64,000 bases of DNA from Massilibacillus massiliensis (GTDB lineage Bacteria > Bacillota > Negativicutes > FLKF01): the NCBI RefSeq assembly GCF_900086705.1, contig NZ_LT575483.1:125166-189165 (forward strand). The letters are read 5' to 3'. The notes below the pieces were generated by a model that ran no database searches, was not told the DNA's origin, and worked only from the letters and a program-made list of their open reading frames with translations. Position numbers and translations under genes: made by a program. Positions 1 through 64,000 of this stretch are shown piece by piece. Each line of letters opens with the position of its first letter. Within the stretch, counting starts at the first letter, position 1.

Positions 1-2
1 TA

Positions 3-329
3 CAAGATAAACAATACCAAGAAAAAAGTCGTAGTTTTATGCAACAAGAAATTGACTTTTTTTATAAAAATTTGACTGCTATAAATACATTGAAAATATA
101 TAAACCTATGGTTAATTTTGTTTTGGTCAATTTAGAAAAAACCAATATAAAATCACACGAATTAAGAAAACAACTATTAAAAAGAGCTATTTTAATTCGT
201 GATTGTGCAAATTATCCCGGTTTATCTAATCAATATGTACGTTTTGCAATCAAACGGCATAATGAAAATATATTTTTTCTTGAAACGCTGAAAAAAATAT
301 TAATGGATGGTAGTGTAAAAAATGACTAA
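3..329 (+). CDS. cobD: Threonine-phosphate decarboxylase, C-terminal part (5' end outside window)
   Basis: The reading frame is open from the window edge, so only about the last 108 residues are present. They match the C-terminal domain of the PLP-dependent L-threonine-O-3-phosphate decarboxylase of cobalamin synthesis, notably the block RDCANYPGLSNQYVRFA, which resembles the family's RDCxNYxGLxxxYxRxA segment. The family makes (R)-1-amino-2-propanol phosphate, the linker of the nucleotide loop. The stop overlaps the start of cobC by 8 bases, so the two are translationally coupled, and their joint role supports both calls. The catalytic lysine lies outside the window and could not be checked. 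Confidence 0.8.
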   Translation, partial: QDKQYQEKSRSFMQQEIDFFYKNLTAINTLKIYKPMVNFVLVNLEKTNIKSHELRKQLLKRAILIRDCANYPGLSNQYVRFAIKRHNENIFFLETLKKILMDGSVKND

Positions 330-933
330 AGTTATTTTGGTAAGACATGGACAAACAGAATGGAATATTCAAGGTAAATATCAAGGTCACTCGGATATCG
401 AGTTATCTCCATTAGGACTTGAACAAGCAAAATTAGTGGGTAAACGATTAGCAAAAGAAAAAATTGATGCCGTTTACGCCAGCGATCTTAAGCGAGCTGT
501 AAAAACAGCCGAATACATTGCAAATGAACATACTTTAAAAGTAAATATTATTGAACAATTTAGAGAGATCTCATTTGGCGATTGGGAAGGGCTAGATTAT
601 AAAACAATTAATGAAAAATGGCCTGGCAAAGTCGAGCTTTTCTTTAAAAATGCAGAATTAAATGTAATTCCAAACGGTGAGACATTTCTGGAAGTTACAG
701 AGCGTTCTTGTCGCGTAATGAAAAATTTAACAGAAAAGCACGCTGATAAAACGATTGTGATTGTTTCACATGGTGGAACAATTCGAACATTAATTGCAAC
801 TGCATTGCAACTGCGATTAAAATATATTTGGAACCTACGTCAAGACAATACAGCAGTAAATATATTGAACTATTATGACACTCAGACAGTAGTTGAACTT
901 TTAAATGATACGCATCATTTAAATCAATGCTAG
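322..933 (+). CDS. cobC: Histidine phosphatase, probable alpha-ribazole-5'-phosphate phosphatase
   Basis: A 203-residue histidine (phosphoglycerate mutase-type) phosphatase. The phosphorylated-histidine motif VRHGQTEWN is at residues 7-15, a family acid/arginine block FREISFGDWEG near residues 80-90, and the second catalytic histidine in VSHGG near residue 150. Members dephosphorylate alpha-ribazole-5'-phosphate (or adenosylcobalamin-5'-phosphate) late in cobalamin assembly. The fold alone does not fix the substrate; the call rests on the overlap with the upstream cobD end. A terminator hairpin follows, so the cobalamin transcript ends here. Confidence 0.75.
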   Translation: MTKVILVRHGQTEWNIQGKYQGHSDIELSPLGLEQAKLVGKRLAKEKIDAVYASDLKRAVKTAEYIANEHTLKVNIIEQFREISFGDWEGLDYKTINEKWPGKVELFFKNAELNVIPNGETFLEVTERSCRVMKNLTEKHADKTIVIVSHGGTIRTLIATALQLRLKYIWNLRQDNTAVNILNYYDTQTVVELLNDTHHLNQC

Positions 934-950
934 CATTGCAAGCTTAAATA

Positions 951-990
951 AAAATCATTTATTCGATAAAAATAAATGATTTTTTATTTT
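951..990 (+). terminator. Rho-independent terminator after cobC
   Basis: An 11-bp stem (AAAATCATTTA with TAAATGATTTT), about 11-base loop, then a T-rich run. It lies between cobC and polC on the coding strand. Confidence 0.75.
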
Positions 991-1101
991 TATCGGATTT
1001 AAAAATATTTTTGCTTTCGCCAGCGCCTACTTATTAACTAAAATGATGAAGTGTGTTACAATATACCTTACAGCATTTTCGATAGAAAGAGGTTTAGTAA
1101 A

Positions 1102-4100
1102 ATGCATGACTATTGTATTGTTCCCAAAAATCAGGAGTATTTTTGGGATTTTATAAATAATTCTACATTGACCATGGAAGAAAGAAAACTGTTACATTCT
1201 TGTAAAATTAAACATGTAGAAATAAATACAAAGAACTCCTCTTGGGAAATCGTTTTAACTACAAAAGCACATCTTCCTTTACCTTTATTAAATAAAGTAG
1301 CCAAGCAACTAATGCATACCTGTAAAATTCATTCTGTTTTTTTTAATCAAACGGTTATAGATTTAGAAATGTATTTAGAATATAATTGGTCTAAATTAGT
1401 CGCTGAAGTTGCTAATAAAAATCCTACTGTTACACATTTATTATTAAATGCCAAACGGCATTTTGACGGAAATAAATTGACGTTAACTTTATTTGGAGAT
1501 CTAGCCGCAGAAATCATTTCAGCTCATTCGGTGGTTCTGATGATTAAGAAATTTATTCAGAGAAATTTCGACGATAATTGTGAAATAGACTGTCTAACAA
1601 ATGCAGATGAAGAAAATATGATTGAACATGAAGATGATATCATGACCCCTGAATACCTTGAAGCTTTAAATGAATCTACAAAATCTGTGGAAAAAAAATC
1701 GGTAGACACGCCTATACTTTTTGGTAAAATGATAAAAGATCAATCTCAGCCAATTCAAGATGTTCAAGACGAAGCTAGAAATGTTGTAATCGAAGGAAAA
1801 TTAATTGTTTTTGATACACGTGAACTTCGTACTGGCAGACAACTACTTACTTTTGATATTGCTGACTTATCTGATGGGATTAGTTGTAAAACGTTTTTTG
1901 ACGATAAGGATAAATTTAATAAAATTATAAATAGCCTTTCAAAAGGAATGCAAATTAAGATTAAAGGGACTGTTCAATTTGACAAATATGCAAATGAGCT
2001 CGTAATGTTTGTCGATAGCATGAATAGGGTTAAAATTGAGGGAAGAAACGATACGTCACCTATAAAACGAGTGGAACTTCACGCACATACGCATATGAGT
2101 AATATGGATGCCGTAGTATCAGTAAAAAATCTGATTAGTACGGCTGCTAAATGGGGACATCCAGCTATTGCAATTACCGATCATGGTGTAGTACAAGCAT
2201 TTCCTGAAGCGCATGAAGTTGCTAAAAAATCTGATATTAAAATTATTTATGGTATGGAAGGATATCTTATTGAATCAGACTTAAATCATGCTAACCATAT
2301 TATATTATTAGCAAAAAATCCGATTGGATTACGTAATTTATATAAAATTGTATCTATCTCACATTTAAAATTTTTACATAGAACACCTCGTGTTCCACGA
2401 AAAATAATTTCCGAATATCGAGAAGGATTAATCATTGGCTCGGCTTGTGAAGCTGGTGAACTCATCCAAGCAATTATCAATGGAGCAGATGATGAAACTC
2501 TATTGAATATCGCTAAATTTTATGATTATTTGGAGATTCAACCAATTGGCAATAATTCTTTTTTAGTTCGTGAAGGTAAAATAAAGGATGATGAAGGATT
2601 AAGACAAATCAATTTAAAAGTAAGTGAATTAGCAGAGAAATTAAATTTACCACTTGTAGCGACTTGCGATGTGCATTTTTTAAATCCTGAAGATGAAATC
2701 TACCGTAGGATATTAATGGCTGGAAAAGGGTTTAAAGATGCAGACAATCAACCGCCATTATATCTTAGAACCACAGAAGAAATGCTAGAAGAGTTTAGTT
2801 ATTTGGGTAAAGAAAAAGCGATTGAAGCCGTTATTGAAAATCCTAGGAAAATCGCTGAAATGGTTGAACGATTCAAACCAATTCCTGATGATTTATATTC
2901 ACCTCAGATTCCTGGTGCCGAAGAACAAATTACATCTATGTCTTATGAAAAAGCAAAGTTATTATATGGTGATCCTTTACCTGAAATCGTTTTAAATCGT
3001 TTAAAGATGGAATTAAACTCCATCATCGGAAATGGTTTTGCGGTATTATATTTAATTGCGCATAAATTAGTAAAAAAATCTTTAGATGATGGTTATTTGG
3101 TAGGTTCAAGGGGATCTGTAGGTTCATCTTTCGTGGCTACGATGACCGACATTACCGAAGTGAATCCATTACCTCCACACTGGCGTTGTCCAAACTGCAA
3201 ATATAGTGAATTTATAACGGATGGAAGTTACGGCGGGGGATTTGATTTGCCAAATAAAACGTGCCCAACTTGTAATACACAATTAATTAAAGATGGGCAT
3301 GATATTCCTTTCGCTGTATTTATGGGATTTAACGGAGATAAAGTTCCTGATATCGACTTAAACTTTTCTGGTGATTATCAGCCTGTAGCACATAAATATA
3401 CCGAAGAATTGTTTGGAAAAGACAACGTCTTCCGTGCCGGAACTATTGCAACCATCGCAGACAAAACAGCCTATGGATATGTGAAGAATTACTATGCTGA
3501 TAAAGGAATTACGGCTAGGAATGCTCATATCAATGGATTAGTAGATGGCTGTACTGGAGTAAAACGTACAACAGGTCAGCATCCCGGAGGAATTATGGTT
3601 ATTCCTCGGAATATGGATGTACATCACTTCACGCCAATTCAACATCCTGCGGACGATAAAAACACGACTACCATTACAACGCATTTCGATTACCATTCAA
3701 TCAGCAGTCGATTGGTTAAATTGGATATACTCGGACACGACGATCCGACAGTAATAAAAATGTTAGAAGATTTGACAAAAATAGATCCAAAAACGATTCC
3801 ATTTGATGATCAAGAAACAATGAGTTTATTCTCTTCTACAAAAGCTTTAAGCGTAACTCCAGGAGATTTAGGAAGCAAAACTGGAACATACGGAATTCCA
3901 GAATTCGGTACAAAATTCGTTCGACAAATGCTCGATGACACACAACCAAAAACGTTTAGTGAGTTGGTTCGAATTAGTGGTTTTTCCCATGGAACTGATG
4001 TATGGTTAAATAATGCGCAAGATCTGATCAAAGATGGAACTGCAAAACTTTCAGAAGCGATTTCGGCTCGTGATGATATCATGCTATATTTAATTCAAAA

Positions 4101-4770
4101 AGGTGTTGAACCGTTACTTTCATTTAAAACAATGGAAGGTGTACGGAAAGGAAAGGGCATCAAGCCCGATGTTGTAGAAAAACTTCGCAAAGAATCTGTT
4201 CCTGAATGGTATATTGACTCTTGTCAAAAAATTAAGTATATGTTTCCAAAAGCACATGCTGTTGCTTATGTCATGATGGCTTATCGAATTGCTTATTGTA
4301 AAGTACACTACCCACTTGCATTTTACGCTGCTTACTTCACAGTAAGAGCAACCGAATTTGATGCTGAAATCATCTCTAAGGGAAAAGAGCTAATCAAAAA
4401 AACCTTAGTTGAATTTGACCAAAAGGGAAACACCTTGTCTGTAAAAGAAAAAGGATTGCAGACAGTTTTAGAAATTGCTCTAGAAATGTATTTACGAGGC
4501 TATCAACTAGAAAAAGTTGATCTTTATCGCTCTGCCGCAGAGAAATTTATAATATTAGAAAAATCATTATTACCCCCGTTGGCTTCTTTACAAGGTGTAG
4601 GCACTACGGCTGCTAAAAATATAGTAATTGCAAGAAAGCTCAAAGAATTTTCTTCTGTTGAAGATTTAAAAGTACGTTCCGGAATATCTAAAACAGTGAT
4701 TGAAATTTTGAAAGAGCATGGGTGTTTAAATGGAATGTCCGACACTGATCAAACTGAACTTTTTGCTTAA
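1102..4770 (+). CDS. polC: DNA polymerase III alpha subunit, PolC type, lacking the exonuclease insert
   Basis: The replicative polymerase of low-GC Firmicutes. The start at 1102 is preceded by AGAGG with normal spacing; an upstream in-frame ATG at 1051 has no such site. At 1222 residues it is shorter than usual PolC (about 1400-1450). Order: N-terminal domain, OB fold (about 230-325), PHP domain beginning HAHTHMSNMDA, polymerase core with the palm Cys4 zinc module (CPNC...CPTC), catalytic aspartates in PDIDLNFSGD and a third in LDILGHDDPT, then a C-terminal helix-hairpin-helix region. In canonical PolC an ExoI-III proofreading domain sits inside PHP after YGMEGYL. Here that block runs straight into HIILLAKNPIGLRNLYK, and no DxE exonuclease motif is present. 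Proofreading must come from another protein or be absent. Confidence 0.95.
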   Translation: MHDYCIVPKNQEYFWDFINNSTLTMEERKLLHSCKIKHVEINTKNSSWEIVLTTKAHLPLPLLNKVAKQLMHTCKIHSVFFNQTVIDLEMYLEYNWSKLVAEVANKNPTVTHLLLNAKRHFDGNKLTLTLFGDLAAEIISAHSVVLMIKKFIQRNFDDNCEIDCLTNADEENMIEHEDDIMTPEYLEALNESTKSVEKKSVDTPILFGKMIKDQSQPIQDVQDEARNVVIEGKLIVFDTRELRTGRQLLTFDIADLSDGISCKTFFDDKDKFNKIINSLSKGMQIKIKGTVQFDKYANELVMFVDSMNRVKIEGRNDTSPIKRVELHAHTHMSNMDAVVSVKNLISTAAKWGHPAIAITDHGVVQAFPEAHEVAKKSDIKIIYGMEGYLIESDLNHANHIILLAKNPIGLRNLYKIVSISHLKFLHRTPRVPRKIISEYREGLIIGSACEAGELIQAIINGADDETLLNIAKFYDYLEIQPIGNNSFLVREGKIKDDEGLRQINLKVSELAEKLNLPLVATCDVHFLNPEDEIYRRILMAGKGFKDADNQPPLYLRTTEEMLEEFSYLGKEKAIEAVIENPRKIAEMVERFKPIPDDLYSPQIPGAEEQITSMSYEKAKLLYGDPLPEIVLNRLKMELNSIIGNGFAVLYLIAHKLVKKSLDDGYLVGSRGSVGSSFVATMTDITEVNPLPPHWRCPNCKYSEFITDGSYGGGFDLPNKTCPTCNTQLIKDGHDIPFAVFMGFNGDKVPDIDLNFSGDYQPVAHKYTEELFGKDNVFRAGTIATIADKTAYGYVKNYYADKGITARNAHINGLVDGCTGVKRTTGQHPGGIMVIPRNMDVHHFTPIQHPADDKNTTTITTHFDYHSISSRLVKLDILGHDDPTVIKMLEDLTKIDPKTIPFDDQETMSLFSSTKALSVTPGDLGSKTGTYGIPEFGTKFVRQMLDDTQPKTFSELVRISGFSHGTDVWLNNAQDLIKDGTAKLSEAISARDDIMLYLIQKGVEPLLSFKTMEGVRKGKGIKPDVVEKLRKESVPEWYIDSCQKIKYMFPKAHAVAYVMMAYRIAYCKVHYPLAFYAAYFTVRATEFDAEIISKGKELIKKTLVEFDQKGNTLSVKEKGLQTVLEIALEMYLRGYQLEKVDLYRSAAEKFIILEKSLLPPLASLQGVGTTAAKNIVIARKLKEFSSVEDLKVRSGISKTVIEILKEHGCLNGMSDTDQTELFA

Positions 4771-4828
4771 AGGTTGTCAATACTAAATTGTAGTGTTATA
4801 ATTAAGGTATTGCAAATTATTGATGTTT

Positions 4829-4858
4829 AAAAAGAGTGGGTGAAAACCCACTCTTTAA
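4829..4858 (+). promoter_or_regulatory. Hairpin between polC and rimP (leader element or terminator)
   Basis: A perfect 10-bp stem AAAGAGTGGG / CCCACTCTTT with a 6-base loop lies 72 bases before rimP. It could end the polC transcript, but no good T-run follows. A similar GAGTGGG...CCCACTC hairpin before rimP operons is, from memory, common in Firmicutes, which would make it a leader element. The sequence does not decide between these. Confidence 0.55.
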
Positions 4859-4928
4859 TCTTATATTTTCAAAGTATAAGGATACATATTATTTGAGAAA
4901 ATATTATATATAAATTGGAGGTGTTTTT

Positions 4929-5372
4929 ATGGCTGGTCGTATTGAGAGTTTAGTTGAAGATCTCGTAACTGAAATTTTACAAAATAGTGAAGTTGAGTTA
5001 GTAGATGTAGAATATGTAAAAGAACGTGAATGGTATTTAAGAGTTTATATTGATAAAGCAGACGGAATTGAAATTGAAGATTGTCAATGGTTAAGCGAAA
5101 AATTAGAAGAGAAGCTTGACGAACTCGACCCAATAAAAGATAACTATTATTTAGAAGTTTCATCACCAGGAATAGATCGTGTACTAAAAAAAGACAGCGA
5201 TTTAAAACGGTATTTAGGCTCTACTGTTGAGATCACTACATATGTGCCAATTGATAATACAAAATCTATTATTGGAAAATTAGTTGATTTCAGTAATACT
5301 AAAATTGACTTGGAAAATAAAAGTATATCCCGCGAAGATATCGCTAAAATTAGATTACATGTTGAGTTTTAA
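4929..5372 (+). CDS. rimP: Ribosome maturation factor RimP
   Basis: A 147-residue protein of normal family length. It has the conserved segments VELVDVEYVKE, LRVYIDK and DNYYLEVSSPGIDRVL, the last being the RimP signature (EVSSPGxxRPL in most members). RimP assists assembly of the 30S subunit head. A good ribosome site (GGAGGTG) precedes the ATG. It is the first gene of the run rimP-nusA-ylxR-ylxQ-infB-rbfA, the standard Firmicutes order, which supports the assignment. Confidence 0.95.
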   Translation: MAGRIESLVEDLVTEILQNSEVELVDVEYVKEREWYLRVYIDKADGIEIEDCQWLSEKLEEKLDELDPIKDNYYLEVSSPGIDRVLKKDSDLKRYLGSTVEITTYVPIDNTKSIIGKLVDFSNTKIDLENKSISREDIAKIRLHVEF

Positions 5373-5399
5373 AATTAAAATTGAATAAGGGGGATTTAA

Positions 5400-6461
5400 A
5401 TGAACGCAGAGTTCATGCAAGCATTTGAACAATTAGGGAAAGAAAAGGGAATTGCACCTGAAATATTATTTGATGCAATTGAAGCTGCTTTAATTTCTGC
5501 ATACAAAAGAAATTTTAGCTCAGCTCAAAATGTACGAGTTTCATTAGATAGAGTAACAGGTGACATTCATGTGTATGCTAGAAAAAACATTGTAGATGTT
5601 GTAGAAAATTCCATAGTTGAAATTGATTTAGCAGAAGCAAAGAAAATTAACTATAATTATGAAATAGACGATGTCATTGAAATTGAAGTTACCCCAAAAA
5701 ATTTTGGACGAATTGCAGCACAAACGGCTAAACAAGTAGTCGTACAACGAATTCGTGAAGCAGAGCGCGGTATTATTTACGAAGAATTCTCTAATCGAGA
5801 AAGTGATATTTTGACTGGTATTGTACAGCGGATAGAGCAAAAAAATGTTTTCATTGATTTAGGAAAAGCAGAGGCTATATTAGCGCCCTCCGAACAAATT
5901 CCTTTTGAGCAGTATAAGCATGGCGATAGAGTTAAAAGCTATATAATCGAAGTCAAGAAAACTACTAAAGGACCACAAATTTTGGTATCTCGTACACATC
6001 CCGGACTATTAAAACGTTTATTTGAACTAGAGGTTCCCGAAATTCATGATGGCGTTGTAGAAATAAAGTCTGTAGCGCGCGAGCCTGGTATGCGTTCTAA
6101 AATTGCAGTGTTTTCTAAAGACGAAGATGTTGATCCAGTTGGTTCTTGTGTTGGACACAAAGGAATGCGTGTCCAAACGATTGTAGACGAATTAAAGGGC
6201 GAAAAAATCGATATTGTAAAATGGAATGCAGATCCAATAAAATATATTGCAAATTCTTTAAGCCCGGCAAAAGTTGTGTCTGTAGAAGTAAATGAAATTG
6301 AAAAAATATCGAAAGTAATTGTTCCTGATTATCAATTATCTTTAGCGATTGGAAAAGAAGGCCAAAATGCTCGTTTAGCCGCTAAATTAACTGGATGGAA
6401 AATTGATATCAAAAGTGAGTCTCAAGCCATGCAAGAAAACTCTTTAATATCGGAGGATTAG
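5400..6461 (+). CDS. nusA: Transcription termination/antitermination factor NusA
   Basis: A 353-residue NusA with the compact layout of Gram-positive members: N-terminal RNA polymerase-binding domain (about 1-125), S1 domain (about 135-200, with SDILTGIVQRIEQKNVFIDLG), then two KH domains including GSCVGHKGMRVQTI and the late AIGKEGQNARLAAKLTGW. It lacks the C-terminal acidic repeats of enterobacterial NusA, as expected here. NusA modulates pausing, termination and rRNA antitermination. GGGGG precedes the start, 27 bases after rimP. Confidence 0.95.
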   Translation: MNAEFMQAFEQLGKEKGIAPEILFDAIEAALISAYKRNFSSAQNVRVSLDRVTGDIHVYARKNIVDVVENSIVEIDLAEAKKINYNYEIDDVIEIEVTPKNFGRIAAQTAKQVVVQRIREAERGIIYEEFSNRESDILTGIVQRIEQKNVFIDLGKAEAILAPSEQIPFEQYKHGDRVKSYIIEVKKTTKGPQILVSRTHPGLLKRLFELEVPEIHDGVVEIKSVAREPGMRSKIAVFSKDEDVDPVGSCVGHKGMRVQTIVDELKGEKIDIVKWNADPIKYIANSLSPAKVVSVEVNEIEKISKVIVPDYQLSLAIGKEGQNARLAAKLTGWKIDIKSESQAMQENSLISED

Positions 6462-6463
6462 AT

Positions 6464-6736
6464 ATGGCAACGCAGAAAAAAATTCCTCAACGCATGTGTG
6501 TAGGTTGTAAAGAAATGCGTAATAAAAGAGATTTAGTTCGAGTTGTTCGAACACCTGAAGGTGAATTTTTAATAGATCATACTGGTAAGAAGTCTGGTCG
6601 TGGAGCGTATGTTTGTCGCAACACAGAATGTTTTGCCAAGGCATTTAAAGAAAAGCAATTTGAAAAATCATTTAAAAGTGTGCTGAATTCGAAAATTTAC
6701 GATGAATTACGTGCACAGGTATTTTCCGATGAATGA
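6464..6736 (+). CDS. rnpM: YlxR/RnpM-family RNA-binding protein
   Basis: A 90-residue basic protein of the YlxR (DUF448) family. The signature RMCVGCKEMRNKRDLVRVVRTPEG and the later SGRGAYVC motif are both present. Family members bind RNA, and a YlxR protein has been reported to modulate RNase P activity (hence RnpM). It starts 2 bases after the nusA stop and overlaps ylxQ by 8 bases, so it sits within a tightly coupled block. Confidence 0.9.
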   Translation: MATQKKIPQRMCVGCKEMRNKRDLVRVVRTPEGEFLIDHTGKKSGRGAYVCRNTECFAKAFKEKQFEKSFKSVLNSKIYDELRAQVFSDE

Positions 6737-7055
6737 AATTATAGAGAAGAAGATCTTTAACTTACTTGGTTTAGCTCAACGCGCTGGAAAAATAATTTCG
6801 GGAGAGTTACCAGTAGAAAAAGCAATCCGTTCTCGAAAAATTAAACTTATCATCATTGCAGAGGATGCATCACCTGGAACGAAAAAGAAGTTTTGTGATA
6901 TGGCACAATTTTATCATATTAAGATTTGCTATCTGTTAACAAAACAAAGTCTAGGCTACTGTATCGGTAAGGACTATCGTGCTATTGTAGCACTGAATGA
7001 CGCTGGTTTTATTAACCAATTAATAAATTTAACTAATCAAAATGATAAACAATAA
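6729..7055 (+). CDS. ylxQ: L7Ae/L30e-family ribosomal-type protein (YlxQ)
   Basis: A 108-residue protein with the L7Ae/L30e/S12e fold: [15 protein letters not shown] near the N terminus, [17 protein letters not shown] in the middle and a C-terminal [15 protein letters not shown] segment. Relatives bind kink-turn RNA. The start at 6729 is chosen because AGG lies 9 bases upstream and it overlaps the ylxR stop in the usual coupled manner; a further upstream in-frame ATG lies inside ylxR. The specific RNA partner cannot be told from sequence. Confidence 0.9.
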
Positions 7056-7069
7056 ACGGGGGTGGATCA

Positions 7070-9319
7070 ATGTCCAAATATAGAATATATGAGTTAGCAA
7101 AAGAATTTGATACCACAAGTAAAGTTATATTAGATATTTTAGTACGTAATAATGTTACTATAGCTAAAAATCATATGAGTAGTGTTGGTGATGCAGAAAA
7201 AGATTTAATTAAGAAAACCTTTTCGGTGAAGAAACCGACGCCAACGCCTACCGCAACCAATAATAATCACCATGCATCCAAACATGAAGGAAACAAACCA
7301 AATTCAGATAATGTTCCTAATAAAAAACAGGAAGTTGGCAATAATTCAACAATACAAAAACGTCCAACAACCTTCAAACCTAGTTCAAATACGCCACAGA
7401 ATAAACCTAATAACACGGTTATAAAAGGTAATAAACCACAGCAAAATCAAAATAACCGTAATAATAAAAATACTCCATTTGGTCAAAATAAACCTAACCA
7501 AAGAAATAAAAATCAGAAAAATAGACATCATCAAAATCAAGTTAAAGGTGTTAAACCTGAAATAGAAAAACCTAAAGTTATTAAATTAGGTGGTCCTATT
7601 ACTGTCAAAGAACTTTCACTTAAGATGAAACGTGAAGTTAGCGATATCATAAAAAAATTAATGATGCTAGGCATTATGGCTACAATTAATCAAGAAATTG
7701 ATCTTGATACAGCAACTTTGATTGCTAGCGAATTTGATGTAACTGTGGAAGAATTACCACCTGAAGAAGATCCTACCGAAATTCCAGAAATTATTGATGA
7801 TCCTTCCACATTAATAGCTCGTCCACCGGTTGTAACGGTAATGGGACATGTCGACCACGGTAAAACATCTTTACTAGATGTTATTCGTAAAACGCAAGTA
7901 ACAGCAAAAGAAGCCGGCGGTATAACTCAGCATATTGGTGCTTATCAAGTAATATGTCAAAATAAAAAAATTGTATTTCTTGATACTCCAGGGCATGAAG
8001 CATTTACAGCAATGCGAGCACGTGGCGCACAAGTTACTGATATTGCTATTTTAGTTGTTGCTGCTGACGACGGAGTTATGCCGCAGACGATTGAAGCAAT
8101 TAATCATGCAAAATCAGCAAATGTACCTATCATTGTTGCCATAAATAAAATGGACCGTCCTGGAGCAAATCCAGATCACGTGAAACAGCAATTGGGAGAA
8201 CATGGATTGATTCCGGAAGATTGGGGCGGTGACACAATTATGGTTCCAGTCTCAGCACGTCAAAGAACTGGAATTAACGAATTACTGGAAATGATACTAT
8301 TAGTTGCCGAAATGCAAGAATTAAAAGCAAACCCAAACCGAGCTGCACAAGGGATTATCATTGAAGCGCAATTAGATAAAGGACGCGGTCCAGTTGCTAC
8401 TGTACTGGTTCAAACAGGTACACTTCGTGTCGGTGATTCAATTATTGCAGGTACTGCCTACGGTAAAGTACGAGCAATGGTAAATGATCGTGGTGAAAAA
8501 CTTAAAAAAACAGGTCCAAGTACGCCTGTAGAAGTACTTGGGTTAGCCGATGTCCCAGAAGCTGGTGATATTTTAGCTGCACTTGATGAAAAAATGGCTC
8601 GTTCTATAGCTGAAAAGCGCATTGCCAAAAAACGTAGTGATGACTTAATGCAATCACAAAAAGTATCTTTGGATGATTTATTTCAACAAATTCAAGATGG
8701 TAATATAAAAGATTTAAATATCCTTATTAAAGCCGATGTACAAGGATCTGTTGAAGCATTAAAAAGCTCTTTATTAGCTTTGAATACAAATAAAGAAGTT
8801 CGAGTCAGTATCATACATTCTGGTGTGGGTGCTGTAAATGAATCTGATGTAATGCTAGCTACGGCTGCAAATGCCTTAATTCTTGCATTTAATGTGCGCC
8901 CTGATGCCAATGCACGGAAATTAGCGGATACAGAAAATATTGATATTAGAACTTATCGTGTTATCTATGAAGCAATTAATGATGTTGAAGCAGCTATGAC
9001 AGGGATGCTTGCACCAAAATATAAAGAAGTAATACAAGGTAAAGTCGAAATAAGACAGGTTATGAGTTTCTCGAAAGCGTTAGTTGCAGGCTCATACGTC
9101 CTAGAAGGAAAAGTTACAAACAGTTCTAGTATTAGAATTATTCGTGATGGAATTGTAGTGCACGAAGGTGTTATCGAATCTTTAAGAAGATTTAAAGATG
9201 ATGTGAAAGAAGTGGCTGCTGGGTATGAATGCGGCATTACGATTGATAAATATCGTGATATTAAAGAAGGCGATATTATCGAAGTTTACACTATGGAACA
9301 AATTAAATTGAGCAATTAA
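7070..9319 (+). CDS. infB: Translation initiation factor IF-2
   Basis: A 749-residue GTPase that places fMet-tRNA in the ribosomal P site. Order: an N-terminal IF2_N domain (about 1-50), a low-complexity Asn/Lys/Pro/Gln linker (about 55-165), a second IF2_N domain, the G domain with [12 protein letters not shown] (G1), DTPGHEAF (G3) and NKMD (G4), then domains II-IV including the tRNA-binding C terminus. A strong GGGGGTGG ribosome site precedes it. Length and order are normal for the family. Confidence 0.97.
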
Positions 9320-9336
9320 AGAACGGGGGAAATATC

Positions 9337-9690
9337 ATGGGGCAACTCCGTATTGAAAAAGTTCAAGAACTTATTAAACAAGAAGTGAGTCAAATTATAT
9401 TACAGGAACTAAAAGATCCTCGCATTGGATTTGTCACAGTGACACAAGTTGATGTAACTGGTGATCTACGCAGTGCTAAAATTTACGTCAGTTTAATGGG
9501 TAGTCAAGAACAAATTAAAGAATGTTGGGATGGATTGCAAAAATCTTTAGGTTACATTCGTCGTGAAATAGGAAAACGCATCCGTCTTAGATGTACACCT
9601 GAATTGTCATTTCAACTAGATAAATCTTTAGATTACAGTGTGCACATTCAAGAGTTATTAACAAAAGTTAAAGAGGATGAGGCTAAATAA
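9337..9690 (+). CDS. rbfA: Ribosome-binding factor A
   Basis: A 117-residue RbfA, a KH-type factor that binds the 30S subunit during late maturation of the 16S 5' region. Diagnostic stretches are EKVQELIKQEVSQII at the start, LKDPRIGFVTVTQVDVTGDLRSAKIYVS, and a C-terminal RCTPELSFQLDKSLDYSVHI. It follows infB by 17 bases with GGGGG before the ATG. Its stop lies 4 bases before the preferred nrnA start. Confidence 0.95.
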   Translation: MGQLRIEKVQELIKQEVSQIILQELKDPRIGFVTVTQVDVTGDLRSAKIYVSLMGSQEQIKECWDGLQKSLGYIRREIGKRIRLRCTPELSFQLDKSLDYSVHIQELLTKVKEDEAK

Positions 9691-9694
9691 TGTT

Positions 9695-10651
9695 ATGAAA
9701 ATTACACTAAAGCAAGTGGCCGAACTACTAAACAAACATACTAAGTTTGTTATCACTGCGCACGTTAACCCTGATGGAGATTCATTAGGTTCTATTTTGG
9801 CTTTAGGCAGTTATCTAACAAAAATAGGCAAAGACGTTATATGTTTAATTGATGATGAACTGCCTTCAAACTTTAAATTTTTAAGTGATATCGAAATGAT
9901 TCAATTTCCATCAATGACCAAAATTGACGCAGATTTACTCATTGTTTTAGATTGTAGTGATCTTGAACGAATTGGTCGTGTGAATGGATTAGCGAAAGCT
10001 CCCATTCTCAATATTGATCACCATATTTCAAACAATGAATTTGCCGATTATTTATATTTAGACAGTAATGTTTCTGCAACCGGAGAAATTATATTTGACT
10101 TACTCGACTTGATGCATGCAGATTTTGATTTAGCAATTGCAACTTCTTTATACACCGCAATTGCTACTGACTGTGGCTTTTTCAAATATTCAAATACTTC
10201 TTCAAAAACGATGAAAATTGCTGCTGAATTACTTAATTGCGGAGTTAAGCCACATGTAATTTCAGAGCAGTTAGAAAAAAAATCTTTAGAGAACATTCGC
10301 ATGTTACCTAAAGTACTAGAAACTCTAGAATTATTTGCAAATAATACGATTGCTTGTATTTGCATTTCTAAAGATATACTAACTATTTGTGATAATACAG
10401 AAGGGTTTATTGATTTTCCGCGTGTGATTGATGGGGTTGACCTAGCCATTATGGTTAAATATATAGATGATTCATCTTGCAGAATTAGTATGAGATCTAA
10501 AACTGTAGATGTAAGTAAAATTGCAACTTCTTTCGGTGGTGGAGGCCATAAAAAAGCTGCTGGTTGTACACTTAATCAAACACTAGACGAGAGTAAAAAA
10601 ACAATTGTTGATTCTGCCATGAAATTTATGAGTGAGTTAAATCATGTATAA
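9695..10651 (+). CDS. nrnA: DHH/DHHA1 phosphoesterase, NrnA type (oligoribonuclease/pAp phosphatase)
   Basis: A 318-residue DHH-family phosphoesterase. Metal-binding motifs are visible: AHVNPDGDSLGS near the N terminus, a central DCSD, and the name motif DHHISN; the DHHA1 domain ends with GGGGHKKAAG. NrnA degrades very short RNAs and converts pAp to AMP, linking RNA turnover with sulfur metabolism. The ATG at 9695 fits GATGAGG at 9676; an earlier in-frame ATG at 9677 is too close to its Shine-Dalgarno sequence. It overlaps truB by 8 bases. Confidence 0.9.
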   Translation: MKITLKQVAELLNKHTKFVITAHVNPDGDSLGSILALGSYLTKIGKDVICLIDDELPSNFKFLSDIEMIQFPSMTKIDADLLIVLDCSDLERIGRVNGLAKAPILNIDHHISNNEFADYLYLDSNVSATGEIIFDLLDLMHADFDLAIATSLYTAIATDCGFFKYSNTSSKTMKIAAELLNCGVKPHVISEQLEKKSLENIRMLPKVLETLELFANNTIACICISKDILTICDNTEGFIDFPRVIDGVDLAIMVKYIDDSSCRISMRSKTVDVSKIATSFGGGGHKKAAGCTLNQTLDESKKTIVDSAMKFMSELNHV

Positions 10652-11516
10652 TGGATTTATCAATATTTTAAAACCGCCTGGAATGAGTTCACATGATGTT
10701 GTTTCTTTTATCCGTCGTACATATGGAATGAAAAAGGTTGGCCATGCAGGAACATTAGATCCTGCAGCAGCTGGAGTATTACCTATTGCGCTGGGTAAGG
10801 CAACGCGTTTAATTGAATATCTGGTAGATGCAGATAAAATGTATCGAGCTGAAGTAACGTTTGGTTATGCAACAGATACTGGTGACATTACAGGTAATAT
10901 TGTAGAAGAACTTTATGATTTCGAAAAACCGACTTTAGAAACAATAAACGATGTTTTAAAATCTTTTTTAGGTGAAAATCATCAACTGCCGCCTATGTAC
11001 TCTGCTATAAAAATTAATGGCGTAAAATTATATGATTTAGCTAGAAAAGGAATGTCTATTGACCGGCCCACACGAAAAATTTTTATTAAGCAAATCAATT
11101 TAATTGAACATCGCACCTCAAGTTTTTTGTTTGACGTCCAATGTTCTAAAGGAACTTATATTCGGACATTATGTTTTGATATTGGTGTAAAATTAGGACT
11201 TCCTTCTGTTATGTCTTTTTTAATTCGAACAAGAGTTGGTGATTTTCAGTTAGAAAACGCCTTTATAATTGAAGAAATTACCAAAAATCCATTGCAAGCC
11301 ATTCAAACTTTGGATAGCGTCTTAAGCCATATGCCTAGGATTACTTTGCCAATAAACCTGGCACAAAAATTTATACAAGGGCAGAAGATCCTATTAGAAA
11401 ATACTAAAAATGTAAATTCATTCGTACGTATATACGAAAATACCAATAACTTTATTGGTATTGGTGAATTTGACAGTTACACATCGGTATTAAAACCAAC
11501 AAAAGTTATGATTTGA
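10644..11516 (+). CDS. truB: tRNA pseudouridine(55) synthase
   Basis: A 290-residue TruB. The catalytic aspartate is in HAGTLDPAAAGVLPIALG (about residues 35-52), followed by KATRLIEYL, the GEN/PPMYSAIK region and SKGTYIRTLCFDIG, all family signatures. It isomerizes U55 of the tRNA T loop and acts as a tRNA folding helper. A C-terminal PUA-like segment is present but short. The start overlaps nrnA; ribF follows after 52 bases, as in many Firmicutes. Confidence 0.95.
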   Translation: MYNGFINILKPPGMSSHDVVSFIRRTYGMKKVGHAGTLDPAAAGVLPIALGKATRLIEYLVDADKMYRAEVTFGYATDTGDITGNIVEELYDFEKPTLETINDVLKSFLGENHQLPPMYSAIKINGVKLYDLARKGMSIDRPTRKIFIKQINLIEHRTSSFLFDVQCSKGTYIRTLCFDIGVKLGLPSVMSFLIRTRVGDFQLENAFIIEEITKNPLQAIQTLDSVLSHMPRITLPINLAQKFIQGQKILLENTKNVNSFVRIYENTNNFIGIGEFDSYTSVLKPTKVMI

Positions 11517-11568
11517 ATCATTATATTAAATTTTTTGTAGTCTATCGTTTTAAGGAGTTAGATTACCC

Positions 11569-12486
11569 ATGCAAATTTTTTCAAACATTTCCGATTTAAC
11601 TAAAAACTATTCTAATATTGTAGTAGCATTAGGAACTTTCGATGGTGTACATATTGGTCATCAAAGTATTATAAAAAAAGCAATTAAATTAGCTAAAGAA
11701 ATTGATGGAACTAGTGCTGTTTTTACATTTAGTAATCATCCATTGGAAATTATTTGTCCTTCTAAATGCCCACTAACAATAGGAGATAATTATGATAAAG
11801 AACTATGGATGCGTGAATTAGGAGTTGACATTCTAGTAGATATTCCGTTTACAGCAAATTTTTTAAAATTATCGCCTATAGATTTCTTAACACTTTTAAA
11901 GACAAATTTAAATCCAAAATACATTGTTGTAGGACCGAATTATTCTTTTGGTTATAAGGGGCAGGGAAATTCTAAACTTTTAATAGAGCTAGGAAAAAAT
12001 TTTGGATTTAAAGCTGAAATTCAACCTGAAGTTTATATCGAAAATAAATTAGTAAGCAGCACATTAATTCGAAGCTTAATAGTAAAAGGTGATATCGCTT
12101 CTGCTAATAAACTTTTAGGGAAAAGATTCAAATTAGGTGGTCAAGTTATCCAAGGAGATCAACGTGGCAGAGAGCTCGGTTTTCCTACAGCAAATATGGA
12201 GATCAAAAAGGGACGTGTCATTCCATCAAATGGCGTTTATGCTGTGGATGTTATTTTTAAAAATAAACTTTATCATGCAATTGCAAATATTGGAACCAAT
12301 CCGACGTTTAATGGATCAGTCCGTCATATTGAAGTCCACATATTAGATTTCAATATGAATATTTATGATGAAATCATTGAAATTCAATTTATAAAAAAAA
12401 TACGAAATGAAAAACAATTTGAAAGTAAAAACAAACTAATTAGCCAAATAAAACTTGATATACAAGCAGCTTTTAAGAATTTTTAG
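11569..12486 (+). CDS. ribF: Bifunctional riboflavin kinase / FAD synthetase
   Basis: A 305-residue two-domain enzyme. The N-terminal adenylyltransferase domain has ALGTFDGVHIGHQSII (the HIGH-like nucleotide-binding motif) and a later SSTLIRSLIVKGD; the C-terminal flavokinase domain has GRELGFPTANM and GVYAVDV. It makes FMN and then FAD from riboflavin. AAGGAG precedes the ATG. The riboflavin made by the ribDEBAH operon at 34-38 kb is its substrate, so the two loci form one pathway although only the latter carries an FMN riboswitch. Confidence 0.96.
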   Translation: MQIFSNISDLTKNYSNIVVALGTFDGVHIGHQSIIKKAIKLAKEIDGTSAVFTFSNHPLEIICPSKCPLTIGDNYDKELWMRELGVDILVDIPFTANFLKLSPIDFLTLLKTNLNPKYIVVGPNYSFGYKGQGNSKLLIELGKNFGFKAEIQPEVYIENKLVSSTLIRSLIVKGDIASANKLLGKRFKLGGQVIQGDQRGRELGFPTANMEIKKGRVIPSNGVYAVDVIFKNKLYHAIANIGTNPTFNGSVRHIEVHILDFNMNIYDEIIEIQFIKKIRNEKQFESKNKLISQIKLDIQAAFKNF

Positions 12487-12515
12487 TTTACTTTTTCAAT
12501 AGATTGTATTATAAT
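12487..12515 (+). promoter_or_regulatory. Sigma-A-type promoter for rpsO
   Basis: A TTTACT -35-like hexamer, 17-base spacer and a perfect TATAAT -10 box at 12510-12515, right after ribF. It gives rpsO its own transcript with a leader of roughly 100 bases. Confidence 0.65.
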
Positions 12516-12548
12516 AGTAAAAGTGTTAATTTTGTTATGACACTTAAC

Positions 12549-12593
12549 CCATAGCTAGGAGTTGCGATTCTCCGACGATTTCTTGGCTAATGG
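12549..12593 (+). ncRNA. Ribosomal protein S15 autoregulatory leader (putative)
   Basis: Between the promoter and rpsO, CCATAGC pairs with GCTAATGG (one bulged A) and encloses a GGAG/CTCC hairpin with loop TTGCGATT. The layout resembles S15 (rpsO) leader RNAs of Firmicutes, in which S15 binding represses its own mRNA. A 28-base gap follows to the start codon. The assignment rests on structure and position; a covariance search is needed. Confidence 0.55.
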
Positions 12594-12621
12594 TGATTTA
12601 AATACTAGGAGGAACTTTTTT

Positions 12622-12888
12622 ATGCTAACAGCTGAACAAAAACAACAAGTAATTGAACAATATCGTGTACACGAGGGTGATACTGGATCACCAGAGGTAC
12701 AAATTGCAATTTTAACTGCGCGTATTGTTTATTTGACGGAACACTTAAAAGAACACAAGAAAGATCATCATTCACGTCGTGGTCTTTTGAAAATGGTTGG
12801 ACATCGTAGAAGATTGTTAAATTATCTTCATACAAACGATATCGAACGTTATCGTACAATCATTGCAAAATTAAATCTTCGTAAATAG
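12622..12888 (+). CDS. rpsO: 30S ribosomal protein S15
   Basis: An 88-residue S15, the normal length, beginning [20 protein letters not shown]. It has the signature [15 protein letters not shown] and the basic [25 protein letters not shown] segment that contacts 16S rRNA. The start at 12622 has a strong AGGAGG 8 bases upstream; an in-frame ATG-like start further upstream would lie in the leader RNA. It is monocistronic, with its own promoter and a strong terminator. Confidence 0.97.
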
Positions 12889-12890
12889 TA

Positions 12891-12925
12891 AAGAAAGCGG
12901 GAAAATTCCCGCTTTCTTATTTATT
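12891..12925 (+). terminator. Terminator after rpsO
   Basis: A perfect 12-bp stem (AAGAAAGCGGGA / TCCCGCTTTCTT) with a 4-base loop, followed by a T-rich run. Confidence 0.9.
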
Positions 12926-13018
12926 TTTGGTTAATTTAATTTAAAAAAGGGAATCATAAAAAAAATGTCGAAGATAAATCAAGATGAATAATAGATGGAT
13001 AATTTAGGAGGAGAATAT

Positions 13019-15127
13019 ATGCATAGTTTTGAGATGCAATTGGGTGGTAGAAAATTAATCATTGAATCAGGAAAGATGGCCAAACAGGCAAATGGGGCTG
13101 TTCTTGTGCGTTATGGAGATACTGCTGTTTTAGTAACAGCAACAGCTTCTGCCGAACCTAGAGAAGGTGTAGATTTTTTCCCATTGACAGTAGATTATGA
13201 GGAAAAATTATATGCTGTTGGAAAAATTCCCGGCGGCTTTATAAAAAGAGAAGGACGTCCAAGTGAATCTTCTATTTTAGCAAGTCGTTTAATCGATAGA
13301 CCAATTCGTCCATTATTTGCTGATGGATTTAGAAATGATGTTCAAATTGTTGCAACAGTAATGTCCGTTGATCAAGATAATGCACCGGACGTTTCCGCTA
13401 TGATCGGTGCTTCTTGCGCTTTATGTATTTCAGACATTCCCTTTAACGGGCCAATTGCAGGTGTTAAAGTTGGAATGGTAAATGGCAATTTCATAATAAA
13501 TCCAACAGTAGAACAACAAGCACAAAGCGAGCTAAATTTAATTGTCGCAGGTTCCCATGATGCAGTTATGATGGTAGAAGCCGGTGCGAATGAATTATCT
13601 GAAGAAGTAATGTTAGAAGCAATTATGTTTGGTCATAAAGCAATTCGCGAAGTCGTTGAATTCCAACAAAAAATACGAAATGAAATTGGTAGAGAAAAAA
13701 GGTCTGTTAAGTTATTTGAAGTTCCAGAAGAAATTAATACTTTAGTAAGAGACTATGCAGCTCAGAAATTAAATGAAGCTGTTAGAAATTCAGATAAATT
13801 GTCACGTGAAGCAAATATTACCGATATTAAAAATGAAACATTAGAACATTTTATTGAACAATATCCAGATGATACAAAATACATTCAATATGTCTTACAA
13901 AAAATTGTTAAAGAAAGTGTTCGTAAGATGATAACGGTTGAAAAAATCCGTCCTGATGGCCGTGAAATTGAAGAAGTTCGCCCAATTAGCTGTGAAGTTG
14001 GTCTATTAGCTCGTACGCACGGTTCTGGTTTATTTACTCGTGGACAAACACAAGTATTTACAATTACTACATTAGGTGCTCTTGGTGATGAACAAGTTAT
14101 TGATGGGCTAGGAGTAGAAGAATCAAAACGTTATATGCATCATTATAATTTTCCTGCATATAGTGTAGGTGAAACAAAACCATCCCGTGGACCTGGTCGC
14201 CGTGAAATTGGTCATGGAGCATTAGCTGAACGTGCATTAGTTCCTGTTATTCCTAATATAAATGATTTTCCTTATACGATCCGATTAGTTTCAGAAGTTT
14301 TAGAATCTAATGGTTCTAGTTCAATGGGTAGTGTTTGTGGCAGTACCTTATCGTTAATGAATGCAGGTGTTCCAATAGAACGACCTGTCTCTGGCGTTGC
14401 TATGGGATTAGTTAAAGACGGAGAAAATTATACAATTTTAACTGATATTCAAGGAATGGAAGACGCATTAGGAGATATGGATTTTAAAGTAGCTGGAACG
14501 ACAGAAGGTATCACAGCCATTCAAATGGATATTAAAATTGCTGGTTTGACCAAAGAAATTTTAGCAACTGCACTCGCGCAGGCAAAACGTGGACGTTCTC
14601 ATATTTTAAATAAAATGCTCGAAGTAATTTCAGAACCTAATAAAGAGCTTTCCGCATACGCACCACGTATTATCACAATGCAAATTAACCCAGATAAAAT
14701 TCGCGACGTGATCGGACCTGGTGGAAAAACAATTAAAAAAATTATCGATGAGACAGGCGTAAGTATTGATATTGAAGATAACGGTAAGGTATTTATCTCA
14801 GCAGTAGATATCATGAGTGGTCAAAACGCCATTGAAATTATTGAAAATATAGTTCGAGAAGTCGAAGTCGGTGGAATATATGATGGTAAAGTAACCCGAA
14901 TTATGAATTTTGGTGCTTTCGTAGAAGTCCTACCTGGTAAAGAGGGACTCGTACACATTTCACAACTGGCAAATGAAAGAGTTGAGAAGGTAGAAGATGT
15001 CGTGAAGGTCGGCGATTCCTTAAAAGTTAAAGTAACCGAAATTGATCGACAAGGTCGTGTAAACTTATCACATAAGGTACTTATTGAAAAAGAAGATAGT
15101 TCTTCTAAAACGACAACTGAACAATAA
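13019..15127 (+). CDS. pnp: Polyribonucleotide nucleotidyltransferase (PNPase)
   Basis: A 702-residue PNPase, which degrades RNA 3' to 5' by phosphorolysis. It has two RNase PH domains (the second with [16 protein letters not shown] and [10 protein letters not shown]), a helical linker, a KH domain with [11 protein letters not shown] and an S1 domain with [26 protein letters not shown]. The ATG at 13019 follows TTAGGAGGAG; an earlier in-frame start at 12995 lacks such a site. It follows rpsO, as is usual, and ends in a terminator. Confidence 0.97.
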
Positions 15128-15135
15128 AAAAAATA

Positions 15136-15175
15136 AAAAGTCTTATAAACTTAATGTTTGCAAGGCTTTTTATTT
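15136..15175 (+). terminator. Terminator after pnp
   Basis: A 10-bp stem AAAAAGTCTT / AAGGCTTTTT (one G-T pair), 17-base loop, then a T-rich run. Confidence 0.75.
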
Positions 15176-15204
15176 TTTGTCTTCTTTAATTTAACTGATA
15201 TAGG

Positions 15205-16194
15205 CTAAATCATTTTATTCAAAGGATTGTTTTTAAATAAATTACCTTGTTCAATATATCTACGAACCATTTTTTCTGATTTATGACGCGTTTGCTGCAT
15301 AATAGAACGTTCATCAACATCATGCTGCGCCGCACTCGTAGCAAAACCACGTCTTAGACTATGCCCAGCAAAATTTGCTGCATTAAGACCCGCCAAAGAA
15401 ACATATTTTTTCACAACTAGAGCAACTGATTGGTCAGTAAGCCTTCGGCTTCTAATTTGTTTATATTTATTCAATGGTCGAAATAATGGGCCAGAAGTTA
15501 ATTGGGCATTATGTATCCAAGCTTTTAAAGCAGTCACTGCGCATATGGATGAATTTGAGCTATATGGTATAGCGACTTGTGCACCTTGACCTTCCTGATC
15601 TCCTTTAGAATGTTCCACAAGAATCAATACGCCATTTTTTGTGAAATTCAAATCTTCAACATCTATTTGTACCAATTCCGAACGACGAAAAGCCCCCATA
15701 AAGCCAACTAATAATAAAGCCTTATCTCGAATTGCTGCGATATCAGCTGGATCACTACTAAAACAAGCAACAATCTGCTGTAAATCTTCTAATAGTATAG
15801 GGGTTTTACCTCGCTGCATAGTACCTTTTTCGCGTTTTATAGCATCTAAAGCATTTCGGACAAGGCCATCACGACATGGGTTAGTATCGATATAACCTGC
15901 GACTTTATGGTTTTCTGAAATCGCGGTTAAACGTCTTGATACAGTATTGGCTTTAGCATGATCAGCTAAATCATTCATATAGTTTACGATAGTTTCTGGT
16001 TCAGCAGGTAATGGTTGTAAATTACGATGTATACACCAATCATAAAAATCCAACCAATCGGATTCATAAGCACGAAGTGTATTATCTGCTTTAGATTTTT
16101 GCAATCGTAATTTACTTTTCATAGAAAGCTTTTTATTATTTTGAATAAAATTATTATTCCTCAAAAGAAAAAAATTCGTATTATTATGACTCAT
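15205..16194 (-). CDS. Solitary tyrosine recombinase
   Basis: A 329-residue tyrosine recombinase with an N-terminal SAM-like core-binding domain (about 30-120) and a C-terminal catalytic domain. Catalytic residues seen: Arg in FMGAFRRSEL, HSLRRG (HxxR), RHKS, and the nucleophile Tyr in MVRRYIEQ. The start at 16194 is chosen because AAGGAGATAG lies 7 bases upstream. It is convergent with pnp and divergent from lexA, with no prophage genes nearby, so it looks like a resident recombinase rather than a phage integrase. It is not in the usual xerC or xerD setting. A 12-7-12 inverted repeat lies just upstream of its start. Confidence 0.85.
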   Translation of the reverse strand: MSHNNTNFFLLRNNNFIQNNKKLSMKSKLRLQKSKADNTLRAYESDWLDFYDWCIHRNLQPLPAEPETIVNYMNDLADHAKANTVSRRLTAISENHKVAGYIDTNPCRDGLVRNALDAIKREKGTMQRGKTPILLEDLQQIVACFSSDPADIAAIRDKALLLVGFMGAFRRSELVQIDVEDLNFTKNGVLILVEHSKGDQEGQGAQVAIPYSSNSSICAVTALKAWIHNAQLTSGPLFRPLNKYKQIRSRRLTDQSVALVVKKYVSLAGLNAANFAGHSLRRGFATSAAQHDVDERSIMQQTRHKSEKMVRRYIEQGNLFKNNPLNKMI

Positions 16195-16225
16195 AAAAAC
16201 TATCTCCTTACTAAAAAATCGACTC

Positions 16226-16256
16226 AACTATTGATAACTATAAATTATCAATAGTT
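16226..16256. repeat. 12-7-12 perfect inverted repeat upstream of the recombinase gene
   Basis: AACTATTGATAA at 16226-16237 and its exact reverse complement at 16245-16256 flank a 7-base centre (CTATAAA). Two 12-bp arms around a 7-bp spacer is the geometry of a tyrosine recombinase core site; it could equally be an operator or an RNA hairpin in the leader. A related AACTATTGGATAA occurs at 16295-16307. Confidence 0.7.
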
Positions 16257-16406
16257 ATAATTGAACTAATTTTACAAGCTTATATACATTTAAACTATTG
16301 GATAATTCCTACACAATTTATACTATACTACATTTAATTACAACTTTCAAAACAATTCTATTATTTATTATATTATACTAGCTAAATTCTCATGATATAT
16401 GATATT

Positions 16407-16446
16407 AGAACGAATGTTTGAAATAGTTGTGAATTATTGATATAAT
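16407..16446 (+). promoter_or_regulatory. lexA promoter with overlapping LexA (SOS) box
   Basis: AGAACGAATGTTTG at 16407-16420 matches the Firmicutes SOS box core GAAC-N4-GTTY. It overlaps the -35 hexamer TTGAAA (16418-16423), which is 17 bases from a perfect TATAAT at 16441-16446. This arrangement predicts LexA autorepression. The same intergenic region drives the divergent recombinase. Confidence 0.85.
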
Positions 16447-16493
16447 GAACTAATGTTAAACAGGGAATTTAATCTAGGAGCGTGTATAAATGA

Positions 16494-17120
16494 ATGAACG
16501 ATAAAGAAACAGTACTAAATAAACGACAACAAGAAATTTTTTCTTTCATTAAAGAATCTTTAATAAATAATGGCTATCCCCCTTCTGTTCGAGAAATTGG
16601 GAAAGCTGTTGGATTAAAATCAAGTTCTACCGTTCATAGTCATTTAGCAAAATTAGAAGAATACGGTTTAATTCGACGAGATCCAACAAAACCAAGAGCA
16701 ATTGATTTACTTGATGAAAAACCTTGGATACAAAAAAGTATGTTATCAATTCCACTTGTGGGGTGCGTAACCGCAGGTACTCCAATATTGGCCACCGAAA
16801 ATATAGAAGAAGTATATCCTTTTCCTGCCGAATTATTAGGAACACATGATCATGTTTTTATGTTATCAGTTGATGGAAATAGCATGATTAATGCTGGAAT
16901 ATTTGATGGGGATTACATTATGGTACGTGAACAGAATACCGCTTATAATAATGATATTGTAGTTGCTTTAATTAACGATGAAACTGCAACCGTAAAAAGA
17001 TTTTTTAAAGAAACAGATATCATTCGCTTACAACCAGAAAATGACACGATGGAACCAATTTATGAAAAAAATGTTGCCATTCTAGGAAAAGTTATTGGTG
17101 TATTCCGACACATTAGGTAA
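16494..17120 (+). CDS. lexA: LexA repressor
   Basis: A 208-residue LexA, the SOS response repressor. The N-terminal winged helix includes [26 protein letters not shown]; the Ala-Gly autocleavage site is in VTAGTP (about residue 92); the catalytic Ser is in DGNSMINAG and the Lys in ATVKRFF. AGGAG lies 13 bases before this ATG. A nearer ATG at 16490 opens a 4-codon frame (Met-Asn-Glu-Arg-stop) that overlaps the lexA start, which may lower initiation. Confidence 0.96.
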
Positions 17121-17121
17121 A

Positions 17122-17163
17122 TAAAAAGCAATCATTCTTAAATGAGAATGATTGCTTTTTATT
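17122..17163. terminator. Bidirectional terminator between lexA and ynbB
   Basis: A perfect stem of about 15 bp (AAAAAGCAATCATTCT and its complement) with a short loop, flanked by A-rich and T-rich runs, between two convergent genes. Confidence 0.85.
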
Positions 17164-17172
17164 TATAAGGAA

Positions 17173-18417
17173 TTAACTTAGCTCTTCAATTGCTTGTGCA
17201 GCTCCCATGATACCAATTATATTATGCTCAAATATAAGTCCACCTTGCAAATATACAATATAAGGTTCACGAATTGGACCATCAGCACTCAATTCAATGG
17301 AAGCCCCTTGTACAAAAGTTCCTGCGGCCATAATAACTTGGTCTTTGTATCCAGGCATATCCCATGGCTCTGGCTGCACATGAGAATCTACCGGTGAATA
17401 TTTTTGTATTCCCTGACAAAAAGCAACCATTTTTTCTTTGCTGCCAAGTTGAATCGCTTGAATTAAATCACTTCTTAAATCTTTAGAATCAGGTAATGTA
17501 TGATATCCCAATTTAGAAAAGAAAACTGAAGCAAAGACAGCCCCTTTCAAAGCTTGTGCAACAACATGAGGTGCCATAAATAATCCTTGATATAGTAGAC
17601 GGTTATTTACTAAGGAAGCACCCAATTCACTTCCTATCCCCGGTGCAGTTAAACGACAAGCGGCTAAATCAACAAGTTCTGCTTTACCTGCAATATAACC
17701 ACCTGTTGGCGCAATTCCCCCACCAGGATTTTTAATCAATGAACCTGCAACAATATCAGCCCCCGCTGCAGTAGGCTCTAATGTATCAACAAACTCACCA
17801 TAACAATTATCAACAAAACAGATGCAATCTTTCTTTATAGTTTTTATCATTTCACAAATTTGTTTAATCTCATCAATTGTTAAAGGCGCACGCATACTGT
17901 ACCCTCTAGAACGTTGAATCAATACCATTTTTGTATTCGCTTTAATCGAATTTTTAATTTTTTCTAAATCAACTTTTCCATTTACCATTGCAACTTCGTT
18001 ATAATCTACACCAAATTCTTTTAAAGATCCACTCGTTTCGTTATGATAGCCGATTACCGTTTGCATGGTATCATAAGGGGTTCCAGTAACGGATAATAAT
18101 TCATCTCCCGGTCTGAGAATCCCAAATAATACAGTGGCTAACGCATGCGTACCAGAAACAAATTGTGTTCTGACCAACGCTTTCTCTGCTCCAAAAATAT
18201 CGGCCCAAAGAGCTTCTAAATTCTCCCTTCCAATATCATTATATGCATATCCAGACGTTACATTAAAATGATAGTCTGCGATTTTATGCTTACGCATGCA
18301 ATTTAATATTTTAAATGTATTTTTTTCTGCAATTTGATCTATTCGAGTGAATAGAGTCCTACATTCTTCTAATGCTAAAGTTTTAGTTGTTATTATTTTT
18401 TTTGAAAACGGATACAT
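17173..18417 (-). CDS. ynbB: Methionine gamma-lyase-type PLP protein, 'aluminum resistance' (YnbB) family
   Basis: A 414-residue PLP-dependent protein of the Cys/Met metabolism fold that databases call 'aluminum resistance protein' or methionine gamma-lyase family. The PLP lysine is in AGSLIKNPGGGIAPTGGYIAGK, and VDNCYGEFVDTLEPTAAGADI lies just before it. It begins 1 base after the hflX stop; in Bacillus the hflX and ynbB homologs are also adjacent. Substrate and physiological role are uncertain; the resistance label comes from an old phenotype. Confidence 0.85.
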   Translation of the reverse strand: MYPFSKKIITTKTLALEECRTLFTRIDQIAEKNTFKILNCMRKHKIADYHFNVTSGYAYNDIGRENLEALWADIFGAEKALVRTQFVSGTHALATVLFGILRPGDELLSVTGTPYDTMQTVIGYHNETSGSLKEFGVDYNEVAMVNGKVDLEKIKNSIKANTKMVLIQRSRGYSMRAPLTIDEIKQICEMIKTIKKDCICFVDNCYGEFVDTLEPTAAGADIVAGSLIKNPGGGIAPTGGYIAGKAELVDLAACRLTAPGIGSELGASLVNNRLLYQGLFMAPHVVAQALKGAVFASVFFSKLGYHTLPDSKDLRSDLIQAIQLGSKEKMVAFCQGIQKYSPVDSHVQPEPWDMPGYKDQVIMAAGTFVQGASIELSADGPIREPYIVYLQGGLIFEHNIIGIMGAAQAIEELS

Positions 18418-18418
18418 G

Positions 18419-20239
18419 TTACAAATTCTCTCCCATTATAAATTTCTTATATCTGCTTGCTTCTTCTACAGGAATAGAAGCTTTCATAAAAGTACCTGTA
18501 TCACGATATTCAGTGAATTTTACATCTGCAATATTATGAATAGAAGATACAGTAGCACTATCTTCGTATGGAATTAACAATTCTACATCTATATTTTTCT
18601 CGGCAATAAAATCTTCAATTTTTTTTAATAAAAACTCTATGCCTATTTTTTGTTTTGCAGAGATTCCGATACTATTCGGTAAGCATAACTGATGATTTAA
18701 AATTTCCTGGTCTATCTTATCTATTTTATTTAATACAGTAAGGATTGGTTTATCATCTGCCTTAAGCTCTTTTAATACAGCTAGAACAGCATCCATCTGC
18801 TGTATAGCATTTGGATGACTCGCATCTACGACATGCAGCAATAAATCCGCTGTTTTTACTTCTTCTAAAGTTGCTCGAAATGCTAACACTAATTGATGCG
18901 GTAATTTTTGAATAAATCCTACTGTATCTGTCATAAGCGCTTCTTTATGATTCGTTAATAAAACTTTTCTTGTAGTCGGATCTAAAGTAGCAAAAAGTTT
19001 ATCTTCCGCCAATACGCCCGCTGCAGTTAAGACATTTAGTAACGTAGATTTACCTGCATTTGTATAACCAACTAGGGCAACCGTCGGAATACTTGAAGCG
19101 ATACGACTTTCTCGATGTAAATTCCGTTGTTTTTTAATTACTTCAATTTGCTTTTCTATATCATTAATTCGAGAACGAATTCTACGTTTATCTACTTCTA
19201 GCTTTGTTTCCCCCGGTCCTCTTGTCCCGATCCCGCCACCCAAGCGAGATAAAATTAACCCTTGACCGCCTATTCTAGGTAAATTATATCGAAGCTGTGC
19301 AAGTTCTACTTGTAATTTACCTTCATGAGAACGTGCTCTTTGTGCGAAAATATCTAAAATAAGTGAAGTTCTATCCAACACTTTAATGCCTAATAGTTGT
19401 TCGATATTGCGCTGTTGGGACGGTGATAATTCATCATCCAAAATAAGCAGATTTGCATTAGATTCCTGAATCAATAATGATATCTCTTGCATTTTTCCTT
19501 TTCCAAAAAACAAAGCACTATCCGGACAATCGCGTTTTTGCGTAACATAAGAAATAACTTCAGCACCAGCAGTTTCCGCTAATTGCTTTAATTCCTCTAA
19601 AGAATCTGTGATATTCCAGCCAAATGTATGTTGAGAAAGTTCTAACCCTGCTAAGATAGCACGTTCATTTTCAACGAGCGTTATCATCGTATGATCGCTA
19701 TCACTTAATCGCTTATCTACAATCGTGAGTAAATACGATAAATTTAGTTTTGTAATTTCTTCAATCGTTGCAGGACCAATTTCCTCAACTACGAGTTGAT
19801 CTCCTTCATTATACTCGCCAGTTAAAAATGCAAAATTTGCCGCTCGTTCATCTTCTCGTTGTGTTTCTTTCACCCCTATCGCAATCATCATATCAAAACG
19901 CATTCTACGCAAAGCTGAAAAATCTGGTGCACTGAGCGTACTATCTCCATTTGGATGGGTATGCACACAACGAATCCCACTTAACCTTTGATTTGACTTT
20001 CTGCCTTCTACCTCTGGCAATTTAATTGTCTGCATGTCTCCTATAGCCACTTGCACAATCTTACCGCGCCGATTTAAATATACTGCAATTTCTCTTTTTA
20101 TCTGCACTGTTAACGCAAACATACGATTAGCTAAATCCTTCGTAATCACTTGGCCAATTGGAACCTCAATTTCATAGAGAGCTTCCAGATCATTCACTAC
20201 ACTCTTACGCAATCCACTCGTTTCTCCATAAATATCCAT
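18419..20239 (-). CDS. hflX: GTPase HflX with an N-terminal JAMM/RadC-like domain
   Basis: A 606-residue HflX, a ribosome-splitting GTPase. The GTP-binding segment has GYTNAGKSTLLN (G1), DPTTRK, DTVGFIQKLP (G3) and NKIDK (G4); before it is the HflX N-domain with DDELSPSQQRNIEQ and the GGQGLILSRLGGGIGTRGPGE linker. Residues 1-190 are an addition compared with about 420-residue Bacillus HflX. They contain HTHPNGDSTLSAPD, which fits HxH-x7-S-x2-D (H93, H95, S103, D106), with a candidate Glu at 50, as in JAMM metalloproteases and RadC. The start at 20239 has GGAGGG upstream. Confidence 0.93.
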   Translation of the reverse strand: MDIYGETSGLRKSVVNDLEALYEIEVPIGQVITKDLANRMFALTVQIKREIAVYLNRRGKIVQVAIGDMQTIKLPEVEGRKSNQRLSGIRCVHTHPNGDSTLSAPDFSALRRMRFDMMIAIGVKETQREDERAANFAFLTGEYNEGDQLVVEEIGPATIEEITKLNLSYLLTIVDKRLSDSDHTMITLVENERAILAGLELSQHTFGWNITDSLEELKQLAETAGAEVISYVTQKRDCPDSALFFGKGKMQEISLLIQESNANLLILDDELSPSQQRNIEQLLGIKVLDRTSLILDIFAQRARSHEGKLQVELAQLRYNLPRIGGQGLILSRLGGGIGTRGPGETKLEVDKRRIRSRINDIEKQIEVIKKQRNLHRESRIASSIPTVALVGYTNAGKSTLLNVLTAAGVLAEDKLFATLDPTTRKVLLTNHKEALMTDTVGFIQKLPHQLVLAFRATLEEVKTADLLLHVVDASHPNAIQQMDAVLAVLKELKADDKPILTVLNKIDKIDQEILNHQLCLPNSIGISAKQKIGIEFLLKKIEDFIAEKNIDVELLIPYEDSATVSSIHNIADVKFTEYRDTGTFMKASIPVEEASRYKKFIMGENL

Positions 20240-20294
20240 AGACCTGCACCCTCCATATCCTAGAAAATTGTCATACATCAAAAACACTACACCA

Positions 20295-21296
20295 CTATTT
20301 ATTTATTAACTTGCCAATGTTTTTTAAACTAATCGATAAAGTCCCATCGGGATTATTTATAAATTCAACATAATCTTTATTTTGAAAGTAATCAATTGGA
20401 ATATTGATTTCTATCCCCGTATCTGTTTTCAATTTGTGGCTTTTTGTCTTCCTTAATACAAAATCTCGGTCAATTTTTACGGTATCCGCTAACCCCGCAT
20501 TTTTAATTTCATTCAAATACTCTTCTTGCATGATCGGTGAATGATCAAATATCTTCTTACCTAAATTTACAGGTTCAAGATATTCAGAAGTTTGTGTATT
20601 CTCCGCAATAAAAGTTTTCGCTTTTGTAATAACTGCAATACTATCTTGCCCATGATTTTCTGCAATCTTTTGGGCAATGGAATTTACGGTTTCCATTGTT
20701 TTTTTGGGAGAAGCCTTAAAACTGCATTCTAGAACACCGTCAGCAAGAAGATTCGTTTCCTCTCCTTCTATTGATACTTTTTTGTCAATAAATTTTATTG
20801 TTTGCGATATTGTATCAATAAATACACATTCATCTATTTTTTGGGTTAAACTAGGCATGATCGCAAAATTATGAATGATATCATTTTTTATGCCTTCTTC
20901 AGTCTGAATCACTTGATGTATAAAACCCATTCTATTATTGCACTTAAATAAAGCAAGTATCCTTTCATCATCAATACTTATTTCACAAATTAATATATCA
21001 ACAGATTCCAATTTATCAGACTTTGCAATTACATTGTACATACTATCAGCAACAAAACGTGAAAAACTAATAAAATCTAAGTCTTTATTAAGATATAACG
21101 TAAATTGGGTTTTAAAAACACTATCCTCATAAAAACTACCTAATTTTAAATTTTGATCATAATAGGATTTTTCAATATGCTTTAACAAAAAAGTCTCTAC
21201 ACTGTTTTCTACTACTAATTCTTTATCTGAAAATACCGTTACGCCGGAATTAAAATCTAAAATATGTAAAATTGCTTTATTTATAATAATCAACAA
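20295..21296 (-). CDS. Nucleoid-associated protein (NdpA/YejK-like)
   Basis: A 333-residue protein resembling the 37-kDa nucleoid-associated family (NdpA/YejK). Supporting stretches are KAILHILDFNSG at the start, a central ILALFKCNNRMGFIHQV, and the C-terminal IEINIPIDYFQNKDYVEFINNPDGTLSISLKNIG typical of the family. Relatives bind DNA; function in Firmicutes is poorly known. It lies 55 bases upstream of hflX on the same strand and may share its transcript. Recognition is by pattern only. Confidence 0.7.
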   Translation of the reverse strand: MLIIINKAILHILDFNSGVTVFSDKELVVENSVETFLLKHIEKSYYDQNLKLGSFYEDSVFKTQFTLYLNKDLDFISFSRFVADSMYNVIAKSDKLESVDILICEISIDDERILALFKCNNRMGFIHQVIQTEEGIKNDIIHNFAIMPSLTQKIDECVFIDTISQTIKFIDKKVSIEGEETNLLADGVLECSFKASPKKTMETVNSIAQKIAENHGQDSIAVITKAKTFIAENTQTSEYLEPVNLGKKIFDHSPIMQEEYLNEIKNAGLADTVKIDRDFVLRKTKSHKLKTDTGIEINIPIDYFQNKDYVEFINNPDGTLSISLKNIGKLINK

Positions 21297-21421
21297 TACT
21301 CACCTTATCCTTTATGTTTATTTAATTATAATATAACAAAGGATGCAGTTATAGCAAATATTTAGTATAATATAAAATAGTTTATTTCATAATTTTAAGC
21401 AAATTGAGGTTGATAAAGACA

Positions 21422-22114
21422 ATGAAATGTAAATACTGCGGAACAAACTTAGCCAAAAACGCCGAATATTGTACTTATTGTGGACGCTTTTTAGGCGATG
21501 CCAAAAGTATAGAAAAACAAACTGCTAAAAAAAGAAGAATCTGGATAGGTGTTGGCATCGTCATAGTTGCTATTATCTTCGTATTCACGACTTTCGGAGG
21601 AAACTTTTTATCGCAAAAGGTAATGAATGAAAATTTACAACAACAAGCACTTCATAAGACCCCTACTTTAGGAATGACATTAGAAAAATTTAAAGATAAG
21701 TATAACAACAATAATTATGCAAAAAAAATTGGTGTAACAATTGCACAACCACAAATAAAGAGTGGAACAATAGAAAATACATTTGAATATCTGATCTCCG
21801 ATAAAGTATTACTCACAGGCGTAATGAATAAAACTGATAATAAGTTGACAAATATTACAGTCGTAGGCCAGCCTAGTGATTCTCAAGAAGATAACACAAA
21901 ATTCATCGGAACCCTGGGTATTATTATCGACACATATAGTCCTGATGTTCCCGTAAATCAGCGTGGAGAAATTTTAAAAGAACTTGGTTTTCGTGATGAT
22001 GTTGATCTTTCTAAAGCAAACAATATAGCCATTCGTGGAAATGTCCAATATAGTTTTAAATTTATTGAAAAAACAGGTTTTGTGTTTTCTGTTACAACTG
22101 CCAATCAGCCATAA
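21422..22114 (+). CDS. Zinc-ribbon membrane-anchored protein
   Basis: A 230-residue protein with an N-terminal zinc ribbon (CKYCG...CTYCG, residues 3-20), one transmembrane helix (about 43-63, IWIGVGIVIVAIIFVFTTF) and an extracytoplasmic domain of about 160 residues that I do not recognise. Such zinc-ribbon/TM proteins are common in Firmicutes and mostly uncharacterised. The ATG at 21422 follows TTGAGG; an upstream TTG in frame would have no ribosome site. It stands alone on the plus strand between two minus-strand blocks and ends in a strong terminator. Confidence 0.75.
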   Translation: MKCKYCGTNLAKNAEYCTYCGRFLGDAKSIEKQTAKKRRIWIGVGIVIVAIIFVFTTFGGNFLSQKVMNENLQQQALHKTPTLGMTLEKFKDKYNNNNYAKKIGVTIAQPQIKSGTIENTFEYLISDKVLLTGVMNKTDNKLTNITVVGQPSDSQEDNTKFIGTLGIIIDTYSPDVPVNQRGEILKELGFRDDVDLSKANNIAIRGNVQYSFKFIEKTGFVFSVTTANQP

Positions 22115-22122
22115 TTTTAAAT

Positions 22123-22168
22123 AAAAAAACATCTTAACTGCTAAAGCACAGTTAAGATGTTTTTTTTA
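22123..22168 (+). terminator. Terminator after the zinc-ribbon gene
   Basis: A perfect 13-bp stem AACATCTTAACTG / CAGTTAAGATGTT, 8-base loop, then eight T's. A-rich sequence on the other side makes it usable from both strands. Confidence 0.9.
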
Positions 22169-22210
22169 AGAAATCACAGCTATCAAACCATCCAACAAAT
22201 TGATATATTA

Positions 22211-22960
22211 TTAATCAAAATAATCTATCAATCCATTTGCAATTCCACTTGCTAAATCATCTCTATACGCATCGCTATTTAATTTAATAGCTTCTTTTTT
22301 ATTTGTAATAAATCCCATTTCGACTAAAACTGCTGGGATTTCATTATTACGTAACACATAGAAATTTTCTTTTTCTATCCCCTTATCTGCAGCATTTGTA
22401 TGATCTATTAAACTTTTTTGAATATCATCTGCTAATTTTTTTGATGTATCATTACTATAAAAAGTCATAGCTCCAGCAATATCTACATTGGGGTTAGAAT
22501 TCGTATGCAGACTGACAAAAACATCTGCATTCTGTGCATTTGCAATATCTATTCTGGCTTGTAATTCTTCCTTCAATGCCAAACCTTCTTTGGCAACGGA
22601 TTGATCTGTTTCTCTGGTCATGATAACTTCTGCCCCATAATTCTCCAACAATTCTTTTACCTTCAGGCTCACAGCAAGATTATTATCTGACTCACGCATC
22701 CCATATTTAACCGCGCCGGGATTTGTTCCGCCATGTCCAGGATCAATTACGATTTTCTTACCTTTTAACACTTGCTCACTTGACTGTTCATCTGTACTAA
22801 AAAAAGAAGGTTTTAATATTTTATCTTTTAAATATATTAAAACTTCATTTTGTATAGTATATTTTATTTCATTTAAGCTGTTTGGAGTAGCCGCAAATGT
22901 TAGAGAATTAACAAGAAACATATTTAACAAAATTGTAAAAACAACGATCTTTTTAATAAT
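22211..22960 (-). CDS. cwlD: N-acetylmuramoyl-L-alanine amidase, CwlD-like (probable ATT start)
   Basis: An Amidase_3 zinc hydrolase that cleaves the stem peptide from muramic acid. Zinc-site motifs: IDPGHGGTNPGAV, then E in MRESDNNLAV, SLHTNSN, and the catalytic Glu in AVLVEMGFITN. CwlD homologs act in spore cortex modification. The frame lacks ATG, GTG or TTG near its natural N terminus. The only standard start, TTG at 22930, would cut a signal peptide that begins with Lys-Lys and continues VVFTILLNMFLVNSLTFAATP. ATT at 22960 (or 22957) follows AAGTAGG at good spacing, so I extend it there (249 residues). Confidence 0.82.
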   Translation of the reverse strand: MIKKIVVFTILLNMFLVNSLTFAATPNSLNEIKYTIQNEVLIYLKDKILKPSFFSTDEQSSEQVLKGKKIVIDPGHGGTNPGAVKYGMRESDNNLAVSLKVKELLENYGAEVIMTRETDQSVAKEGLALKEELQARIDIANAQNADVFVSLHTNSNPNVDIAGAMTFYSNDTSKKLADDIQKSLIDHTNAADKGIEKENFYVLRNNEIPAVLVEMGFITNKKEAIKLNSDAYRDDLASGIANGLIDYFD

Positions 22961-23061
22961 ATCAAGTACCTACTTTCTAGGATCAATTAAATTTAACCCA
23001 AATTCAAACATATATACATTCTACATATTATTCAATCAAATTTCAATGTTAATTATTTCTA

Positions 23062-23769
23062 TTACTTATAATTAAGTATATCAGAAACAGTTGTTACAGT
23101 ATATCCTTTTTCGCGTAATTCTTTTAATAAATCAGGTAACGCCTTCTTTGTGGGTTCAGTAGGATGCATTAATACGATAGCTCCATTTTGTGCTTTTTTC
23201 ATTACTCTAGATTTAATGATTTCTGCCGGTGGCCGTTTCCAATCAATTGTATCTATACTCCACATAATCATATTGTAATTTAGTTCTTTTGCAGCAACTA
23301 AAACAGTATCATTATATTCGCCATACGGAGGTGCATATAACACTGTTTTAACACCTGTTATTTCTTGTATAACATTTTCAGCCTTTAGAATTTGTTCTTT
23401 ATTTTTATCCTTAGAAAGCGTATTAGGATGTGGATGATTGTAAGAATGATTGGCGACTTCATGCCCTTTTTCCACTATTTTTTTTAGAAGTTCAGGATGA
23501 TCTTTTGCCCAAGTTCCCCCAATAAAAAAAGTAATATGTACGTTGTTATCTTCTAATATGCTTAACATATCTGGTAAAAATTCTTCTCCCCAAAAGACAT
23601 TACAAGTCAGAGCAATTTTATTTTGGCTTTGATCTCCATAAAAAATTGGTTCATTTTTTTGATCTTCAATAAGATTACTGTAAAGATTATTTACTAAGAA
23701 TAAACTTCCAAACAGTAAACAACTTGTAATTAAGTAACGATATATTTTAGACAAGACTATAATTTGCAT
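23062..23769 (-). CDS. Polysaccharide deacetylase-like protein with altered catalytic motifs
   Basis: A 235-residue secreted or membrane-anchored NodB-fold protein with an N-terminal hydrophobic segment (YRYLITSCLLFGSLFLV). Fold motifs in order: ALTCNVFWGEE where active members have TFD; HSYNH (metal ligands intact); YAPPYGEYN where active members have RPPYG; WSIDTIDW; and IVLMHPT. The motif-1 catalytic Asp is Asn and the motif-3 Arg is Ala, so activity is doubtful. It is related to the sporulation deacetylases PdaB/YlxY. It lies next to cwlD on the same strand. The start at 23769 follows AAGAAGG. Confidence 0.8.
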   Translation of the reverse strand: MQIIVLSKIYRYLITSCLLFGSLFLVNNLYSNLIEDQKNEPIFYGDQSQNKIALTCNVFWGEEFLPDMLSILEDNNVHITFFIGGTWAKDHPELLKKIVEKGHEVANHSYNHPHPNTLSKDKNKEQILKAENVIQEITGVKTVLYAPPYGEYNDTVLVAAKELNYNMIMWSIDTIDWKRPPAEIIKSRVMKKAQNGAIVLMHPTEPTKKALPDLLKELREKGYTVTTVSDILNYK

Positions 23770-23886
23770 TACAATTCCTTCTTTCATAGTTCATTATTAT
23801 ATATTTATTAGACAAAACATATTTCATGTATGACTTCTACCAAGTAGTTTTATAGATTTTTTTATTTTAGATATTTTAAAAGAAAA

Positions 23887-23979
23887 AGCTGCTGTATTAA
23901 GAAAATTTTTAACATACATTTATTTGTACTTATTCATTATAAGCACAATATATATCAAAAATTTTTTAATACAACAGCT
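23887..23979. repeat. Long imperfect inverted repeat in an intergenic region
   Basis: AGCTGCTGTATTAAG... at 23887-23911 pairs with the complementary arm at 23955-23979 (about 25 bp, few mismatches) across a 43-base loop. It sits 18 bases after the ylzJ stop on the minus-strand transcript and could be a terminator or a decayed small mobile element. The rest of 23770-23996 holds no gene I can see. Confidence 0.5.
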
Positions 23980-23996
23980 CGAAGGTTACAAACGTC

Positions 23997-24224
23997 TTAA
24001 CTAATCTGTTGCGTTATACTATAATTAAGAATATTTCCTGGCTGAATTTCTTGGCACATATAATCTTCTGGGGCAGTACTAAGAATTTTAATCACTCTGC
24101 ATTGTGATTCTGAAATATTTTCTACAATAAGAGTTATTCCTTTATATTCTACCTCTTTATATTGTAACTTAGAAGAGTCCTCTTCAAATAGGTTTTCAAT
24201 CGGCATTATTGTCCAAAATAACAT
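23997..24224 (-). CDS. ylzJ: YlzJ-like small protein
   Basis: A 75-residue protein matching the YlzJ-like family by its start (LFWTIMPIENLFEED; relatives begin similarly with xMPxExIF) and its position. In Bacillus ylzJ directly follows tepA, exactly as here. Its ATG overlaps the tepA stop by one base, so translation is coupled. No function is known to me for the family. Confidence 0.75.
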   Translation of the reverse strand: MLFWTIMPIENLFEEDSSKLQYKEVEYKGITLIVENISESQCRVIKILSTAPEDYMCQEIQPGNILNYSITQQIS

Positions 24225-24967
24225 TATTGCGTCATTCCTTTTGTTGATTTTCTCAGTTCAATTAAAGATTGTAATTTATTCATCGCTTGCGAAACGCCAC
24301 CAATTTCATTAATCAAGCCATATTTTACAGCCTCTTTCCCTCCAACAGATGCACCTATATCTCTTGATAGCTCACCTGTTTTATATAGCAATTCACGCCA
24401 TTTCTTTTCATCAATTTTTGAATGTTTCACCACAAAATTACTAACTCGTTCTTGCATTTTTTCCAAATAATCAAATGAGCTTTGCGCGCCGATCACCATT
24501 CCAGTGAGACGAATTGGATGAATTGTCATTGTTGCACTTTCTACAATATAAGAGTAAGTAGCAGACACCGCTATAGGAACACCAATGCTATGCCCACCTC
24601 CAAGAACAACAGATACAGATGGTTTTGACAAACTAGCAATCATTTCAGAAATTGCTAAACCTGCCTCAACATCTCCACCAACTGTATTTAATAAAATAAT
24701 AACGCCTTCAATATCTGCGTTTTGTTCTATGGCAACCAATTGCGGCATAATATGTTCATACTTAGTTGTCTTATTGTTAGGAGATAAGATAAGATGCCCC
24801 TCTATTTGCCCTATAATCGTCATAACATGAATATTAGATTTTGCCTTTACTACATCTGTAGTGCCTAATTCTTTTATATTCTCATTCACTACATTATTTT
24901 TTTCACTTCGTTCTTCTTTATTTCTATTTTCTTCATGTTCTGCTGAAGGAAAATTATAATTATTCAT
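24224..24967 (-). CDS. tepA: ClpP-fold protease TepA
   Basis: A 247-residue crotonase/ClpP-fold protein of the TepA (translocation-enhancing) family. The ClpP-like segments are [25 protein letters not shown], the nucleophile region [19 protein letters not shown] and the histidine segment [13 protein letters not shown] charged N-terminal 60 residues precede the domain. TepA was linked to degradation of signal peptides or secretion in Bacillus. It lies between RNase J and ylzJ as in Bacillus. AGGAGG precedes the ATG. Confidence 0.88.
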
Positions 24968-25021
24968 TTATTGTCCTCCTATTTAAATTCTCTAATAGTA
25001 TTGACAAAAATTAAGTTTAAA

Positions 25022-25072
25022 TACAAAAACCTTTTTAAACTTAATTTCTTAAATTTAAAAAGGTTTTTATTC
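25022..25072 (-). terminator. Terminator after the RNase J gene
   Basis: On the minus strand, AAAAACCTTTTTAAA pairs with its complement near 25022-25040 (about 15 bp), followed by a T-rich run. It separates rnj from tepA. Confidence 0.75.
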
Positions 25073-26737
25073 TTATACCTCCATAATAATCGGAAGTATC
25101 ATTGGGCGCCGCCTCGTACGCTCATATAAGTATTTACCAAGCGTATCCCGAACATTTGCTTTAATTGTAGCCCATTCAGTAATATTGTTTAATTCGCATT
25201 TTTCTAAAGCTTGTTTTACTTTTTCTTTTGCCTCATCCATTAATGCTTCAGATTCTCTTACGTAAACAAAACCACGTGAGACAATATCTGGTCCAGCAAC
25301 AACACATCCCTGCTCCTTATCCATAGTAACTACAATAATCAAAATACCATCTTGAGAAAGTTGTCTACGATCTCGTAGAACAATATTTCCTACATCTCCA
25401 ACCCCTAAACCGTCAACAAGAACATTTCCTGCTGTCACCTTGCCTACAACTACACCTTTATCACGAGAAAATTCAAGAACTTGTCCATTTTCGCTAACAA
25501 AAATATTTTCTTTTTCCATGCCTAAATCTTGTGCTAATTTGGAATGCTTTATTAGATGACGATATTCTCCATGAACAGGAATAAAAAATTTGGGCCGTAC
25601 TAAATTATGCATTAATTTAAGCTCTTCTTGGCTTGCATGCCCGGAAACATGAATCCCACACGACTTCTCGTACACAACATGCGCACCTTGTTTCAATAAA
25701 TTATCGATTGTACGCGAAACCAATTTTTCATTTCCAGGAATTGGAGTGGCAGAAATAATAACAGTATCACCAGGAACAATGCCTACCTTCTTATGATCTG
25801 ACTGCGCCATTCTTGTTAAAGCAGACATAGGCTCTCCCTGACTGCCTGTAGTAATGATAACAACACTTGAAGCAGCATAATTATTAATTTCATCAATATC
25901 GATTAATACACCCTCTGGAATAACTAAATATCCTAATTCCAAAGAAATATTCACAACATTTACCATGCTGCGACCTAAAACAGCGACTTTACGTTTATAT
26001 TTGCACGCCATATCAACCGCTTGTTGAATCCGATGTACATTTGAAGAAAAAGTAGCAATAATGATACGTTCTTTCGCTCCATAAAAAGCTTCATCAAAAG
26101 CAATGCCAACGGATTTTTCACTTGGCGTATGCCCCGGCCTCTCAGCATTTGTGCTATCTGCCATTAAGACCAATACTCCTTGATCCCCTAATTCAGCAAA
26201 TTTATGAAAATCCGTCACTTTCCCATCAACCGGAGTTTGATCGAATTTAAAATCACCAGTATGTACAATTGTACCAATTGGAGTTTTTATATATAAACCT
26301 ACGGCATCAGCAATACTGTGACTTACACGAATAAATCCAACCTTAAAACAGCCTTCACGAATCATATCTCCCGGTGCAACTGCGACTAAATTACTAGCAT
26401 CAACATTTGTTTCTTTTAACCTTCCTTCTAAAATTCCTAAAGTCAATTTTGTCCCATATACAGGTACATTGATGTGCTTTAGAATATAAGGTAATGCGCC
26501 TATATGATCTTCATGACCATGTGTCAAAACAATTGCTTTAACCAAATCACGATTTTCTAATAGATACGTAATATCAGGAATTACCAAATCAATCCCCAAC
26601 ATATCATCATCAGGAAACATCAGTCCGCAATCAATAATAATTATTTCGTCTCCTACTCTAATTACAGTTAAATTCTTCCCGATTTCACCTAATCCACCGA
26701 GTGGAATAATTTGAAGTTTTTGTGGTATTTTTGTCAA
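25073..26737 (-). CDS. rnjB: Ribonuclease J
   Basis: A 554-residue metallo-beta-lactamase/beta-CASP nuclease. Metal ligands: THGHEDHIGALPY (HxHxDH), VSHSIADAVGL, HTGDFKFD; beta-CASP motifs: MADSTNAERPGHTPSE, ATFSSNVHRIQQ, TGSQGEPMSAL and HVSGHASQEEL. RNase J performs 5'-to-3' exo- and endonucleolytic mRNA decay. Start is TTG, 9 bases after CGGAGGTG. The neighbours (dapG/asd upstream, tepA downstream) match Bacillus rnjB; which paralog this is cannot be settled from one gene. Confidence 0.93.
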   Translation of the reverse strand: MTKIPQKLQIIPLGGLGEIGKNLTVIRVGDEIIIIDCGLMFPDDDMLGIDLVIPDITYLLENRDLVKAIVLTHGHEDHIGALPYILKHINVPVYGTKLTLGILEGRLKETNVDASNLVAVAPGDMIREGCFKVGFIRVSHSIADAVGLYIKTPIGTIVHTGDFKFDQTPVDGKVTDFHKFAELGDQGVLVLMADSTNAERPGHTPSEKSVGIAFDEAFYGAKERIIIATFSSNVHRIQQAVDMACKYKRKVAVLGRSMVNVVNISLELGYLVIPEGVLIDIDEINNYAASSVVIITTGSQGEPMSALTRMAQSDHKKVGIVPGDTVIISATPIPGNEKLVSRTIDNLLKQGAHVVYEKSCGIHVSGHASQEELKLMHNLVRPKFFIPVHGEYRHLIKHSKLAQDLGMEKENIFVSENGQVLEFSRDKGVVVGKVTAGNVLVDGLGVGDVGNIVLRDRRQLSQDGILIIVVTMDKEQGCVVAGPDIVSRGFVYVRESEALMDEAKEKVKQALEKCELNNITEWATIKANVRDTLGKYLYERTRRRPMILPIIMEV

Positions 26738-26910
26738 AAAAAATTACACCTCCGAAAAAATAAATTGTTATTTATATTAAGTTCGCACCGTACATAATAG
26801 TAAAAGAGATCATGATAAATCGCCCGTTCTGCTCACTTACGTCTATTATAACTTATCTACCTATATACAACAAGCCTAATTATGGATCAAAATTATTATG
26901 CTCATTTTTT

Positions 26911-26959
26911 AATTAATAAATACAACTCATCCTTATTGGATGAGTTGTATTTATTAATT
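26911..26959. terminator. Strong hairpin between dapG and rnj
   Basis: A perfect 22-bp stem (arms 26911-26932 and 26938-26959) with a 5-base loop, directly after the dapG stop. No separate T-run follows on the minus strand beyond the T-rich stem itself, so termination is likely but not certain. The rest of 26738-26910 shows no gene. Confidence 0.65.
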
Positions 26960-26962
26960 ATA

Positions 26963-28168
26963 TTACATAGATAAATTAAATTTTTCATGCAGAGCTTCTA
27001 ACGCTCTTTTTAAATGTTCTTTTGACACCAATCCAGATATAGAGGTATGGGAATCGACAGTTTGTAAGATTTCAATATTATTTTTCGAAAGTGCTTCCAC
27101 AAAGTCTGCCATAACGCCTGGAACTTCTCTCATACCTCCACCGATAACAGAAACTTTTGCACACTCCGTGATAAATTCTGCTTCATATTTTGCTAATACT
27201 TTTTTTGCTAAACTCATAGAAGTTTGTGCAATAGTAAATAATAGTTGCCCCGGGGAAACGTTGATTAAATCAATACTAATTTTCTCTAATGCCAGAATCT
27301 TAAATACATTTACACTATCGTCATGATTAATATTAACAATTTTAATTTGACATATATCAGTTAAGTAGGTAACGCCTGTAGCGACTTTATCAATAATTTT
27401 ATTTAAGTTCAATTTATCATCATTAAAATTACCAATCAAAGTTCCCTTTTCATCTGAGAATGTTGACTTTATCATCATCGGAATATTTTTCTGCATCGCA
27501 ATTTCAACTGCTCTAGGATGAATAACTTTTGCTCCCTGATACGCAATTTGGCAAACTTCACTATAACTAATTTTATCTAATATTTTCGCATCATTAACCA
27601 ATCGAGGATCAGCGGTCATAATACCATCTACATCTGTATAAATCTCTATCATTTCGGCACCAAGAGCCACACCTAATGCAGAAGCAGTTGTATCACTTCC
27701 GCCTCGTCCGAGCGTCGTAAAATCGCCATTATGATCCACCCCCTGAAATCCACAAACAACGGGGATTTTATCCTTTGCAAGTAGCTCAAAAAGTCGTTCA
27801 GTATGAATTGCAGTTATTCTCGCACGATTGAAATTTGAATCCGTAACTATACCAGCCTGCCCGCCTGTCAGCATAACCGACTCGAAGTTATTTGCTTGTA
27901 ATAAAGCAGTCATAACAACTGCCGAAATCATTTCACCGCAACACATAATTTGATCTAGCTCTCGATTGTTAACCGTTGAATTCTCACGTTTAACTAAATC
28001 AATTAGCGTATCTGTAGCATAATGTTCACCTTTACGCCCCATAGCTGAAACAACGATAACTGGGGAGTAGCCTTTTTTCTTCGCTTGTAATATTTTATTT
28101 ACAATAAGCTTGCGGCTACAATCGGTTGCAACCGAAGTTCCACCAAATTTCTGGATAATGATCTTCAT
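26963..28168 (-). CDS. dapG: Aspartate kinase, diaminopimelate-regulated type
   Basis: A 401-residue monofunctional aspartokinase. The kinase domain begins with IIIQKFGGTSVA, contains VVVSAMGRKG, TLGRGGSDTTASALGVALGA and the DVDGIMTADPRLV segment; two ACT domains follow (about 260-400). It catalyses the first step of the aspartate pathway to lysine/DAP. Order asd-dapG matches Bacillus dapG, which suggests DAP rather than lysine/threonine feedback. ATG at 28168 follows GAGGTG. It is the last gene of the lysine-riboswitch operon. Confidence 0.92.
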   Translation of the reverse strand: MKIIIQKFGGTSVATDCSRKLIVNKILQAKKKGYSPVIVVSAMGRKGEHYATDTLIDLVKRENSTVNNRELDQIMCCGEMISAVVMTALLQANNFESVMLTGGQAGIVTDSNFNRARITAIHTERLFELLAKDKIPVVCGFQGVDHNGDFTTLGRGGSDTTASALGVALGAEMIEIYTDVDGIMTADPRLVNDAKILDKISYSEVCQIAYQGAKVIHPRAVEIAMQKNIPMMIKSTFSDEKGTLIGNFNDDKLNLNKIIDKVATGVTYLTDICQIKIVNINHDDSVNVFKILALEKISIDLINVSPGQLLFTIAQTSMSLAKKVLAKYEAEFITECAKVSVIGGGMREVPGVMADFVEALSKNNIEILQTVDSHTSISGLVSKEHLKRALEALHEKFNLSM

Positions 28169-28177
28169 ATTCACACC

Positions 28178-29209
28178 TCAAAACATGTTATGTTCAATCA
28201 TATACTCCGCAATTTGAAGTGCATTTAACGCTGCACCTTTACGAATTTGATCACCAACAACCCACAAATTTAATCCATTCTTAATAGAATAATCTTTTCT
28301 AATTCTACCAACAAATACTTCATTTTTATTAGACGTATAAAGAGGCATTGGGTATTCCATCTCATCTGGTTGATCTTGAACAACGACCCCAGGGAAATTA
28401 GATAAAGCCTTTTTAGCTTCCTCAACCCCCAATTCGCTTTCTAATTCAAGATTAATAGATTCTGCATGACTACGATATACAGGAACTCGAATCGTTGTTG
28501 CCGTAATTCCCATTGTAGCATCATTCATAATTTTATGAGTTTCATCAATCATTTTCATTTCTTCTTTAGTATATAAATTATCCTTAAATACATCAATTTG
28601 CGGAATTAAGTTAAATGCAATTTGATAATGCTTAGGTAAACTTGCACCTGGCAAAATATTCGCTATAACTGGCTTATTTTCAACGACAGCCTTGACCTGA
28701 TTTTCCAATTCTTCAATGGCTTCTTTTCCCCCGCCAGAAACCGCCTGATAAGTAGAAACAACAACTCTTTTTATTTTAGCTTTATCATAAATTGGTTTTA
28801 ATGCCATTGCCATAATGATTGTAGAACAATTCGGATTTGCAATTATGCCTTTATGCATATGAATAGCCTCAGGATTTACCTCTGGAACGACAAGCGGAAC
28901 TTCTGAATCCATGCGAAATGCACTAGAGTTATCAATCACTACAGCACCTGCTTTAACAGCTGCCGGCGCAAAAGTTTTACTTGCTGACCCTCCCGCAAAT
29001 AAAGCAATCTGAACATCTTTGAAAGATTCTTCAGTCGCTTCCTCTACCACATATTCTTTTCCCATAAATTGAATTTTTCTTCCTGCAGACCGTTTAGAAG
29101 CAAGTAATTTAAGATTCGCAAAAGGAAAGTTGCGTTCTTCAATTAAAGTTAAGAATTCCTGCCCGACTGCTCCAGTCGCACCTAAAATTGCTACATTATA
29201 TTTATTCAT
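28178..29209 (-). CDS. asd: Aspartate-semialdehyde dehydrogenase
   Basis: A 343-residue Asd. It has the NADP-binding ILGATGAVGQEF at the N terminus, catalytic Cys in IIANPNCSTIIMAMAL, and substrate-binding Arg/His in RVPVYRSHAESINLELE. It reduces aspartyl phosphate to the semialdehyde, the branch point for lysine, threonine and methionine. It sits between dapB and dapG with spacings of 22 and 9 bases. Length and motifs are normal. Confidence 0.95.
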   Translation of the reverse strand: MNKYNVAILGATGAVGQEFLTLIEERNFPFANLKLLASKRSAGRKIQFMGKEYVVEEATEESFKDVQIALFAGGSASKTFAPAAVKAGAVVIDNSSAFRMDSEVPLVVPEVNPEAIHMHKGIIANPNCSTIIMAMALKPIYDKAKIKRVVVSTYQAVSGGGKEAIEELENQVKAVVENKPVIANILPGASLPKHYQIAFNLIPQIDVFKDNLYTKEEMKMIDETHKIMNDATMGITATTIRVPVYRSHAESINLELESELGVEEAKKALSNFPGVVVQDQPDEMEYPMPLYTSNKNEVFVGRIRKDYSIKNGLNLWVVGDQIRKGAALNALQIAEYMIEHNMF

Positions 29210-29231
29210 CTAAAAGTCTCTCCTTATGGTT

Positions 29232-30023
29232 TTAATCTAGTATATTCTCTAACCCACAAACTAGTTTATTTAAGTGGATAACTTTTTTACATGCAAGTAC
29301 TACCCCTGGCATAAAAGAGTCTCTATTAATAGAATCATGACGAATCGTTAAAGTTTGCCCAAGACCTCCGAAAATTACTTCTTGATGCGCTACATATCCT
29401 GGCAATCTTACACTATGAATACGAATCCCATCATACTCACCGCCTCTGGCTCCATTAATCTTCTCCACTTCATCAGGATGTCCCTGCGGCATGCTTTCAC
29501 GTACTTCACAAATCGCTTCCGCCGTGTGCAATGCAGTGCCTGATGGAGCATCTAATTTTTGATCATGATGAAGTTCGATAATTTCAACGTTCGGTAAATA
29601 TTTTGCCACTTCTCTTGACATTTTTATCATCAGCACTGCACCAATTGCAAAATTTGGTGCTATAAACGCACCTACCTGATGTGTTTTACAAAGCGCATCA
29701 ATTTCAAATTTATCATCATCTGATAATCCAGTTGTACCGATTACAGGATAAACACCATTTTTCAATGCAATTCTCGCATTCTGCATAACAACAGAGGGCT
29801 TTGTAAAATCGACCATAACATCTGGCTTCGTATTATTTATTAACTCTTGTAAATTACTTTCAACAACAATTCCTGTTTTTTCAATTCCAATTAATTCTCC
29901 AATATCATTTCCACTATGTATATCTACAGCACCAACAAGTTCTAAATCTTGATCATGATAGACTGCACTTAAAACAGATCTTCCCATCTTACCACAAGCA
30001 CCACTTACAATCACCTTAACCAA
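29232..30023 (-). CDS. dapB: 4-hydroxy-tetrahydrodipicolinate reductase
   Basis: A 263-residue DapB. It has the dinucleotide-binding VSGACGKMGRSVL, the catalytic/substrate block ELHHDQKLDAPSGTALHTAE, and the family's IGTTGLSD and APNFAIGAV segments. It reduces the DapA product on the way to meso-DAP and lysine. The start is TTG at 30023 after GAGGGGGTG. It is the first gene behind a lysine riboswitch and terminator, so expression should fall when lysine is plentiful. No dapA is present in this cluster. Confidence 0.95.
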   Translation of the reverse strand: MVKVIVSGACGKMGRSVLSAVYHDQDLELVGAVDIHSGNDIGELIGIEKTGIVVESNLQELINNTKPDVMVDFTKPSVVMQNARIALKNGVYPVIGTTGLSDDDKFEIDALCKTHQVGAFIAPNFAIGAVLMIKMSREVAKYLPNVEIIELHHDQKLDAPSGTALHTAEAICEVRESMPQGHPDEVEKINGARGGEYDGIRIHSVRLPGYVAHQEVIFGGLGQTLTIRHDSINRDSFMPGVVLACKKVIHLNKLVCGLENILD

Positions 30024-30054
30024 AATTTACACCCCCTCTAAAATTTATTAACTA

Positions 30055-30090
30055 AATAAAAAAGCTGATGAGTGATTTTCTCATCAGCGG
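30055..30090 (-). terminator. Riboswitch-controlled terminator before dapB
   Basis: CTGATGAG / CTCATCAG stem with loop AAAATCA followed by six T's on the minus strand. It is the expression platform of the lysine riboswitch just upstream. Confidence 0.88.
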
Positions 30091-30134
30091 TTATAACAAT
30101 ACAAACCATTAGGATAAAATAAAATATTTTATTC

Positions 30135-30313
30135 CAGATGAGATAGCACTCCACCAAAAACCGAAAGTTTTGATGACAGTCTAATACTTATTAAATATTA
30201 AACCAGCATTTGCAATTACGGCAATTGCAAATGCTTCGGCGAACAATCCTTTCCTTTTCGTTCATCGCTACCAAACTCCCTAAAGTACTCTTATTGATCG
30301 CACCTCTACTCCA
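30135..30313 (-). ncRNA. Lysine riboswitch (L box) controlling dapB-asd-dapG
   Basis: Read on the minus strand, the conserved L-box blocks occur in order: AGAGGTGCG, ATCAATAAGAGTA, GAAAGGATTGTTCGCCGAAG, a long helix built from GCATTTGCAATT and its complement, AGACTGTCAT, and closing GGAGTGCTATCTCATCT. This is the lysine aptamer. The terminator at 30055-30090 lies between aptamer and dapB, giving transcriptional control of the DAP/lysine genes. Confidence 0.93.
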
Positions 30314-30383
30314 TTTTATTAACAGGACTTTTATTTAATTTATGTTCATTTTATACCAATGGTTCCTGACATGTCAATAAAAT

Positions 30384-30569
30384 TTAACTGTCAGCTCTCA
30401 ACTTTCCACCTTGGCCTAAATGTGTTGGAGTCATCTCTCTAATAATAATTGAAACAGCACTTTGAGGACAATTTGCAGTTTCTGAAATTGCTTCAGTAAC
30501 TCTTTTTACTAATTCTCTTCTTTGTTCAACAGTTCTTCCTTCGAGCATATCAATTTGTACAATTGGCAT
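30384..30569 (-). CDS. 4-oxalocrotonate tautomerase-family protein
   Basis: A 61-residue protein with the catalytic Pro as residue 2 (Pro-1 after Met removal) in MPIVQIDMLEGRTVEQRRELV, and the family C-terminal half with VSIIIREMTPTHLGQGG. Such tautomerases form small oligomers and interconvert enol and keto acids; the physiological substrate in Firmicutes is usually unknown. A strong AAGGAGG precedes the ATG. It is monocistronic, between recG and the lysine riboswitch. Confidence 0.88.
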   Translation of the reverse strand: MPIVQIDMLEGRTVEQRRELVKRVTEAISETANCPQSAVSIIIREMTPTHLGQGGKLRADS

Positions 30570-30781
30570 ATAATCTGCCTCCTTATTTATATATTTATAA
30601 TATCATTCACCATAAATATATAAATCCCTTCTAAAGGGCAGACTTATTTGGAACTTGTAATACTATTATGAATCGAAACTAATATAAAATACATCGAATA
30701 AAATAATTATTTTTAAAAATAGTATAAACTATCATTTTAATGATCATACTAGGATTGTAAATTTTCTCCTCTCCCATATCT

Positions 30782-30806
30782 GGCGACATATGTCGCCTCT
30801 TTTTAT
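30782..30806 (+). terminator. Perfect 16-bp palindrome with T-run on the plus strand
   Basis: GGCGACATATGTCGCC at 30782-30797 followed by TCTTTTTATTT. It has terminator form only on the plus strand, though both flanking genes are on the minus strand. It may end an unannotated plus-strand transcript, or be a protein-binding palindrome. The rest of 30570-30781 shows no gene. Confidence 0.5.
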
Positions 30807-32858
30807 TTAATTATTTATAATATCTTTAAAATGTTCATGATACTGCAATAATAAAATGCGCCCGATTTCTTTTAACAAAGAACTATCCTCCATTGTATGC
30901 AAAGCAGCTTTTCGTGCTAATAATAATATATCTAAATCAGAAATAATATTCGCTATTTTTAAATCAGGTAGTCCATGTTGTCGAGTTCCAAAAAATTGTC
31001 CAGGACCACGAATTTTTAAATCTTCTTCCGCCAAAAGAAATCCATCATACGTTTGTTCCATAACCATTAATCGTTCCTTGGTTTTTTGTGTCTTACTTTT
31101 TGTGAGTAAAACACAATATGATTGATATTCGCCTCTCCCAATCCTGCCTCTCAATTGATGTAATTGTGCCAAGCCAAACCGGTCTGCCCCTTCAATAACC
31201 ATAACATTTGCATTCGGAACATTGATCCCTACTTCAATAACAGTAGTGGATACTAAAATTTTTATTCTACCTTCATAAAAGTCAGTCATAACCTGTTCTT
31301 TATCTTTTTTTCCTAATTTTCCATGAATTAAACCACAGGCACACTCTTTAAATATGCCTGTTTTTAATTCTTCAAATAATCCCATAGCAGACTGCGTTTC
31401 AATATTTTCAGATTCATCAATTAATGGACATACAACGTAAGCCTGCCTACCTTTTTTGATTTCATTTAAAACAAATTGATAAATCTGTGGACGTTTATTA
31501 GGTTCACGTACAAACGTTCTAATTGGTTTGCGTCCTGGTGGCAATTCTTTAATGATCGAAATATCAAGATCACCATATACGGTAAGCGTCATAGTTCTCG
31601 GTATAGGAGTCGCTGTCATGACCAATACATCAGGAGAATTTCCTTTTTCCTGTAGTAAGAGTCTTTGCCTAACTCCAAATCGATGTTGCTCGTCTGTAAT
31701 AACGAGGCCTACATTTTTAAACTGTACGTCTTCTTGAATCAAAGCATGCGTACCAATAACAATCTGCATTTCTCCTGCGTTTATTTCTTTTAATAGTTTA
31801 TCTCGATTTTTTTTACTCAAATTCCCACTTAATAACGCTATACGAATTCCAAACGGACTTAATGTATTTGTTAAGCTTTTATAGTGCTGCTGAGCTAAAA
31901 TTTCTGTTGGCACCATAAAAGCTCCTTGGTAACCATTTTCAACAGTTTTCACTAAAGCTAACATTGCAACAATTGTTTTTCCAGATCCAACATCGCCTTG
32001 CAATAATCGTTGCATCGAAATGCTTTGTTCCATATCTAAAGTAATTTCCTTTAAAACTCGTTTTTGATCTTTTGTAAGCTCAAAAGGTAAACTATCATAA
32101 ACAGCTTTACTTAATTTACTATTCAACAAATGCTTTATTCCTACATTATGTTTTCTATTTTTAATTTTTATCATTGCAAGTCCGCATTGTATCAAATATA
32201 ACTCTTCAAATATCAACCTATATCTTGCTTTACAAAGTATTTCGTTGTTTTTAGGAAAATGGATATTTTTGATTGCCTCGATTCTGCTTATTAACTGGTA
32301 TTCTTTTACTATAGTTTCTGGTATTAGTTCCTCTAGGCACAATAAATTTTTGAGTATACCATCAACCAATTTACGCAAAAATTTTTGTGTAATCATTTCA
32401 TTGGCTGCATAAATAGGGATAATATCATTTCTAGATTGCATTTCATTGTCCTCTATAAATTCATACTCAGCATGATTCATCACAAAGCATCCATAATTAT
32501 ATTCGACTTTACCAGTTGCAATTATTTTTTTACCTATACTAAACTGCTTTTTTAGAAAAATTTGATTAAACCAAATTAACTGAATCCAACCAGTTTCATC
32601 TTTGACCGTAACTTTTAAAATATTTAATCCCCTACGTATTTTATCTTCCCTAATTGCAGCAATGGTGCCAAAAATAGTTTCTAAATTCCCATTTATTACA
32701 GTTGCAATTTTTTTTATTACACTTCTATCCTCATACCGTCGCGGATAATATGTAAGTAAATCATGAATTGTACATATATTTAAATTCGCCAATGCTTTAC
32801 TCTTTGCTGGGCCAACCCCTTTTAAAAATTGGACTTTTTCAGTCAAAATGATACCCAC
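30807..32858 (-). CDS. recG: ATP-dependent DNA helicase RecG
   Basis: A 683-residue RecG, which remodels stalled forks and Holliday junctions. It has the N-terminal wedge/OB domain (about 1-170), Walker A in LLQGDVGSGKTIVAMLAL, motif II DEQHRFGVRQR (the DEQH variant typical of RecG), MTATPIPRT and the C-terminal motifs VSTTVIEVGINVPNA and QLRGRIGRG with the RecG FFGTRQHGLPDL hook. Start is GTG after GAGGTGAGG. A promoter for rpmB lies just upstream on the opposite strand. Confidence 0.95.
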   Translation of the reverse strand: MGIILTEKVQFLKGVGPAKSKALANLNICTIHDLLTYYPRRYEDRSVIKKIATVINGNLETIFGTIAAIREDKIRRGLNILKVTVKDETGWIQLIWFNQIFLKKQFSIGKKIIATGKVEYNYGCFVMNHAEYEFIEDNEMQSRNDIIPIYAANEMITQKFLRKLVDGILKNLLCLEELIPETIVKEYQLISRIEAIKNIHFPKNNEILCKARYRLIFEELYLIQCGLAMIKIKNRKHNVGIKHLLNSKLSKAVYDSLPFELTKDQKRVLKEITLDMEQSISMQRLLQGDVGSGKTIVAMLALVKTVENGYQGAFMVPTEILAQQHYKSLTNTLSPFGIRIALLSGNLSKKNRDKLLKEINAGEMQIVIGTHALIQEDVQFKNVGLVITDEQHRFGVRQRLLLQEKGNSPDVLVMTATPIPRTMTLTVYGDLDISIIKELPPGRKPIRTFVREPNKRPQIYQFVLNEIKKGRQAYVVCPLIDESENIETQSAMGLFEELKTGIFKECACGLIHGKLGKKDKEQVMTDFYEGRIKILVSTTVIEVGINVPNANVMVIEGADRFGLAQLHQLRGRIGRGEYQSYCVLLTKSKTQKTKERLMVMEQTYDGFLLAEEDLKIRGPGQFFGTRQHGLPDLKIANIISDLDILLLARKAALHTMEDSSLLKEIGRILLLQYHEHFKDIINN

Positions 32859-32978
32859 AGCCTCACCTCTATATAAAAATAATAAAATTTATAAAGCATT
32901 TCAACATTCACAAAAAATCTCCTGCTGTCTTATCAAAACTAATTCCCATTTAACTGTATTAGCAAAACTAAAAAATCA

Positions 32979-33008
32979 TTGCAATGTATGGTATCTTTAT
33001 GATAAAAT
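32979..33008 (+). promoter_or_regulatory. Probable promoter for rpmB
   Basis: TTGCAA (32979-32984), 18-base spacer, TAAAAT (33003-33008). It lies 52 bases before the rpmB start, in the recG/rpmB divergent region. Confidence 0.5.
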
Positions 33009-33060
33009 ATTCATATTACGTATGAGGATATCTTGTCCTTCGTTAAAGGAGGTGGAATAA

Positions 33061-33252
33061 ATGGCAAATGTTTGTGAAATTTGTGCAAAAGGTGAAGCTA
33101 GCGGTTTTAATGTAAGTCATTCTCATCTTAAAACTAAACGTACTTGGAAACCAAATATCCAACGCGTTCGCGCTGTAGTTAACGGTGATGTTAAAAGAGT
33201 AAACGTTTGTACTCGTTGCCTACGTTCCGGTAAAGTTCAACGCGCAATCTAA
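33061..33252 (+). CDS. rpmB: 50S ribosomal protein L28 (zinc-binding form)
   Basis: A 63-residue L28. Both CxxC pairs of the zinc-ribbon (C+) form are present: VCEICAKG at the start and VCTRCLRSGKV near the end; between them is the basic SHSHLKTKRTWKPNIQRVRA. AAAGGAGGTGG precedes the ATG. Since zinc-type and zinc-free L28 can be alternates under zinc limitation, a zinc-free paralog elsewhere in the genome would be of interest, but none is in this window. Confidence 0.95.
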   Translation: MANVCEICAKGEASGFNVSHSHLKTKRTWKPNIQRVRAVVNGDVKRVNVCTRCLRSGKVQRAI

Positions 33253-33259
33253 TTAAAAT

Positions 33260-33311
33260 AAAAGCATAAAATAAAAGGACTGCTCTAGCAGTCCTTTTAT
33301 TTTATGCTTTT
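33260..33311. terminator. Bidirectional terminator between rpmB and hslO
   Basis: A perfect 25-bp stem (arms 33260-33284 and 33287-33311) with a 2-base loop. The AT-rich outer part supplies T-runs on both strands for the convergent genes rpmB and hslO. Confidence 0.9.
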
Positions 33312-33325
33312 ATGCGATATTTATC

Positions 33326-34186
33326 TTAAAGTAAGTTTAGTAGGCTCTCTAATTCTTCTTTCGCAAATTGATATTTATTTCCACAAAAATGGCAGCTAAC
33401 CTCAGCTTCTCCATCATCATATAGAGAAACTAACTCTTCTCTACCTAAGCTAATTAAAATTCCCTGAATTTTTTCTTTCGAACACTGACATTTAAATTGA
33501 AGATCCTGGTTCTCAAAATAATTAACAGGCAATGTCTTAAAAATTTCTGCGATTATGCCTTTTGCATCTAATCCTTCATAAATCATCTGCGATACTGGTT
33601 CTAATGATTTTAGATTTTTTTCAATCACATCAAGAGCAGAATCTTCAACCTCAGGCAAAGCTTGAATGAAAAATCCACCAGCCGCTAGAATCTTAAGCTC
33701 CGGATTTACCAAAACCCCTAAACCAACACTTGACGGCGTTTGCTCAGAGACACATAAATAGTTTGTAATATCTTCCGCAATTTCACCCGTTATAAGTTCC
33801 GAACTTCCAGTAAACGGATTTTTTAGCCCTGTAAAACGAGTGAGTGAAATTAGTCCCTTACCAACAGCTTCACCAACTGCTAATTTTCCTGCATTTAGTG
33901 GTAAGTTTACCTGCGGATGATCAACATAACCACGAACAAAGCCTTCTGCATTTGCATCCGCAACAATTTTACCTAATACTCCGTCTCCAGCAATTTTTAA
34001 AGTCACACACTCTTTGGTTTTTAAATTTGCTGCTAATAGTACTGCCCCCGTCATCGTCCTTCCCAATGCAGCCGCAGCAACGGGAAAACAATTATGGCGT
34101 TTACACGCTTCTCCAACTAGATTTGTCGTAACTGCAGCAAATACACGAATTCCATTCGATGTAGCCTTAAGTAAATGATCCTGCAT
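33326..34186 (-). CDS. hslO: Redox-regulated chaperone Hsp33
   Basis: A 286-residue Hsp33. The C-terminal redox switch has the CxC (LQFKCQCSKE) and CxxC (SCHFCGNKY) zinc ligands about 30 residues apart. The N-terminal substrate-binding domain shows AAAALGRTMTGAVLLAANLKT and GYVDHP. It is activated by oxidation plus unfolding to hold damaged proteins in the cytoplasm. GAGGAG precedes the ATG. It lies downstream of the rib operon, separated by a weak hairpin. Confidence 0.95.
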   Translation of the reverse strand: MQDHLLKATSNGIRVFAAVTTNLVGEACKRHNCFPVAAAALGRTMTGAVLLAANLKTKECVTLKIAGDGVLGKIVADANAEGFVRGYVDHPQVNLPLNAGKLAVGEAVGKGLISLTRFTGLKNPFTGSSELITGEIAEDITNYLCVSEQTPSSVGLGVLVNPELKILAAGGFFIQALPEVEDSALDVIEKNLKSLEPVSQMIYEGLDAKGIIAEIFKTLPVNYFENQDLQFKCQCSKEKIQGILISLGREELVSLYDDGEAEVSCHFCGNKYQFAKEELESLLNLL

Positions 34187-34220
34187 AAAATTCTCCTCTA
34201 ATCTATCTATCTATAATTTT

Positions 34221-34254
34221 GAGACAGTATGTCGCCTAATCAACACACTGTCTC
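34221..34254 (-). terminator. Hairpin after ribH
   Basis: GAGACAGT / ACTGTCTC (8 bp) with an 18-base loop, between the ribH stop and hslO start. No T-run follows on the minus strand, so it may attenuate rather than fully terminate the riboflavin operon. Confidence 0.45.
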
Positions 34255-34275
34255 TTATTTATAAACTAAAAGCAA

Positions 34276-34740
34276 TTATAAATTTTTCAATAAATTCGCC
34301 ATTTCAATCGCAGCTATAGCACTATCATACCCTTTATTACCAGCCTTTGTCCCTGCACGTTCTACTGCTTGTTCAATATTTTCAGTCGTAACAACACCAA
34401 AGATGGTTGGTATTCCACTCGCCATTCCAACATGCGCAACACCTTTAGCAACTTCATTACACACATAATCATAATGAGAAGTCGCCCCCCGGATGACTGC
34501 CCCTAAACAAATAACGGCATCATATTTGTTTCCATTTGCCATCTTTTGTGCAATCATTGGAATTTCATAAGCGCCCGGAACCCATGCAACATCGATATCA
34601 TTTTCATTGACCCCATGTCTTATAAGAGCATCTAATGCCCCACTTAATAATTTACTTGTAATAAATTCATTAAATCTCGCAACAACTATACCGATCCTCA
34701 AATTTTCTGCGATTAATTTACCTTCAATTACATTTGCCAT
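34276..34740 (-). CDS. ribH: 6,7-dimethyl-8-ribityllumazine synthase
   Basis: A 154-residue lumazine synthase. Conserved: [19 protein letters not shown], the substrate-binding [15 protein letters not shown] and the [19 protein letters not shown] block containing the catalytic His. It joins the ribBA and ribD products; the enzyme forms icosahedral or pentameric assemblies. It is the last gene of ribD-ribE-ribBA-ribH, 13 bases after ribBA. AGGAGG precedes the ATG. Confidence 0.97.
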
Positions 34741-34753
34741 TTTATATAGCCTC

Positions 34754-35959
34754 CTATGCTTGTTTTAAAATATGACCCATTTTTATTTTTTTAACTGATA
34801 AATATTCTTTATTAAATTTATTGGCTTTTACTTCTAAAGGAACTCTTTCGACAATTTTCAGTCCATATCCTTCAAGCCCTGCTCGCTTTGATGGATTATT
34901 CGTTAATAGTCGAATACTAGTTATTCCCAATTCAGACAAAATTTGCGCCCCAATCCCATACTCACGTAAATCAGGTGCAAATCCTAAAGAAACATTGGCT
35001 TCAACGGTATCTTTTCCTTTATCTTGCAATTCATAGGCCCGAAGTTTATTCGCAAGACCAATGCCCCGCCCTTCTTGCCGCATATAAAGAAGAACACCCT
35101 CTCCCTCAGTCTCAATACGATTCAATGCTGCTGCCAACTGATCTCCGCAATCACAACGCAATGACCCCAAAGCATCTCCAGTTAAACATTCGGAATGCAC
35201 GCGCACCAAAACATTTTCTTTCCCTTTGACCTCCCCTTTGATTATAGCAAGATGACATTTGTCATCCAATTTATTTTCATAGGCAAACATCTTAAATTGT
35301 CCAAATTTACTTGGCAAATTTGTTTCTGCACACCGAACGATAAATGTTTCACTACGTTTACGATATTTAATCAAATCCGCAATTGTAATAATCTTCAAAT
35401 TATGTTTTTTTACAAAATTCATTAAATCAGGGACTCTCGCCATTGTACCATCGTCATTCATAATTTCACATATTACACCAGCTGGCGTCAATCCAGCCAA
35501 CGTAGCGATGTCTACAGCTGCTTCTGTATGCCCGGTTCTTTTTAAAACGCCACCTTCAGCAGAACGTAAAGGAAAAATATGTCCAGGACGCCGAAAACTG
35601 CTTGGTTTTGCATTTTTATCTAAAATTGTTTTCACTGTATGTGCTCTTTCAAAAGCAGAAATCCCTGTATCTGTATCATAAGCATCAATAGATACTGTAA
35701 AAGCAGTTCCATGCGCATCTGTATTATTGGTGACCATAGGACTAATTCCTAAATCATCTAAGCGCTTACCATAAACAGGCATGCAAATTAGACCACGTCC
35801 GTAAGTCGCCATAAAATTAATTGCTTCCGGTGTTACTTTATCAGCTGCAATGATTAAATCCCCCTCATTTTCACGATCATCATCATCAACAGCAACAATC
35901 ATTTTTCCTTGTTTAATATCTTCTATAGCTTCCTCAATTGTATTAAATTTAAAATTCAT
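34754..35959 (-). CDS. ribBA: Bifunctional DHBP synthase / GTP cyclohydrolase II
   Basis: A 401-residue fusion. The N-terminal RibB half has [19 protein letters not shown] and [16 protein letters not shown]; the C-terminal RibA half has [21 protein letters not shown] (zinc Cys) and [18 protein letters not shown]. It supplies both precursors of riboflavin. The start at 35959 follows AAAGGAG at correct spacing; an upstream in-frame start would overlap ribE. It is part of the FMN-riboswitch operon. Confidence 0.97.
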
Positions 35960-35972
35960 CTGAAAAACTCCT

Positions 35973-36629
35973 TTAAAAACCATTTTCTTTAAGAAAGTCA
36001 ATGGATATTTTATTTTTTTTCGCCTCTGTAGCCGAGCTTTTTTGAAGGCCTAATAATCTTTCTACATATTTTCCTATCACATCGTTTTCAATATTTACGG
36101 AGTCACCACTTTTTTTAATTCCCAATGTCGTCACACTTGCGGTATGAGGAATGATAGATACGCTAAACCAAGTATTTGCAGTTTCTACCACAGTTAAACT
36201 AATTCCATCAATCGTAATAGACCCTTTTTCTATTGTATACTTGGCTAAGGTTTCATGCACTTCAATCTTAATAAGAATTGCATTTCCATGCTGTTCCATC
36301 GCTAGAATTTTTCCCATACCATCAACATGCCCACTGACGATATGTCCACCTAATCGACTACTGAGAGTTAAAGCCCGTTCTAAATTTACAAAGTCACCAG
36401 ATTTTAAGGCAGCAAGAACTGTACGATTTAGTGTTTCCGGCATAACATCAGCAACAAATTCTCGAGTAGTAAATTCAACAACAGTTAAACAAGTTCCATT
36501 TACAGCGATACTGTCACCTAACTGAATATCTTCTAAAACTTTCTTTGCTTCTACACGTATTTTAGCTGAATCAATGCCGTGGATGACGTTTTTCACTTTT
36601 CCCATTTCCTCTATAATTCCAGTAAACAT
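35973..36629 (-). CDS. ribE: Riboflavin synthase alpha chain
   Basis: A 218-residue riboflavin synthase with the internal duplication of the family: N-terminal [12 protein letters not shown] and [13 protein letters not shown], then the second barrel with [13 protein letters not shown] and the central [13 protein letters not shown]. It dismutates two lumazines into riboflavin. AAGGAG precedes the ATG. It lies 1 base after the ribD stop, so it is tightly coupled within the operon. Confidence 0.96.
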
Positions 36630-36630
36630 A

Positions 36631-37722
36631 TCAAATCTCCTTAACTATATAGGCCGTTATTAAAATATCATTATCAATAACTTTTGTCGTGATATCTCTT
36701 AACCTATGGGCATCACTCAATTCCTTAACTCCATCTCCACCAATCGGTGTAGGCGCTGTTTTACCACCAATTATTTTTGGTGCAATAAACATATGTATTT
36801 TGTCCACTAATTTTTCTTTCAATAACATTTCATTGATTGTTGCTCCACCCTCAACAAAGATACTACATATATTTTTTTCTCCTAATATTGAAAATAACTT
36901 TTTTAAATCCACCCGACCATCCTTTGATTCTACAATTAAAACCTCGGCACCAATTTCTTTTAATGCTACAACTTTATCTTCAGGTGCTAGATTTGTAACT
37001 GCTATAATTGTTGTCACTGACTTATCAAGTATTTTAGCATCTAATGGTATTCGTGCCATGCTGTCTACTACAATTCGAATGGGGTTCTTCCCACCTTCTT
37101 CTAGTCTTGTGGTTAAACTAGGATTATCAGCTAAAACTGTACCGATTCCCACTAAAATACCATCATAAATATCGCGCATCTCGTGTACCAATTTTCGTGA
37201 CATATCATTTGTAATCCACTTTGATTTTCCTGAAACAGTTGCAATTTTTCCATCCAAAGACATCGCTGCTTTTAGGACTACAAAAGGCATTTTTGTAGTT
37301 ATCCACTTTATAAATACCTCATTTAGCATTAATGCCTGCTCCGTTAAAATCCCTTCTATAACTTCGATTCCAGCCGCCCTTAGCATTCGTATACCCGAAC
37401 CTGCAACAAGAGGATTGGGATCTATCATCGCAATAACCACCCTTTTAATACCAGCATCAATAATTGCCTGACTACATGGTGGCGTTCTCCCAAAATGAGA
37501 ACAAGGTTCTAACGTTACATAAATCGTTGCGCCTCTTGCCAGCTCTCCAGCTTGACGCAAAGCATGTATTTCCGCATGAGGTGTGCCCGCCTTCCTATGC
37601 CAGCCTTGCCCAACAATTCTGCCATCTCGAACAATCACTGCACCTACCATCGGATTAGGGGCTGTTCTTCCCAACGCATATCGCGCAATATTCAAAGCTT
37701 GCTCCATATAGGTTTCATGCAT
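36631..37722 (-). CDS. ribD: Bifunctional riboflavin deaminase/reductase
   Basis: A 363-residue RibD. The N-terminal zinc deaminase domain has GTPHAEIHALRQAG and VTLEPCSHFGRTPPCSQAII (HAE and PCxxxxxxPPC ligands). The C-terminal NADPH reductase domain has AMSLDGKIAT and the IFVEGGATINEMLL motif. It carries out steps two and three from the GTP branch. It is the first gene of the operon, behind an FMN riboswitch; GTAGGAGGAATG precedes the start. Confidence 0.96.
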   Translation of the reverse strand: MHETYMEQALNIARYALGRTAPNPMVGAVIVRDGRIVGQGWHRKAGTPHAEIHALRQAGELARGATIYVTLEPCSHFGRTPPCSQAIIDAGIKRVVIAMIDPNPLVAGSGIRMLRAAGIEVIEGILTEQALMLNEVFIKWITTKMPFVVLKAAMSLDGKIATVSGKSKWITNDMSRKLVHEMRDIYDGILVGIGTVLADNPSLTTRLEEGGKNPIRIVVDSMARIPLDAKILDKSVTTIIAVTNLAPEDKVVALKEIGAEVLIVESKDGRVDLKKLFSILGEKNICSIFVEGGATINEMLLKEKLVDKIHMFIAPKIIGGKTAPTPIGGDGVKELSDAHRLRDITTKVIDNDILITAYIVKEI

Positions 37723-37749
37723 CTACATTCCTCCTACTTAATTTATAAA

Positions 37750-37797
37750 AAATAAAAAAGACTATCAAAAAGCTAATACTTTTTAACAGTCTTTTTA
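37750..37797 (-). terminator. Terminator of the FMN riboswitch expression platform
   Basis: On the minus strand AAAAAGACTGTTAAAAAG pairs imperfectly with CTTTTTGATAGTCTTTTTT, followed by T-rich sequence, between the aptamer and ribD. Confidence 0.82.
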
Positions 37798-37844
37798 TTA
37801 TTAGACTAACCACCTATAGCAATAAAAATATTTCTACAAGCTAC

Positions 37845-37970
37845 GTCTTTTTTCATCCAGACTATACTGTCGGCTCTGGAATTTAACCAGATCTGCCTAA
37901 CGGCTCGCGGGCTATACCGCCGGTAAGGAATTAAAAGAATTTCTCTTTTTCACCTTGCCCCAAAGACTGC
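37845..37970 (-). ncRNA. FMN riboswitch (RFN element) controlling the rib operon
   Basis: On the minus strand the RFN blocks occur in order: GGGGCAAGGTGAAA, CCTTACCGGCGGTAT, AGCCCGCGAGC, GATCTGGTTAAATTCCAG, AGCCGACAGT and AGTCTGGATGAAA. A terminator follows before ribD. FMN binding should stop transcription of ribDEBAH. Confidence 0.95.
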
Positions 37971-38022
37971 TGTTCTGTTGTTTTACGCGTTAAGACTAAC
38001 ATATTTAATATAAAATGTCAAG

Positions 38023-38097
38023 CTATTCATTTATCTCTGCAAAAATATCATCCATTGCCGGGCGTTCTTGTGAAATCTTAGGTGTATTATGTAAGAA
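38023..38097 (-). pseudogene. 3' remnant of a chromosomal gene at the element boundary
   Basis: A 24-codon frame on the minus strand ends FLHNTPKISQERPAMDDIF... then AEINE-stop, with an in-frame stop just upstream and no start codon. The acidic, helix-like tail resembles the true C terminus of a longer protein (the xxMDDIFxEI ending recalls some ABC ATPases, but this is a guess). Placed between the rib operon and the integrase, it fits an integration site inside the 3' end of a gene whose body lies beyond the far end of the element. The region 37981-38173 contains no other feature I can identify. Confidence 0.4.
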
Positions 38098-38173
38098 TTA
38101 TACAATGCAACGGATAATCATTGTTATTTGCCCACAAGATTTCAATTTGCCCACAACCATTTATTAGGAGAAA

Positions 38174-39373
38174 TCATATAGAAAGATACTGCATGAACTC
38201 AATATCTTCCTCAGACTCACTATGTCCATAAGTGTTTAATAGTGTAGTCGCATTCCCCCACCCACCTATGCGTTGTATTGTAGGCAATGGGACTCTTTCC
38301 TTTAGTAATATCTTTGCCATAGTATGCCTGGTTGAGTGCAATGTCAGCTTATCGTCCAAGCCAAGTATCCTCACATAACGCTTAAAAGATTGAGAGATAC
38401 TCCCTGGTGTATAGCAACTACCATCCTTCTTATGAAACACAAGTGTGTCTCCACTAAAGTCTGACTCAGTTCTCTTCTGTGACTCATACATCATCCTTAA
38501 TCCAAACATAGTACTATCGCTGAACCATACCCATCGAATTGATGCGTCAGTCTTAGGAGTTTCCTTTAATTTTCCTTTGAAGTTCTTGATGTCCTTAATC
38601 ACAGTTGGCTTAATAAAAGCGCCACCCTTATTAAAGTCAACATGCTTCCAAGGGATTCCTAGGATCTCTCCACGTCTACACCCAGTTTCAAAGTATATCT
38701 TGAACAAAAAATATTTATTATAGTTATGTCTTTTGAGGTACTTCATGAATGTACGTTTGTCATTCTCTTTGAAAAACGGTCGCTCAACCTTAGGCTGCCT
38801 TGGTAACTTGACGTTATCGCATGGGTTCTCAGAGATAGTCTTATGAGACACTAAGTAGCTAAAATAGCTTTTTACAAAAGTTTTAATCTTTTTTACATAT
38901 TTGAGACTTAGCTCATTACCTTTTTTGTGTGCATGTTTGTTCCCATTTTTTAATATCGAACTAAAAAATATCTGCATTGTTTCACTATCTATCTTTTTGA
39001 CATCTAATGTGCCCAGAATTGGAATAACATGAACAAATAGCATTGTGTCATAAGACTCTATTGTTGAATCCTCTATAGCCACCCTTTTTGCAAACTTGTA
39101 CCACTTCAGAATATTCTCTTTAAGATTTATAGGCTTATTAGGATCTACTTTAGGCTCTCTTTTATTTCCTTTGCTTGCCACAGCTAAGAGTAATGACTTG
39201 TCCATCTTGTATAGATCCATTAAGTCATCTCTAATTTCTTTAGCCTTTTCCATGGTCTTTGCTGTGCGTACAATTGATATTGTCTTACCATCAACTTTTG
39301 GTCTTAGCTGCACCTCATATGAGTTACGATCCTCCCTGTATCTAATGTATTTCTCTTGTTGTTCGTTATCCAT
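38174..39373 (-). CDS. int: Phage-type tyrosine integrase
   Basis: A 399-residue integrase. The N-terminal arm-binding segment (about 1-60, with YRYREDRNSYEVQLRPKV-like spacing) is followed by a SAM-like domain (about 85-185) and a catalytic domain: Arg in ETGCRRGEILGI, HSTRHTMAKIL (HxxR), GGWGNATTLLNTYGH with the nucleophile Tyr. Its place at the boundary with the core genome, ending 77 bases from a gene 3' remnant, marks it as the integrase of the element extending to the right. The cognate att core was not identified. Confidence 0.9.
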   Translation of the reverse strand: MDNEQQEKYIRYREDRNSYEVQLRPKVDGKTISIVRTAKTMEKAKEIRDDLMDLYKMDKSLLLAVASKGNKREPKVDPNKPINLKENILKWYKFAKRVAIEDSTIESYDTMLFVHVIPILGTLDVKKIDSETMQIFFSSILKNGNKHAHKKGNELSLKYVKKIKTFVKSYFSYLVSHKTISENPCDNVKLPRQPKVERPFFKENDKRTFMKYLKRHNYNKYFLFKIYFETGCRRGEILGIPWKHVDFNKGGAFIKPTVIKDIKNFKGKLKETPKTDASIRWVWFSDSTMFGLRMMYESQKRTESDFSGDTLVFHKKDGSCYTPGSISQSFKRYVRILGLDDKLTLHSTRHTMAKILLKERVPLPTIQRIGGWGNATTLLNTYGHSESEEDIEFMQYLSI

Positions 39374-39445
39374 TTTATTAGCTCCATTCTAATTAAAACA
39401 GATCGCTATAACAGTTTTATTTTATCACAAAAATTTATGAGATAA

Positions 39446-40192
39446 TTAAAATTTAACATATTTAATCTGATCACCAGAAAGTTGTTCTGTTGTTCCATCA
39501 GTATATTCAATCTTGATTTTTCTCAACTCAGCTCTCACAATAGTATTATTATACCAAGCATTTTGCCAAGAATAGTTCTCGCCTTTCCATTCACCAGAAT
39601 TAATAGGACCAGTTACTTTTCCTGTAAATTCCGATTCGCGCCTAATTGTACATGAAACAGCATCATTCACCGAATTATATGGTACAACGGTAAAATAACA
39701 ATATTTCACTGTTTTACTGGATGTATTTTGCCATACAATATTGAGATCAACACCACCAGCACTGTTAGGATTATCTGTGTATACTTTTGAAACTCTGATA
39801 ATTGAACGAGCTTTCTCTTGATTAGAACGTTGTGCTAATTCTTTTTCCCTTTGATCTTCTTCTTGTTGCTTAGCTAATTGTGCAGCTTCTTCGTTTTTAG
39901 ATTGAGTTACATAGCCTTGTGCTTCATTTGCTTCTTTACTTCCAGGGTGTTGTTTCGAAAGTTCATCTGCTGCTGAATATAATTCCTTATATTGTTTACG
40001 CTCAAACAAAGATTTTATTTCAGCCAAACGACGCTCTGCTCCATTCTTTAATTCTTCAATTGTTGTCGCTTGAGCTTGAACAGTTTTTCCTAACTCTTGA
40101 TTTTTATTAAAAATATTTATTATAACACAAAAAGAAATAAATAGAATTATGCCCAGACCTGACATAATTATGGTATTTCGATATTTATTCAT
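39446..40192 (-). CDS. Membrane-anchored coiled-coil protein of unknown function
   Basis: A 248-residue protein with one N-terminal transmembrane helix (about 9-29, SGLGIILFISFCVIINIF), a charged coiled-coil/TPR-like stretch (about 38-130, with LFERKQYKELYSAADELSKQHPGSKEAN) and a C-terminal beta-rich domain containing VDLNIVWQNTSSKTVKYCYFTVVPYN, which resembles domains that describe conserved beta-sandwich accessory proteins. I do not know a function. Directly downstream lies the integrase; this is an accessory (moron) position. The ATG at 40192 follows GGAGGAG. Confidence 0.6.
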   Translation of the reverse strand: MNKYRNTIIMSGLGIILFISFCVIINIFNKNQELGKTVQAQATTIEELKNGAERRLAEIKSLFERKQYKELYSAADELSKQHPGSKEANEAQGYVTQSKNEEAAQLAKQQEEDQREKELAQRSNQEKARSIIRVSKVYTDNPNSAGGVDLNIVWQNTSSKTVKYCYFTVVPYNSVNDAVSCTIRRESEFTGKVTGPINSGEWKGENYSWQNAWYNNTIVRAELRKIKIEYTDGTTEQLSGDQIKYVKF

Positions 40193-40280
40193 AAATACTC
40201 CTCCATTATTCAATATAAATTTATAGTAGTGAATTTAATCTATTTTAATATTTGTATCACCAATAGAATCTATTACGATA

Positions 40281-40520
40281 ATGGATAATACAAAAGCAAT
40301 TATAATTGTAAATACTGCAATCCAAAAAATGTTATCAAAAATAGCTACACTTATCATAAATCCAGTAATTGAACAACCTATAATTGTTTTATTAGCTATT
40401 GCTTTGGTATATTATCTCATGCTAGATTGTACGTTACTATCCACTATGTTATTTGACGGTTACAAATATTCTATTTTAAAAAAATATAAAGAGCTATTAT
40501 CGCAACTGCCCCCAAAATGA
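40281..40520 (+). CDS. Possible small membrane protein
   Basis: A 79-residue frame on the plus strand with one convincing hydrophobic helix (about 31-52, QPIIVLLAIALVYYLMLD) and a basic tail. No clear ribosome site precedes the ATG, and the last 50 bases overlap the end of the opposite-strand gene. It may be real but could equally be chance. Confidence 0.3.
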   Translation: MDNTKAIIIVNTAIQKMLSKIATLIINPVIEQPIIVLLAIALVYYLMLDCTLLSTMLFDGYKYSILKKYKELLSQLPPK

Positions 40521-41514
40521 GTTTTGAAAGTTCCGAGGCATTCTTTTCTTTCATGTATTCTGCATTAGATTCACGTACACTTTTTCTTATATAATCTTGT
40601 CCTAACATAATTTCCTCATCGGATTCAAAAGAAAAAATATATTCCATATACTTTAGTACATTTGACATTTCAAATCTAAGATTAATATTGTCTTTTATAT
40701 TGCTTATAAACTCCGTTTGCTCTTGAATTATTTCATCTTGGATAGTTAACATACTGTTTATATGCTTTATAGGGAGATTATTTTTATAAGAAAGCGTGAT
40801 GTAATCTTGACATATTAAAGCTGAACTAGGATCATTTTGAATATAATCTATATATTTATCCCAACACTTATAGGCATTCTCAAATTGTTCATTAAAAAAA
40901 TAAATACTCATCATTTCACCATATGCGATATGGCATCCATAATTTATAGCTTGATTTAAATAATCTAGGGCTAACTTTATATCTTTATTGCATCCATTCC
41001 CATACCTATGCATCCCACCTATTTTTAAATATGCCTCTCCAGATCCTAGTTTAGCTGCCTTTTTATATAAATTATATGCTTGATAATAATCTTGTAGAGT
41101 ATCACCTAATCCATAATAGTATTTGTCTGCAATTTCTAAAACATCTTCCCAAGGCGCTTTCTCTTCAACAATCAATGGATTTAAAAAATCATCATCAGGA
41201 ATACACATATTACTCTTTTCATTTTTCTTATACTCCATGATACCATTAATAGCTTCAGTCATTGGTGCATTAAAGAATTCCCTATTATCACTCACTCTAT
41301 ATTCTTTTGTTTCAAGCCAAGTATGCACAAAATTTTCAGCACTAGTACAATCATTGACATACATTTCATAAGCTACAATGAACGGTGTAGGGACACCCGT
41401 AGCCCTTGATAATTCCTCTGCACGTTCTTTAGGCTCTCTAGTTGTCTTACCGACTTTTATTAGTCCTTCCATGGATGCATTTATAAGAACATAGATATAT
41501 CCGTTATCCGCCAA
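40471..41514 (-). CDS. T5orf172/GIY-YIG-like domain protein with Sel1-like repeats and a C-terminal membrane anchor
   Basis: A 347-residue protein with an unusual layout. Residues 1-95 match the T5orf172 (Mug113) branch of the GIY-YIG fold: GYIYVLINASMEGLIKVGKTTREPKERAEELSR begins it and REFFNAPMTEAI closes it. The middle (about 120-260) has Sel1/TPR-like helical repeats (AYNLYKKAAKLGSGEAYLKIG, then ALDYLNQAINYGCHIAYGEM). A C-terminal helix (LSKLILGAVAIIALYIFL) could anchor it in the membrane. TTG start after AAGGTG. It sits in an accessory position beside the integrase, where defence or superinfection-exclusion genes are common; that role is inference. Confidence 0.75.
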   Translation of the reverse strand: MADNGYIYVLINASMEGLIKVGKTTREPKERAEELSRATGVPTPFIVAYEMYVNDCTSAENFVHTWLETKEYRVSDNREFFNAPMTEAINGIMEYKKNEKSNMCIPDDDFLNPLIVEEKAPWEDVLEIADKYYYGLGDTLQDYYQAYNLYKKAAKLGSGEAYLKIGGMHRYGNGCNKDIKLALDYLNQAINYGCHIAYGEMMSIYFFNEQFENAYKCWDKYIDYIQNDPSSALICQDYITLSYKNNLPIKHINSMLTIQDEIIQEQTEFISNIKDNINLRFEMSNVLKYMEYIFSFESDEEIMLGQDYIRKSVRESNAEYMKEKNASELSKLILGAVAIIALYIFLK

Positions 41515-41678
41515 TTAAAACACCTTGCTTTCATAGTTGTAGATTCTTAATAGTAAAAATTCTCCACAACGTTTCCATGTCCTGCCAAGATGTTTTATTA
41601 TTTTACAAAAATCATGCACAGATTGAGCTGAGGTAATACCGCCACCTTGGCATATCAAAGTACCCTCTTTGGAATACA

Positions 41679-41712
41679 AAAAGACACCCTATAGGGCTAG
41701 GGGTGTCTAGTT
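41679..41712 (-). terminator. Terminator after the small recombinase gene
   Basis: On the minus strand AGACACCCC pairs with AGGGTGTCT, followed by five T's. The remainder of 41515-41792 has no gene I can see. Confidence 0.8.
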
Positions 41713-41792
41713 TCATACAAATATAATTCAATTGTCATATGCCTTCTTTTAGTTAACATATGCTCCACATATAATCTGCTTGAAGTTATTCA

Positions 41793-42356
41793 TTACAAGT
41801 TTAAGTTAATATATACATTGTCAAGTTGTTCCTGCGTTATGCCTATATATCTAAGCGTAACACTAGGCGCACTATGGTTCAATAACTTTTGTATTACCTC
41901 AATTCCTACTCCTGCTTTATACGCATGATAACCAAATGTTTTTCTTAGTGTATGTGTGCCAATTGCATCCTTTATGCCAACCTCTTTAGCTGCACTACTA
42001 ATAATGTCATACGCTTGCTGTCTTGATATAGCTCCTGTTCCTTTACTGCCACTACTCTTACGGCTAGAAAACAATACGCCTTCTGTCAATCCAGTAGTCT
42101 TAAAATACTCACCTATAGCCTTCTTGCAAGTATCCGACAGGGGGAAGTCTTTTGTTTTATTAGTCTTCTGTTCTCTAATTGTGATTCTATCTTTACCTCT
42201 AACGTCATCAATAGTTAATTGAAGCAAGTCAGATATACGAAGTCCTGAGTTAATACCAAGAACAAACAACAGCCAATCTCTAAGATTTTGTTCTTTAAGA
42301 TAACGCTTCATATTTTCTAATTGTTTTTTATCGCGTATCGGTTGTACATATTCCAT
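41793..42356 (-). CDS. Catalytic-domain-only tyrosine recombinase
   Basis: A 187-residue recombinase that consists of little more than the catalytic domain. Residues seen: Arg in GINSGLRISDLL, Lys region in IREQKTNKTKDF, THTLRKTFGYHAY (HxxR) and the nucleophile Tyr in VTLRYIGIT, with LLNHSAPS before it. It lacks a core-binding domain, so it may act with another recombinase or as an accessory resolvase; similar short recombinases are common in Firmicutes phages. A TTGCAT-17-TATAAT promoter with AATCTGTC operators precedes it. Confidence 0.85.
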   Translation of the reverse strand: MEYVQPIRDKKQLENMKRYLKEQNLRDWLLFVLGINSGLRISDLLQLTIDDVRGKDRITIREQKTNKTKDFPLSDTCKKAIGEYFKTTGLTEGVLFSSRKSSGSKGTGAISRQQAYDIISSAAKEVGIKDAIGTHTLRKTFGYHAYKAGVGIEVIQKLLNHSAPSVTLRYIGITQEQLDNVYINLNL

Positions 42357-42374
42357 AATGCTAGCCCCGCCTTC

Positions 42375-42522
42375 AATCTGTCTTATTAATTATTATTATA
42401 CATTATGACAGATTACAATGCAAGAGCATATTTACTAATAATTACAAAAGTGTGGTAAAGCTTTATTCCATATGGTTTCATTGACTTTTTGCGAATCTGT
42501 CAAAATTACATTGTGTCAGATT
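42375..42522 (-). promoter_or_regulatory. Promoter and AATCTGTC-type operators of the small recombinase gene
   Basis: On the minus strand TTGCAT-17-TATAAT faces the recombinase gene. Half-site AATCTGTC or its complement occurs at 42375-42382, 42407-42414, 42494-42501 and (7 of 8) 42515-42522, forming two dyads; one half-site lies within the promoter spacer. This predicts repression by a dimeric regulator or by the recombinase itself. Confidence 0.65.
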
Positions 42523-42772
42523 CGTTTAAGTAAACAACGTATGAGTATCACATGTGGATAATCACAAGTTTCTGTAAAAATGACAGCCTAAATATAAGGT
42601 GTAATATTATTCTTACTCCTCTATTGATTGGCACAATTATTAAAATAAATTTCAGTCCTCAAATTGTTAACCATATTAATCAACAAGGTATACAATAATA
42701 TTATTACTATTACCTATATATGTTTTCTGGGTTCTCATATTAAGTACTGCTACCTCTCCTAGCCACCGCTTT

Positions 42773-42843
42773 ACCCTTGATTTTACTGGCTTTACACTAT
42801 ATAAAATGTTCAAAAACAATGGGGTATGATAGTAAGCCTTAAT
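42773..42843 (+). repeat. Dispersed intergenic repeat, copy A
   Basis: First of five related intergenic copies, all in plus orientation, opening CTTGATTTTACTGGCTTTAC. A 45-base stretch (42788-42832) is identical to copy E (63891-63935). It lies in the 878-base gene-free stretch 42357-43234, which otherwise contains the operator set, a minus-strand terminator at about 43001-43056 and copy B. Confidence 0.75.
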
Positions 42844-43000
42844 AAGTCATTTTTTACACAAAACGCGATATAGTGCCCCTAGCATGCGATATACTCATTT
42901 TTCTTATATAACTCCTTTCACAATAGACAAATCAAGGCGATACTAGACCTTATAACACAAAAGAATTTTATAGTTATACCGCAACAATACCGATGTCTAT

Positions 43001-43056
43001 AAACAAAAATAAAGCCCTGAATAACTACATTTCTAATAGTAGCTAAACAGGGCTGT
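43001..43056 (-). terminator. Terminator downstream of the 43235-43864 gene
   Basis: AGCCCTG / CAGGGCT outer stem (43013-43019 with 43048-43054) and inner CTAC/GTAG, followed on the minus strand by TTATTTTTG. It lies about 180 bases after the preceding gene. Confidence 0.7.
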
Positions 43057-43145
43057 TGCCATAGTATCTTCCTATAATGTCCTCGTCGTGTAAAACTAAA
43101 ATCATGTATAATCATCAAAGGATAATTTGCAAAACACTATTTTTA

Positions 43146-43232
43146 CCCCCTGAATTTATTGGCTTTACAGGCATTAAAATGCCCAAAATCAAGGATGCAT
43201 GATAGTTTATATCAAAATGCGATTTCTGGACA
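43146..43232 (+). repeat. Dispersed intergenic repeat, copy B
   Basis: A divergent copy (GGCTTTACAGGCATTAAAATG ... GCATGATAG ... TTTCTGGACATTTTAT) that ends at the stop codon of the next minus-strand gene. Its 3' part matches copy E best. Confidence 0.6.
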
Positions 43233-43234
43233 TT

Positions 43235-43864
43235 TTATGCTCCTATGGGTAAATCAAAATATACCCTAACAATCTTCCTTGCAAATTCAGCATCTAATGA
43301 TTTTAAGATTTTCTTTTTGGTTATGGTTTTATTTAATGCTCTATATATGATTTCCAACAAAGCTTCTTGTGCCTCAGTGTCATCAATATTTTGCGTAATA
43401 TCAATAATATTAATCTTTAATAATAATTCTATAGCTTCCTCATATTCACTAAACAATAAAGAAAATGCTTTAAACTCATTACCATTTCTATCCGTTATCA
43501 TTGTTCCAACTTCTAATTTATCAGTCATGCTATTATCAGCTCCATTAAATAATATTTGAATAATCCGCTGTTCCTCTAGTGAACCTTTATCATATCTTAT
43601 ATCCATTCCCATAAACCAAACTAGTGCTTGTTTAATCATTACTAAATCAAAGTTATCCGTATCATTTGACACATACGGAAGTAATCTATTAATTGCACCA
43701 ATGTTATCATTAAGATTTGACTGTGGTTCTGTATAGCCAATATAGGATTTATCCAACATTAATATTTTGTAAGCTTTACATATATCTGTATGCAGCTTCT
43801 TGACATCCCTAAGCAACATAACATTAAGTTCATGTGGTTGATTTACTCTATCTATCAATATCAT
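43235..43864 (-). CDS. Phage-type protein of unknown function, downstream of the tape measure gene
   Basis: A 209-residue acidic, helical protein that I do not recognise. It begins MILIDRVNQPHELNVMLLRD and carries the segments RLLPYVSNDTDNFDLVMIKQALVWFMG and EEAIELLLKINIIDITQNI. It follows the tape measure gene by 75 bases, so a tail or virion-associated role is possible by position only. The protein at 49252 has a superficially similar LLLKLNISDIVQLF segment, which may be chance or hint at a shared helical fold. Confidence 0.6.
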   Translation of the reverse strand: MILIDRVNQPHELNVMLLRDVKKLHTDICKAYKILMLDKSYIGYTEPQSNLNDNIGAINRLLPYVSNDTDNFDLVMIKQALVWFMGMDIRYDKGSLEEQRIIQILFNGADNSMTDKLEVGTMITDRNGNEFKAFSLLFSEYEEAIELLLKINIIDITQNIDDTEAQEALLEIIYRALNKTITKKKILKSLDAEFARKIVRVYFDLPIGA

Positions 43865-43939
43865 AAATATGAATCCGCCCTTTCATTTAAATGGTATCGT
43901 AAAATACGATATTCTTGTATATGAGTTACAATTAAAAAT

Positions 43940-46900
43940 TTATATCATTCTTAGACTCTTCATTTTATTGAAAGCGTTTGCGGACTCTTCCAATGTTGGC
44001 GTTTGTCCACCTCCGCCTGCCATTACTATGTTATTGGTTGTTCCTCCACCACTAGATGCCATTTGATTTAGCATCGTAGTTAATATTTGATTTTGAGTAG
44101 CTAATATCTTCTCCGTTTTAGCCATGTTTGCTGCCGAGTTGACAGTAAGGTTTGTAGCCTTTTTTACAATGTCAGGATCCTTAAAGTTTGGCTCAACACC
44201 CATTGGTTTGACTCCTAGCTTATTCGCTGCATAGTTTAATAGATTCTGCGAATTGCCTGTGTGCTTCTCTACTGGAACTATAACCTCTTCTCCATCCTCA
44301 CCAGCGATAACAGGTGTATCAACTACACCACCCTTGGCATGGAACAAGCCAGCAATAGATCCTATTATTCCGCCCCAGTCTGTGCCAGAGGAATCGGAAG
44401 AAGAATTGCCTGTATTTAAGTTTGAGCCATTATTCAATAGTTGCCCAAACAAGCCACCCCCGTTTGCGCTATGCTTACCAGTGACAAGCAAGGATAAAGC
44501 ATCTTTTGCAAGCTCTTTCCATAGTTTTTTCATTTCGTCTTTAAAACTAACGCCTTCTAAAAGAATATCATTAAAGAAATTAAGTTCTTCCTGCTTTAAT
44601 TCTTTGTTAACATCTCTTAATTCATCAACTTTATTCTTTAACTCATCTACTTCAACTTGCTGTTTCTTTAAGTCTTCTATTGTATGATTTGGCATATTCT
44701 CAATTTCTTTAAGATGATTTTTAGCTTCTGCCAATTTTTGCATAGAATAAATTAAAAGAACAATCCTCTTTTGTTGCTCTGTTGCATTGTAACCTAGTGA
44801 AAGCTCTCCATGTTTTTCATCTAAATTAAAGTTTTCCATTTTTCTGCTATAAAGCTTTTCAGGACTTTCCTTCTGCTCCCTTGTAATATCAATGTCAATA
44901 CTACTAATACTTTTCTTATTATCGGCAATCTTTTCTTTGAGTTTATCAGATAAATCAAGTAAACGAACAAGTAGTTTTTCATCCCCTATATACTCACTAT
45001 AATCATGTGCAAATTCTTTCTTTTCTTCCTTGGATAAATTAGCCCATGCGACTTTTCTCTCGTTCAAAATATCAATAACTGCTTGAGAATTAGTAATCAT
45101 ACTATTGGCTTGTTCTTCATATTGTGCCTGTAATTGTTCCATGCCTGTATTCTCACTTGTTAACGACTTGACTCGATCCGTCATTAGTTCAAATTTTTGT
45201 GCTGACACTTCGGCTGTCACTCCGAATAACTGTTGTTGCGTATTAAGTTTTTCTAAAGTTGTTGCATATTCTGTTGCCTTGATTTTACTATCAGATAGCA
45301 TAAAGTTTACTTGATGGTTCGCCCATAACTTTTCAATATCGTTTGTTTTATCTGGTGCAAAACTACTACCTGAACTGCCACCACTTTTCCCCTTACTTCG
45401 CCCTGTATCTTCTGGTACTGTACCTGTAGTAACAGGAGTAGTATTGTAAGTACCAGGAGTATATACAGTTCCCAATGCTTTCCTACCCTTTTCATCATAA
45501 TAATTCAAGGCATTGTTCTTGATCGCATCGGCTTTGGCATTCGCTTCATCTGCTTCCGCTTGAATTTGATTTGTAGCTTGTGAAATGTCTTGATCTTCTG
45601 GAACTTGGATACCAGCCATTTTCCATTCATTACGAATATCACCTTGCGCCAAGTTATTCAAGTAATTAGCTTTGTTTCTATAATACTTAAAGAAAAATGA
45701 GTCAATCCGCCCTAGGGCTTCGCCAATAGAATCCGCTGCCTTGTCGAATGCATCTGCTTCGTTGTTAATGGCTCCAATACGTTCATTACACATGGCTATA
45801 GTATCGTTAGCTAACTTGATTTGTGTTGTTCTGAGCTCATTGATTTCTTTTTGCATTTGAACAGTTTTTTCATTATGTATCTCTTGTTCTTGTGAAATAG
45901 CTCCTTGAATATCCTCAGAAGCTAATATTCTATCTGCTGCTTCCTGTCCAACAATCTGGGCTAATTGCTGGCTAACTGTTCCCATAGTTTTCTTGATTTC
46001 TGTAGCTTTTTCTTCATTATCACCAACTTCTAAAAGAGCGGATTGCAAATTGACATACGTATTTCCTAGTGTTTCCATATAATCAGTCTGCTGTTTAGTC
46101 ATTTCCATTTCAGAAGTTTTTGCTTGAATAGCGTTTTCTGTTGCTTCGTTTGCTTTTTCTTGTTTAGTAACTGCTTCACCCGCGTAATATGCATATGTTG
46201 CCAATGCTGTACCTGCAAGAACAATCAGTCTAGCGATTGCACCCCATGGGTTAGCAGTCTGTGCTACATTTAGAGCTTCTTGGGCTGCCGTTGTAGTAAT
46301 TAGAGTAGACCTCAAATAAGCATATGAAGTTATACAGAAATTCACTGCCGATCTTAATGTTACAAAAGCTATCGCAAATTTAGTAACTCCTCCAATAGCT
46401 TCCCATACAGCTGGATTCATATTATTAAGACCTTTGAGCATTTGATTAAGTGTGTCAAGGATAGATTTCAAGGTATTCTTAAACCCACTATCGTTCCCAC
46501 CTGTTACAAGAAGTTCCTCAAACGATGCCTTTAAAGTTTCAGCCTTTCTTTTGATAGTGTCCATTTGAATTTCCAATTGTTTATCAGTAAATCCACTGGA
46601 ATTAATACTATCCCCAAGTACTTTAAGGTATTCATTAGGATCACCAAGTAAGGCAGCCATTTTTGTAACTTGGAATTTTCCACCTGCCAAATTTCTAAAT
46701 AATGTCTCAAAATTCTTATCTGTCTCTTTACTTTTTAATGATACATCTAATAAAACATCAGAAATCTTTCTGAATTCTTTTTGCCCGTCATTACCTATCT
46801 TGTAAACTTCAATCCCCATTGATTGTAAATCTTGAATCGCTTTGTTGCTATGAATTGAGTTGACCATGCTTTTTATACCATCTCCGATGGTTTGACCACT

Positions 46901-47492
46901 TAGTCCTGTATTTCTGGCTATTACTGCCGTCATTGCATTCAGTTCATCAAAACTTACACCAACTACCTTGGCTGCTGCTGCACTTCTTAATAACGATTCA
47001 GATAGATCATTTGCAGACACTTGAGCCGTATGGCTGACCTTTGTAATTGAATCCATGACATGTGTTGAGAATTGAATGGCTTCTGCTTGTTTCCCATAAG
47101 CACCCGTAACGGCTTCTAATGTTCTTGTTGCCACCTCAGGACTAAAGTTATCTGCAACACTTAATTTTAGAGCATTTGCTGCCATTTTTTCTGCTGTTGA
47201 TAGCTCTTTATATCCACGCCCCATCAAACGAAGCGAGTCTGTAACGTCTTTAATTTTTGTTCCATATCTCTCAGCCAATACGAAACTTTCTTTTATAGCC
47301 TCATTAAAGGTTACCTGGTTTTCCTCTGTTTGAGGCAAAACAGTCTTTAATTGTTGAAATTCAGAATCCAATTTTATAATATCACTGACCGAGGAAGTAA
47401 TACCGCCAATTGCACTACTAACTCCAATGCTTGCAGTTATCCACCCCAAATGTTTACTAAGAGAATTCTCCAAAAAGCCTATACTGTTATTA
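43940..47492 (-). pseudogene. Phage tail tape measure protein, C-terminal part (gene split by IS3-family insertion)
   Basis: The larger part of a tape measure gene, about 1184 residues. Joining it across the insertion, after removing one CTC duplicate, to 48718-49139 gives a continuous 1324-residue frame (3975 bases). Seen here: the TP901-type core (about 50-330, with AANALKLSVADNFSPEVATRTLEAVTGAYGK-like spacing and GLSGQTIGDGIKSMV), two hydrophobic segments around VTKFAIAFVTLRSAVNF and LIVLAGTALATYAYYAG, a long coiled-coil middle and a Gly-rich tail with FHAKGGVVDTPVIAGEDGEEVIVP. An in-frame ATG near the break could start a truncated protein. Tape measure proteins set tail length and aid DNA entry. 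Confidence 0.88.
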
Positions 47493-47572
47493 CTCTGGAT
47501 AGGCTACAATTAATTGGACAGTTATTATAAGGGCATGTAAAATAAAATAATAAAACAAAAGGAGCTAGGCCC

Positions 47573-47863
47573 ATGACTGTTGAAAAACGCCCTCGTCGTA
47601 GCTATACGGACGAATTCAAAAAACAAGTTGTACAATTATATAATAACGGAAAACGTAAGTGTGACATTATTCGTGAATATGATATCGCATCGTCCTTGCT
47701 TGACAAATGGATTCAGCAAGCTAACAATAGTGGCTCTTTCAAGGAGAAAGATAATCTTACAACTGAACAGATAGAACTGATTGAGCTTCGCAAACGGAAC
47801 AAATATCTTGAAATGGAGAATGATATTTTAAAGCAAGCAGCGCTGATCTTAGGACGAAAGTAA
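47573..47863 (+). CDS. IS3-family transposase OrfA (HTH protein)
   Basis: A 96-residue OrfA with the IS3/IS911-type helix-turn-helix: RRSYTDEFKKQVVQLYNNGKRKCDIIREYDIASSLLDKW-type spacing, then a leucine-zipper-like C terminus (ELRKRNKYLEMENDILKQAA). It binds the element's ends. AAGGAG precedes the ATG. orfB is in the -1 frame immediately after; the family normally makes an OrfAB fusion by frameshifting, but the classical A6G slippery run is absent, with only CGAAAG at the end of orfA. Confidence 0.92.
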   Translation: MTVEKRPRRSYTDEFKKQVVQLYNNGKRKCDIIREYDIASSLLDKWIQQANNSGSFKEKDNLTTEQIELIELRKRNKYLEMENDILKQAALILGRK

Positions 47864-47865
47864 AT

Positions 47866-48699
47866 GTGATTAAAGCCAATATCCACAAATACTCTGTATC
47901 AGCAATGTGTAAAGTCCTACAAATTCCAAGAAGCACCTATTATTATGAGGCAAAAGCAAATCCAGATGAATCTAAGCTGGTGGCAAATATTGTTGATATA
48001 TTTAAAGCAAGCCGAAATAATTATGGAACCCGAAAAATAAAATCAGATTTAAAAGATAGAAATATCATTGCTTCACGCCGCCGCATCGGCAGAATCATGA
48101 GGCAGGAAGGACTGATTTCAAGTTATACGACTGCCCAGTTCCGTCCTCAAAAGGATACTTGTAATGAATCAAAAACCAAAAATGTTGTTGACCGCCAGTT
48201 CAGTGAACAACCATATAGAAATGCTATTGTAAGCGATTTAACATATGTCAGAGTCGGCATGAGCTGGAACTACATTTGTGTGCTTATTGACCTCTTTAAT
48301 AGAGAAATAATTGGTTACAGTGCCGGACGTAATAAAACAGCAGACCTTGTAAAACAGGCATTTCAGACTGTAAGGGGAAATCTGAAAGATATCCAGATAT
48401 TTCACACGGACCGTGGCAACGAATTTAAAAATCGGACCATTGAAGAAATCTTGGAAGCATTTGAAATTCAGCGTTCTCTCAGTCATAAAGGGTGTCCTTA
48501 TGATAATGCAGTGGCAGAAGCAACATTTAAAATAATCAAAACAGAATTTATCAGGAACCAGACTTTTCACAGCTTAAACCATCTGCAGATTGAGTTAGCT
48601 GATTATGTAAATTGGTTCAACAATCATAGGATTCATTCTTCACTAGGATATCTAACACCGGTGAAGTATAGAATAAATACCCTTAAAAAAGTTGTCTAA
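47866..48699 (+). CDS. IS3-family transposase OrfB (DDE integrase domain)
   Basis: A 277-residue DDE transposase with GTG start 2 bases after orfA. An HTH_21-type domain (RSTYYYEAKANPDE, NYGTRKIKSDL) is followed by the rve core with catalytic Asp in VSDLTYVRVG, Asp in IFHTDRGNEFKN and Glu in PYDNAVAEATFKIIKTEF. The C terminus YVNWFNNHRIHSSLGYLTPV is typical. All catalytic residues are present, so this copy may be active. Confidence 0.93.
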   Translation: MIKANIHKYSVSAMCKVLQIPRSTYYYEAKANPDESKLVANIVDIFKASRNNYGTRKIKSDLKDRNIIASRRRIGRIMRQEGLISSYTTAQFRPQKDTCNESKTKNVVDRQFSEQPYRNAIVSDLTYVRVGMSWNYICVLIDLFNREIIGYSAGRNKTADLVKQAFQTVRGNLKDIQIFHTDRGNEFKNRTIEEILEAFEIQRSLSHKGCPYDNAVAEATFKIIKTEFIRNQTFHSLNHLQIELADYVNWFNNHRIHSSLGYLTPVKYRINTLKKVV

Positions 48700-48717
48700 A
48701 AAACTGTTGACAGTCCA

Positions 48718-49139
48718 CTCTTTATTAAACTACCATTGAATTTTTCATATTCAGCCGAAAGCTGCCTGACTTGGTTAATACGTTGATTCATTTGTGTCTG
48801 ATATGCTGTATTGCCTGTGACATTATAAAGTCTGTTGTATTTTTCTGCCTCAGTTGTAAGTGTTGATATTGCTTTCTTGTAACCGTCAACAAATTTAGTA
48901 ATTTCAGTGTTTTCTTGTTTCCCAATTGAATTTAAGGCTTGATTAATTGCTTGCCCCTTTTGATTTGCTATAGATTGCGCTTGAGTTAATTCTTCTTTTA
49001 ACTCTTTAGAAATTCCACCTTGAATCTTTGTCTGACCTACTTTTTCCAACTCTGTTCTTAGCTTTGTTACGTTTTGGGTAGCTTCTTTAACACCACTAAA
49101 AATCAATTTCCATTCAATCGTATTCATTTTATCATCCAT
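48718..49139 (-). pseudogene. Phage tail tape measure protein, N-terminal part
   Basis: The first about 140 codons of the split tape measure gene, beginning MDDKMNTIEWKLIFSGVKEA, a helical start typical of such proteins. At the insertion it reads FNGSLIK; past the element the frame resumes as SNNSIGFLENSLSKHLGW. After the break, the frame here runs into IS sequence and stops quickly. Confidence 0.85.
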
Positions 49140-49167
49140 ATAATCACGCCCTTATTCATAAATCTTA

Positions 49168-49236
49168 TTCAGTCCCCCCCACAAACGAAGGGAGACTGAA
49201 ATTAAGGCAAAAAAAATAACAACCTTACGGCTGTTT
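49168..49236 (-). terminator. Two hairpins between the 49252 gene and the tape measure gene
   Basis: TTCAGTC / GACTGAA with a C-rich/G-rich inner part (49168-49200), and AACAGCC / GGTTGTT (49218-49235), the latter followed on the minus strand by a long T-run. The second has full terminator form. Confidence 0.65.
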
Positions 49237-49251
49237 TATATCTACTTTTTA

Positions 49252-49989
49252 TTATTTTTCTTGTTCTTGGTATTTCTCAGCAACGCTTTGCACGAACCAT
49301 AAACGCAATATGAATTCTTGAAGATCGGTATTATTATAATTTACTATAAACATATCTAAGTTTTCTGAAGTACCCAATGATTTTTCATTAAATAAATTTA
49401 TTATATATTCGTTGTCGCTATCAGAAGGGAATAGTTGCACGATATCGCTAATATTGAGCTTTAAAAGAAGTTGGTAAACAATACGGACATTTTCATACCA
49501 TTCTAACATTTCCCTTTTTGGCAGAGTTGGAATATCACGTAACTGATACTGGTTTACTGCCTTCAAAAATTCGACTACCGCCATCTTACCGATTGCTTCA
49601 TCAAGTTGGTAATAAAGCGATACAAATTTTTGTATTTGATTATTACAATATAAATATAAGCTTTCAAGATCTTCGCCCAATATTTCACCTATCAACCCTA
49701 AAAATCCTTTGCTAGTTTTATATTCTTGTGATCCTTTAGCTGCTTGTATTGGAAACAGCTCTTCTATTTCTTTAGATGTTAATTTAGAAAGCACGTCTCT
49801 AGTAAAAGAATATTGATCAACACATATCACAATTTCTTCTAGAGTCTGCAAGTCTTTATTTTCTATTGAATTACAAGCTAATATTAATTTTTGTGCCAGT
49901 GCTTTTACATCTTGTCTTTCTTGCTGCTCTTTGTTCTTTTGCATTTTTCCTAATAAGCTTACCAATTCATTTAAAGTTTGTTTATTCAT
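49252..49989 (-). CDS. Phage-type protein of unknown function upstream of the tape measure gene
   Basis: A 245-residue, strongly helical protein I do not recognise, beginning MNKQTLNELVSLLGKMQKN and containing LTSKEIEELFPIQAAKGSQEYKT-like and FLGLIGEILGEDLESLY segments. Upstream of a tape measure gene one normally finds tail assembly chaperones or tail-tube proteins, so a tail role is plausible from position alone. AAAGGAAG precedes the ATG. It ends in a terminator. Confidence 0.55.
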   Translation of the reverse strand: MNKQTLNELVSLLGKMQKNKEQQERQDVKALAQKLILACNSIENKDLQTLEEIVICVDQYSFTRDVLSKLTSKEIEELFPIQAAKGSQEYKTSKGFLGLIGEILGEDLESLYLYCNNQIQKFVSLYYQLDEAIGKMAVVEFLKAVNQYQLRDIPTLPKREMLEWYENVRIVYQLLLKLNISDIVQLFPSDSDNEYIINLFNEKSLGTSENLDMFIVNYNNTDLQEFILRLWFVQSVAEKYQEQEK

Positions 49990-50049
49990 AATATCAACTT
50001 CCTTTTCTTTTAACTTCTGTTATCTAAAAAAATTAAACTTGCTATTTAT

Positions 50050-50322
50050 TCACCATGTTTGATAACCACCCCACTTACGAGTCCCATAGATTATTGGGAT
50101 CATTGCAGTGGCATCGATAGAATTCTGAAGGGCATCAAAGTTATATGTCTGCGCTGCTTGTTTGTCTTTGTGTGTCGCGCCCCATATAGTACCGACTAAG
50201 GATGCACCATAAAGTCCACCGACAATTGATGACGTTGTCCCAAATAATTTCATCCCCCAATGACCAGAACCCATAAAAAAACCAGCAACAGTGAATATCT
50301 TTTTACCTGTAGATTTAGACAT
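50050..50322 (-). CDS. Small phage protein, possibly a truncated tail-tip component
   Basis: A 90-residue protein: a basic start, a Gly-rich hydrophobic segment (TTSSIVGGLYGASLVGTIWGA) and a C terminus FDALQNSIDATAMIPIIYGTRKWGG. The last part recalls the N-terminal region of phage host-specificity/tail-tip (TipJ-like) proteins, where a PxxYGxxxxGG motif follows a membrane-like segment; those proteins are many times longer. Here the frame stops right after that motif, which suggests a truncated copy. The assignment is tentative. Its ATG abuts the stop of the preceding frame. Confidence 0.4.
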   Translation of the reverse strand: MSKSTGKKIFTVAGFFMGSGHWGMKLFGTTSSIVGGLYGASLVGTIWGATHKDKQAAQTYNFDALQNSIDATAMIPIIYGTRKWGGYQTW

Positions 50323-50588
50323 TATAAATCACACTCTTTCCCTTTAATTAATTGCGGTAACATATTTGTAATTTCAGAACCGCCTAGCTGTTTATCCATA
50401 AGTATTTTTGCGATTTTATCTGAAAGTAAACCATTTGTTTCTCTATCGTATGAATTGAAGATTTTTTTATATTTACTATAGAATTCCTCTGGCAAGAGCT
50501 TTGTGGCTAACATGAATTCTATCTGAAAACTTTCTTTTAGTTTTAAATACTGTTCATCATTTAAATAACCAATCTGCATCATATTCAT
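50322..50588 (-). CDS. Possible second half of a frame-split ImmA/IrrE-type gene
   Basis: An 88-residue frame overlapping the 50557-51084 gene by 32 bases in another frame. It contains QIEFMLATKLLPEEFYSKYKK, which resembles the segment of ImmA/IrrE proteases that carries the third zinc ligand (E.xxAxxLLMPxxxF). The preceding frame has HEVGH but stops before this segment. This suggests one gene split by a frameshift, although ATG-coupled separate proteins cannot be excluded. Confidence 0.5.
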   Translation of the reverse strand: MNMMQIGYLNDEQYLKLKESFQIEFMLATKLLPEEFYSKYKKIFNSYDRETNGLLSDKIAKILMDKQLGGSEITNMLPQLIKGKECDL

Positions 50589-51084
50589 ATTTATAGTTTA
50601 CTTTTATATAATTTGCTCCAGCTTCTTGCCTAACTTTATGACCATAATATATATGACCAACTTCATGAGCTAAAACCATGAGGTCATATATATTGCTTAC
50701 ATACTGCTTAACACATACAGCATGTACATTATGTTTCTCATCCATTAAAAAATTAGTTCCATCTGTTATTTTTCCACTAACCTTTTGCGACGCCGTTTCC
50801 CCTGTTATTTCCCCATAAAGTTCAATTGGAAATAATACAAATTTTATCTTTTTCTCTCTCATGCGGTCTAATATATATTGAAATATATCATAATATTTTT
50901 CTAGTACGTAAATGCATCCGCTTGAGTTCACTTTAGGTAAACTGCCTTTCCAATCTTCAGTCCAACAATATTTTTTATACCTTGTATTCACTCTAGGACT
51001 GCCATAGATAGGGAATGACTGTTCTTTTAATCTTTCTTCATTGCTTTTTATTTTTTTTGATATCTTCTTTTTAAAGCTACCCAC
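50557..51084 (-). CDS. ImmA/IrrE-type metallopeptidase-like protein (N-terminal part)
   Basis: A 175-residue protein with a zinc-binding HExxH in MVLAHEVGHIYYGHKVRQE near residue 135 and a downstream EYDADWLF. The pattern matches phage or integrative-element ImmA/IrrE proteases, which cleave CI-type repressors (ImmR) to trigger excision. A highly basic N terminus (KKKISKKIKSNEERLKEQ) precedes. The frame ends where the catalytic domain should continue; see the overlapping frame at 50322-50588. GAGTATG context; no HTH partner is directly adjacent, though small HTH genes follow upstream. Confidence 0.65.
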   Translation of the reverse strand: MGSFKKKISKKIKSNEERLKEQSFPIYGSPRVNTRYKKYCWTEDWKGSLPKVNSSGCIYVLEKYYDIFQYILDRMREKKIKFVLFPIELYGEITGETASQKVSGKITDGTNFLMDEKHNVHAVCVKQYVSNIYDLMVLAHEVGHIYYGHKVRQEAGANYIKVNYKYEYDADWLFK

Positions 51085-51144
51085 ATACTCACCTTTCTCT
51101 TTTTCATTTTATAATGGTCATGTCTATCAAGTTTCAATTTTTGA

Positions 51145-51235
51145 ACCTTGATTTTACTGGCTTCACAGGGTCTAAAATGTAGCAAAAAAGGCTTTCACGA
51201 TAGAAAGCCTTAATACCCGTTTTTTTGGACAAAAC
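51145..51235 (+). repeat. Dispersed intergenic repeat, copy C, containing a terminator hairpin
   Basis: CTTGATTTTACTGGCTTCAC followed by AGGGTCTAAAATGTAGC, nearly identical to copy D. It contains AAGGCTTTC / GAAAGCCTT (51188-51211); on the minus strand this is followed by TTTTT and lies 30 bases after the stop of the 51242 gene, so it likely serves as that gene's terminator. Confidence 0.72.
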
Positions 51236-51241
51236 TAGCTT

Positions 51242-51814
51242 CTATTTGGTTGCTAAGAAATTCAATACTCGATGCATAATCTTCTCTGGTATTGGGATTT
51301 CGTTCTTTTCGATTCTCCCAAGTTGTGACCTTGATATTTTCAATAATTCGGCTAGCTCAGTCTGGTTCATCCTGTGCAGTTTTCTATGTTTCTTGATGGA
51401 ACCAGCAAGATCTTCAGGCATGTACATCATAAGTTTATCGTTATCGCAGCAATCACACATTACATTGTGTATATTACTGGCGTAAAGCATTTTCGTATAT
51501 CCACAGTCACAAATGTATCTAAAGTTCTTACCTTCTTTGAGATTTTTAATAATCGTCTTGTATTCAGTTTTGTTTACCTCTGTTTCCCCATCTTTATAAA
51601 AGCATATGATTTCTAATGCACCACATCCAGGGCATTGCTTTCCGTTCTCATTGTCTCCTGTAAAAAGTTCTCCACAGGAAGCGCAGACATATTTAAAATC
51701 ATCTGTCATACTATTATGTATGGATTCTCTTTCACAATCACATTCTAAATACCATCCATCCAAATCTTTAGTTTCTTTTCCACATCTTTTACACTTATGT
51801 TTAAGCACTTTCAC
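51242..51814 (-). CDS. Cys-rich zinc-binding protein with C-terminal XRE-type HTH
   Basis: A 190-residue protein with three zinc-ribbon-like groups (CKRCG with ECDC; CASCG with CPGCG; CDCG with CDCC) over the first 125 residues and a Cro/CI-type helix-turn-helix at the C terminus (MNQTELAELLKISRSQLGRIE). The order N-terminal zinc module plus C-terminal HTH is that of MqsA-type antitoxin/regulators, but no MqsR toxin is next to it. A phage regulator is the cautious reading. Start is GTG or ATG after GGGTTGATG; minor uncertainty of a few codons. Confidence 0.65.
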   Translation of the reverse strand: MKVLKHKCKRCGKETKDLDGWYLECDCERESIHNSMTDDFKYVCASCGELFTGDNENGKQCPGCGALEIICFYKDGETEVNKTEYKTIIKNLKEGKNFRYICDCGYTKMLYASNIHNVMCDCCDNDKLMMYMPEDLAGSIKKHRKLHRMNQTELAELLKISRSQLGRIEKNEIPIPEKIMHRVLNFLATK

Positions 51815-51889
51815 ATCAACCCTTTACAATAAAATTTAGTCCTCTTTCACCCGCTTTCTTTAATTCTGACGATCTCAACTTTGAGTTCG

Positions 51890-52093
51890 TTAAAGATTAA
51901 CCCCGGTAAATAGCCTGATTCTTACTTTTTGTTCGTCCGTAGGATTTATTTTTCTGTTTTCAATTTTGTTCAATGTTGCTCTATCACAATCTATTAGGCA
52001 TGCTAGTTCTCCCTGAGTAAAATCCTTAGTTAATCTCCATGCTATGATCGGATGAGTACCTTCTGGAATGACAAGAGGTTTACGTTTGGGCAT
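51890..52093 (-). CDS. Small XRE-family HTH protein
   Basis: A 67-residue protein, mostly a Cro/CI-type helix-turn-helix: TPIIAWRLTKD-type first helix, then FTQGELACLIDCDRATLNKIENRKINPTDE, with recognition helix RATLNKIE. It likely represses or activates within the element. AAAGGAG lies before the ATG. It is one of three HTH genes in a row on this strand (51242, 51890, 52137). Confidence 0.75.
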   Translation of the reverse strand: MPKRKPLVIPEGTHPIIAWRLTKDFTQGELACLIDCDRATLNKIENRKINPTDEQKVRIRLFTGVNL

Positions 52094-52136
52094 TAATTAT
52101 ACTCCTTTGTTAATTTTCTTTATAGCTATCGAAAAA

Positions 52137-52322
52137 TTAGGATTCTTTGGTTAATGTATAATCATTATAAAGTTTACGCATACGACATAAAACATTATCA
52201 GAAATATCAATGTCGTTTCTTTCTATTCGACATAAGTATGCAGCAGATACTTGCAACAATGCTGCTGCTTCTTTTTGAGTAAGACCTACCTTCATTCTTG
52301 CAAGCCTAAAAGTGGTTTTCAT
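52137..52322 (-). CDS. Small XRE-family HTH protein (Cro-like)
   Basis: A 61-residue protein consisting of one Cro/CI helix-turn-helix: FRLARMKVGLTQKEAAALLQVSAAYLCRIERND, with recognition helix SAAYLCRIE. Length suits a Cro-like repressor or excisionase-like regulator. A strong AAAGGAGG precedes the ATG. A terminator-like hairpin set sits just upstream (52371-52447), separating it from the AntA gene. Confidence 0.8.
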   Translation of the reverse strand: MKTTFRLARMKVGLTQKEAAALLQVSAAYLCRIERNDIDISDNVLCRMRKLYNDYTLTKES

Positions 52323-52370
52323 CTTTAATGCCTCCTTTCATTGTTAATTAAATTTATAAAATGGACATAA

Positions 52371-52447
52371 AAAAATAACCCTCGACAAAAAGTCGAAGGT
52401 TATTTTTGACCCTTTCGGGTCTCTATATGAACGCTATTTAAAGCGTT
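52371..52447 (-). terminator. Three consecutive hairpins between the AntA gene and the Cro-like gene
   Basis: AATAACC...GGTTATT with inner CGAC/GTCG (52374-52404; on the minus strand followed by a seven-T run), GACCC/GGGTC (about 52409-52422) and AACGC/GCGTT (about 52430-52446). The first is a good minus-strand terminator. The rest of 52323-52741 holds no gene that I can see. Confidence 0.7.
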
Positions 52448-52741
52448 ATATATACTAGATCATCCTGCATAATATATGCAATTTTTAATCGTTTTTGCAA
52501 ATAAATTTAGAAAGTTTTTTAAATTTTGTACTCCTAAGTATGTAACTTAAAAACCCTTACATAATATATGCTTTTTTTAGCATTTTTGATAACCACTTTT
52601 TAGTATTTTTATCATTCTTTTTTTGCATGATATCATAACCAAAAGTAATACATAAGTATAAACCCAGTAAAATCAATGGTTCTAGCCATCTGTAACTGTC
52701 ATACTATTTTTCTATGATCACTTCTACACGCTCTTGATCTA

Positions 52742-53134
52742 TTACTTTTTTTGAGCAATAGCTATGCAGTCGCTCCGTGGTATCATCTTGGTTTCCTGTG
52801 TCCTACCCATAGAATCGATGACGGGATAACTCATCCCCCCATGACAATGAGCTGAAACAGCCTTGTGAGGCTCTTTGTATTCTAGTTCTTTCGCCATATC
52901 AATCTTGAGGATGTGATCCAGTAAACTTCGCTTTACTTCCCTGACTCCTTCAAATCGAACTTCGTCATTTTTGACGGAGTTGAAATCAATACCTTCGGTA
53001 AATCCATATTCACACATACGATCAAACCATTTTGTATATTGGGTACCGATTCCTAAAAACTCATGAAGCATTCTCCCACTAATGATTTGTTCTTGACTAC
53101 TATTGATTTCTACCTTTAATAATTGGTTGTCCAT
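52742..53134 (-). CDS. AntA/Bro-N-like chimeric antirepressor
   Basis: A 130-residue protein. Residues 1-85 are an AntA/AntB domain (QIISGRMLHEFLGIGTQYTKWFDRM, GIDFNSVKN, DHILKIDMAKEL). From there it changes to EPHKAVSAHCHGGMSYPVIDSMGRTQETKMIPRSD, which resembles the core of Bro-N/other phage antirepressor domains and normally follows a different N terminus. The C terminus is short. The join suggests recombination between antirepressor genes. Antirepressors titrate the prophage repressor to induce lytic growth. GAGGGGAATG precedes the start. Confidence 0.65.
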   Translation of the reverse strand: MDNQLLKVEINSSQEQIISGRMLHEFLGIGTQYTKWFDRMCEYGFTEGIDFNSVKNDEVRFEGVREVKRSLLDHILKIDMAKELEYKEPHKAVSAHCHGGMSYPVIDSMGRTQETKMIPRSDCIAIAQKK

Positions 53135-53244
53135 TACATTCCCCTCTCAATCAATTTTAATCCACCTAACGCTCTATTTGGGGCGTTTTTGTGTTTTACA
53201 TATACAATCATAAGCACACTCACTAGTTTAAGACATAGACAACT

Positions 53245-53624
53245 CTACAGAAAGCCATCTACTTCACTAGTATAAATTTTGTACATGCTATGATAAGTGC
53301 TACCATGGTTGCCATTTGCAAGGTGTCGCCAAAATTGGCGTAACCTTATATAGTCAATATTTTTAGAAAATCTATAATCGCACGTATGATTAAACCATGT
53401 AGTGTAGGTAGGTAGTGTGAAGCCATCACGGTTCATGAGATAAGCTTTCTGTGGTCTTCCATAAGAATCTGACATTGATGTTTCGAAGAACATCAGTCCA
53501 AAATTGGGCACATCTTCTTGCATGTCTTTAATGTCTCTAAGTACATGTTTATGTTCTTTCCCAAAATCTTCTGCTACTTTTCTACTTGATGTTACTGGTT
53601 GTTTTGAGGATGTACGTAAGTTGA
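53245..53624 (-). pseudogene. Rha-AntA chimeric gene without a usable start
   Basis: The open frame begins after a stop near 53626 with SSKQPVTSSRKVAEDFGKEH..., a typical pRha-domain start, but no initiation codon precedes it; the first in-frame ATG (53523) is well inside the domain. It continues NFGLMFFETSMSDSYGRPQ and AYLMNRDGFTLP (Rha), then switches to an AntA-like TTWFNHTCDYRFSKNIDYI tail. So it is a 5'-broken Rha gene fused to an AntA piece. Rha proteins are phage regulators that block growth when overproduced in some hosts. Confidence 0.6.
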
Positions 53625-54200
53625 TTTAAAGAATAGGTCAGCCGAATTTTCGACTACCCCAATGGTTTCTTTAATTGAATCCAACACATGCTTATGGAGT
53701 TTCAAAGAATAGGTTGGCTGACTTTTCAGCTTACGAGAATTTTAGGGTTTCTCTTACCATTAGTAGCAATGTAGGCTGACTTATGAAATAATAGAGCCGA
53801 ATTTTCGCTGATGAGATTTTAATGTATTGAATCATTGTAGCTTGAATTATAAAATAGTCAGAGCGGAATTTTCCGCCTTGATAATTTCACGGATATTTTC
53901 CAATACATCTTTATGTAGCTTCCCAAAATCCTCTGCTACTTTTCTACTTGATACTACTGGTTGTCCATTTTCAATTGTCACTAAATTGTTCAAACGATTG
54001 TCTCAAAGAAAAGATCGGCACAATTTTGTGCTGTACTAAGAATTCTTGAATTTTATCTAATTTATGCTTATGTTGTTTCGAATAACATTGAATTCAGACT
54101 TGAATTTTCTATTTGACCTGAGGTAAACAATGTTTCCTTCAGCTTTTCTTCATCTACACTTTTTAACATACGACTAATATTATAAGAACCCTCATATCTC
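53590..54200 (-). pseudogene. Array of tandem, overlapping Rha (and one Bro-N-like) gene fragments
   Basis: Reading the minus strand in several frames reveals at least five further pieces of Rha-type coding sequence, each 20-50 codons. From right to left: a Bro-N-like piece (YNISRMLKSVDEEKLKETLF), AQNCADLFFETIV with LHKHKLDKIQEFL, NNLVTIENGQPVVSSRKVAED with KLHKDVLENIREIIKAENSAL, ENSALLFHKSAYIATNGKRNPK, AEKSANLFFET, and KLHKHVLDSIKETIGVVENS with ADLFFKSTYVHPQNNQ. Junctions often fall at ENSA or LFFE. About 39 bases at 53563-53601 recur at 53926-53964 with few changes. None is a whole gene. Confidence 0.65.
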
Positions 54201-54293
54201 TAACCGACCGCTATAAAATATCGGTAAGCCACCAAGGGTGTAAACATTGTTTACTACCTTTTCAGCCGATCTTATAATCTTTACAATGTTTAC
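54123..54293. promoter_or_regulatory. Palindromic operators GTAAACA-W-TGTTTAC
   Basis: A perfect 15-base palindrome at 54240-54254, a one-mismatch copy at 54123-54137 and a partial copy at 54279-54293; a fourth (13 of 15) is at 61792-61806. These are likely binding sites of a dimeric phage repressor. The surrounding stretch 54201-54491 has no intact gene; it holds only these sites and a CGCCAAC/GTTGGCG hairpin around 54451-54470. Confidence 0.6.
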
Positions 54294-54500
54294 TAGAACA
54301 TTATTATAATCTTATCAAATTGTATATTTATTACAGACTAAGTATCTCTAATGTATAACATTGGAATACCCATGTAGTGCCACGTAGTGAGTAATCATGG
54401 GGAAATCAATGATTGATATTAAATTGTCTTAGGAACACATGTTAGGAGTTACGCCAACTGCGGTTGGCGACTCGCTATGCTCGTGCAAGGACGTTTACTC

Positions 54501-55861
54501 GGGAGTGTAAAATAATCTGTGTAAGTATAAAACTTGCACAGATTATTTTAATATTGGATAATAAAAAATATTAAACACGAAAAGGACGAAAAAATGGCTA
54601 GAAAAAACTCTGAACAAGAACAGCTTGCCCAAGAAATTATTGCAAAATATCAACCAAAATCTGTCGAAGATATGCAAAATGCCTTAAAAGATATTTTCGG
54701 ACCGATGTTCCAAGCAATGCTAAAAGGTGAATTAGATCACCATCTTGGTTATTCAAGTAATGATCGTGGTGAAAAAGAATCCTCAAATCGTCGTAATGGG
54801 TATTCACAAAAAACTCTTAAAAGTTCTTTGGGTTCTATTCCAATTGATGTTCCGCGTGATCGTCAAGCGACTTTTAAGCCACAAATTATACCCAAACATA
54901 AAACCAATGTATCTGACATTGAGCAAAAAGTTTTAGCGATGTATGCGCGTGGACTCAGTCAACGAGATATAGCCGCAACGATTGAAGATATCTATGGTTT
55001 TGAAATATCTCATGAACAAATTTCAATCATCACAGATAAAATATTAGAAGAGCTCGATCAATGGCAAAAACGTCCCTTAAATCCATTCTATCCATTTGTT
55101 TTTGTCGACTGCATGTACGTGACAATTCGAAAAGATTATGAAGTTAAGAGTTGCGCAGTTTATACGATTCTTGGGTACAACATGGATGGTCATAAAGATA
55201 TCTTAGGATTATGGATCAATGAAAATGAAAGTAAGCATACCTGGATGCAAATCTTCGATGAGCTCAAGGCTAGAGGAATACAAGATATCGGATTCATCTG
55301 TATGGATGGATTGAGCGGATTAGAAGATGGAGCTAAAGCAATATTTAAAGACGTAAATGTACAGAGATGTATCGTGCATTTAATAAGAAATTCTATAAAA
55401 TATGTTCCAAGTAAGGACTATAAGGGATTTACAGCCCAGTTAAAGAAAGTATATGGAGCTTCAAGTTTAAAAGCGGCAATTGCGGAATTTGAGCGATTTA
55501 AAGTGGCGTGGGCAAACTATCCTGGAGCCGTTAGCGTATGGGAACGGAATTTCTCACATATAGAGCAGCTTTTTAATTACGGTAGTGCAGTGCGAAAGAT
55601 TATGTACACAACAAATGCCATAGAAAGCGTGAATTCAAGTTTCCGAAAAGTGACAAAAAAAGGAGCGTTTCCAAATGAAAACGCCATACTGAAAGTATTG
55701 TATTTACGAGTTACAGAACTTTATAAAAAATGGCATGATCGCCCAGTTCTCAATTGGTCTATGGTTCGAAACCAACTTTCAATTGATACTAGGATTCAGC
55801 CGATTTTTCAAAAATATGAACAACACTTTTAATCTTGTTACACAAAATTCTTGACACTCCC
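54501..55861 (+). mobile_element. IS256-family insertion sequence, complete
   Basis: 1361 bp with imperfect terminal inverted repeats opening GGGAGTGT and sharing TGTGTAA further in, one transposase gene, and a perfect 9-base target duplication CGTTTACTC at 54492-54500 and 55862-55870. The hairpin TAAAATAATCTGTG...ACAGATTATTTTA at about 54507-54552, upstream of the gene, has terminator form and probably blocks read-in transcription. Confidence 0.93.
54594..55832 (+). CDS. IS256-family transposase (MutA/transposase_mut)
   Basis: A 412-residue mutator-type transposase. It has GELDHHLGYSSND in the N-terminal part, then the DDE set: Asp in FVDCMYVTIR, Asp in ICMDGLSGLEDG and Glu in TTNAIESVNSSFRKVTKKG. 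The cysteine/histidine CIVHLIRNS region between them is typical. The gene is intact and all catalytic residues are present, so the element may be mobile. CGAAAAGGACG precedes the ATG. Confidence 0.95.
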   Translation: MARKNSEQEQLAQEIIAKYQPKSVEDMQNALKDIFGPMFQAMLKGELDHHLGYSSNDRGEKESSNRRNGYSQKTLKSSLGSIPIDVPRDRQATFKPQIIPKHKTNVSDIEQKVLAMYARGLSQRDIAATIEDIYGFEISHEQISIITDKILEELDQWQKRPLNPFYPFVFVDCMYVTIRKDYEVKSCAVYTILGYNMDGHKDILGLWINENESKHTWMQIFDELKARGIQDIGFICMDGLSGLEDGAKAIFKDVNVQRCIVHLIRNSIKYVPSKDYKGFTAQLKKVYGASSLKAAIAEFERFKVAWANYPGAVSVWERNFSHIEQLFNYGSAVRKIMYTTNAIESVNSSFRKVTKKGAFPNENAILKVLYLRVTELYKKWHDRPVLNWSMVRNQLSIDTRIQPIFQKYEQHF

Positions 55862-55908
55862 CGTTTACTCATAATAAAATTAAGGCTGTTATATATACTT
55901 ATGTATTA

Positions 55909-56025
55909 CCTTAGATATTCCTTTGTGTATCTTTGTAACTCATAGATTAACTTATGATTGTCCCCGAAGGGGTTATACATAAGAATTGCTATGTAATACA
56001 AAGTGATTCAAAGGATTACCTAAGG
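55909..56025. other. Long nested stem-loop (structured non-coding DNA/RNA)
   Basis: Arms 55909-55937 and 55997-56025 pair over 29 positions with six mismatches (CCTTAG...TTTGTA). Inside are CTTATG / CATAAG (55951-55956 with 55978-55983) and CCCC-GAA-GGGG (55962-55972), so three stems share one axis. It lies in a 640-base gene-free stretch (55871-56512) beside a helicase-like gene. It might be a replication origin feature or an RNA; a MITE-like element is another option. Confidence 0.55.
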
Positions 56026-56082
56026 AGTATCTTAAGTGTTCTTTGGTAGGTTCATAACTTAACTCAATATATTTGATTAATC

Positions 56083-56128
56083 ATAACCGAGCGTAGCGAT
56101 GGTTATCGGTATGCGTTAACGCATACCG
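56083..56128. repeat. Stem-loop and perfect 22-bp palindrome
   Basis: ATAACC / GGTTAT (56083-56088 with 56101-56106) followed at once by a perfect 22-base palindrome at 56107-56128 centred on GTTAAC. Further right, GGAAGGT-TTG-ACCTTCC lies near 56439-56460. The palindrome can form a cruciform or bind a dimer. Confidence 0.65.
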
Positions 56129-56512
56129 TATAGCTTCGTTTCACTTGCTATAGATTTTATATTTACTTATGATTCAGTTCCTTAATAAAATACCAAGGAT
56201 TACCCTAATATCCTTTTAGATAATACAATAATATTTCAATGATAATCCGCCCTTGGCAGTATTGCATTGTATTTCTATTGTTATATCTAAATGTTTCTAG
56301 GATTAACCTTGGTAGTTTATGTTTTCCTTGAGTTAAAATTTTAGTTGTACTTGATATATTTCTATGTTCTTCTATGTATCTCTTATATTCTAATACCCGC
56401 ACCCCTTCAGCCCTTATATTTCGCGGGGTCTTTGAGCCATTTGGAAGGTTTGACCTTCCAATAATCATTATCAATTAGCTCCGATACTCAGAAACACTCT
56501 TTTGAGGATCTC

Positions 56513-57751
56513 TTACGATGCCTTTTTAGGTTCGATTTTACGTATGCCATAATCAACATCTAATGTGTTATCAAGATAAGCCTTTAATAAATCCCTCATG
56601 CGCTTACTTGGAATGTACACATATATCTTCTTGCCGTTTCTTATCGCTGACCTCCATAGAAACTGTATCATCTCTGATAATGCCCATAAATCTTCATCGA
56701 CCTCAACACCATGAGCCTTAAAGTAATCATTCTTTAACACTGGGCGTATGAAGCGATTACAACAATAGGCAACATAAGTTCTATCGGCATATTTGTTAGT
56801 GCTTCGGCAATTACATTCAACAAAACCTTTGGCATACCCATCACCCTTCAGCTTTAATTCAGCACTTTTAAAGCAAGTCCAAATAATATCATTTGATTTA
56901 GCTTTATTAATATGTATAAAGAAATTTCTAATATTGTTCTTAAGTGCTTTCAATTTGGCTTTATTCTGTGGTTTATCTTGCCAGCTCTTTGATAATGCGG
57001 TTGACTTGTCTCCTATATCATTGAGACTCCCATCATATATATCAATGAGCCCCTTAAGATTGTTATGTGTTGTAAAATCATGCTCACCCAATGAATATCC
57101 TTGCTTTACATCATGCTGCACCTTGAAATACTCATAATCAATCTGCTTTAAATCGAAGTAATATCTTTGGATTTGCCCTGCAAATAAGTATGTGAGTATA
57201 TAAACTTCTGAGAATTTCTCAAACATATCTACAGGGAACGTCCATAAGAAAAATGCATCACTATATACCATGATTTTATTTAACTTTGCCATTTTCTTTA
57301 TGTCGCTGAATTTGCCTCCCTCATCTGGATATTCTTCATTAGTCCACACCAGGTAACCATCATTGACTGTAGCGAAGTTAGCTAATATGACTTGTACGTC
57401 AGCCTTTGCCATATGTAAATCAATAACAACATCAAAGACTTCATCGAGTATTAACGTATACTTATTGGCTTCTAACAAGGATTTTACATCATCATCAACA
57501 CGCTTAAAGCATTCATGAGTCGCAGTAATGCTTTGCCCTTTCTCTAATGCACTCTTAAAATCATTTACCTTGTTTCCCTCTTTGGCAAATTTGAAATTAA
57601 GCTCTGGACATTTAGGAATTATTCTATCTTTGATTTCATTGTTGTATGGTGTAATATACATAAATTTCTTTTGTGGATTTTGGTTCATGTACTGTATTGC
57701 CCATTCGGTTTTTCCACTCCCCATGATGCTATCAATTACTCGGATTGCCAT
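56513..57751 (-). CDS. Helicase-like P-loop ATPase of phage/plasmid type
   Basis: A 412-residue protein with Walker A DSIMGSGKTEWAIQYM at residues 7-22 and Walker B/DExx in YTLILDEVFDVVID (about 105), the start of an SF2 helicase-like core. The second half includes QFLWRSAIRNGKKIYVYIPSKRMRDLL, a position resembling motif VI (QxxxRxxR). It recalls phage replication helicases and the 'origin of replication binding protein' group, but I cannot name a family with certainty. It lies just upstream (in transcription) of a strongly structured non-coding block, which suits a replication role. GGAGCG precedes the start. Confidence 0.6.
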   Translation of the reverse strand: MAIRVIDSIMGSGKTEWAIQYMNQNPQKKFMYITPYNNEIKDRIIPKCPELNFKFAKEGNKVNDFKSALEKGQSITATHECFKRVDDDVKSLLEANKYTLILDEVFDVVIDLHMAKADVQVILANFATVNDGYLVWTNEEYPDEGGKFSDIKKMAKLNKIMVYSDAFFLWTFPVDMFEKFSEVYILTYLFAGQIQRYYFDLKQIDYEYFKVQHDVKQGYSLGEHDFTTHNNLKGLIDIYDGSLNDIGDKSTALSKSWQDKPQNKAKLKALKNNIRNFFIHINKAKSNDIIWTCFKSAELKLKGDGYAKGFVECNCRSTNKYADRTYVAYCCNRFIRPVLKNDYFKAHGVEVDEDLWALSEMIQFLWRSAIRNGKKIYVYIPSKRMRDLLKAYLDNTLDVDYGIRKIEPKKAS

Positions 57752-57838
57752 GTACTGCTATTACGCTCCTTTACGAATTTAATATTTGTTTGTATTCCCT
57801 AGTCAGCAGAATTTTCTTCAAACATATCATAAATAAAC

Positions 57839-58087
57839 TCAAAACATATTAACTTTATAAAAATTCGTTGGTGATGACTTTGGACGCTCCTTGCTGCCCT
57901 CATCAAACCACTTGTCAAGAGCCTCTCTTTTGAACAGTATTCTTTTGGAACTCACTTGTTTCCCTGGAATCAGACCTGCATGAAAATCTTGTAGTAATTT
58001 TTGATAACTTATAGTCCCTTCAAAGTAATCTGTGATTGCTTCTTTAGCTGTAAACATTGATCTTTCTTTGTTATTTTCCATTGTCAT
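57839..58087 (-). CDS. Excisionase-like small DNA-binding protein
   Basis: An 82-residue protein with a winged-helix/MerR-like layout: MFTAKEAITDYFEGTISYQKLLQDFHAGLIPGKQVSSKRILFKREALDKW-type order, where helix KEAITDYF is followed by the turn and a basic strand SSKRILFKREALDKWF, as in excisionases and helix_turn_helix_17 proteins. AGGAG precedes; ATG at 58087 or 58081 could be used. It lies between the helicase-like gene and small phage genes. Confidence 0.6.
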   Translation of the reverse strand: MTMENNKERSMFTAKEAITDYFEGTISYQKLLQDFHAGLIPGKQVSSKRILFKREALDKWFDEGSKERPKSSPTNFYKVNMF

Positions 58088-58126
58088 CACGCTCCTATTT
58101 TTGCTTAAATTTTTAGTATGCTAGTA

Positions 58127-58327
58127 TCAACATGCTTTTCTTTCATTCATGCCCTTGTTCTTGCACTGCTTGCTACAATATGCACAGACTGTTCTTTTGT
58201 CTCCAAAAGACGCATCTAGATACTCATTCATGACACACTGACCTTCATCAATTTTTACAACTTTCCCCTTATTCTTTATGGATATATTAGACAAAAATTC
58301 AGAAGGATATTTGATTTTATATTTCAC
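58127..58327 (-). CDS. Small Cys-motif phage protein
   Basis: A 66-residue protein that begins MKYKIKYPSEFLSN and ends with a cysteine cluster RTVCAYCSKQCKNKG, which could bind zinc, plus a final Cys. I do not recognise a family. It overlaps the next upstream gene by 11 bases, so the two are probably co-transcribed and coupled. Function unknown. Confidence 0.5.
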   Translation of the reverse strand: MKYKIKYPSEFLSNISIKNKGKVVKIDEGQCVMNEYLDASFGDKRTVCAYCSKQCKNKGMNERKAC

Positions 58328-58577
58328 GTTGCTTAGGTGGCAAGGCTTTTATGATATTCTGCATAAGCTGTGCTATCTCTTGTAAACGCTCTTGCTCACA
58401 TATGATATCCAATGGATCTAAAACATTCTTTATATACAATTTGGTAGCTGTTTTGTAATTCTTTGAGTCCTGTCTGGCTTGCTCATAGTGGGCATCAATA
58501 TTAAGTATATTTTGTAGTCTTGAAGTGGATACTGAGCCCCTTAGATAATCTTGTAAATATTGCTCTAGCTTAGTCAA
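58317..58577 (-). CDS. Small helical phage protein of unknown function
   Basis: An 86-residue, all-helical protein (MTKLEQYLQDYLRGSVSTSRLQNIL at the start, later DIICEQERLQEIAQLMQNIIKAL). Its TTG start overlaps the stop of the 25-codon HEAGH frame just upstream. I do not recognise a family; the internal SxSTSRLQNILNI could be a short HTH but this is weak. Confidence 0.5.
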   Translation of the reverse strand: MTKLEQYLQDYLRGSVSTSRLQNILNIDAHYEQARQDSKNYKTATKLYIKNVLDPLDIICEQERLQEIAQLMQNIIKALPPKQREI

Positions 58578-58651
58578 GCAGGCACCTCGATCTTATTTAT
58601 TACCGCATGACCTGCCTCATGTATTGCCGTAATGTATTCCATATCGTACAT
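58574..58651 (-). CDS. 25-residue micro-ORF with an HEAGH metalloprotease-like motif
   Basis: ATG at 58651 has AAAGG upstream (GAAAGGAAAAAAC). The 25 residues contain ITAIHEAGHAVINK, the zinc-binding segment of FtsH-like (M41) peptidases and of phage/ICE toxins alike. Nothing of a protease follows, since the frame stops after IEVPA. It is coupled to the next gene (TTGA overlap). It could be a remnant, a leader peptide, or a true micro-protein. Confidence 0.45.
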   Translation of the reverse strand: MYDMEYITAIHEAGHAVINKIEVPA

Positions 58652-58672
58652 ATGTTTTTTCCTTTCATTATT

Positions 58673-58692
58673 GGGCGGGTTTTCTCCCGCCC
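58673..58692. terminator. GC-rich hairpin upstream of the micro-ORF
   Basis: GGGCGGG / CCCGCCC with a 6-base loop, in an AT-rich setting, 34 bases after the stop of the 58726 gene. No T-run, so it may pause or protect RNA instead of terminating. Confidence 0.5.
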
Positions 58693-58725
58693 GTTTACTC
58701 TTTACTTTATCGCTTTATCTGCGAA

Positions 58726-59499
58726 TTAACTAATTTTCTCCTTTAGAATTGTACCCATCATTTGTAATTTTTTCTGCATCCCCATATTCTTTATTAAAAG
58801 ATTGTAACCGCATTCAATGCTTCTTGCTCTTTTACAAGGTCTCCCTTCTTCAAAATTTGTCAAAGATGTACTCGAAACACCCAATGTTTTAGCAACATAG
58901 CTTTTAGTAAGATTATTCGACTTACGATATTGGCGGTACAACGCTCCTGTTTTAGCCCATTGTGGGGTTAAATATTCAATCATTTCTTCTCTACTTGTTG
59001 CTATTGCTCCTTGTAATAATTCTTCTGGATCTTCTATTGGCATACACTCATAGTAATTAATAGCTAACAATTTATATGTAAAATTATCATCTTTTCTGTA
59101 ACCGTTGTAACACTCATAAATTGTATCAAGCTGCATTTCTAGTTCTTTCAGATTATATATAGGACATGTTTCAAATAAATTACCATCCAAACTACTATCT
59201 TTTCCTTCATATTCCCACTCAACCAATATCATTGGTTCTCCTTGCTCCAATAATTTTCTAGGGGTATCTGTAGGTATACAGTTGTAATAATTAAGTTTTA
59301 TTAATTTATATCCGCGTTCTATACGGCTACGGATCTGTTCCCACTCAGATCCTAGATCTCCCATACACCATACGGGTTGTACACCATATAAGATATCTTC
59401 TTTGTTTCCAACTTTTTCATGCTCCCATTCTACTAAAACCATTGTGTTGTCCCCTTTCATTTCTTCTGTTGTTGTATTGTTTAAAATTGTTGTATTCAT
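58726..59499 (-). CDS. Regulator with a duplicated N-terminal module and C-terminal XRE-type HTH
   Basis: A 257-residue protein. Two copies of an about 70-residue unit occur: MVLVEWEHE ... GYKLIKLNYYNCIPTDTPRKLL (about 20-90) and MILVEWEYEG ... YKLLAINYYECMPIEDPEELL (about 90-165). I do not recognise the unit. A Cro/CI-type HTH follows at about 180-230 (SNNLTKSYVAKTLGVSSTSLTNFEEG). It is the first gene of the minus-strand early block, divergent from the CI-like repressor, so it probably controls early functions. GAAGGAGG precedes the ATG. Confidence 0.65.
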   Translation of the reverse strand: MNTTILNNTTTEEMKGDNTMVLVEWEHEKVGNKEDILYGVQPVWCMGDLGSEWEQIRSRIERGYKLIKLNYYNCIPTDTPRKLLEQGEPMILVEWEYEGKDSSLDGNLFETCPIYNLKELEMQLDTIYECYNGYRKDDNFTYKLLAINYYECMPIEDPEELLQGAIATSREEMIEYLTPQWAKTGALYRQYRKSNNLTKSYVAKTLGVSSTSLTNFEEGRPCKRARSIECGYNLLIKNMGMQKKLQMMGTILKEKIS

Positions 59500-59625
59500 A
59501 TTATTGAATACCTCCTTCTCTTGTGTAGGTTATAGCTATGCCTTCTTCTAGCCATTTCTATGTTTTCTACCTATTGACTTTAGTGTGTAACTTGGGTATA
59601 CTATCAATAGAATAATTTGCATGAC

Positions 59626-59660
59626 ACACAAGACTATGTAAAAACATAGTTATTTTGTGT
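59626..59660. other. Stem-loop in the divergent control region
   Basis: ACTATGT / ACATAGT (59633-59639 with 59644-59650) enclosed by ACACAA / TTGTGT (59626-59631 with 59655-59660). It lies in the gene-free stretch 59500-60017 that separates the repressor from the early block; apart from this and the TATTAC operators I see no feature there. Confidence 0.5.
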
Positions 59661-59904
59661 TTAGTTGCTTGTGTTTCGGGACATAAACAACTAAAAAGGT
59701 AAATATTGGGTGATACATTTCAAGGCGGTTGCTGTAATGCTATCGTCTTTTTGTTTTTCCTAAAAATAGTTATACTCCTCCTATTCTGTTGTAATAATGG
59801 TCTAGTATATTAATCTACTAAAACTCTTACACTACTCCTTTCTACGAAGATATCATAACACAAAGATTAAGAAACCTAGTAAAACCTGATTGAAATATTT
59901 TTAC

Positions 59905-60016
59905 TATTACAAAACAATGTGCTATAATCATTATATTACACATATATTACAAATCAGTCAAGCCTATTTTAATATTTTAGTAATATATATGTAATATTAA
60001 TTAAGGTGGTGTAATA
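59905..60016. promoter_or_regulatory. TATTAC operator array of the CI-like repressor
   Basis: TATTAC-ACATA-TATTAC at 59934-59950 and its mirror GTAATA-TATAT-GTAATA at 59980-59996, each with two half-sites 11 bases apart. Single half-sites occur at 59905-59910 and 60011-60016, the last lying between the Shine-Dalgarno sequence and the repressor start. TATAAT at 59923-59928 lies among them. This is a typical lysogeny control region. Confidence 0.72.
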
Positions 60017-60017
60017 T

Positions 60018-60611
60018 TTGGAAAAGAAATTTCAAGGGAATACATTAAAACTATTACGAACATATCAACATCTATCAACAACTGACCTATCAGAAAAAAC
60101 AGGCATATCAAGAAATCAATTAACATTATTAGAATCTGGAAAATCATCAAGACCACGCTACAAAACTATTGAAAAAATAGCAGATGCATTGTCAGTTCCT
60201 ATAAAAATTCTATATAAATCATTTGACGAAGAGTCAAAACTAATTGAGCACTTAAAGATTGTTGATGAAATATTATCTGGTGACTCTGACAGAGCGGATA
60301 AGGCCATACTTAATGTAGAAACGATTTTACGAAACTGCGAGAAACATGAGCTGAAAGAAGTTGAGTTTCGATTTCCTTGCCCATTTAACCCTAACGATAA
60401 TTATGACCTAGCAATAGATTATTATCATTCAAAAGCTAAAGAAGAACAAGAAAAGCTTTCTTTTATGCTTCGTATGCTGAAATCAAAATACAACTTGCCA
60501 GACGAAGGCATAAAAGAAATTGAGAGATTAGCTGAAAACATTGGACTTTTAAAAGAATATGTACTCAATATAAAAATTTCAAAAGAATTATATCTTGATG
60601 TTATTTCTTAG
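60018..60611 (+). CDS. CI-like phage repressor (XRE family)
   Basis: A 197-residue protein with an N-terminal Cro/CI HTH (TLKLLRTYQHLSTTDLSEKTGISRNQLTLLESGKS) and a helical C-terminal region ending KISKELYLDVIS, with no LexA-type protease motif. It is divergent from the minus-strand early genes, with a symmetrical operator array between. Start is TTG after AAGGTGG, with a half-site overlapping the start region, which predicts negative autoregulation. The ImmA/IrrE-like gene at 50.6-51.1 kb is a candidate inactivator. Confidence 0.8.
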   Translation: MEKKFQGNTLKLLRTYQHLSTTDLSEKTGISRNQLTLLESGKSSRPRYKTIEKIADALSVPIKILYKSFDEESKLIEHLKIVDEILSGDSDRADKAILNVETILRNCEKHELKEVEFRFPCPFNPNDNYDLAIDYYHSKAKEEQEKLSFMLRMLKSKYNLPDEGIKEIERLAENIGLLKEYVLNIKISKELYLDVIS

Positions 60612-60709
60612 TAACGAATTACAGGTTACTTTTTATTTCCACCAAAGGATGTCGTATTTTGCAACTCCCTTTATACTACCTATGACCTTTTGAAAAGCAT
60701 CAAAATTCA

Positions 60710-60800
60710 CCCTTGATTTTACTGGCTTCACGGGGTCTAAAATGTAGCGAAAATACCATTTGCTTATGATTGTACCTAAATGGCGATTCTGGTCATTCTG
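60710..60800 (+). repeat. Dispersed intergenic repeat, copy D
   Basis: CTTGATTTTACTGGCTTCAC, then GGGGTCTAAAATGTAGCG, close to copy C, and a 3' end GGCGATTCTGGTCATTCTG. CCATTT / AAATGG within it could pair. It lies after the repressor gene. The rest of 60612-60964 holds no gene that I can see. Confidence 0.75.
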
Positions 60801-60964
60801 CTATGTATTTGACCTTTGTAACATTCTACGAAAATCAATGTCCACTTTATAGATTAAAAACAAAGTAACCTTACTTAGCTTTAATGTAAAAAAATAGAAG
60901 GAGATTGTCATTATTGGACGAATTATGTCTATTGTGGGTGAAAAATATAATGAGGTGAACAAAT

Positions 60965-61711
60965 ATGTTAAAAAGAACGCTGTCTATTCTATGTATTGTT
61001 TTTAGTTGTATGTATGCAACGGTATTTGCATCATCAAATATTGTGATTAATGATGTTGAAGCCAAAGATGTTAAAAATTTCATAATGGAAAGAATCGCAC
61101 TCAGTAATTCTAATGCAATAATCGAGCAATCTAGCGATAATAATTTAGTTTTATTAAACACACACACTGAAAATGCAGGTCTATTTGGTCAATATACTTG
61201 GTCATATGAAAACAGATTAGGATTCGTTTTTATACAGAAAGATCGTGATGTTATTGTATCTATTAGTGAAACATGTACTACGCATGCACCTAATGGGGCA
61301 ATTACAGTTCAACCAGTAGGTGTAGCAAATACTCAGTTGCCTATGTTACAGAAAATAAAAGGATATTTCAATGGCATATATTTACTGGGCTTTGATGTTA
61401 ATAGAGACAAAAAAGACGGTGGTTTCGCAATTACTAGCATTGAACCTTTTGGTGTATTTGAAAACGCGGGAATCAAAGTTGGGGATATTATCATGAAGGT
61501 TAATGACGTTAAACTAAAAAAAGATAGAAATAGCGGTGCTATTGATCAATTGTTATTCGATACAACTAGACCAACAACACAGACTTTTTTAATTAAACGT
61601 GGGGATGTTGAAAAGCTATATACTTTAACATCTGTGTTTTCACCACCTCAATTCAAAAAAGAAACTAAGGTAGCAGCAGATTCAAACGTACCTGCTGCTA
61701 TCAAGAAGTAA
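60965..61711 (+). CDS. Secreted PDZ-like domain protein
   Basis: A 248-residue exported protein: signal peptide MLKRTLSILCIVFSCMYATVFASS (cleavage after about 22), a domain of about 120 residues with paired cysteine-free strands, then a PDZ-like segment GVFENAGIKVGDIIMKVNDVKL near residue 165-185 and a flexible tail rich in Lys/Ala. It is expressed from the plus strand, away from the phage early genes, with GAGGTG before ATG and its own terminator, so it is probably a lysogen-expressed accessory gene. A cell-surface or periplasmic role is inferred; I do not know the family's function. Confidence 0.7.
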   Translation: MLKRTLSILCIVFSCMYATVFASSNIVINDVEAKDVKNFIMERIALSNSNAIIEQSSDNNLVLLNTHTENAGLFGQYTWSYENRLGFVFIQKDRDVIVSISETCTTHAPNGAITVQPVGVANTQLPMLQKIKGYFNGIYLLGFDVNRDKKDGGFAITSIEPFGVFENAGIKVGDIIMKVNDVKLKKDRNSGAIDQLLFDTTRPTTQTFLIKRGDVEKLYTLTSVFSPPQFKKETKVAADSNVPAAIKK

Positions 61712-61725
61712 ATAAACTAATATCC

Positions 61726-61760
61726 ACCGTTTACCGTTCATGGTAAGCGGTTTTCTTTTG
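61726..61760 (+). terminator. Terminator after the PDZ protein gene
   Basis: ACCGTTTACC / GGTAAGCGGT (10 bp, one mismatch) with a 6-base loop, followed by TTTTCTTTTG. Confidence 0.85.
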
Positions 61761-61791
61761 TATTTAAATGTCCTTTTTGATTTGATATAGT

Positions 61792-61806
61792 CTAAACATT
61801 GTTTAT
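61792..61806. promoter_or_regulatory. Fourth GTAAACA-W-TGTTTAC-like operator
   Basis: CTAAACATTGTTTAT matches the 15-base palindrome at 54240-54254 in 13 positions. It lies between the PDZ gene and the end of the KilA-N gene. Confidence 0.5.
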
Positions 61807-61847
61807 AATCTAATGGACTTAAATACCCTAATGCCGAAGGGGCGTTA

Positions 61848-61878
61848 AAAGGTGCTCTATAGGCACCTTTACTTTTTC
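61848..61878 (+). terminator. Hairpin with T-run on the plus strand
   Basis: AAAGGTGC / GCACCTTT with a 7-base loop followed by ACTTTTTC. It stands between two convergent genes and could terminate plus-strand transcripts, or, as a hairpin near the KilA-N stop, minus-strand ones weakly. Confidence 0.55.
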
Positions 61879-61888
61879 AGTTACAGCA

Positions 61889-62452
61889 TTAATAGAACTG
61901 TCCCACTTTTGCAGATTCTCCAATGATTTCAACATTGATTGCATTGGCGCACTTAGGAAATACTCGTGCATCATCCCCATGTTTCCCAAGTGTACTATTG
62001 AATTGATTTGTAGTTGCAATAGCATTCAATCGATGTTCGATCCAGTCGGGTGTTCTACCTTGCTTAGTCCATGTCTTAACTGCACGTTCATGGCTACGGC
62101 TAATACCAAGTTCTGGGTTAGCATCTTCTTCGAGTCTTTCAAAGAATACCTGGTTGACATACATATGTAATTCTGGTGACAGGTACTTGGCATACGCCAG
62201 TGCAATTTGAGGATGTGCGAAGGTGCCTCCTGTGCGTCCACGTTTGGTGTTTAAAACAGTATTCACAGTACTGTTTTCTGCTTTAACTAGTGTTTTAATA
62301 AATTCCTGACTTGCTTCTTGGCTAATCCAAAATCTTACCTGTTGGTTAGGATTCTTTCCGCTTGCTTTCCATAGGTCAGTCATTGATACTCTGTCTTTGT
62401 CATCTACTCTTATTTTTGTACTGTTGAATTCTAATGGTTGTAGGTTGGTCAT
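61889..62452 (-). CDS. KilA-N domain protein (phage antirepressor-type), probably truncated
   Basis: A 187-residue protein with a KilA-N domain: KIRVDDKDRVSMTDLWKASGKNPNQQVRFWI, GGTFAHPQIALAYAKYLSPELHMYVNQVFFERLEED, then DWIEHRLNAIATTNQFNSTLGKHG and FPKCANAINVEIIG. The C terminus stops soon after the domain (ESAKVGQFY), shorter than many relatives, so the 3' part may be lost. The ATG at 62452 is preferred; an AAACGCAA-TT-TTGCGTTT palindrome (62457-62474) overlaps the upstream sequence and could affect initiation. Function as antirepressor is by analogy. Confidence 0.75.
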   Translation of the reverse strand: MTNLQPLEFNSTKIRVDDKDRVSMTDLWKASGKNPNQQVRFWISQEASQEFIKTLVKAENSTVNTVLNTKRGRTGGTFAHPQIALAYAKYLSPELHMYVNQVFFERLEEDANPELGISRSHERAVKTWTKQGRTPDWIEHRLNAIATTNQFNSTLGKHGDDARVFPKCANAINVEIIGESAKVGQFY

Positions 62453-62505
62453 AGGTAAACGCAATTTTGCGTTTAGTAGTTACCAAAGTGACCAGCACGG
62501 AGCCG

Positions 62506-62611
62506 GAAAATCGTTTTAGAGAATCCAAAAGTGGATTCTCATTTTTTTTTGCAGTTGCTTAAGATAAAGAAATCATGAGAACGCAGTTTTGCGTTTTCTA
62601 AAACGATCTTC
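62506..62611. repeat. Nested inverted-repeat element with two inner hairpins
   Basis: Outer arms 62506-62523 and 62594-62611 pair at 16 of 18 positions (GAAAATCGTTTTAG...). Inside are GAGAATCC-AAAAGT-GGATTCTC (62519-62540), which is followed by a nine-T run, and GAGAACGCA-GTTT-TGCGTTTTC (62577-62598). An AACGCAA/TTGCGTT palindrome recurs nearby at 62457-62474. It lies between the KilA-N gene and the Rha/IS fusion. The function is unknown; a small cruciform/MITE or an attenuator are options. Confidence 0.6.
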
Positions 62612-62623
62612 ACAAATGAAAAT

Positions 62624-62790
62624 CTAGATAGAACACAGTTCATTATTCCCATAAATGTGCAACACCAATAATATCGGGTTCACTCTTAATTGTTTTTTAC
62701 AAGTACTAATGAAGAAATCGGTGAGTCCAAAATTGGACTGTCCTAATATTTCCATATACCCCTGAATATCTCTCAGTAGCTGCTTATTTT
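62624..62790 (-). pseudogene. Rha fragment fused in frame to IS3 OrfA
   Basis: The reading frame 62624-63007 begins as IS3-family OrfA (EKRIRREYTKEFKQQMVTLHASGKPASE, to about residue 76) and then changes into RDIQGYMEILGQSNFGLTDFFIST, which matches the middle of a Rha protein, followed by an unrelated tail CKKQLRVNPILL with likely frameshift in the preceding A-run. So a deletion joined the transposase gene to a Rha gene. It is a remnant, though a chimeric 127-residue protein could be made. Confidence 0.6.
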
Positions 62791-63081
62791 GTTTTCTTAA
62801 AGCAATTAATTCTTTTTCTTCAGGGGTTCGGTTGTCGGCTTCTTTAAAAGAGCCGGTTTTATTGAATTGCTTTACCCATTTATGAAAAGTTGAAGCTGTT
62901 AATTCATATTCGCGAATGATTTCACTCGCTGGTTTACCACTGGCATGTAAGGTTACCATTTGTTGCTTAAATTCTTTTGTGTATTCTCGTCTAATCCGTT
63001 TTTCCATATCACTGCCTCTTTTCTTTTTTCTATTTTAGCAGCTCCTTAAAAAAAACTGTCCAGTTTATTGTAGCCTATCCA
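62780..63081 (-). mobile_element. IS3-family remnant, left end and most of orfA
   Basis: On the minus strand the left end TGGATAGGCTACA starts at 63081, matching the intact element at 47496, followed by orfA codons 1 to about 76. orfB and the right end are missing, except that a short GACAGTCCA near 62730 is also found at the intact right end and may be chance. It disrupts an AntA-domain gene at 63082. Confidence 0.8.
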
Positions 63082-63233
63082 CCCCACCAGTCTATACATT
63101 CTGTATAGTAAATATTGTTTTCTATGTTCTGTTTTGCCCATCTTGAAAATTGGCTCTTGTTCAGCTCTAGAAACTCATATAATTCTCTTGCTGTAATCTT
63201 GCCATCTTCTGAAATCTTAATTAGTTGATTCAT
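63082..63233 (-). pseudogene. AntA-domain antirepressor, 5' fragment interrupted by IS remnant
   Basis: Starting at ATG 63233 after GGAGGAAAC, about 51 codons read MNQLIKISEDGKITARELYEFLELNK then SQFSRWAKQNIENNIYYTECIDWWG, a typical AntA/AntB N terminus. The frame then runs into the IS3 end. The rest of the domain is not found nearby. Confidence 0.7.
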
Positions 63234-63253
63234 TGTTTCCTCCTTTTGATTGA

Positions 63254-63402
63254 CTAAAGTAAATCACTTTTCCTACACACCAAAGTGACGGCAACTGAAC
63301 TTTCATACGCTAAAGTAATACCCGCCCCTATTGCTCACAAAGTACCCGCTTTGGAATCAGCTCATTAGTGTCCAGTACTTTCGCTCAAATTTGCGCTAAA
63401 GT
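63254..63402. promoter_or_regulatory. Phased CNAAAGT direct repeats and palindromes upstream of the AntA gene
   Basis: CTAAAGT or a close variant (CCAAAGT, ACAAAGT) begins at 63254, 63280, 63310, 63337 and 63396: spacings 26, 30, 27 and 59, close to multiples of 28-30. TACCCGCCC / GGGCGGGTA (about 63319-63327 and 63420-63428) also occurs. This looks like an operator array or iteron-like region. No gene is visible in 63234-63491. Confidence 0.5.
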
Positions 63403-63455
63403 CTACATCGGTACTTATGGGCGGGTATCAGTACTCCTCACTTCAGGTAACTCAA

Positions 63456-63487
63456 TAAAAAAAGGAGCGTCATTTTCGACGCCCCAT
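63456..63487 (-). terminator. Terminator after the zinc-ribbon membrane gene
   Basis: On the minus strand GGGGCGTC pairs with GACGCTCC (one mismatch), 6-base loop, then seven T's. Confidence 0.82.
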
Positions 63488-63491
63488 CAAT

Positions 63492-63809
63492 TTAAATTTG
63501 ATTATACTTTTTTTCATATGGTGATAGTGATCTATGTTTCTCCTCTGGTAAGTCTCTACCACAATATCTACAAACCTTTGCGTCTGGCTTTATCATCTCA
63601 GCACACAAAGGACATTTCTTCATGCCATCGTCTAGCATTGCTTGTTCATTAGGTTTGATAAGGATAGCATGTACTAGGGCAATGATTGAAAATGTAAATC
63701 CATACAGCCACCACCAAAAGAAACTTCTACCTTTTGATCCTGCAATATAACTAACAATACAACCTAAGATAATTCCTTGCATTAAAACTAGCCATTCCAT
63801 TATTGACAC
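63492..63809 (-). CDS. Small membrane protein with a zinc ribbon
   Basis: A protein of about 105 residues with two transmembrane helices (MQGIILGCIVSYIAG, and WWWLYGFTFSIIALVHAIL) and a C-terminal zinc ribbon CPLCAEMIKPDAKVCRYCGRD. This is a common, mostly uncharacterised phage/genome arrangement. GAGGTGG lies upstream; GTG at 63809 or ATG at 63800 are the likely starts. It has its own terminator. Confidence 0.7.
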   Translation of the reverse strand: MSIMEWLVLMQGIILGCIVSYIAGSKGRSFFWWWLYGFTFSIIALVHAILIKPNEQAMLDDGMKKCPLCAEMIKPDAKVCRYCGRDLPEEKHRSLSPYEKKYNQI

Positions 63810-63875
63810 ATTGACCACCTCATTATTTTTATATTGTATCCCAAAGGGATGAAGTTATAGAAAGCACTAAAATTG

Positions 63876-63969
63876 AGCCATGGTTTATAAGGCTTTACAC
63901 TATATAAAATGTTCAAAAACAATGGGGTATGATAGAAAACCTTAGTCCCCTTAATTCTGGACATTTTAT
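63876..63969 (+). repeat. Dispersed intergenic repeat, copy E
   Basis: Contains a 45-base stretch (63891-63935) identical to copy A, then AATTCTGGACATTTTATCACC matching copy B. It lies in the unannotated end 63819-64000, where I see no gene. Confidence 0.75.
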
Positions 63970-64000
63970 CACCTGGCTTTCATAGTAGTAGATCATTGAT

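Follow-up and report, generated by a model that had tools for sequence, protein, structure and literature searches.

The fragment array on the minus strand at positions 53245-54200 of the window (the whole 64,000-nucleotide stretch of the Massilibacillus massiliensis genome analysed here) is a decayed mosaic in which five or more rha specificities are combined. We consider it likely that its fragments are segments of rha genes carrying the recognition helix together with a DNA palindrome, that the Rha protein reads this palindrome as a site in its own gene, and that the chain was joined as a mosaic at short homologies and decayed afterwards. The pattern is visible in this array because several specificities lie side by side.

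Three-frame translation and frameshift-tolerant alignment recovered seven consecutive pieces from several rha genes in three frames, flanked by the tail of a Bro-N domain on one side and by two AntA pieces on the other. The sequence-only reading had described at least six Rha-type pieces laid end to end, a description that alignment scores and Pfam confirm, and translation of all frames against family profiles recovered Rha, AntA and Bro-N pieces alike. Five stretches aligned to three Rha proteins with scores of 241, 119, 116, 79 and 52, and none of 15 dinucleotide shuffles scored above 46; the two shorter pieces (54124-54071 and 53742-53700) are recognised by shared words and by the direct repeats D1 and D2. 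In the labels used here, N denotes the N-terminus, H the helix motif HxxVxxxI and E the segment that follows the motif, with its ENSA or NFG words. Read from high to low coordinate, the chain runs Bro-N tail, E1, H2-E2, N3-H3-E3, E4, E5, H6-E6, N7-H7-E7, AntA-like piece and AntA/Bro-N gene, all on the minus strand. The Bro-N tail at the upstream end of the chain (54112-54169) has 82-84.5% DNA identity over ~58 nt to phage Bro/antirepressor genes. E1 (54071-54124) is a Rha loop remnant, ENSSLNSMLFETT, seen in the frame 2 translation with the shared word LFET and joined to H2. H2-E2 (53993-54087, score 79) consists of a helix piece, HKHKLDKI, and a loop, QNCADLFFETIV, with a frameshift between them, and N3-H3-E3 (53837-53993, score 116, Pfam pRha 2.1e-6) covers Rha residues 1-53 from a TTG codon, with the helix HKDVLENI. 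Two loop pieces follow, E4 (53736-53830, score 52; SENSALLFHKSAYIATNGKRNPKIL) and E5 (53700-53742, direct repeat D2 at 70%; AEKSANLFFETP), then H6-E6 (53595-53711, score 119, 69% identity to a Vagococcus Rha) with the helix HKHVLDSI and the loop VENSADLFFKSTYVHPQNNQ, and N7-H7-E7 (53413-53614, score 241), which spans Rha residues 11-73, has the helix HKHVLRDI and ends at NRDGFTL. Fused in frame behind this last piece is the AntA-like piece (53248-53413, Pfam AntA 0.0046); Pfam finds Rha and a weak AntA match in the 53523-53245 ORF, and Rha homology ends near residue 71 of this Rha/AntA ORF in most homologues. The gene beyond it (52742-53134, 130 aa) combines an AntA domain (Pfam 4.1e-19) with a partial Bro-N domain (0.0071), and both the AntA/Bro-N and the Rha/AntA chimeras noted earlier are thus backed by Pfam.

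Every piece stops at or before Rha residue 73, and none retains the part beyond it. At each junction the sequence leaves one piece shortly after its E and resumes at an H, an N or a further E, and frames are broken and interrupted by stops throughout. By profile and alignment the fragments are N-terminal domains of the Rha family (PF09669), with matches of 64 bits (E 6e-17) and 28.7 bits in a translated search of the genome, the second reaching 32.1 bits together with its frame neighbours (cut-off 29.9). Unlike members of that family they are truncated, frame-broken and chained, and none is an intact gene that has both a start and the region following the N-terminal domain. A near-identical repeat, previously given as 39 nt recurring 363 bases apart, is present but differs in size and spacing, being 61 nt long at 89% identity with copies 362 apart. 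An assembly error is an unlikely source of the array because the pieces share one orientation and similar chains are present in other genomes.

The sequence-only reading had missed that every piece shares a palindrome position, and also that a further Rha piece lies elsewhere in the window. Aligned with one another, the pieces all retain one shared position of the gene, occupied by a palindrome of the form NNNN-AAAATT-NNNN, intact or degraded. It is degraded in E1, perfect in E2 (GCAC-AAAATT-GTGC, 54018-54031) and present in E3 as GCGG-AAAATT-CCGC (53863-53876). E4 contains a degraded palindrome of the GCCG type, AGCGAAAATTCGGCT (53795-53809), with one base lost in one arm, and E5 contains GCTG-AAAAGT-CAGC (53717-53730). 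The near-palindrome of E6, GTCG-AAAATT-CGGC (53641-53654), belongs to the GCCG type and has identical arms in the intact gene L012; that of E7, GCCC-AATTTT-GGAC (53496-53509), belongs to the GTCC type. The AntA-like piece carries CGCC-AAAATT-GGCG (53327-53340), which reads ANFGD in one frame, and the AntA gene carries CGTC-ATTTTT-GACG (52963-52976). The array holds at least five half-site types within ~0.7 kb, three of the sites being perfect. The further Rha piece, LLRDIQGYMEILGQSNFGLTDFF, is fused in frame to an IS3 OrfA (62624-63007, minus strand) and contains GTCC-AATTTT-GGAC (62725-62738).

Intact rha genes of phages and prophages from several phyla carry the palindrome too, mostly 36-75 nt behind the helix codons, and beyond what the protein sequence forces. 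Among 142 diverse genes (<80% identity), 63 hold within the coding sequence an AAAATT or AATTTT core flanked by a stem of 4 bp or more, where resampling of synonymous codons yields a mean of 2.0 and a maximum of 6 in 100 resamplings; control stretches further downstream hold one in 2/565. Genes without either core often show the predicted half-sites around another A/T core, a few (L028, L160, L176, L177 and L182) have the predicted site upstream instead, 145-281 nt before the helix codons, and about 40% of rha genes have no site in the stretches searched. The cognate palindrome occurs once per genome, within rha, in LBR48, 4995_1 and Aster. A comparison with known RNA families gave no match above chance.

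The bases of the site follow three residues of the predicted recognition helix. With the helix written H-h1-h2-V-x-h5-x-I and the half-site b4 b3 b2 b1, b1 adjoining the core, b4 is C when h1 is D and G when h1 is K, Q, R or N (61/62); H, N and D at h2 go with C, T and G at b2 (61/63); and at h5, R goes with C and E, Q or A with G at b1 (61/63), these fits being those of the set in which most of the rule was seen. Phage phiFL1A added V at h2 with A at b2, and K at h5 was likewise added from one phage, the full rule for b1 being C for R or K and G for E, Q, D or A. This rule was fixed in writing before it was tested on new viral genes (L267 on), and because the first loci had been found by helix-based patterns, the query for the test was placed outside the helix. 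The 36 new genes agreed with it in 21/22 cases at b2, 18/19 at b4 and 17/19 at b1 (17/18, 14/15 and 14/16 for the new viral genes minus four already inspected). For 124 distinct genes with perfect sites, a total that takes in the earlier sets, the fits are 121/123, 117/121 and 114/124. Phage LBR48 has the helix HRDVLRAI, for which GCGC-n6-GCGC is predicted, and 4995_1 has HQHVLRDI, which goes with GTCC.

Since the genes share ancestry, related pairs with differing helices were compared, and where different bases were predicted they were as predicted in 51/54, 136/139 and 89/95 cases (alignment rows were slightly unequal and identities are approximate). In the pair L131/L343, which was aligned directly, the neighbouring sequence is ~90-100% identical and the helix codons differ, HKHVLETI standing with GCCGAAAAATCGGC and HKNVIQSI with GCTGAAAAATCAGC; the site passes from GCCG-AAAAAT-CGGC to GCTG-AAAAAT-CAGC by one base per arm, both changes being synonymous. 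The comparison of such genes supports specificity swapping in live relatives. In the window, three of the helices agree with the rule: HKDVLENI of N3 predicts GCGG with all three bases as found, a combination of helix and site shared by the intact gene L325; HKHVLDSI of H6 fits its G(T/C)CG, and HKHVLRDI of N7 its G(C/T)CC. HKHKLDKI of H2 breaks the rule with GCAC. Because a frameshift separates the helix half from the loop half and GCAC is the type accompanying an HKV helix in phiFL1A, H2 and E2 may come from different genes.

From an alignment of 40 Rha N-terminal stretches, AlphaFold2 predicts helices at 16-22 and 27-40, a loop and wing strands (pLDDT 88). Helix 27-40 begins at the H of HKDVLENI, and its residues 2, 3 and 6 correspond to h1, h2 and h5, positions that usually contact bases in helix-turn-helix proteins. 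The codons of the loop that follows this helix contain the palindrome, and this loop is likely to be tolerant of changes. A Foldseek search against the PDB returned no significant fold match, most of the top matches being winged-helix regulators, and a sequence search returned no solved Rha structure.

AntA genes resemble rha genes in this respect: 43 of 58 (<80% identity) hold such a palindrome inside the gene, versus 1.3 by synonymous resampling. They follow a pattern of their own, in which YKDWF goes with GCTC, YNDWF with ACTC, YAKWF with CGTC and YTKWF with AGTC; the AntA gene of the window, with YTKWF and CGTC arms, is one base off this pattern. Across the AntA genes L347-L426, the bases of the self-palindrome appear to track the residues around YxxWF.

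We infer from these sequences that the proteins Rha and AntA each recognise a binding site located within the gene that encodes them. The fragments, the palindromes, the covariation of helix and site and the lack of any other rha in the genome are computed, and DNA binding, autoregulation and the mechanism of joining are proposed on top of them as follows. Each fragment would be the part of an rha gene around the recognition-helix segment of an N-terminal winged helix-turn-helix domain, with the palindrome placed in the loop codons right behind that helix and read by it. Rha would bind this site in its own gene, most simply limiting its own expression, and because the target travels inside the gene as a neighbour of the helix, one short exchange could swap helix and site together. 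The chain would have grown as several rha, Bro-N and AntA genes that differ in specificity were joined repeatedly at short homologies, the joins lying within ~15-60 nt of the palindromes, and decay in a degraded prophage would have come after. The idea of repeated recombination that swaps specificity had been raised before, and part of it gains ground here, from rha pieces of different specificity joined at short homologies and from the joint change of helix and palindrome in live, near-identical genes.

Accumulation of sites at the palindrome spot is recurrent, and is therefore not only a matter of decay, because multiple sites also occur in other genomes. Brucella pseudintermedia has a second chain of truncated Rha pieces (L203:4769-5999) with the sites CCCC, CCCC and CCTC. 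A Gallionellaceae metagenome assembly has an intact rha frame (L198:4302-5270) with about eight palindromes of mixed specificity, some imperfect, placed in frame in the loop between helix and wing, and L080, L117 and L183 have two sites each. The Brucella chain continues, without a change of frame, into an ORF for a serine recombinase. A search of viral contigs for dense arrays by a DNA pattern (two helix blocks 115-236 nt apart) gave chance matches only.

Ordinary decay, which the sequence-only reading had named as the alternative, would mean that random deletions at short repeats reduced a series of antirepressor paralogues to fragments, the palindromes being inherited with no role in joining. 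We regard this as possible, if not the account that we would choose. The locus has decayed: besides the broken frames and stops, an IS256-type transposase (54594-55832) adjoins the array, IS3 copies and a truncated IS3 OrfA lie in the window, and XRE-type regulators and tail-like proteins complete the markers of a degraded prophage; tandem rha genes, moreover, are known in phages (L017, L097 and L164). What argues against decay as the whole explanation is that every piece keeps the palindrome position and always lacks the C-terminal part, and that in-frame accumulation is also seen in the intact rha gene L198. A pure deletion model requires about seven tandem rha genes, a number seen in no relative, the most seen being two full-length copies. 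Decay after repeated joining fits better. The genome (4.0 Mb) has no close relatives in the comparison set; DNA of 150 class relatives, phages and plasmids matches the array over short stretches only, and the sequences open to searching contained neither a second strain nor a DNA-level relative of the locus. By eye, the IS256-type element extends over 54500-55863 and shows inverted ends together with a target duplication of 9 bases, CGTTTACTC. CCTTRG-like words recur in the AT-rich, non-coding stretch 55870-56480, which may serve replication or regulation.

If the palindrome acted in RNA, as a hairpin in rha mRNA read by Rha or by the ribosome, one would expect a co-varying stem within the coding sequence, as is found. 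We nevertheless set this reading aside as improbable because the core flips orientation: GCCG, CCCC and GCTC stems occur with both AAAATT and AATTTT, two orientations that are equivalent in duplex DNA and not in RNA. In addition, some predicted sites precede the gene, and the varying bases match residues 2, 3 and 6 of the predicted recognition helix. We find it very improbable that the chain is kept as a decoy, its sites of several specificities soaking up the Rha of incoming phages; the density of site types and the similar mixed series in the live gene L198 would suit such a role, but several sites are degraded and the neighbourhood is a decaying prophage. That the fragments are active donor cassettes diversifying an expressed antirepressor of this genome, as had been suggested, is hardly credible, for all their partial copies with shared ends and the helix-site swapping in live relatives, because the expressed acceptor gene of pilS/vls-type silent donor systems is missing from the genome (a translated search found no intact rha and no other Rha match above 14.5 bits) and the frames are broken.

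The mosaic origin that we favour can be set beside several known systems. Domain shuffling among viral regulators of the KilA-N, Bro-N, AntA and Rha types was reportedly described by Iyer and co-workers in 2002; the chimeras of AntA, Bro-N and Rha seen here are of this kind, whereas the exchanged unit is smaller (a recognition helix with its DNA site) and the pieces are joined in tandem, out of register. In autoregulators whose operators lie in the coding sequence, as in the putative DNA-binding protein Rha, a palindrome is found inside the gene; unlike theirs, the rha site lies in the loop codons behind the recognition helix and co-varies with it over several phyla, and the embedding is found in two families, Rha and AntA. 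In the open-access literature searched we found no description, for Rha, of a target, an in-gene self-site or a helix-base rule. Capture of a DNA-binding domain between competing mobile elements is documented for Odn and RepA in ICP1 and PLE, where, as proposed here, a domain and its site are exchanged between mobile elements; there, in contrast, the domain is partnered with a nuclease and the site serves the parasite as its replication origin (PMC8263062).

Rha is common in phages and poorly understood, and the residue-to-base rule would make its target predictable from sequence in hundreds of phages. The rule suggests that Rha regulators may act first on their own gene, and it offers a mechanism by which phage antirepressor loci could swap specificity while retaining self-control. 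A bolder and, in our own estimate, rather unlikely extension is that Rha and AntA are self-addressed modules in which the target, encoded in the codons after the recognition helix, forms one unit with specificity and moves and changes with it, mixed chains such as those of the window and L198 being records or working banks of the sites of competing phages. Elsewhere in the window, a KilA-N-like gene (61889-62464, minus strand) has two upstream palindromes of the ACGC-AAAATT-GCGT type, at 62459-62472 and 62581-62594, the second with the core AAAACT, which suggests that similar sites may be used by related regulators.
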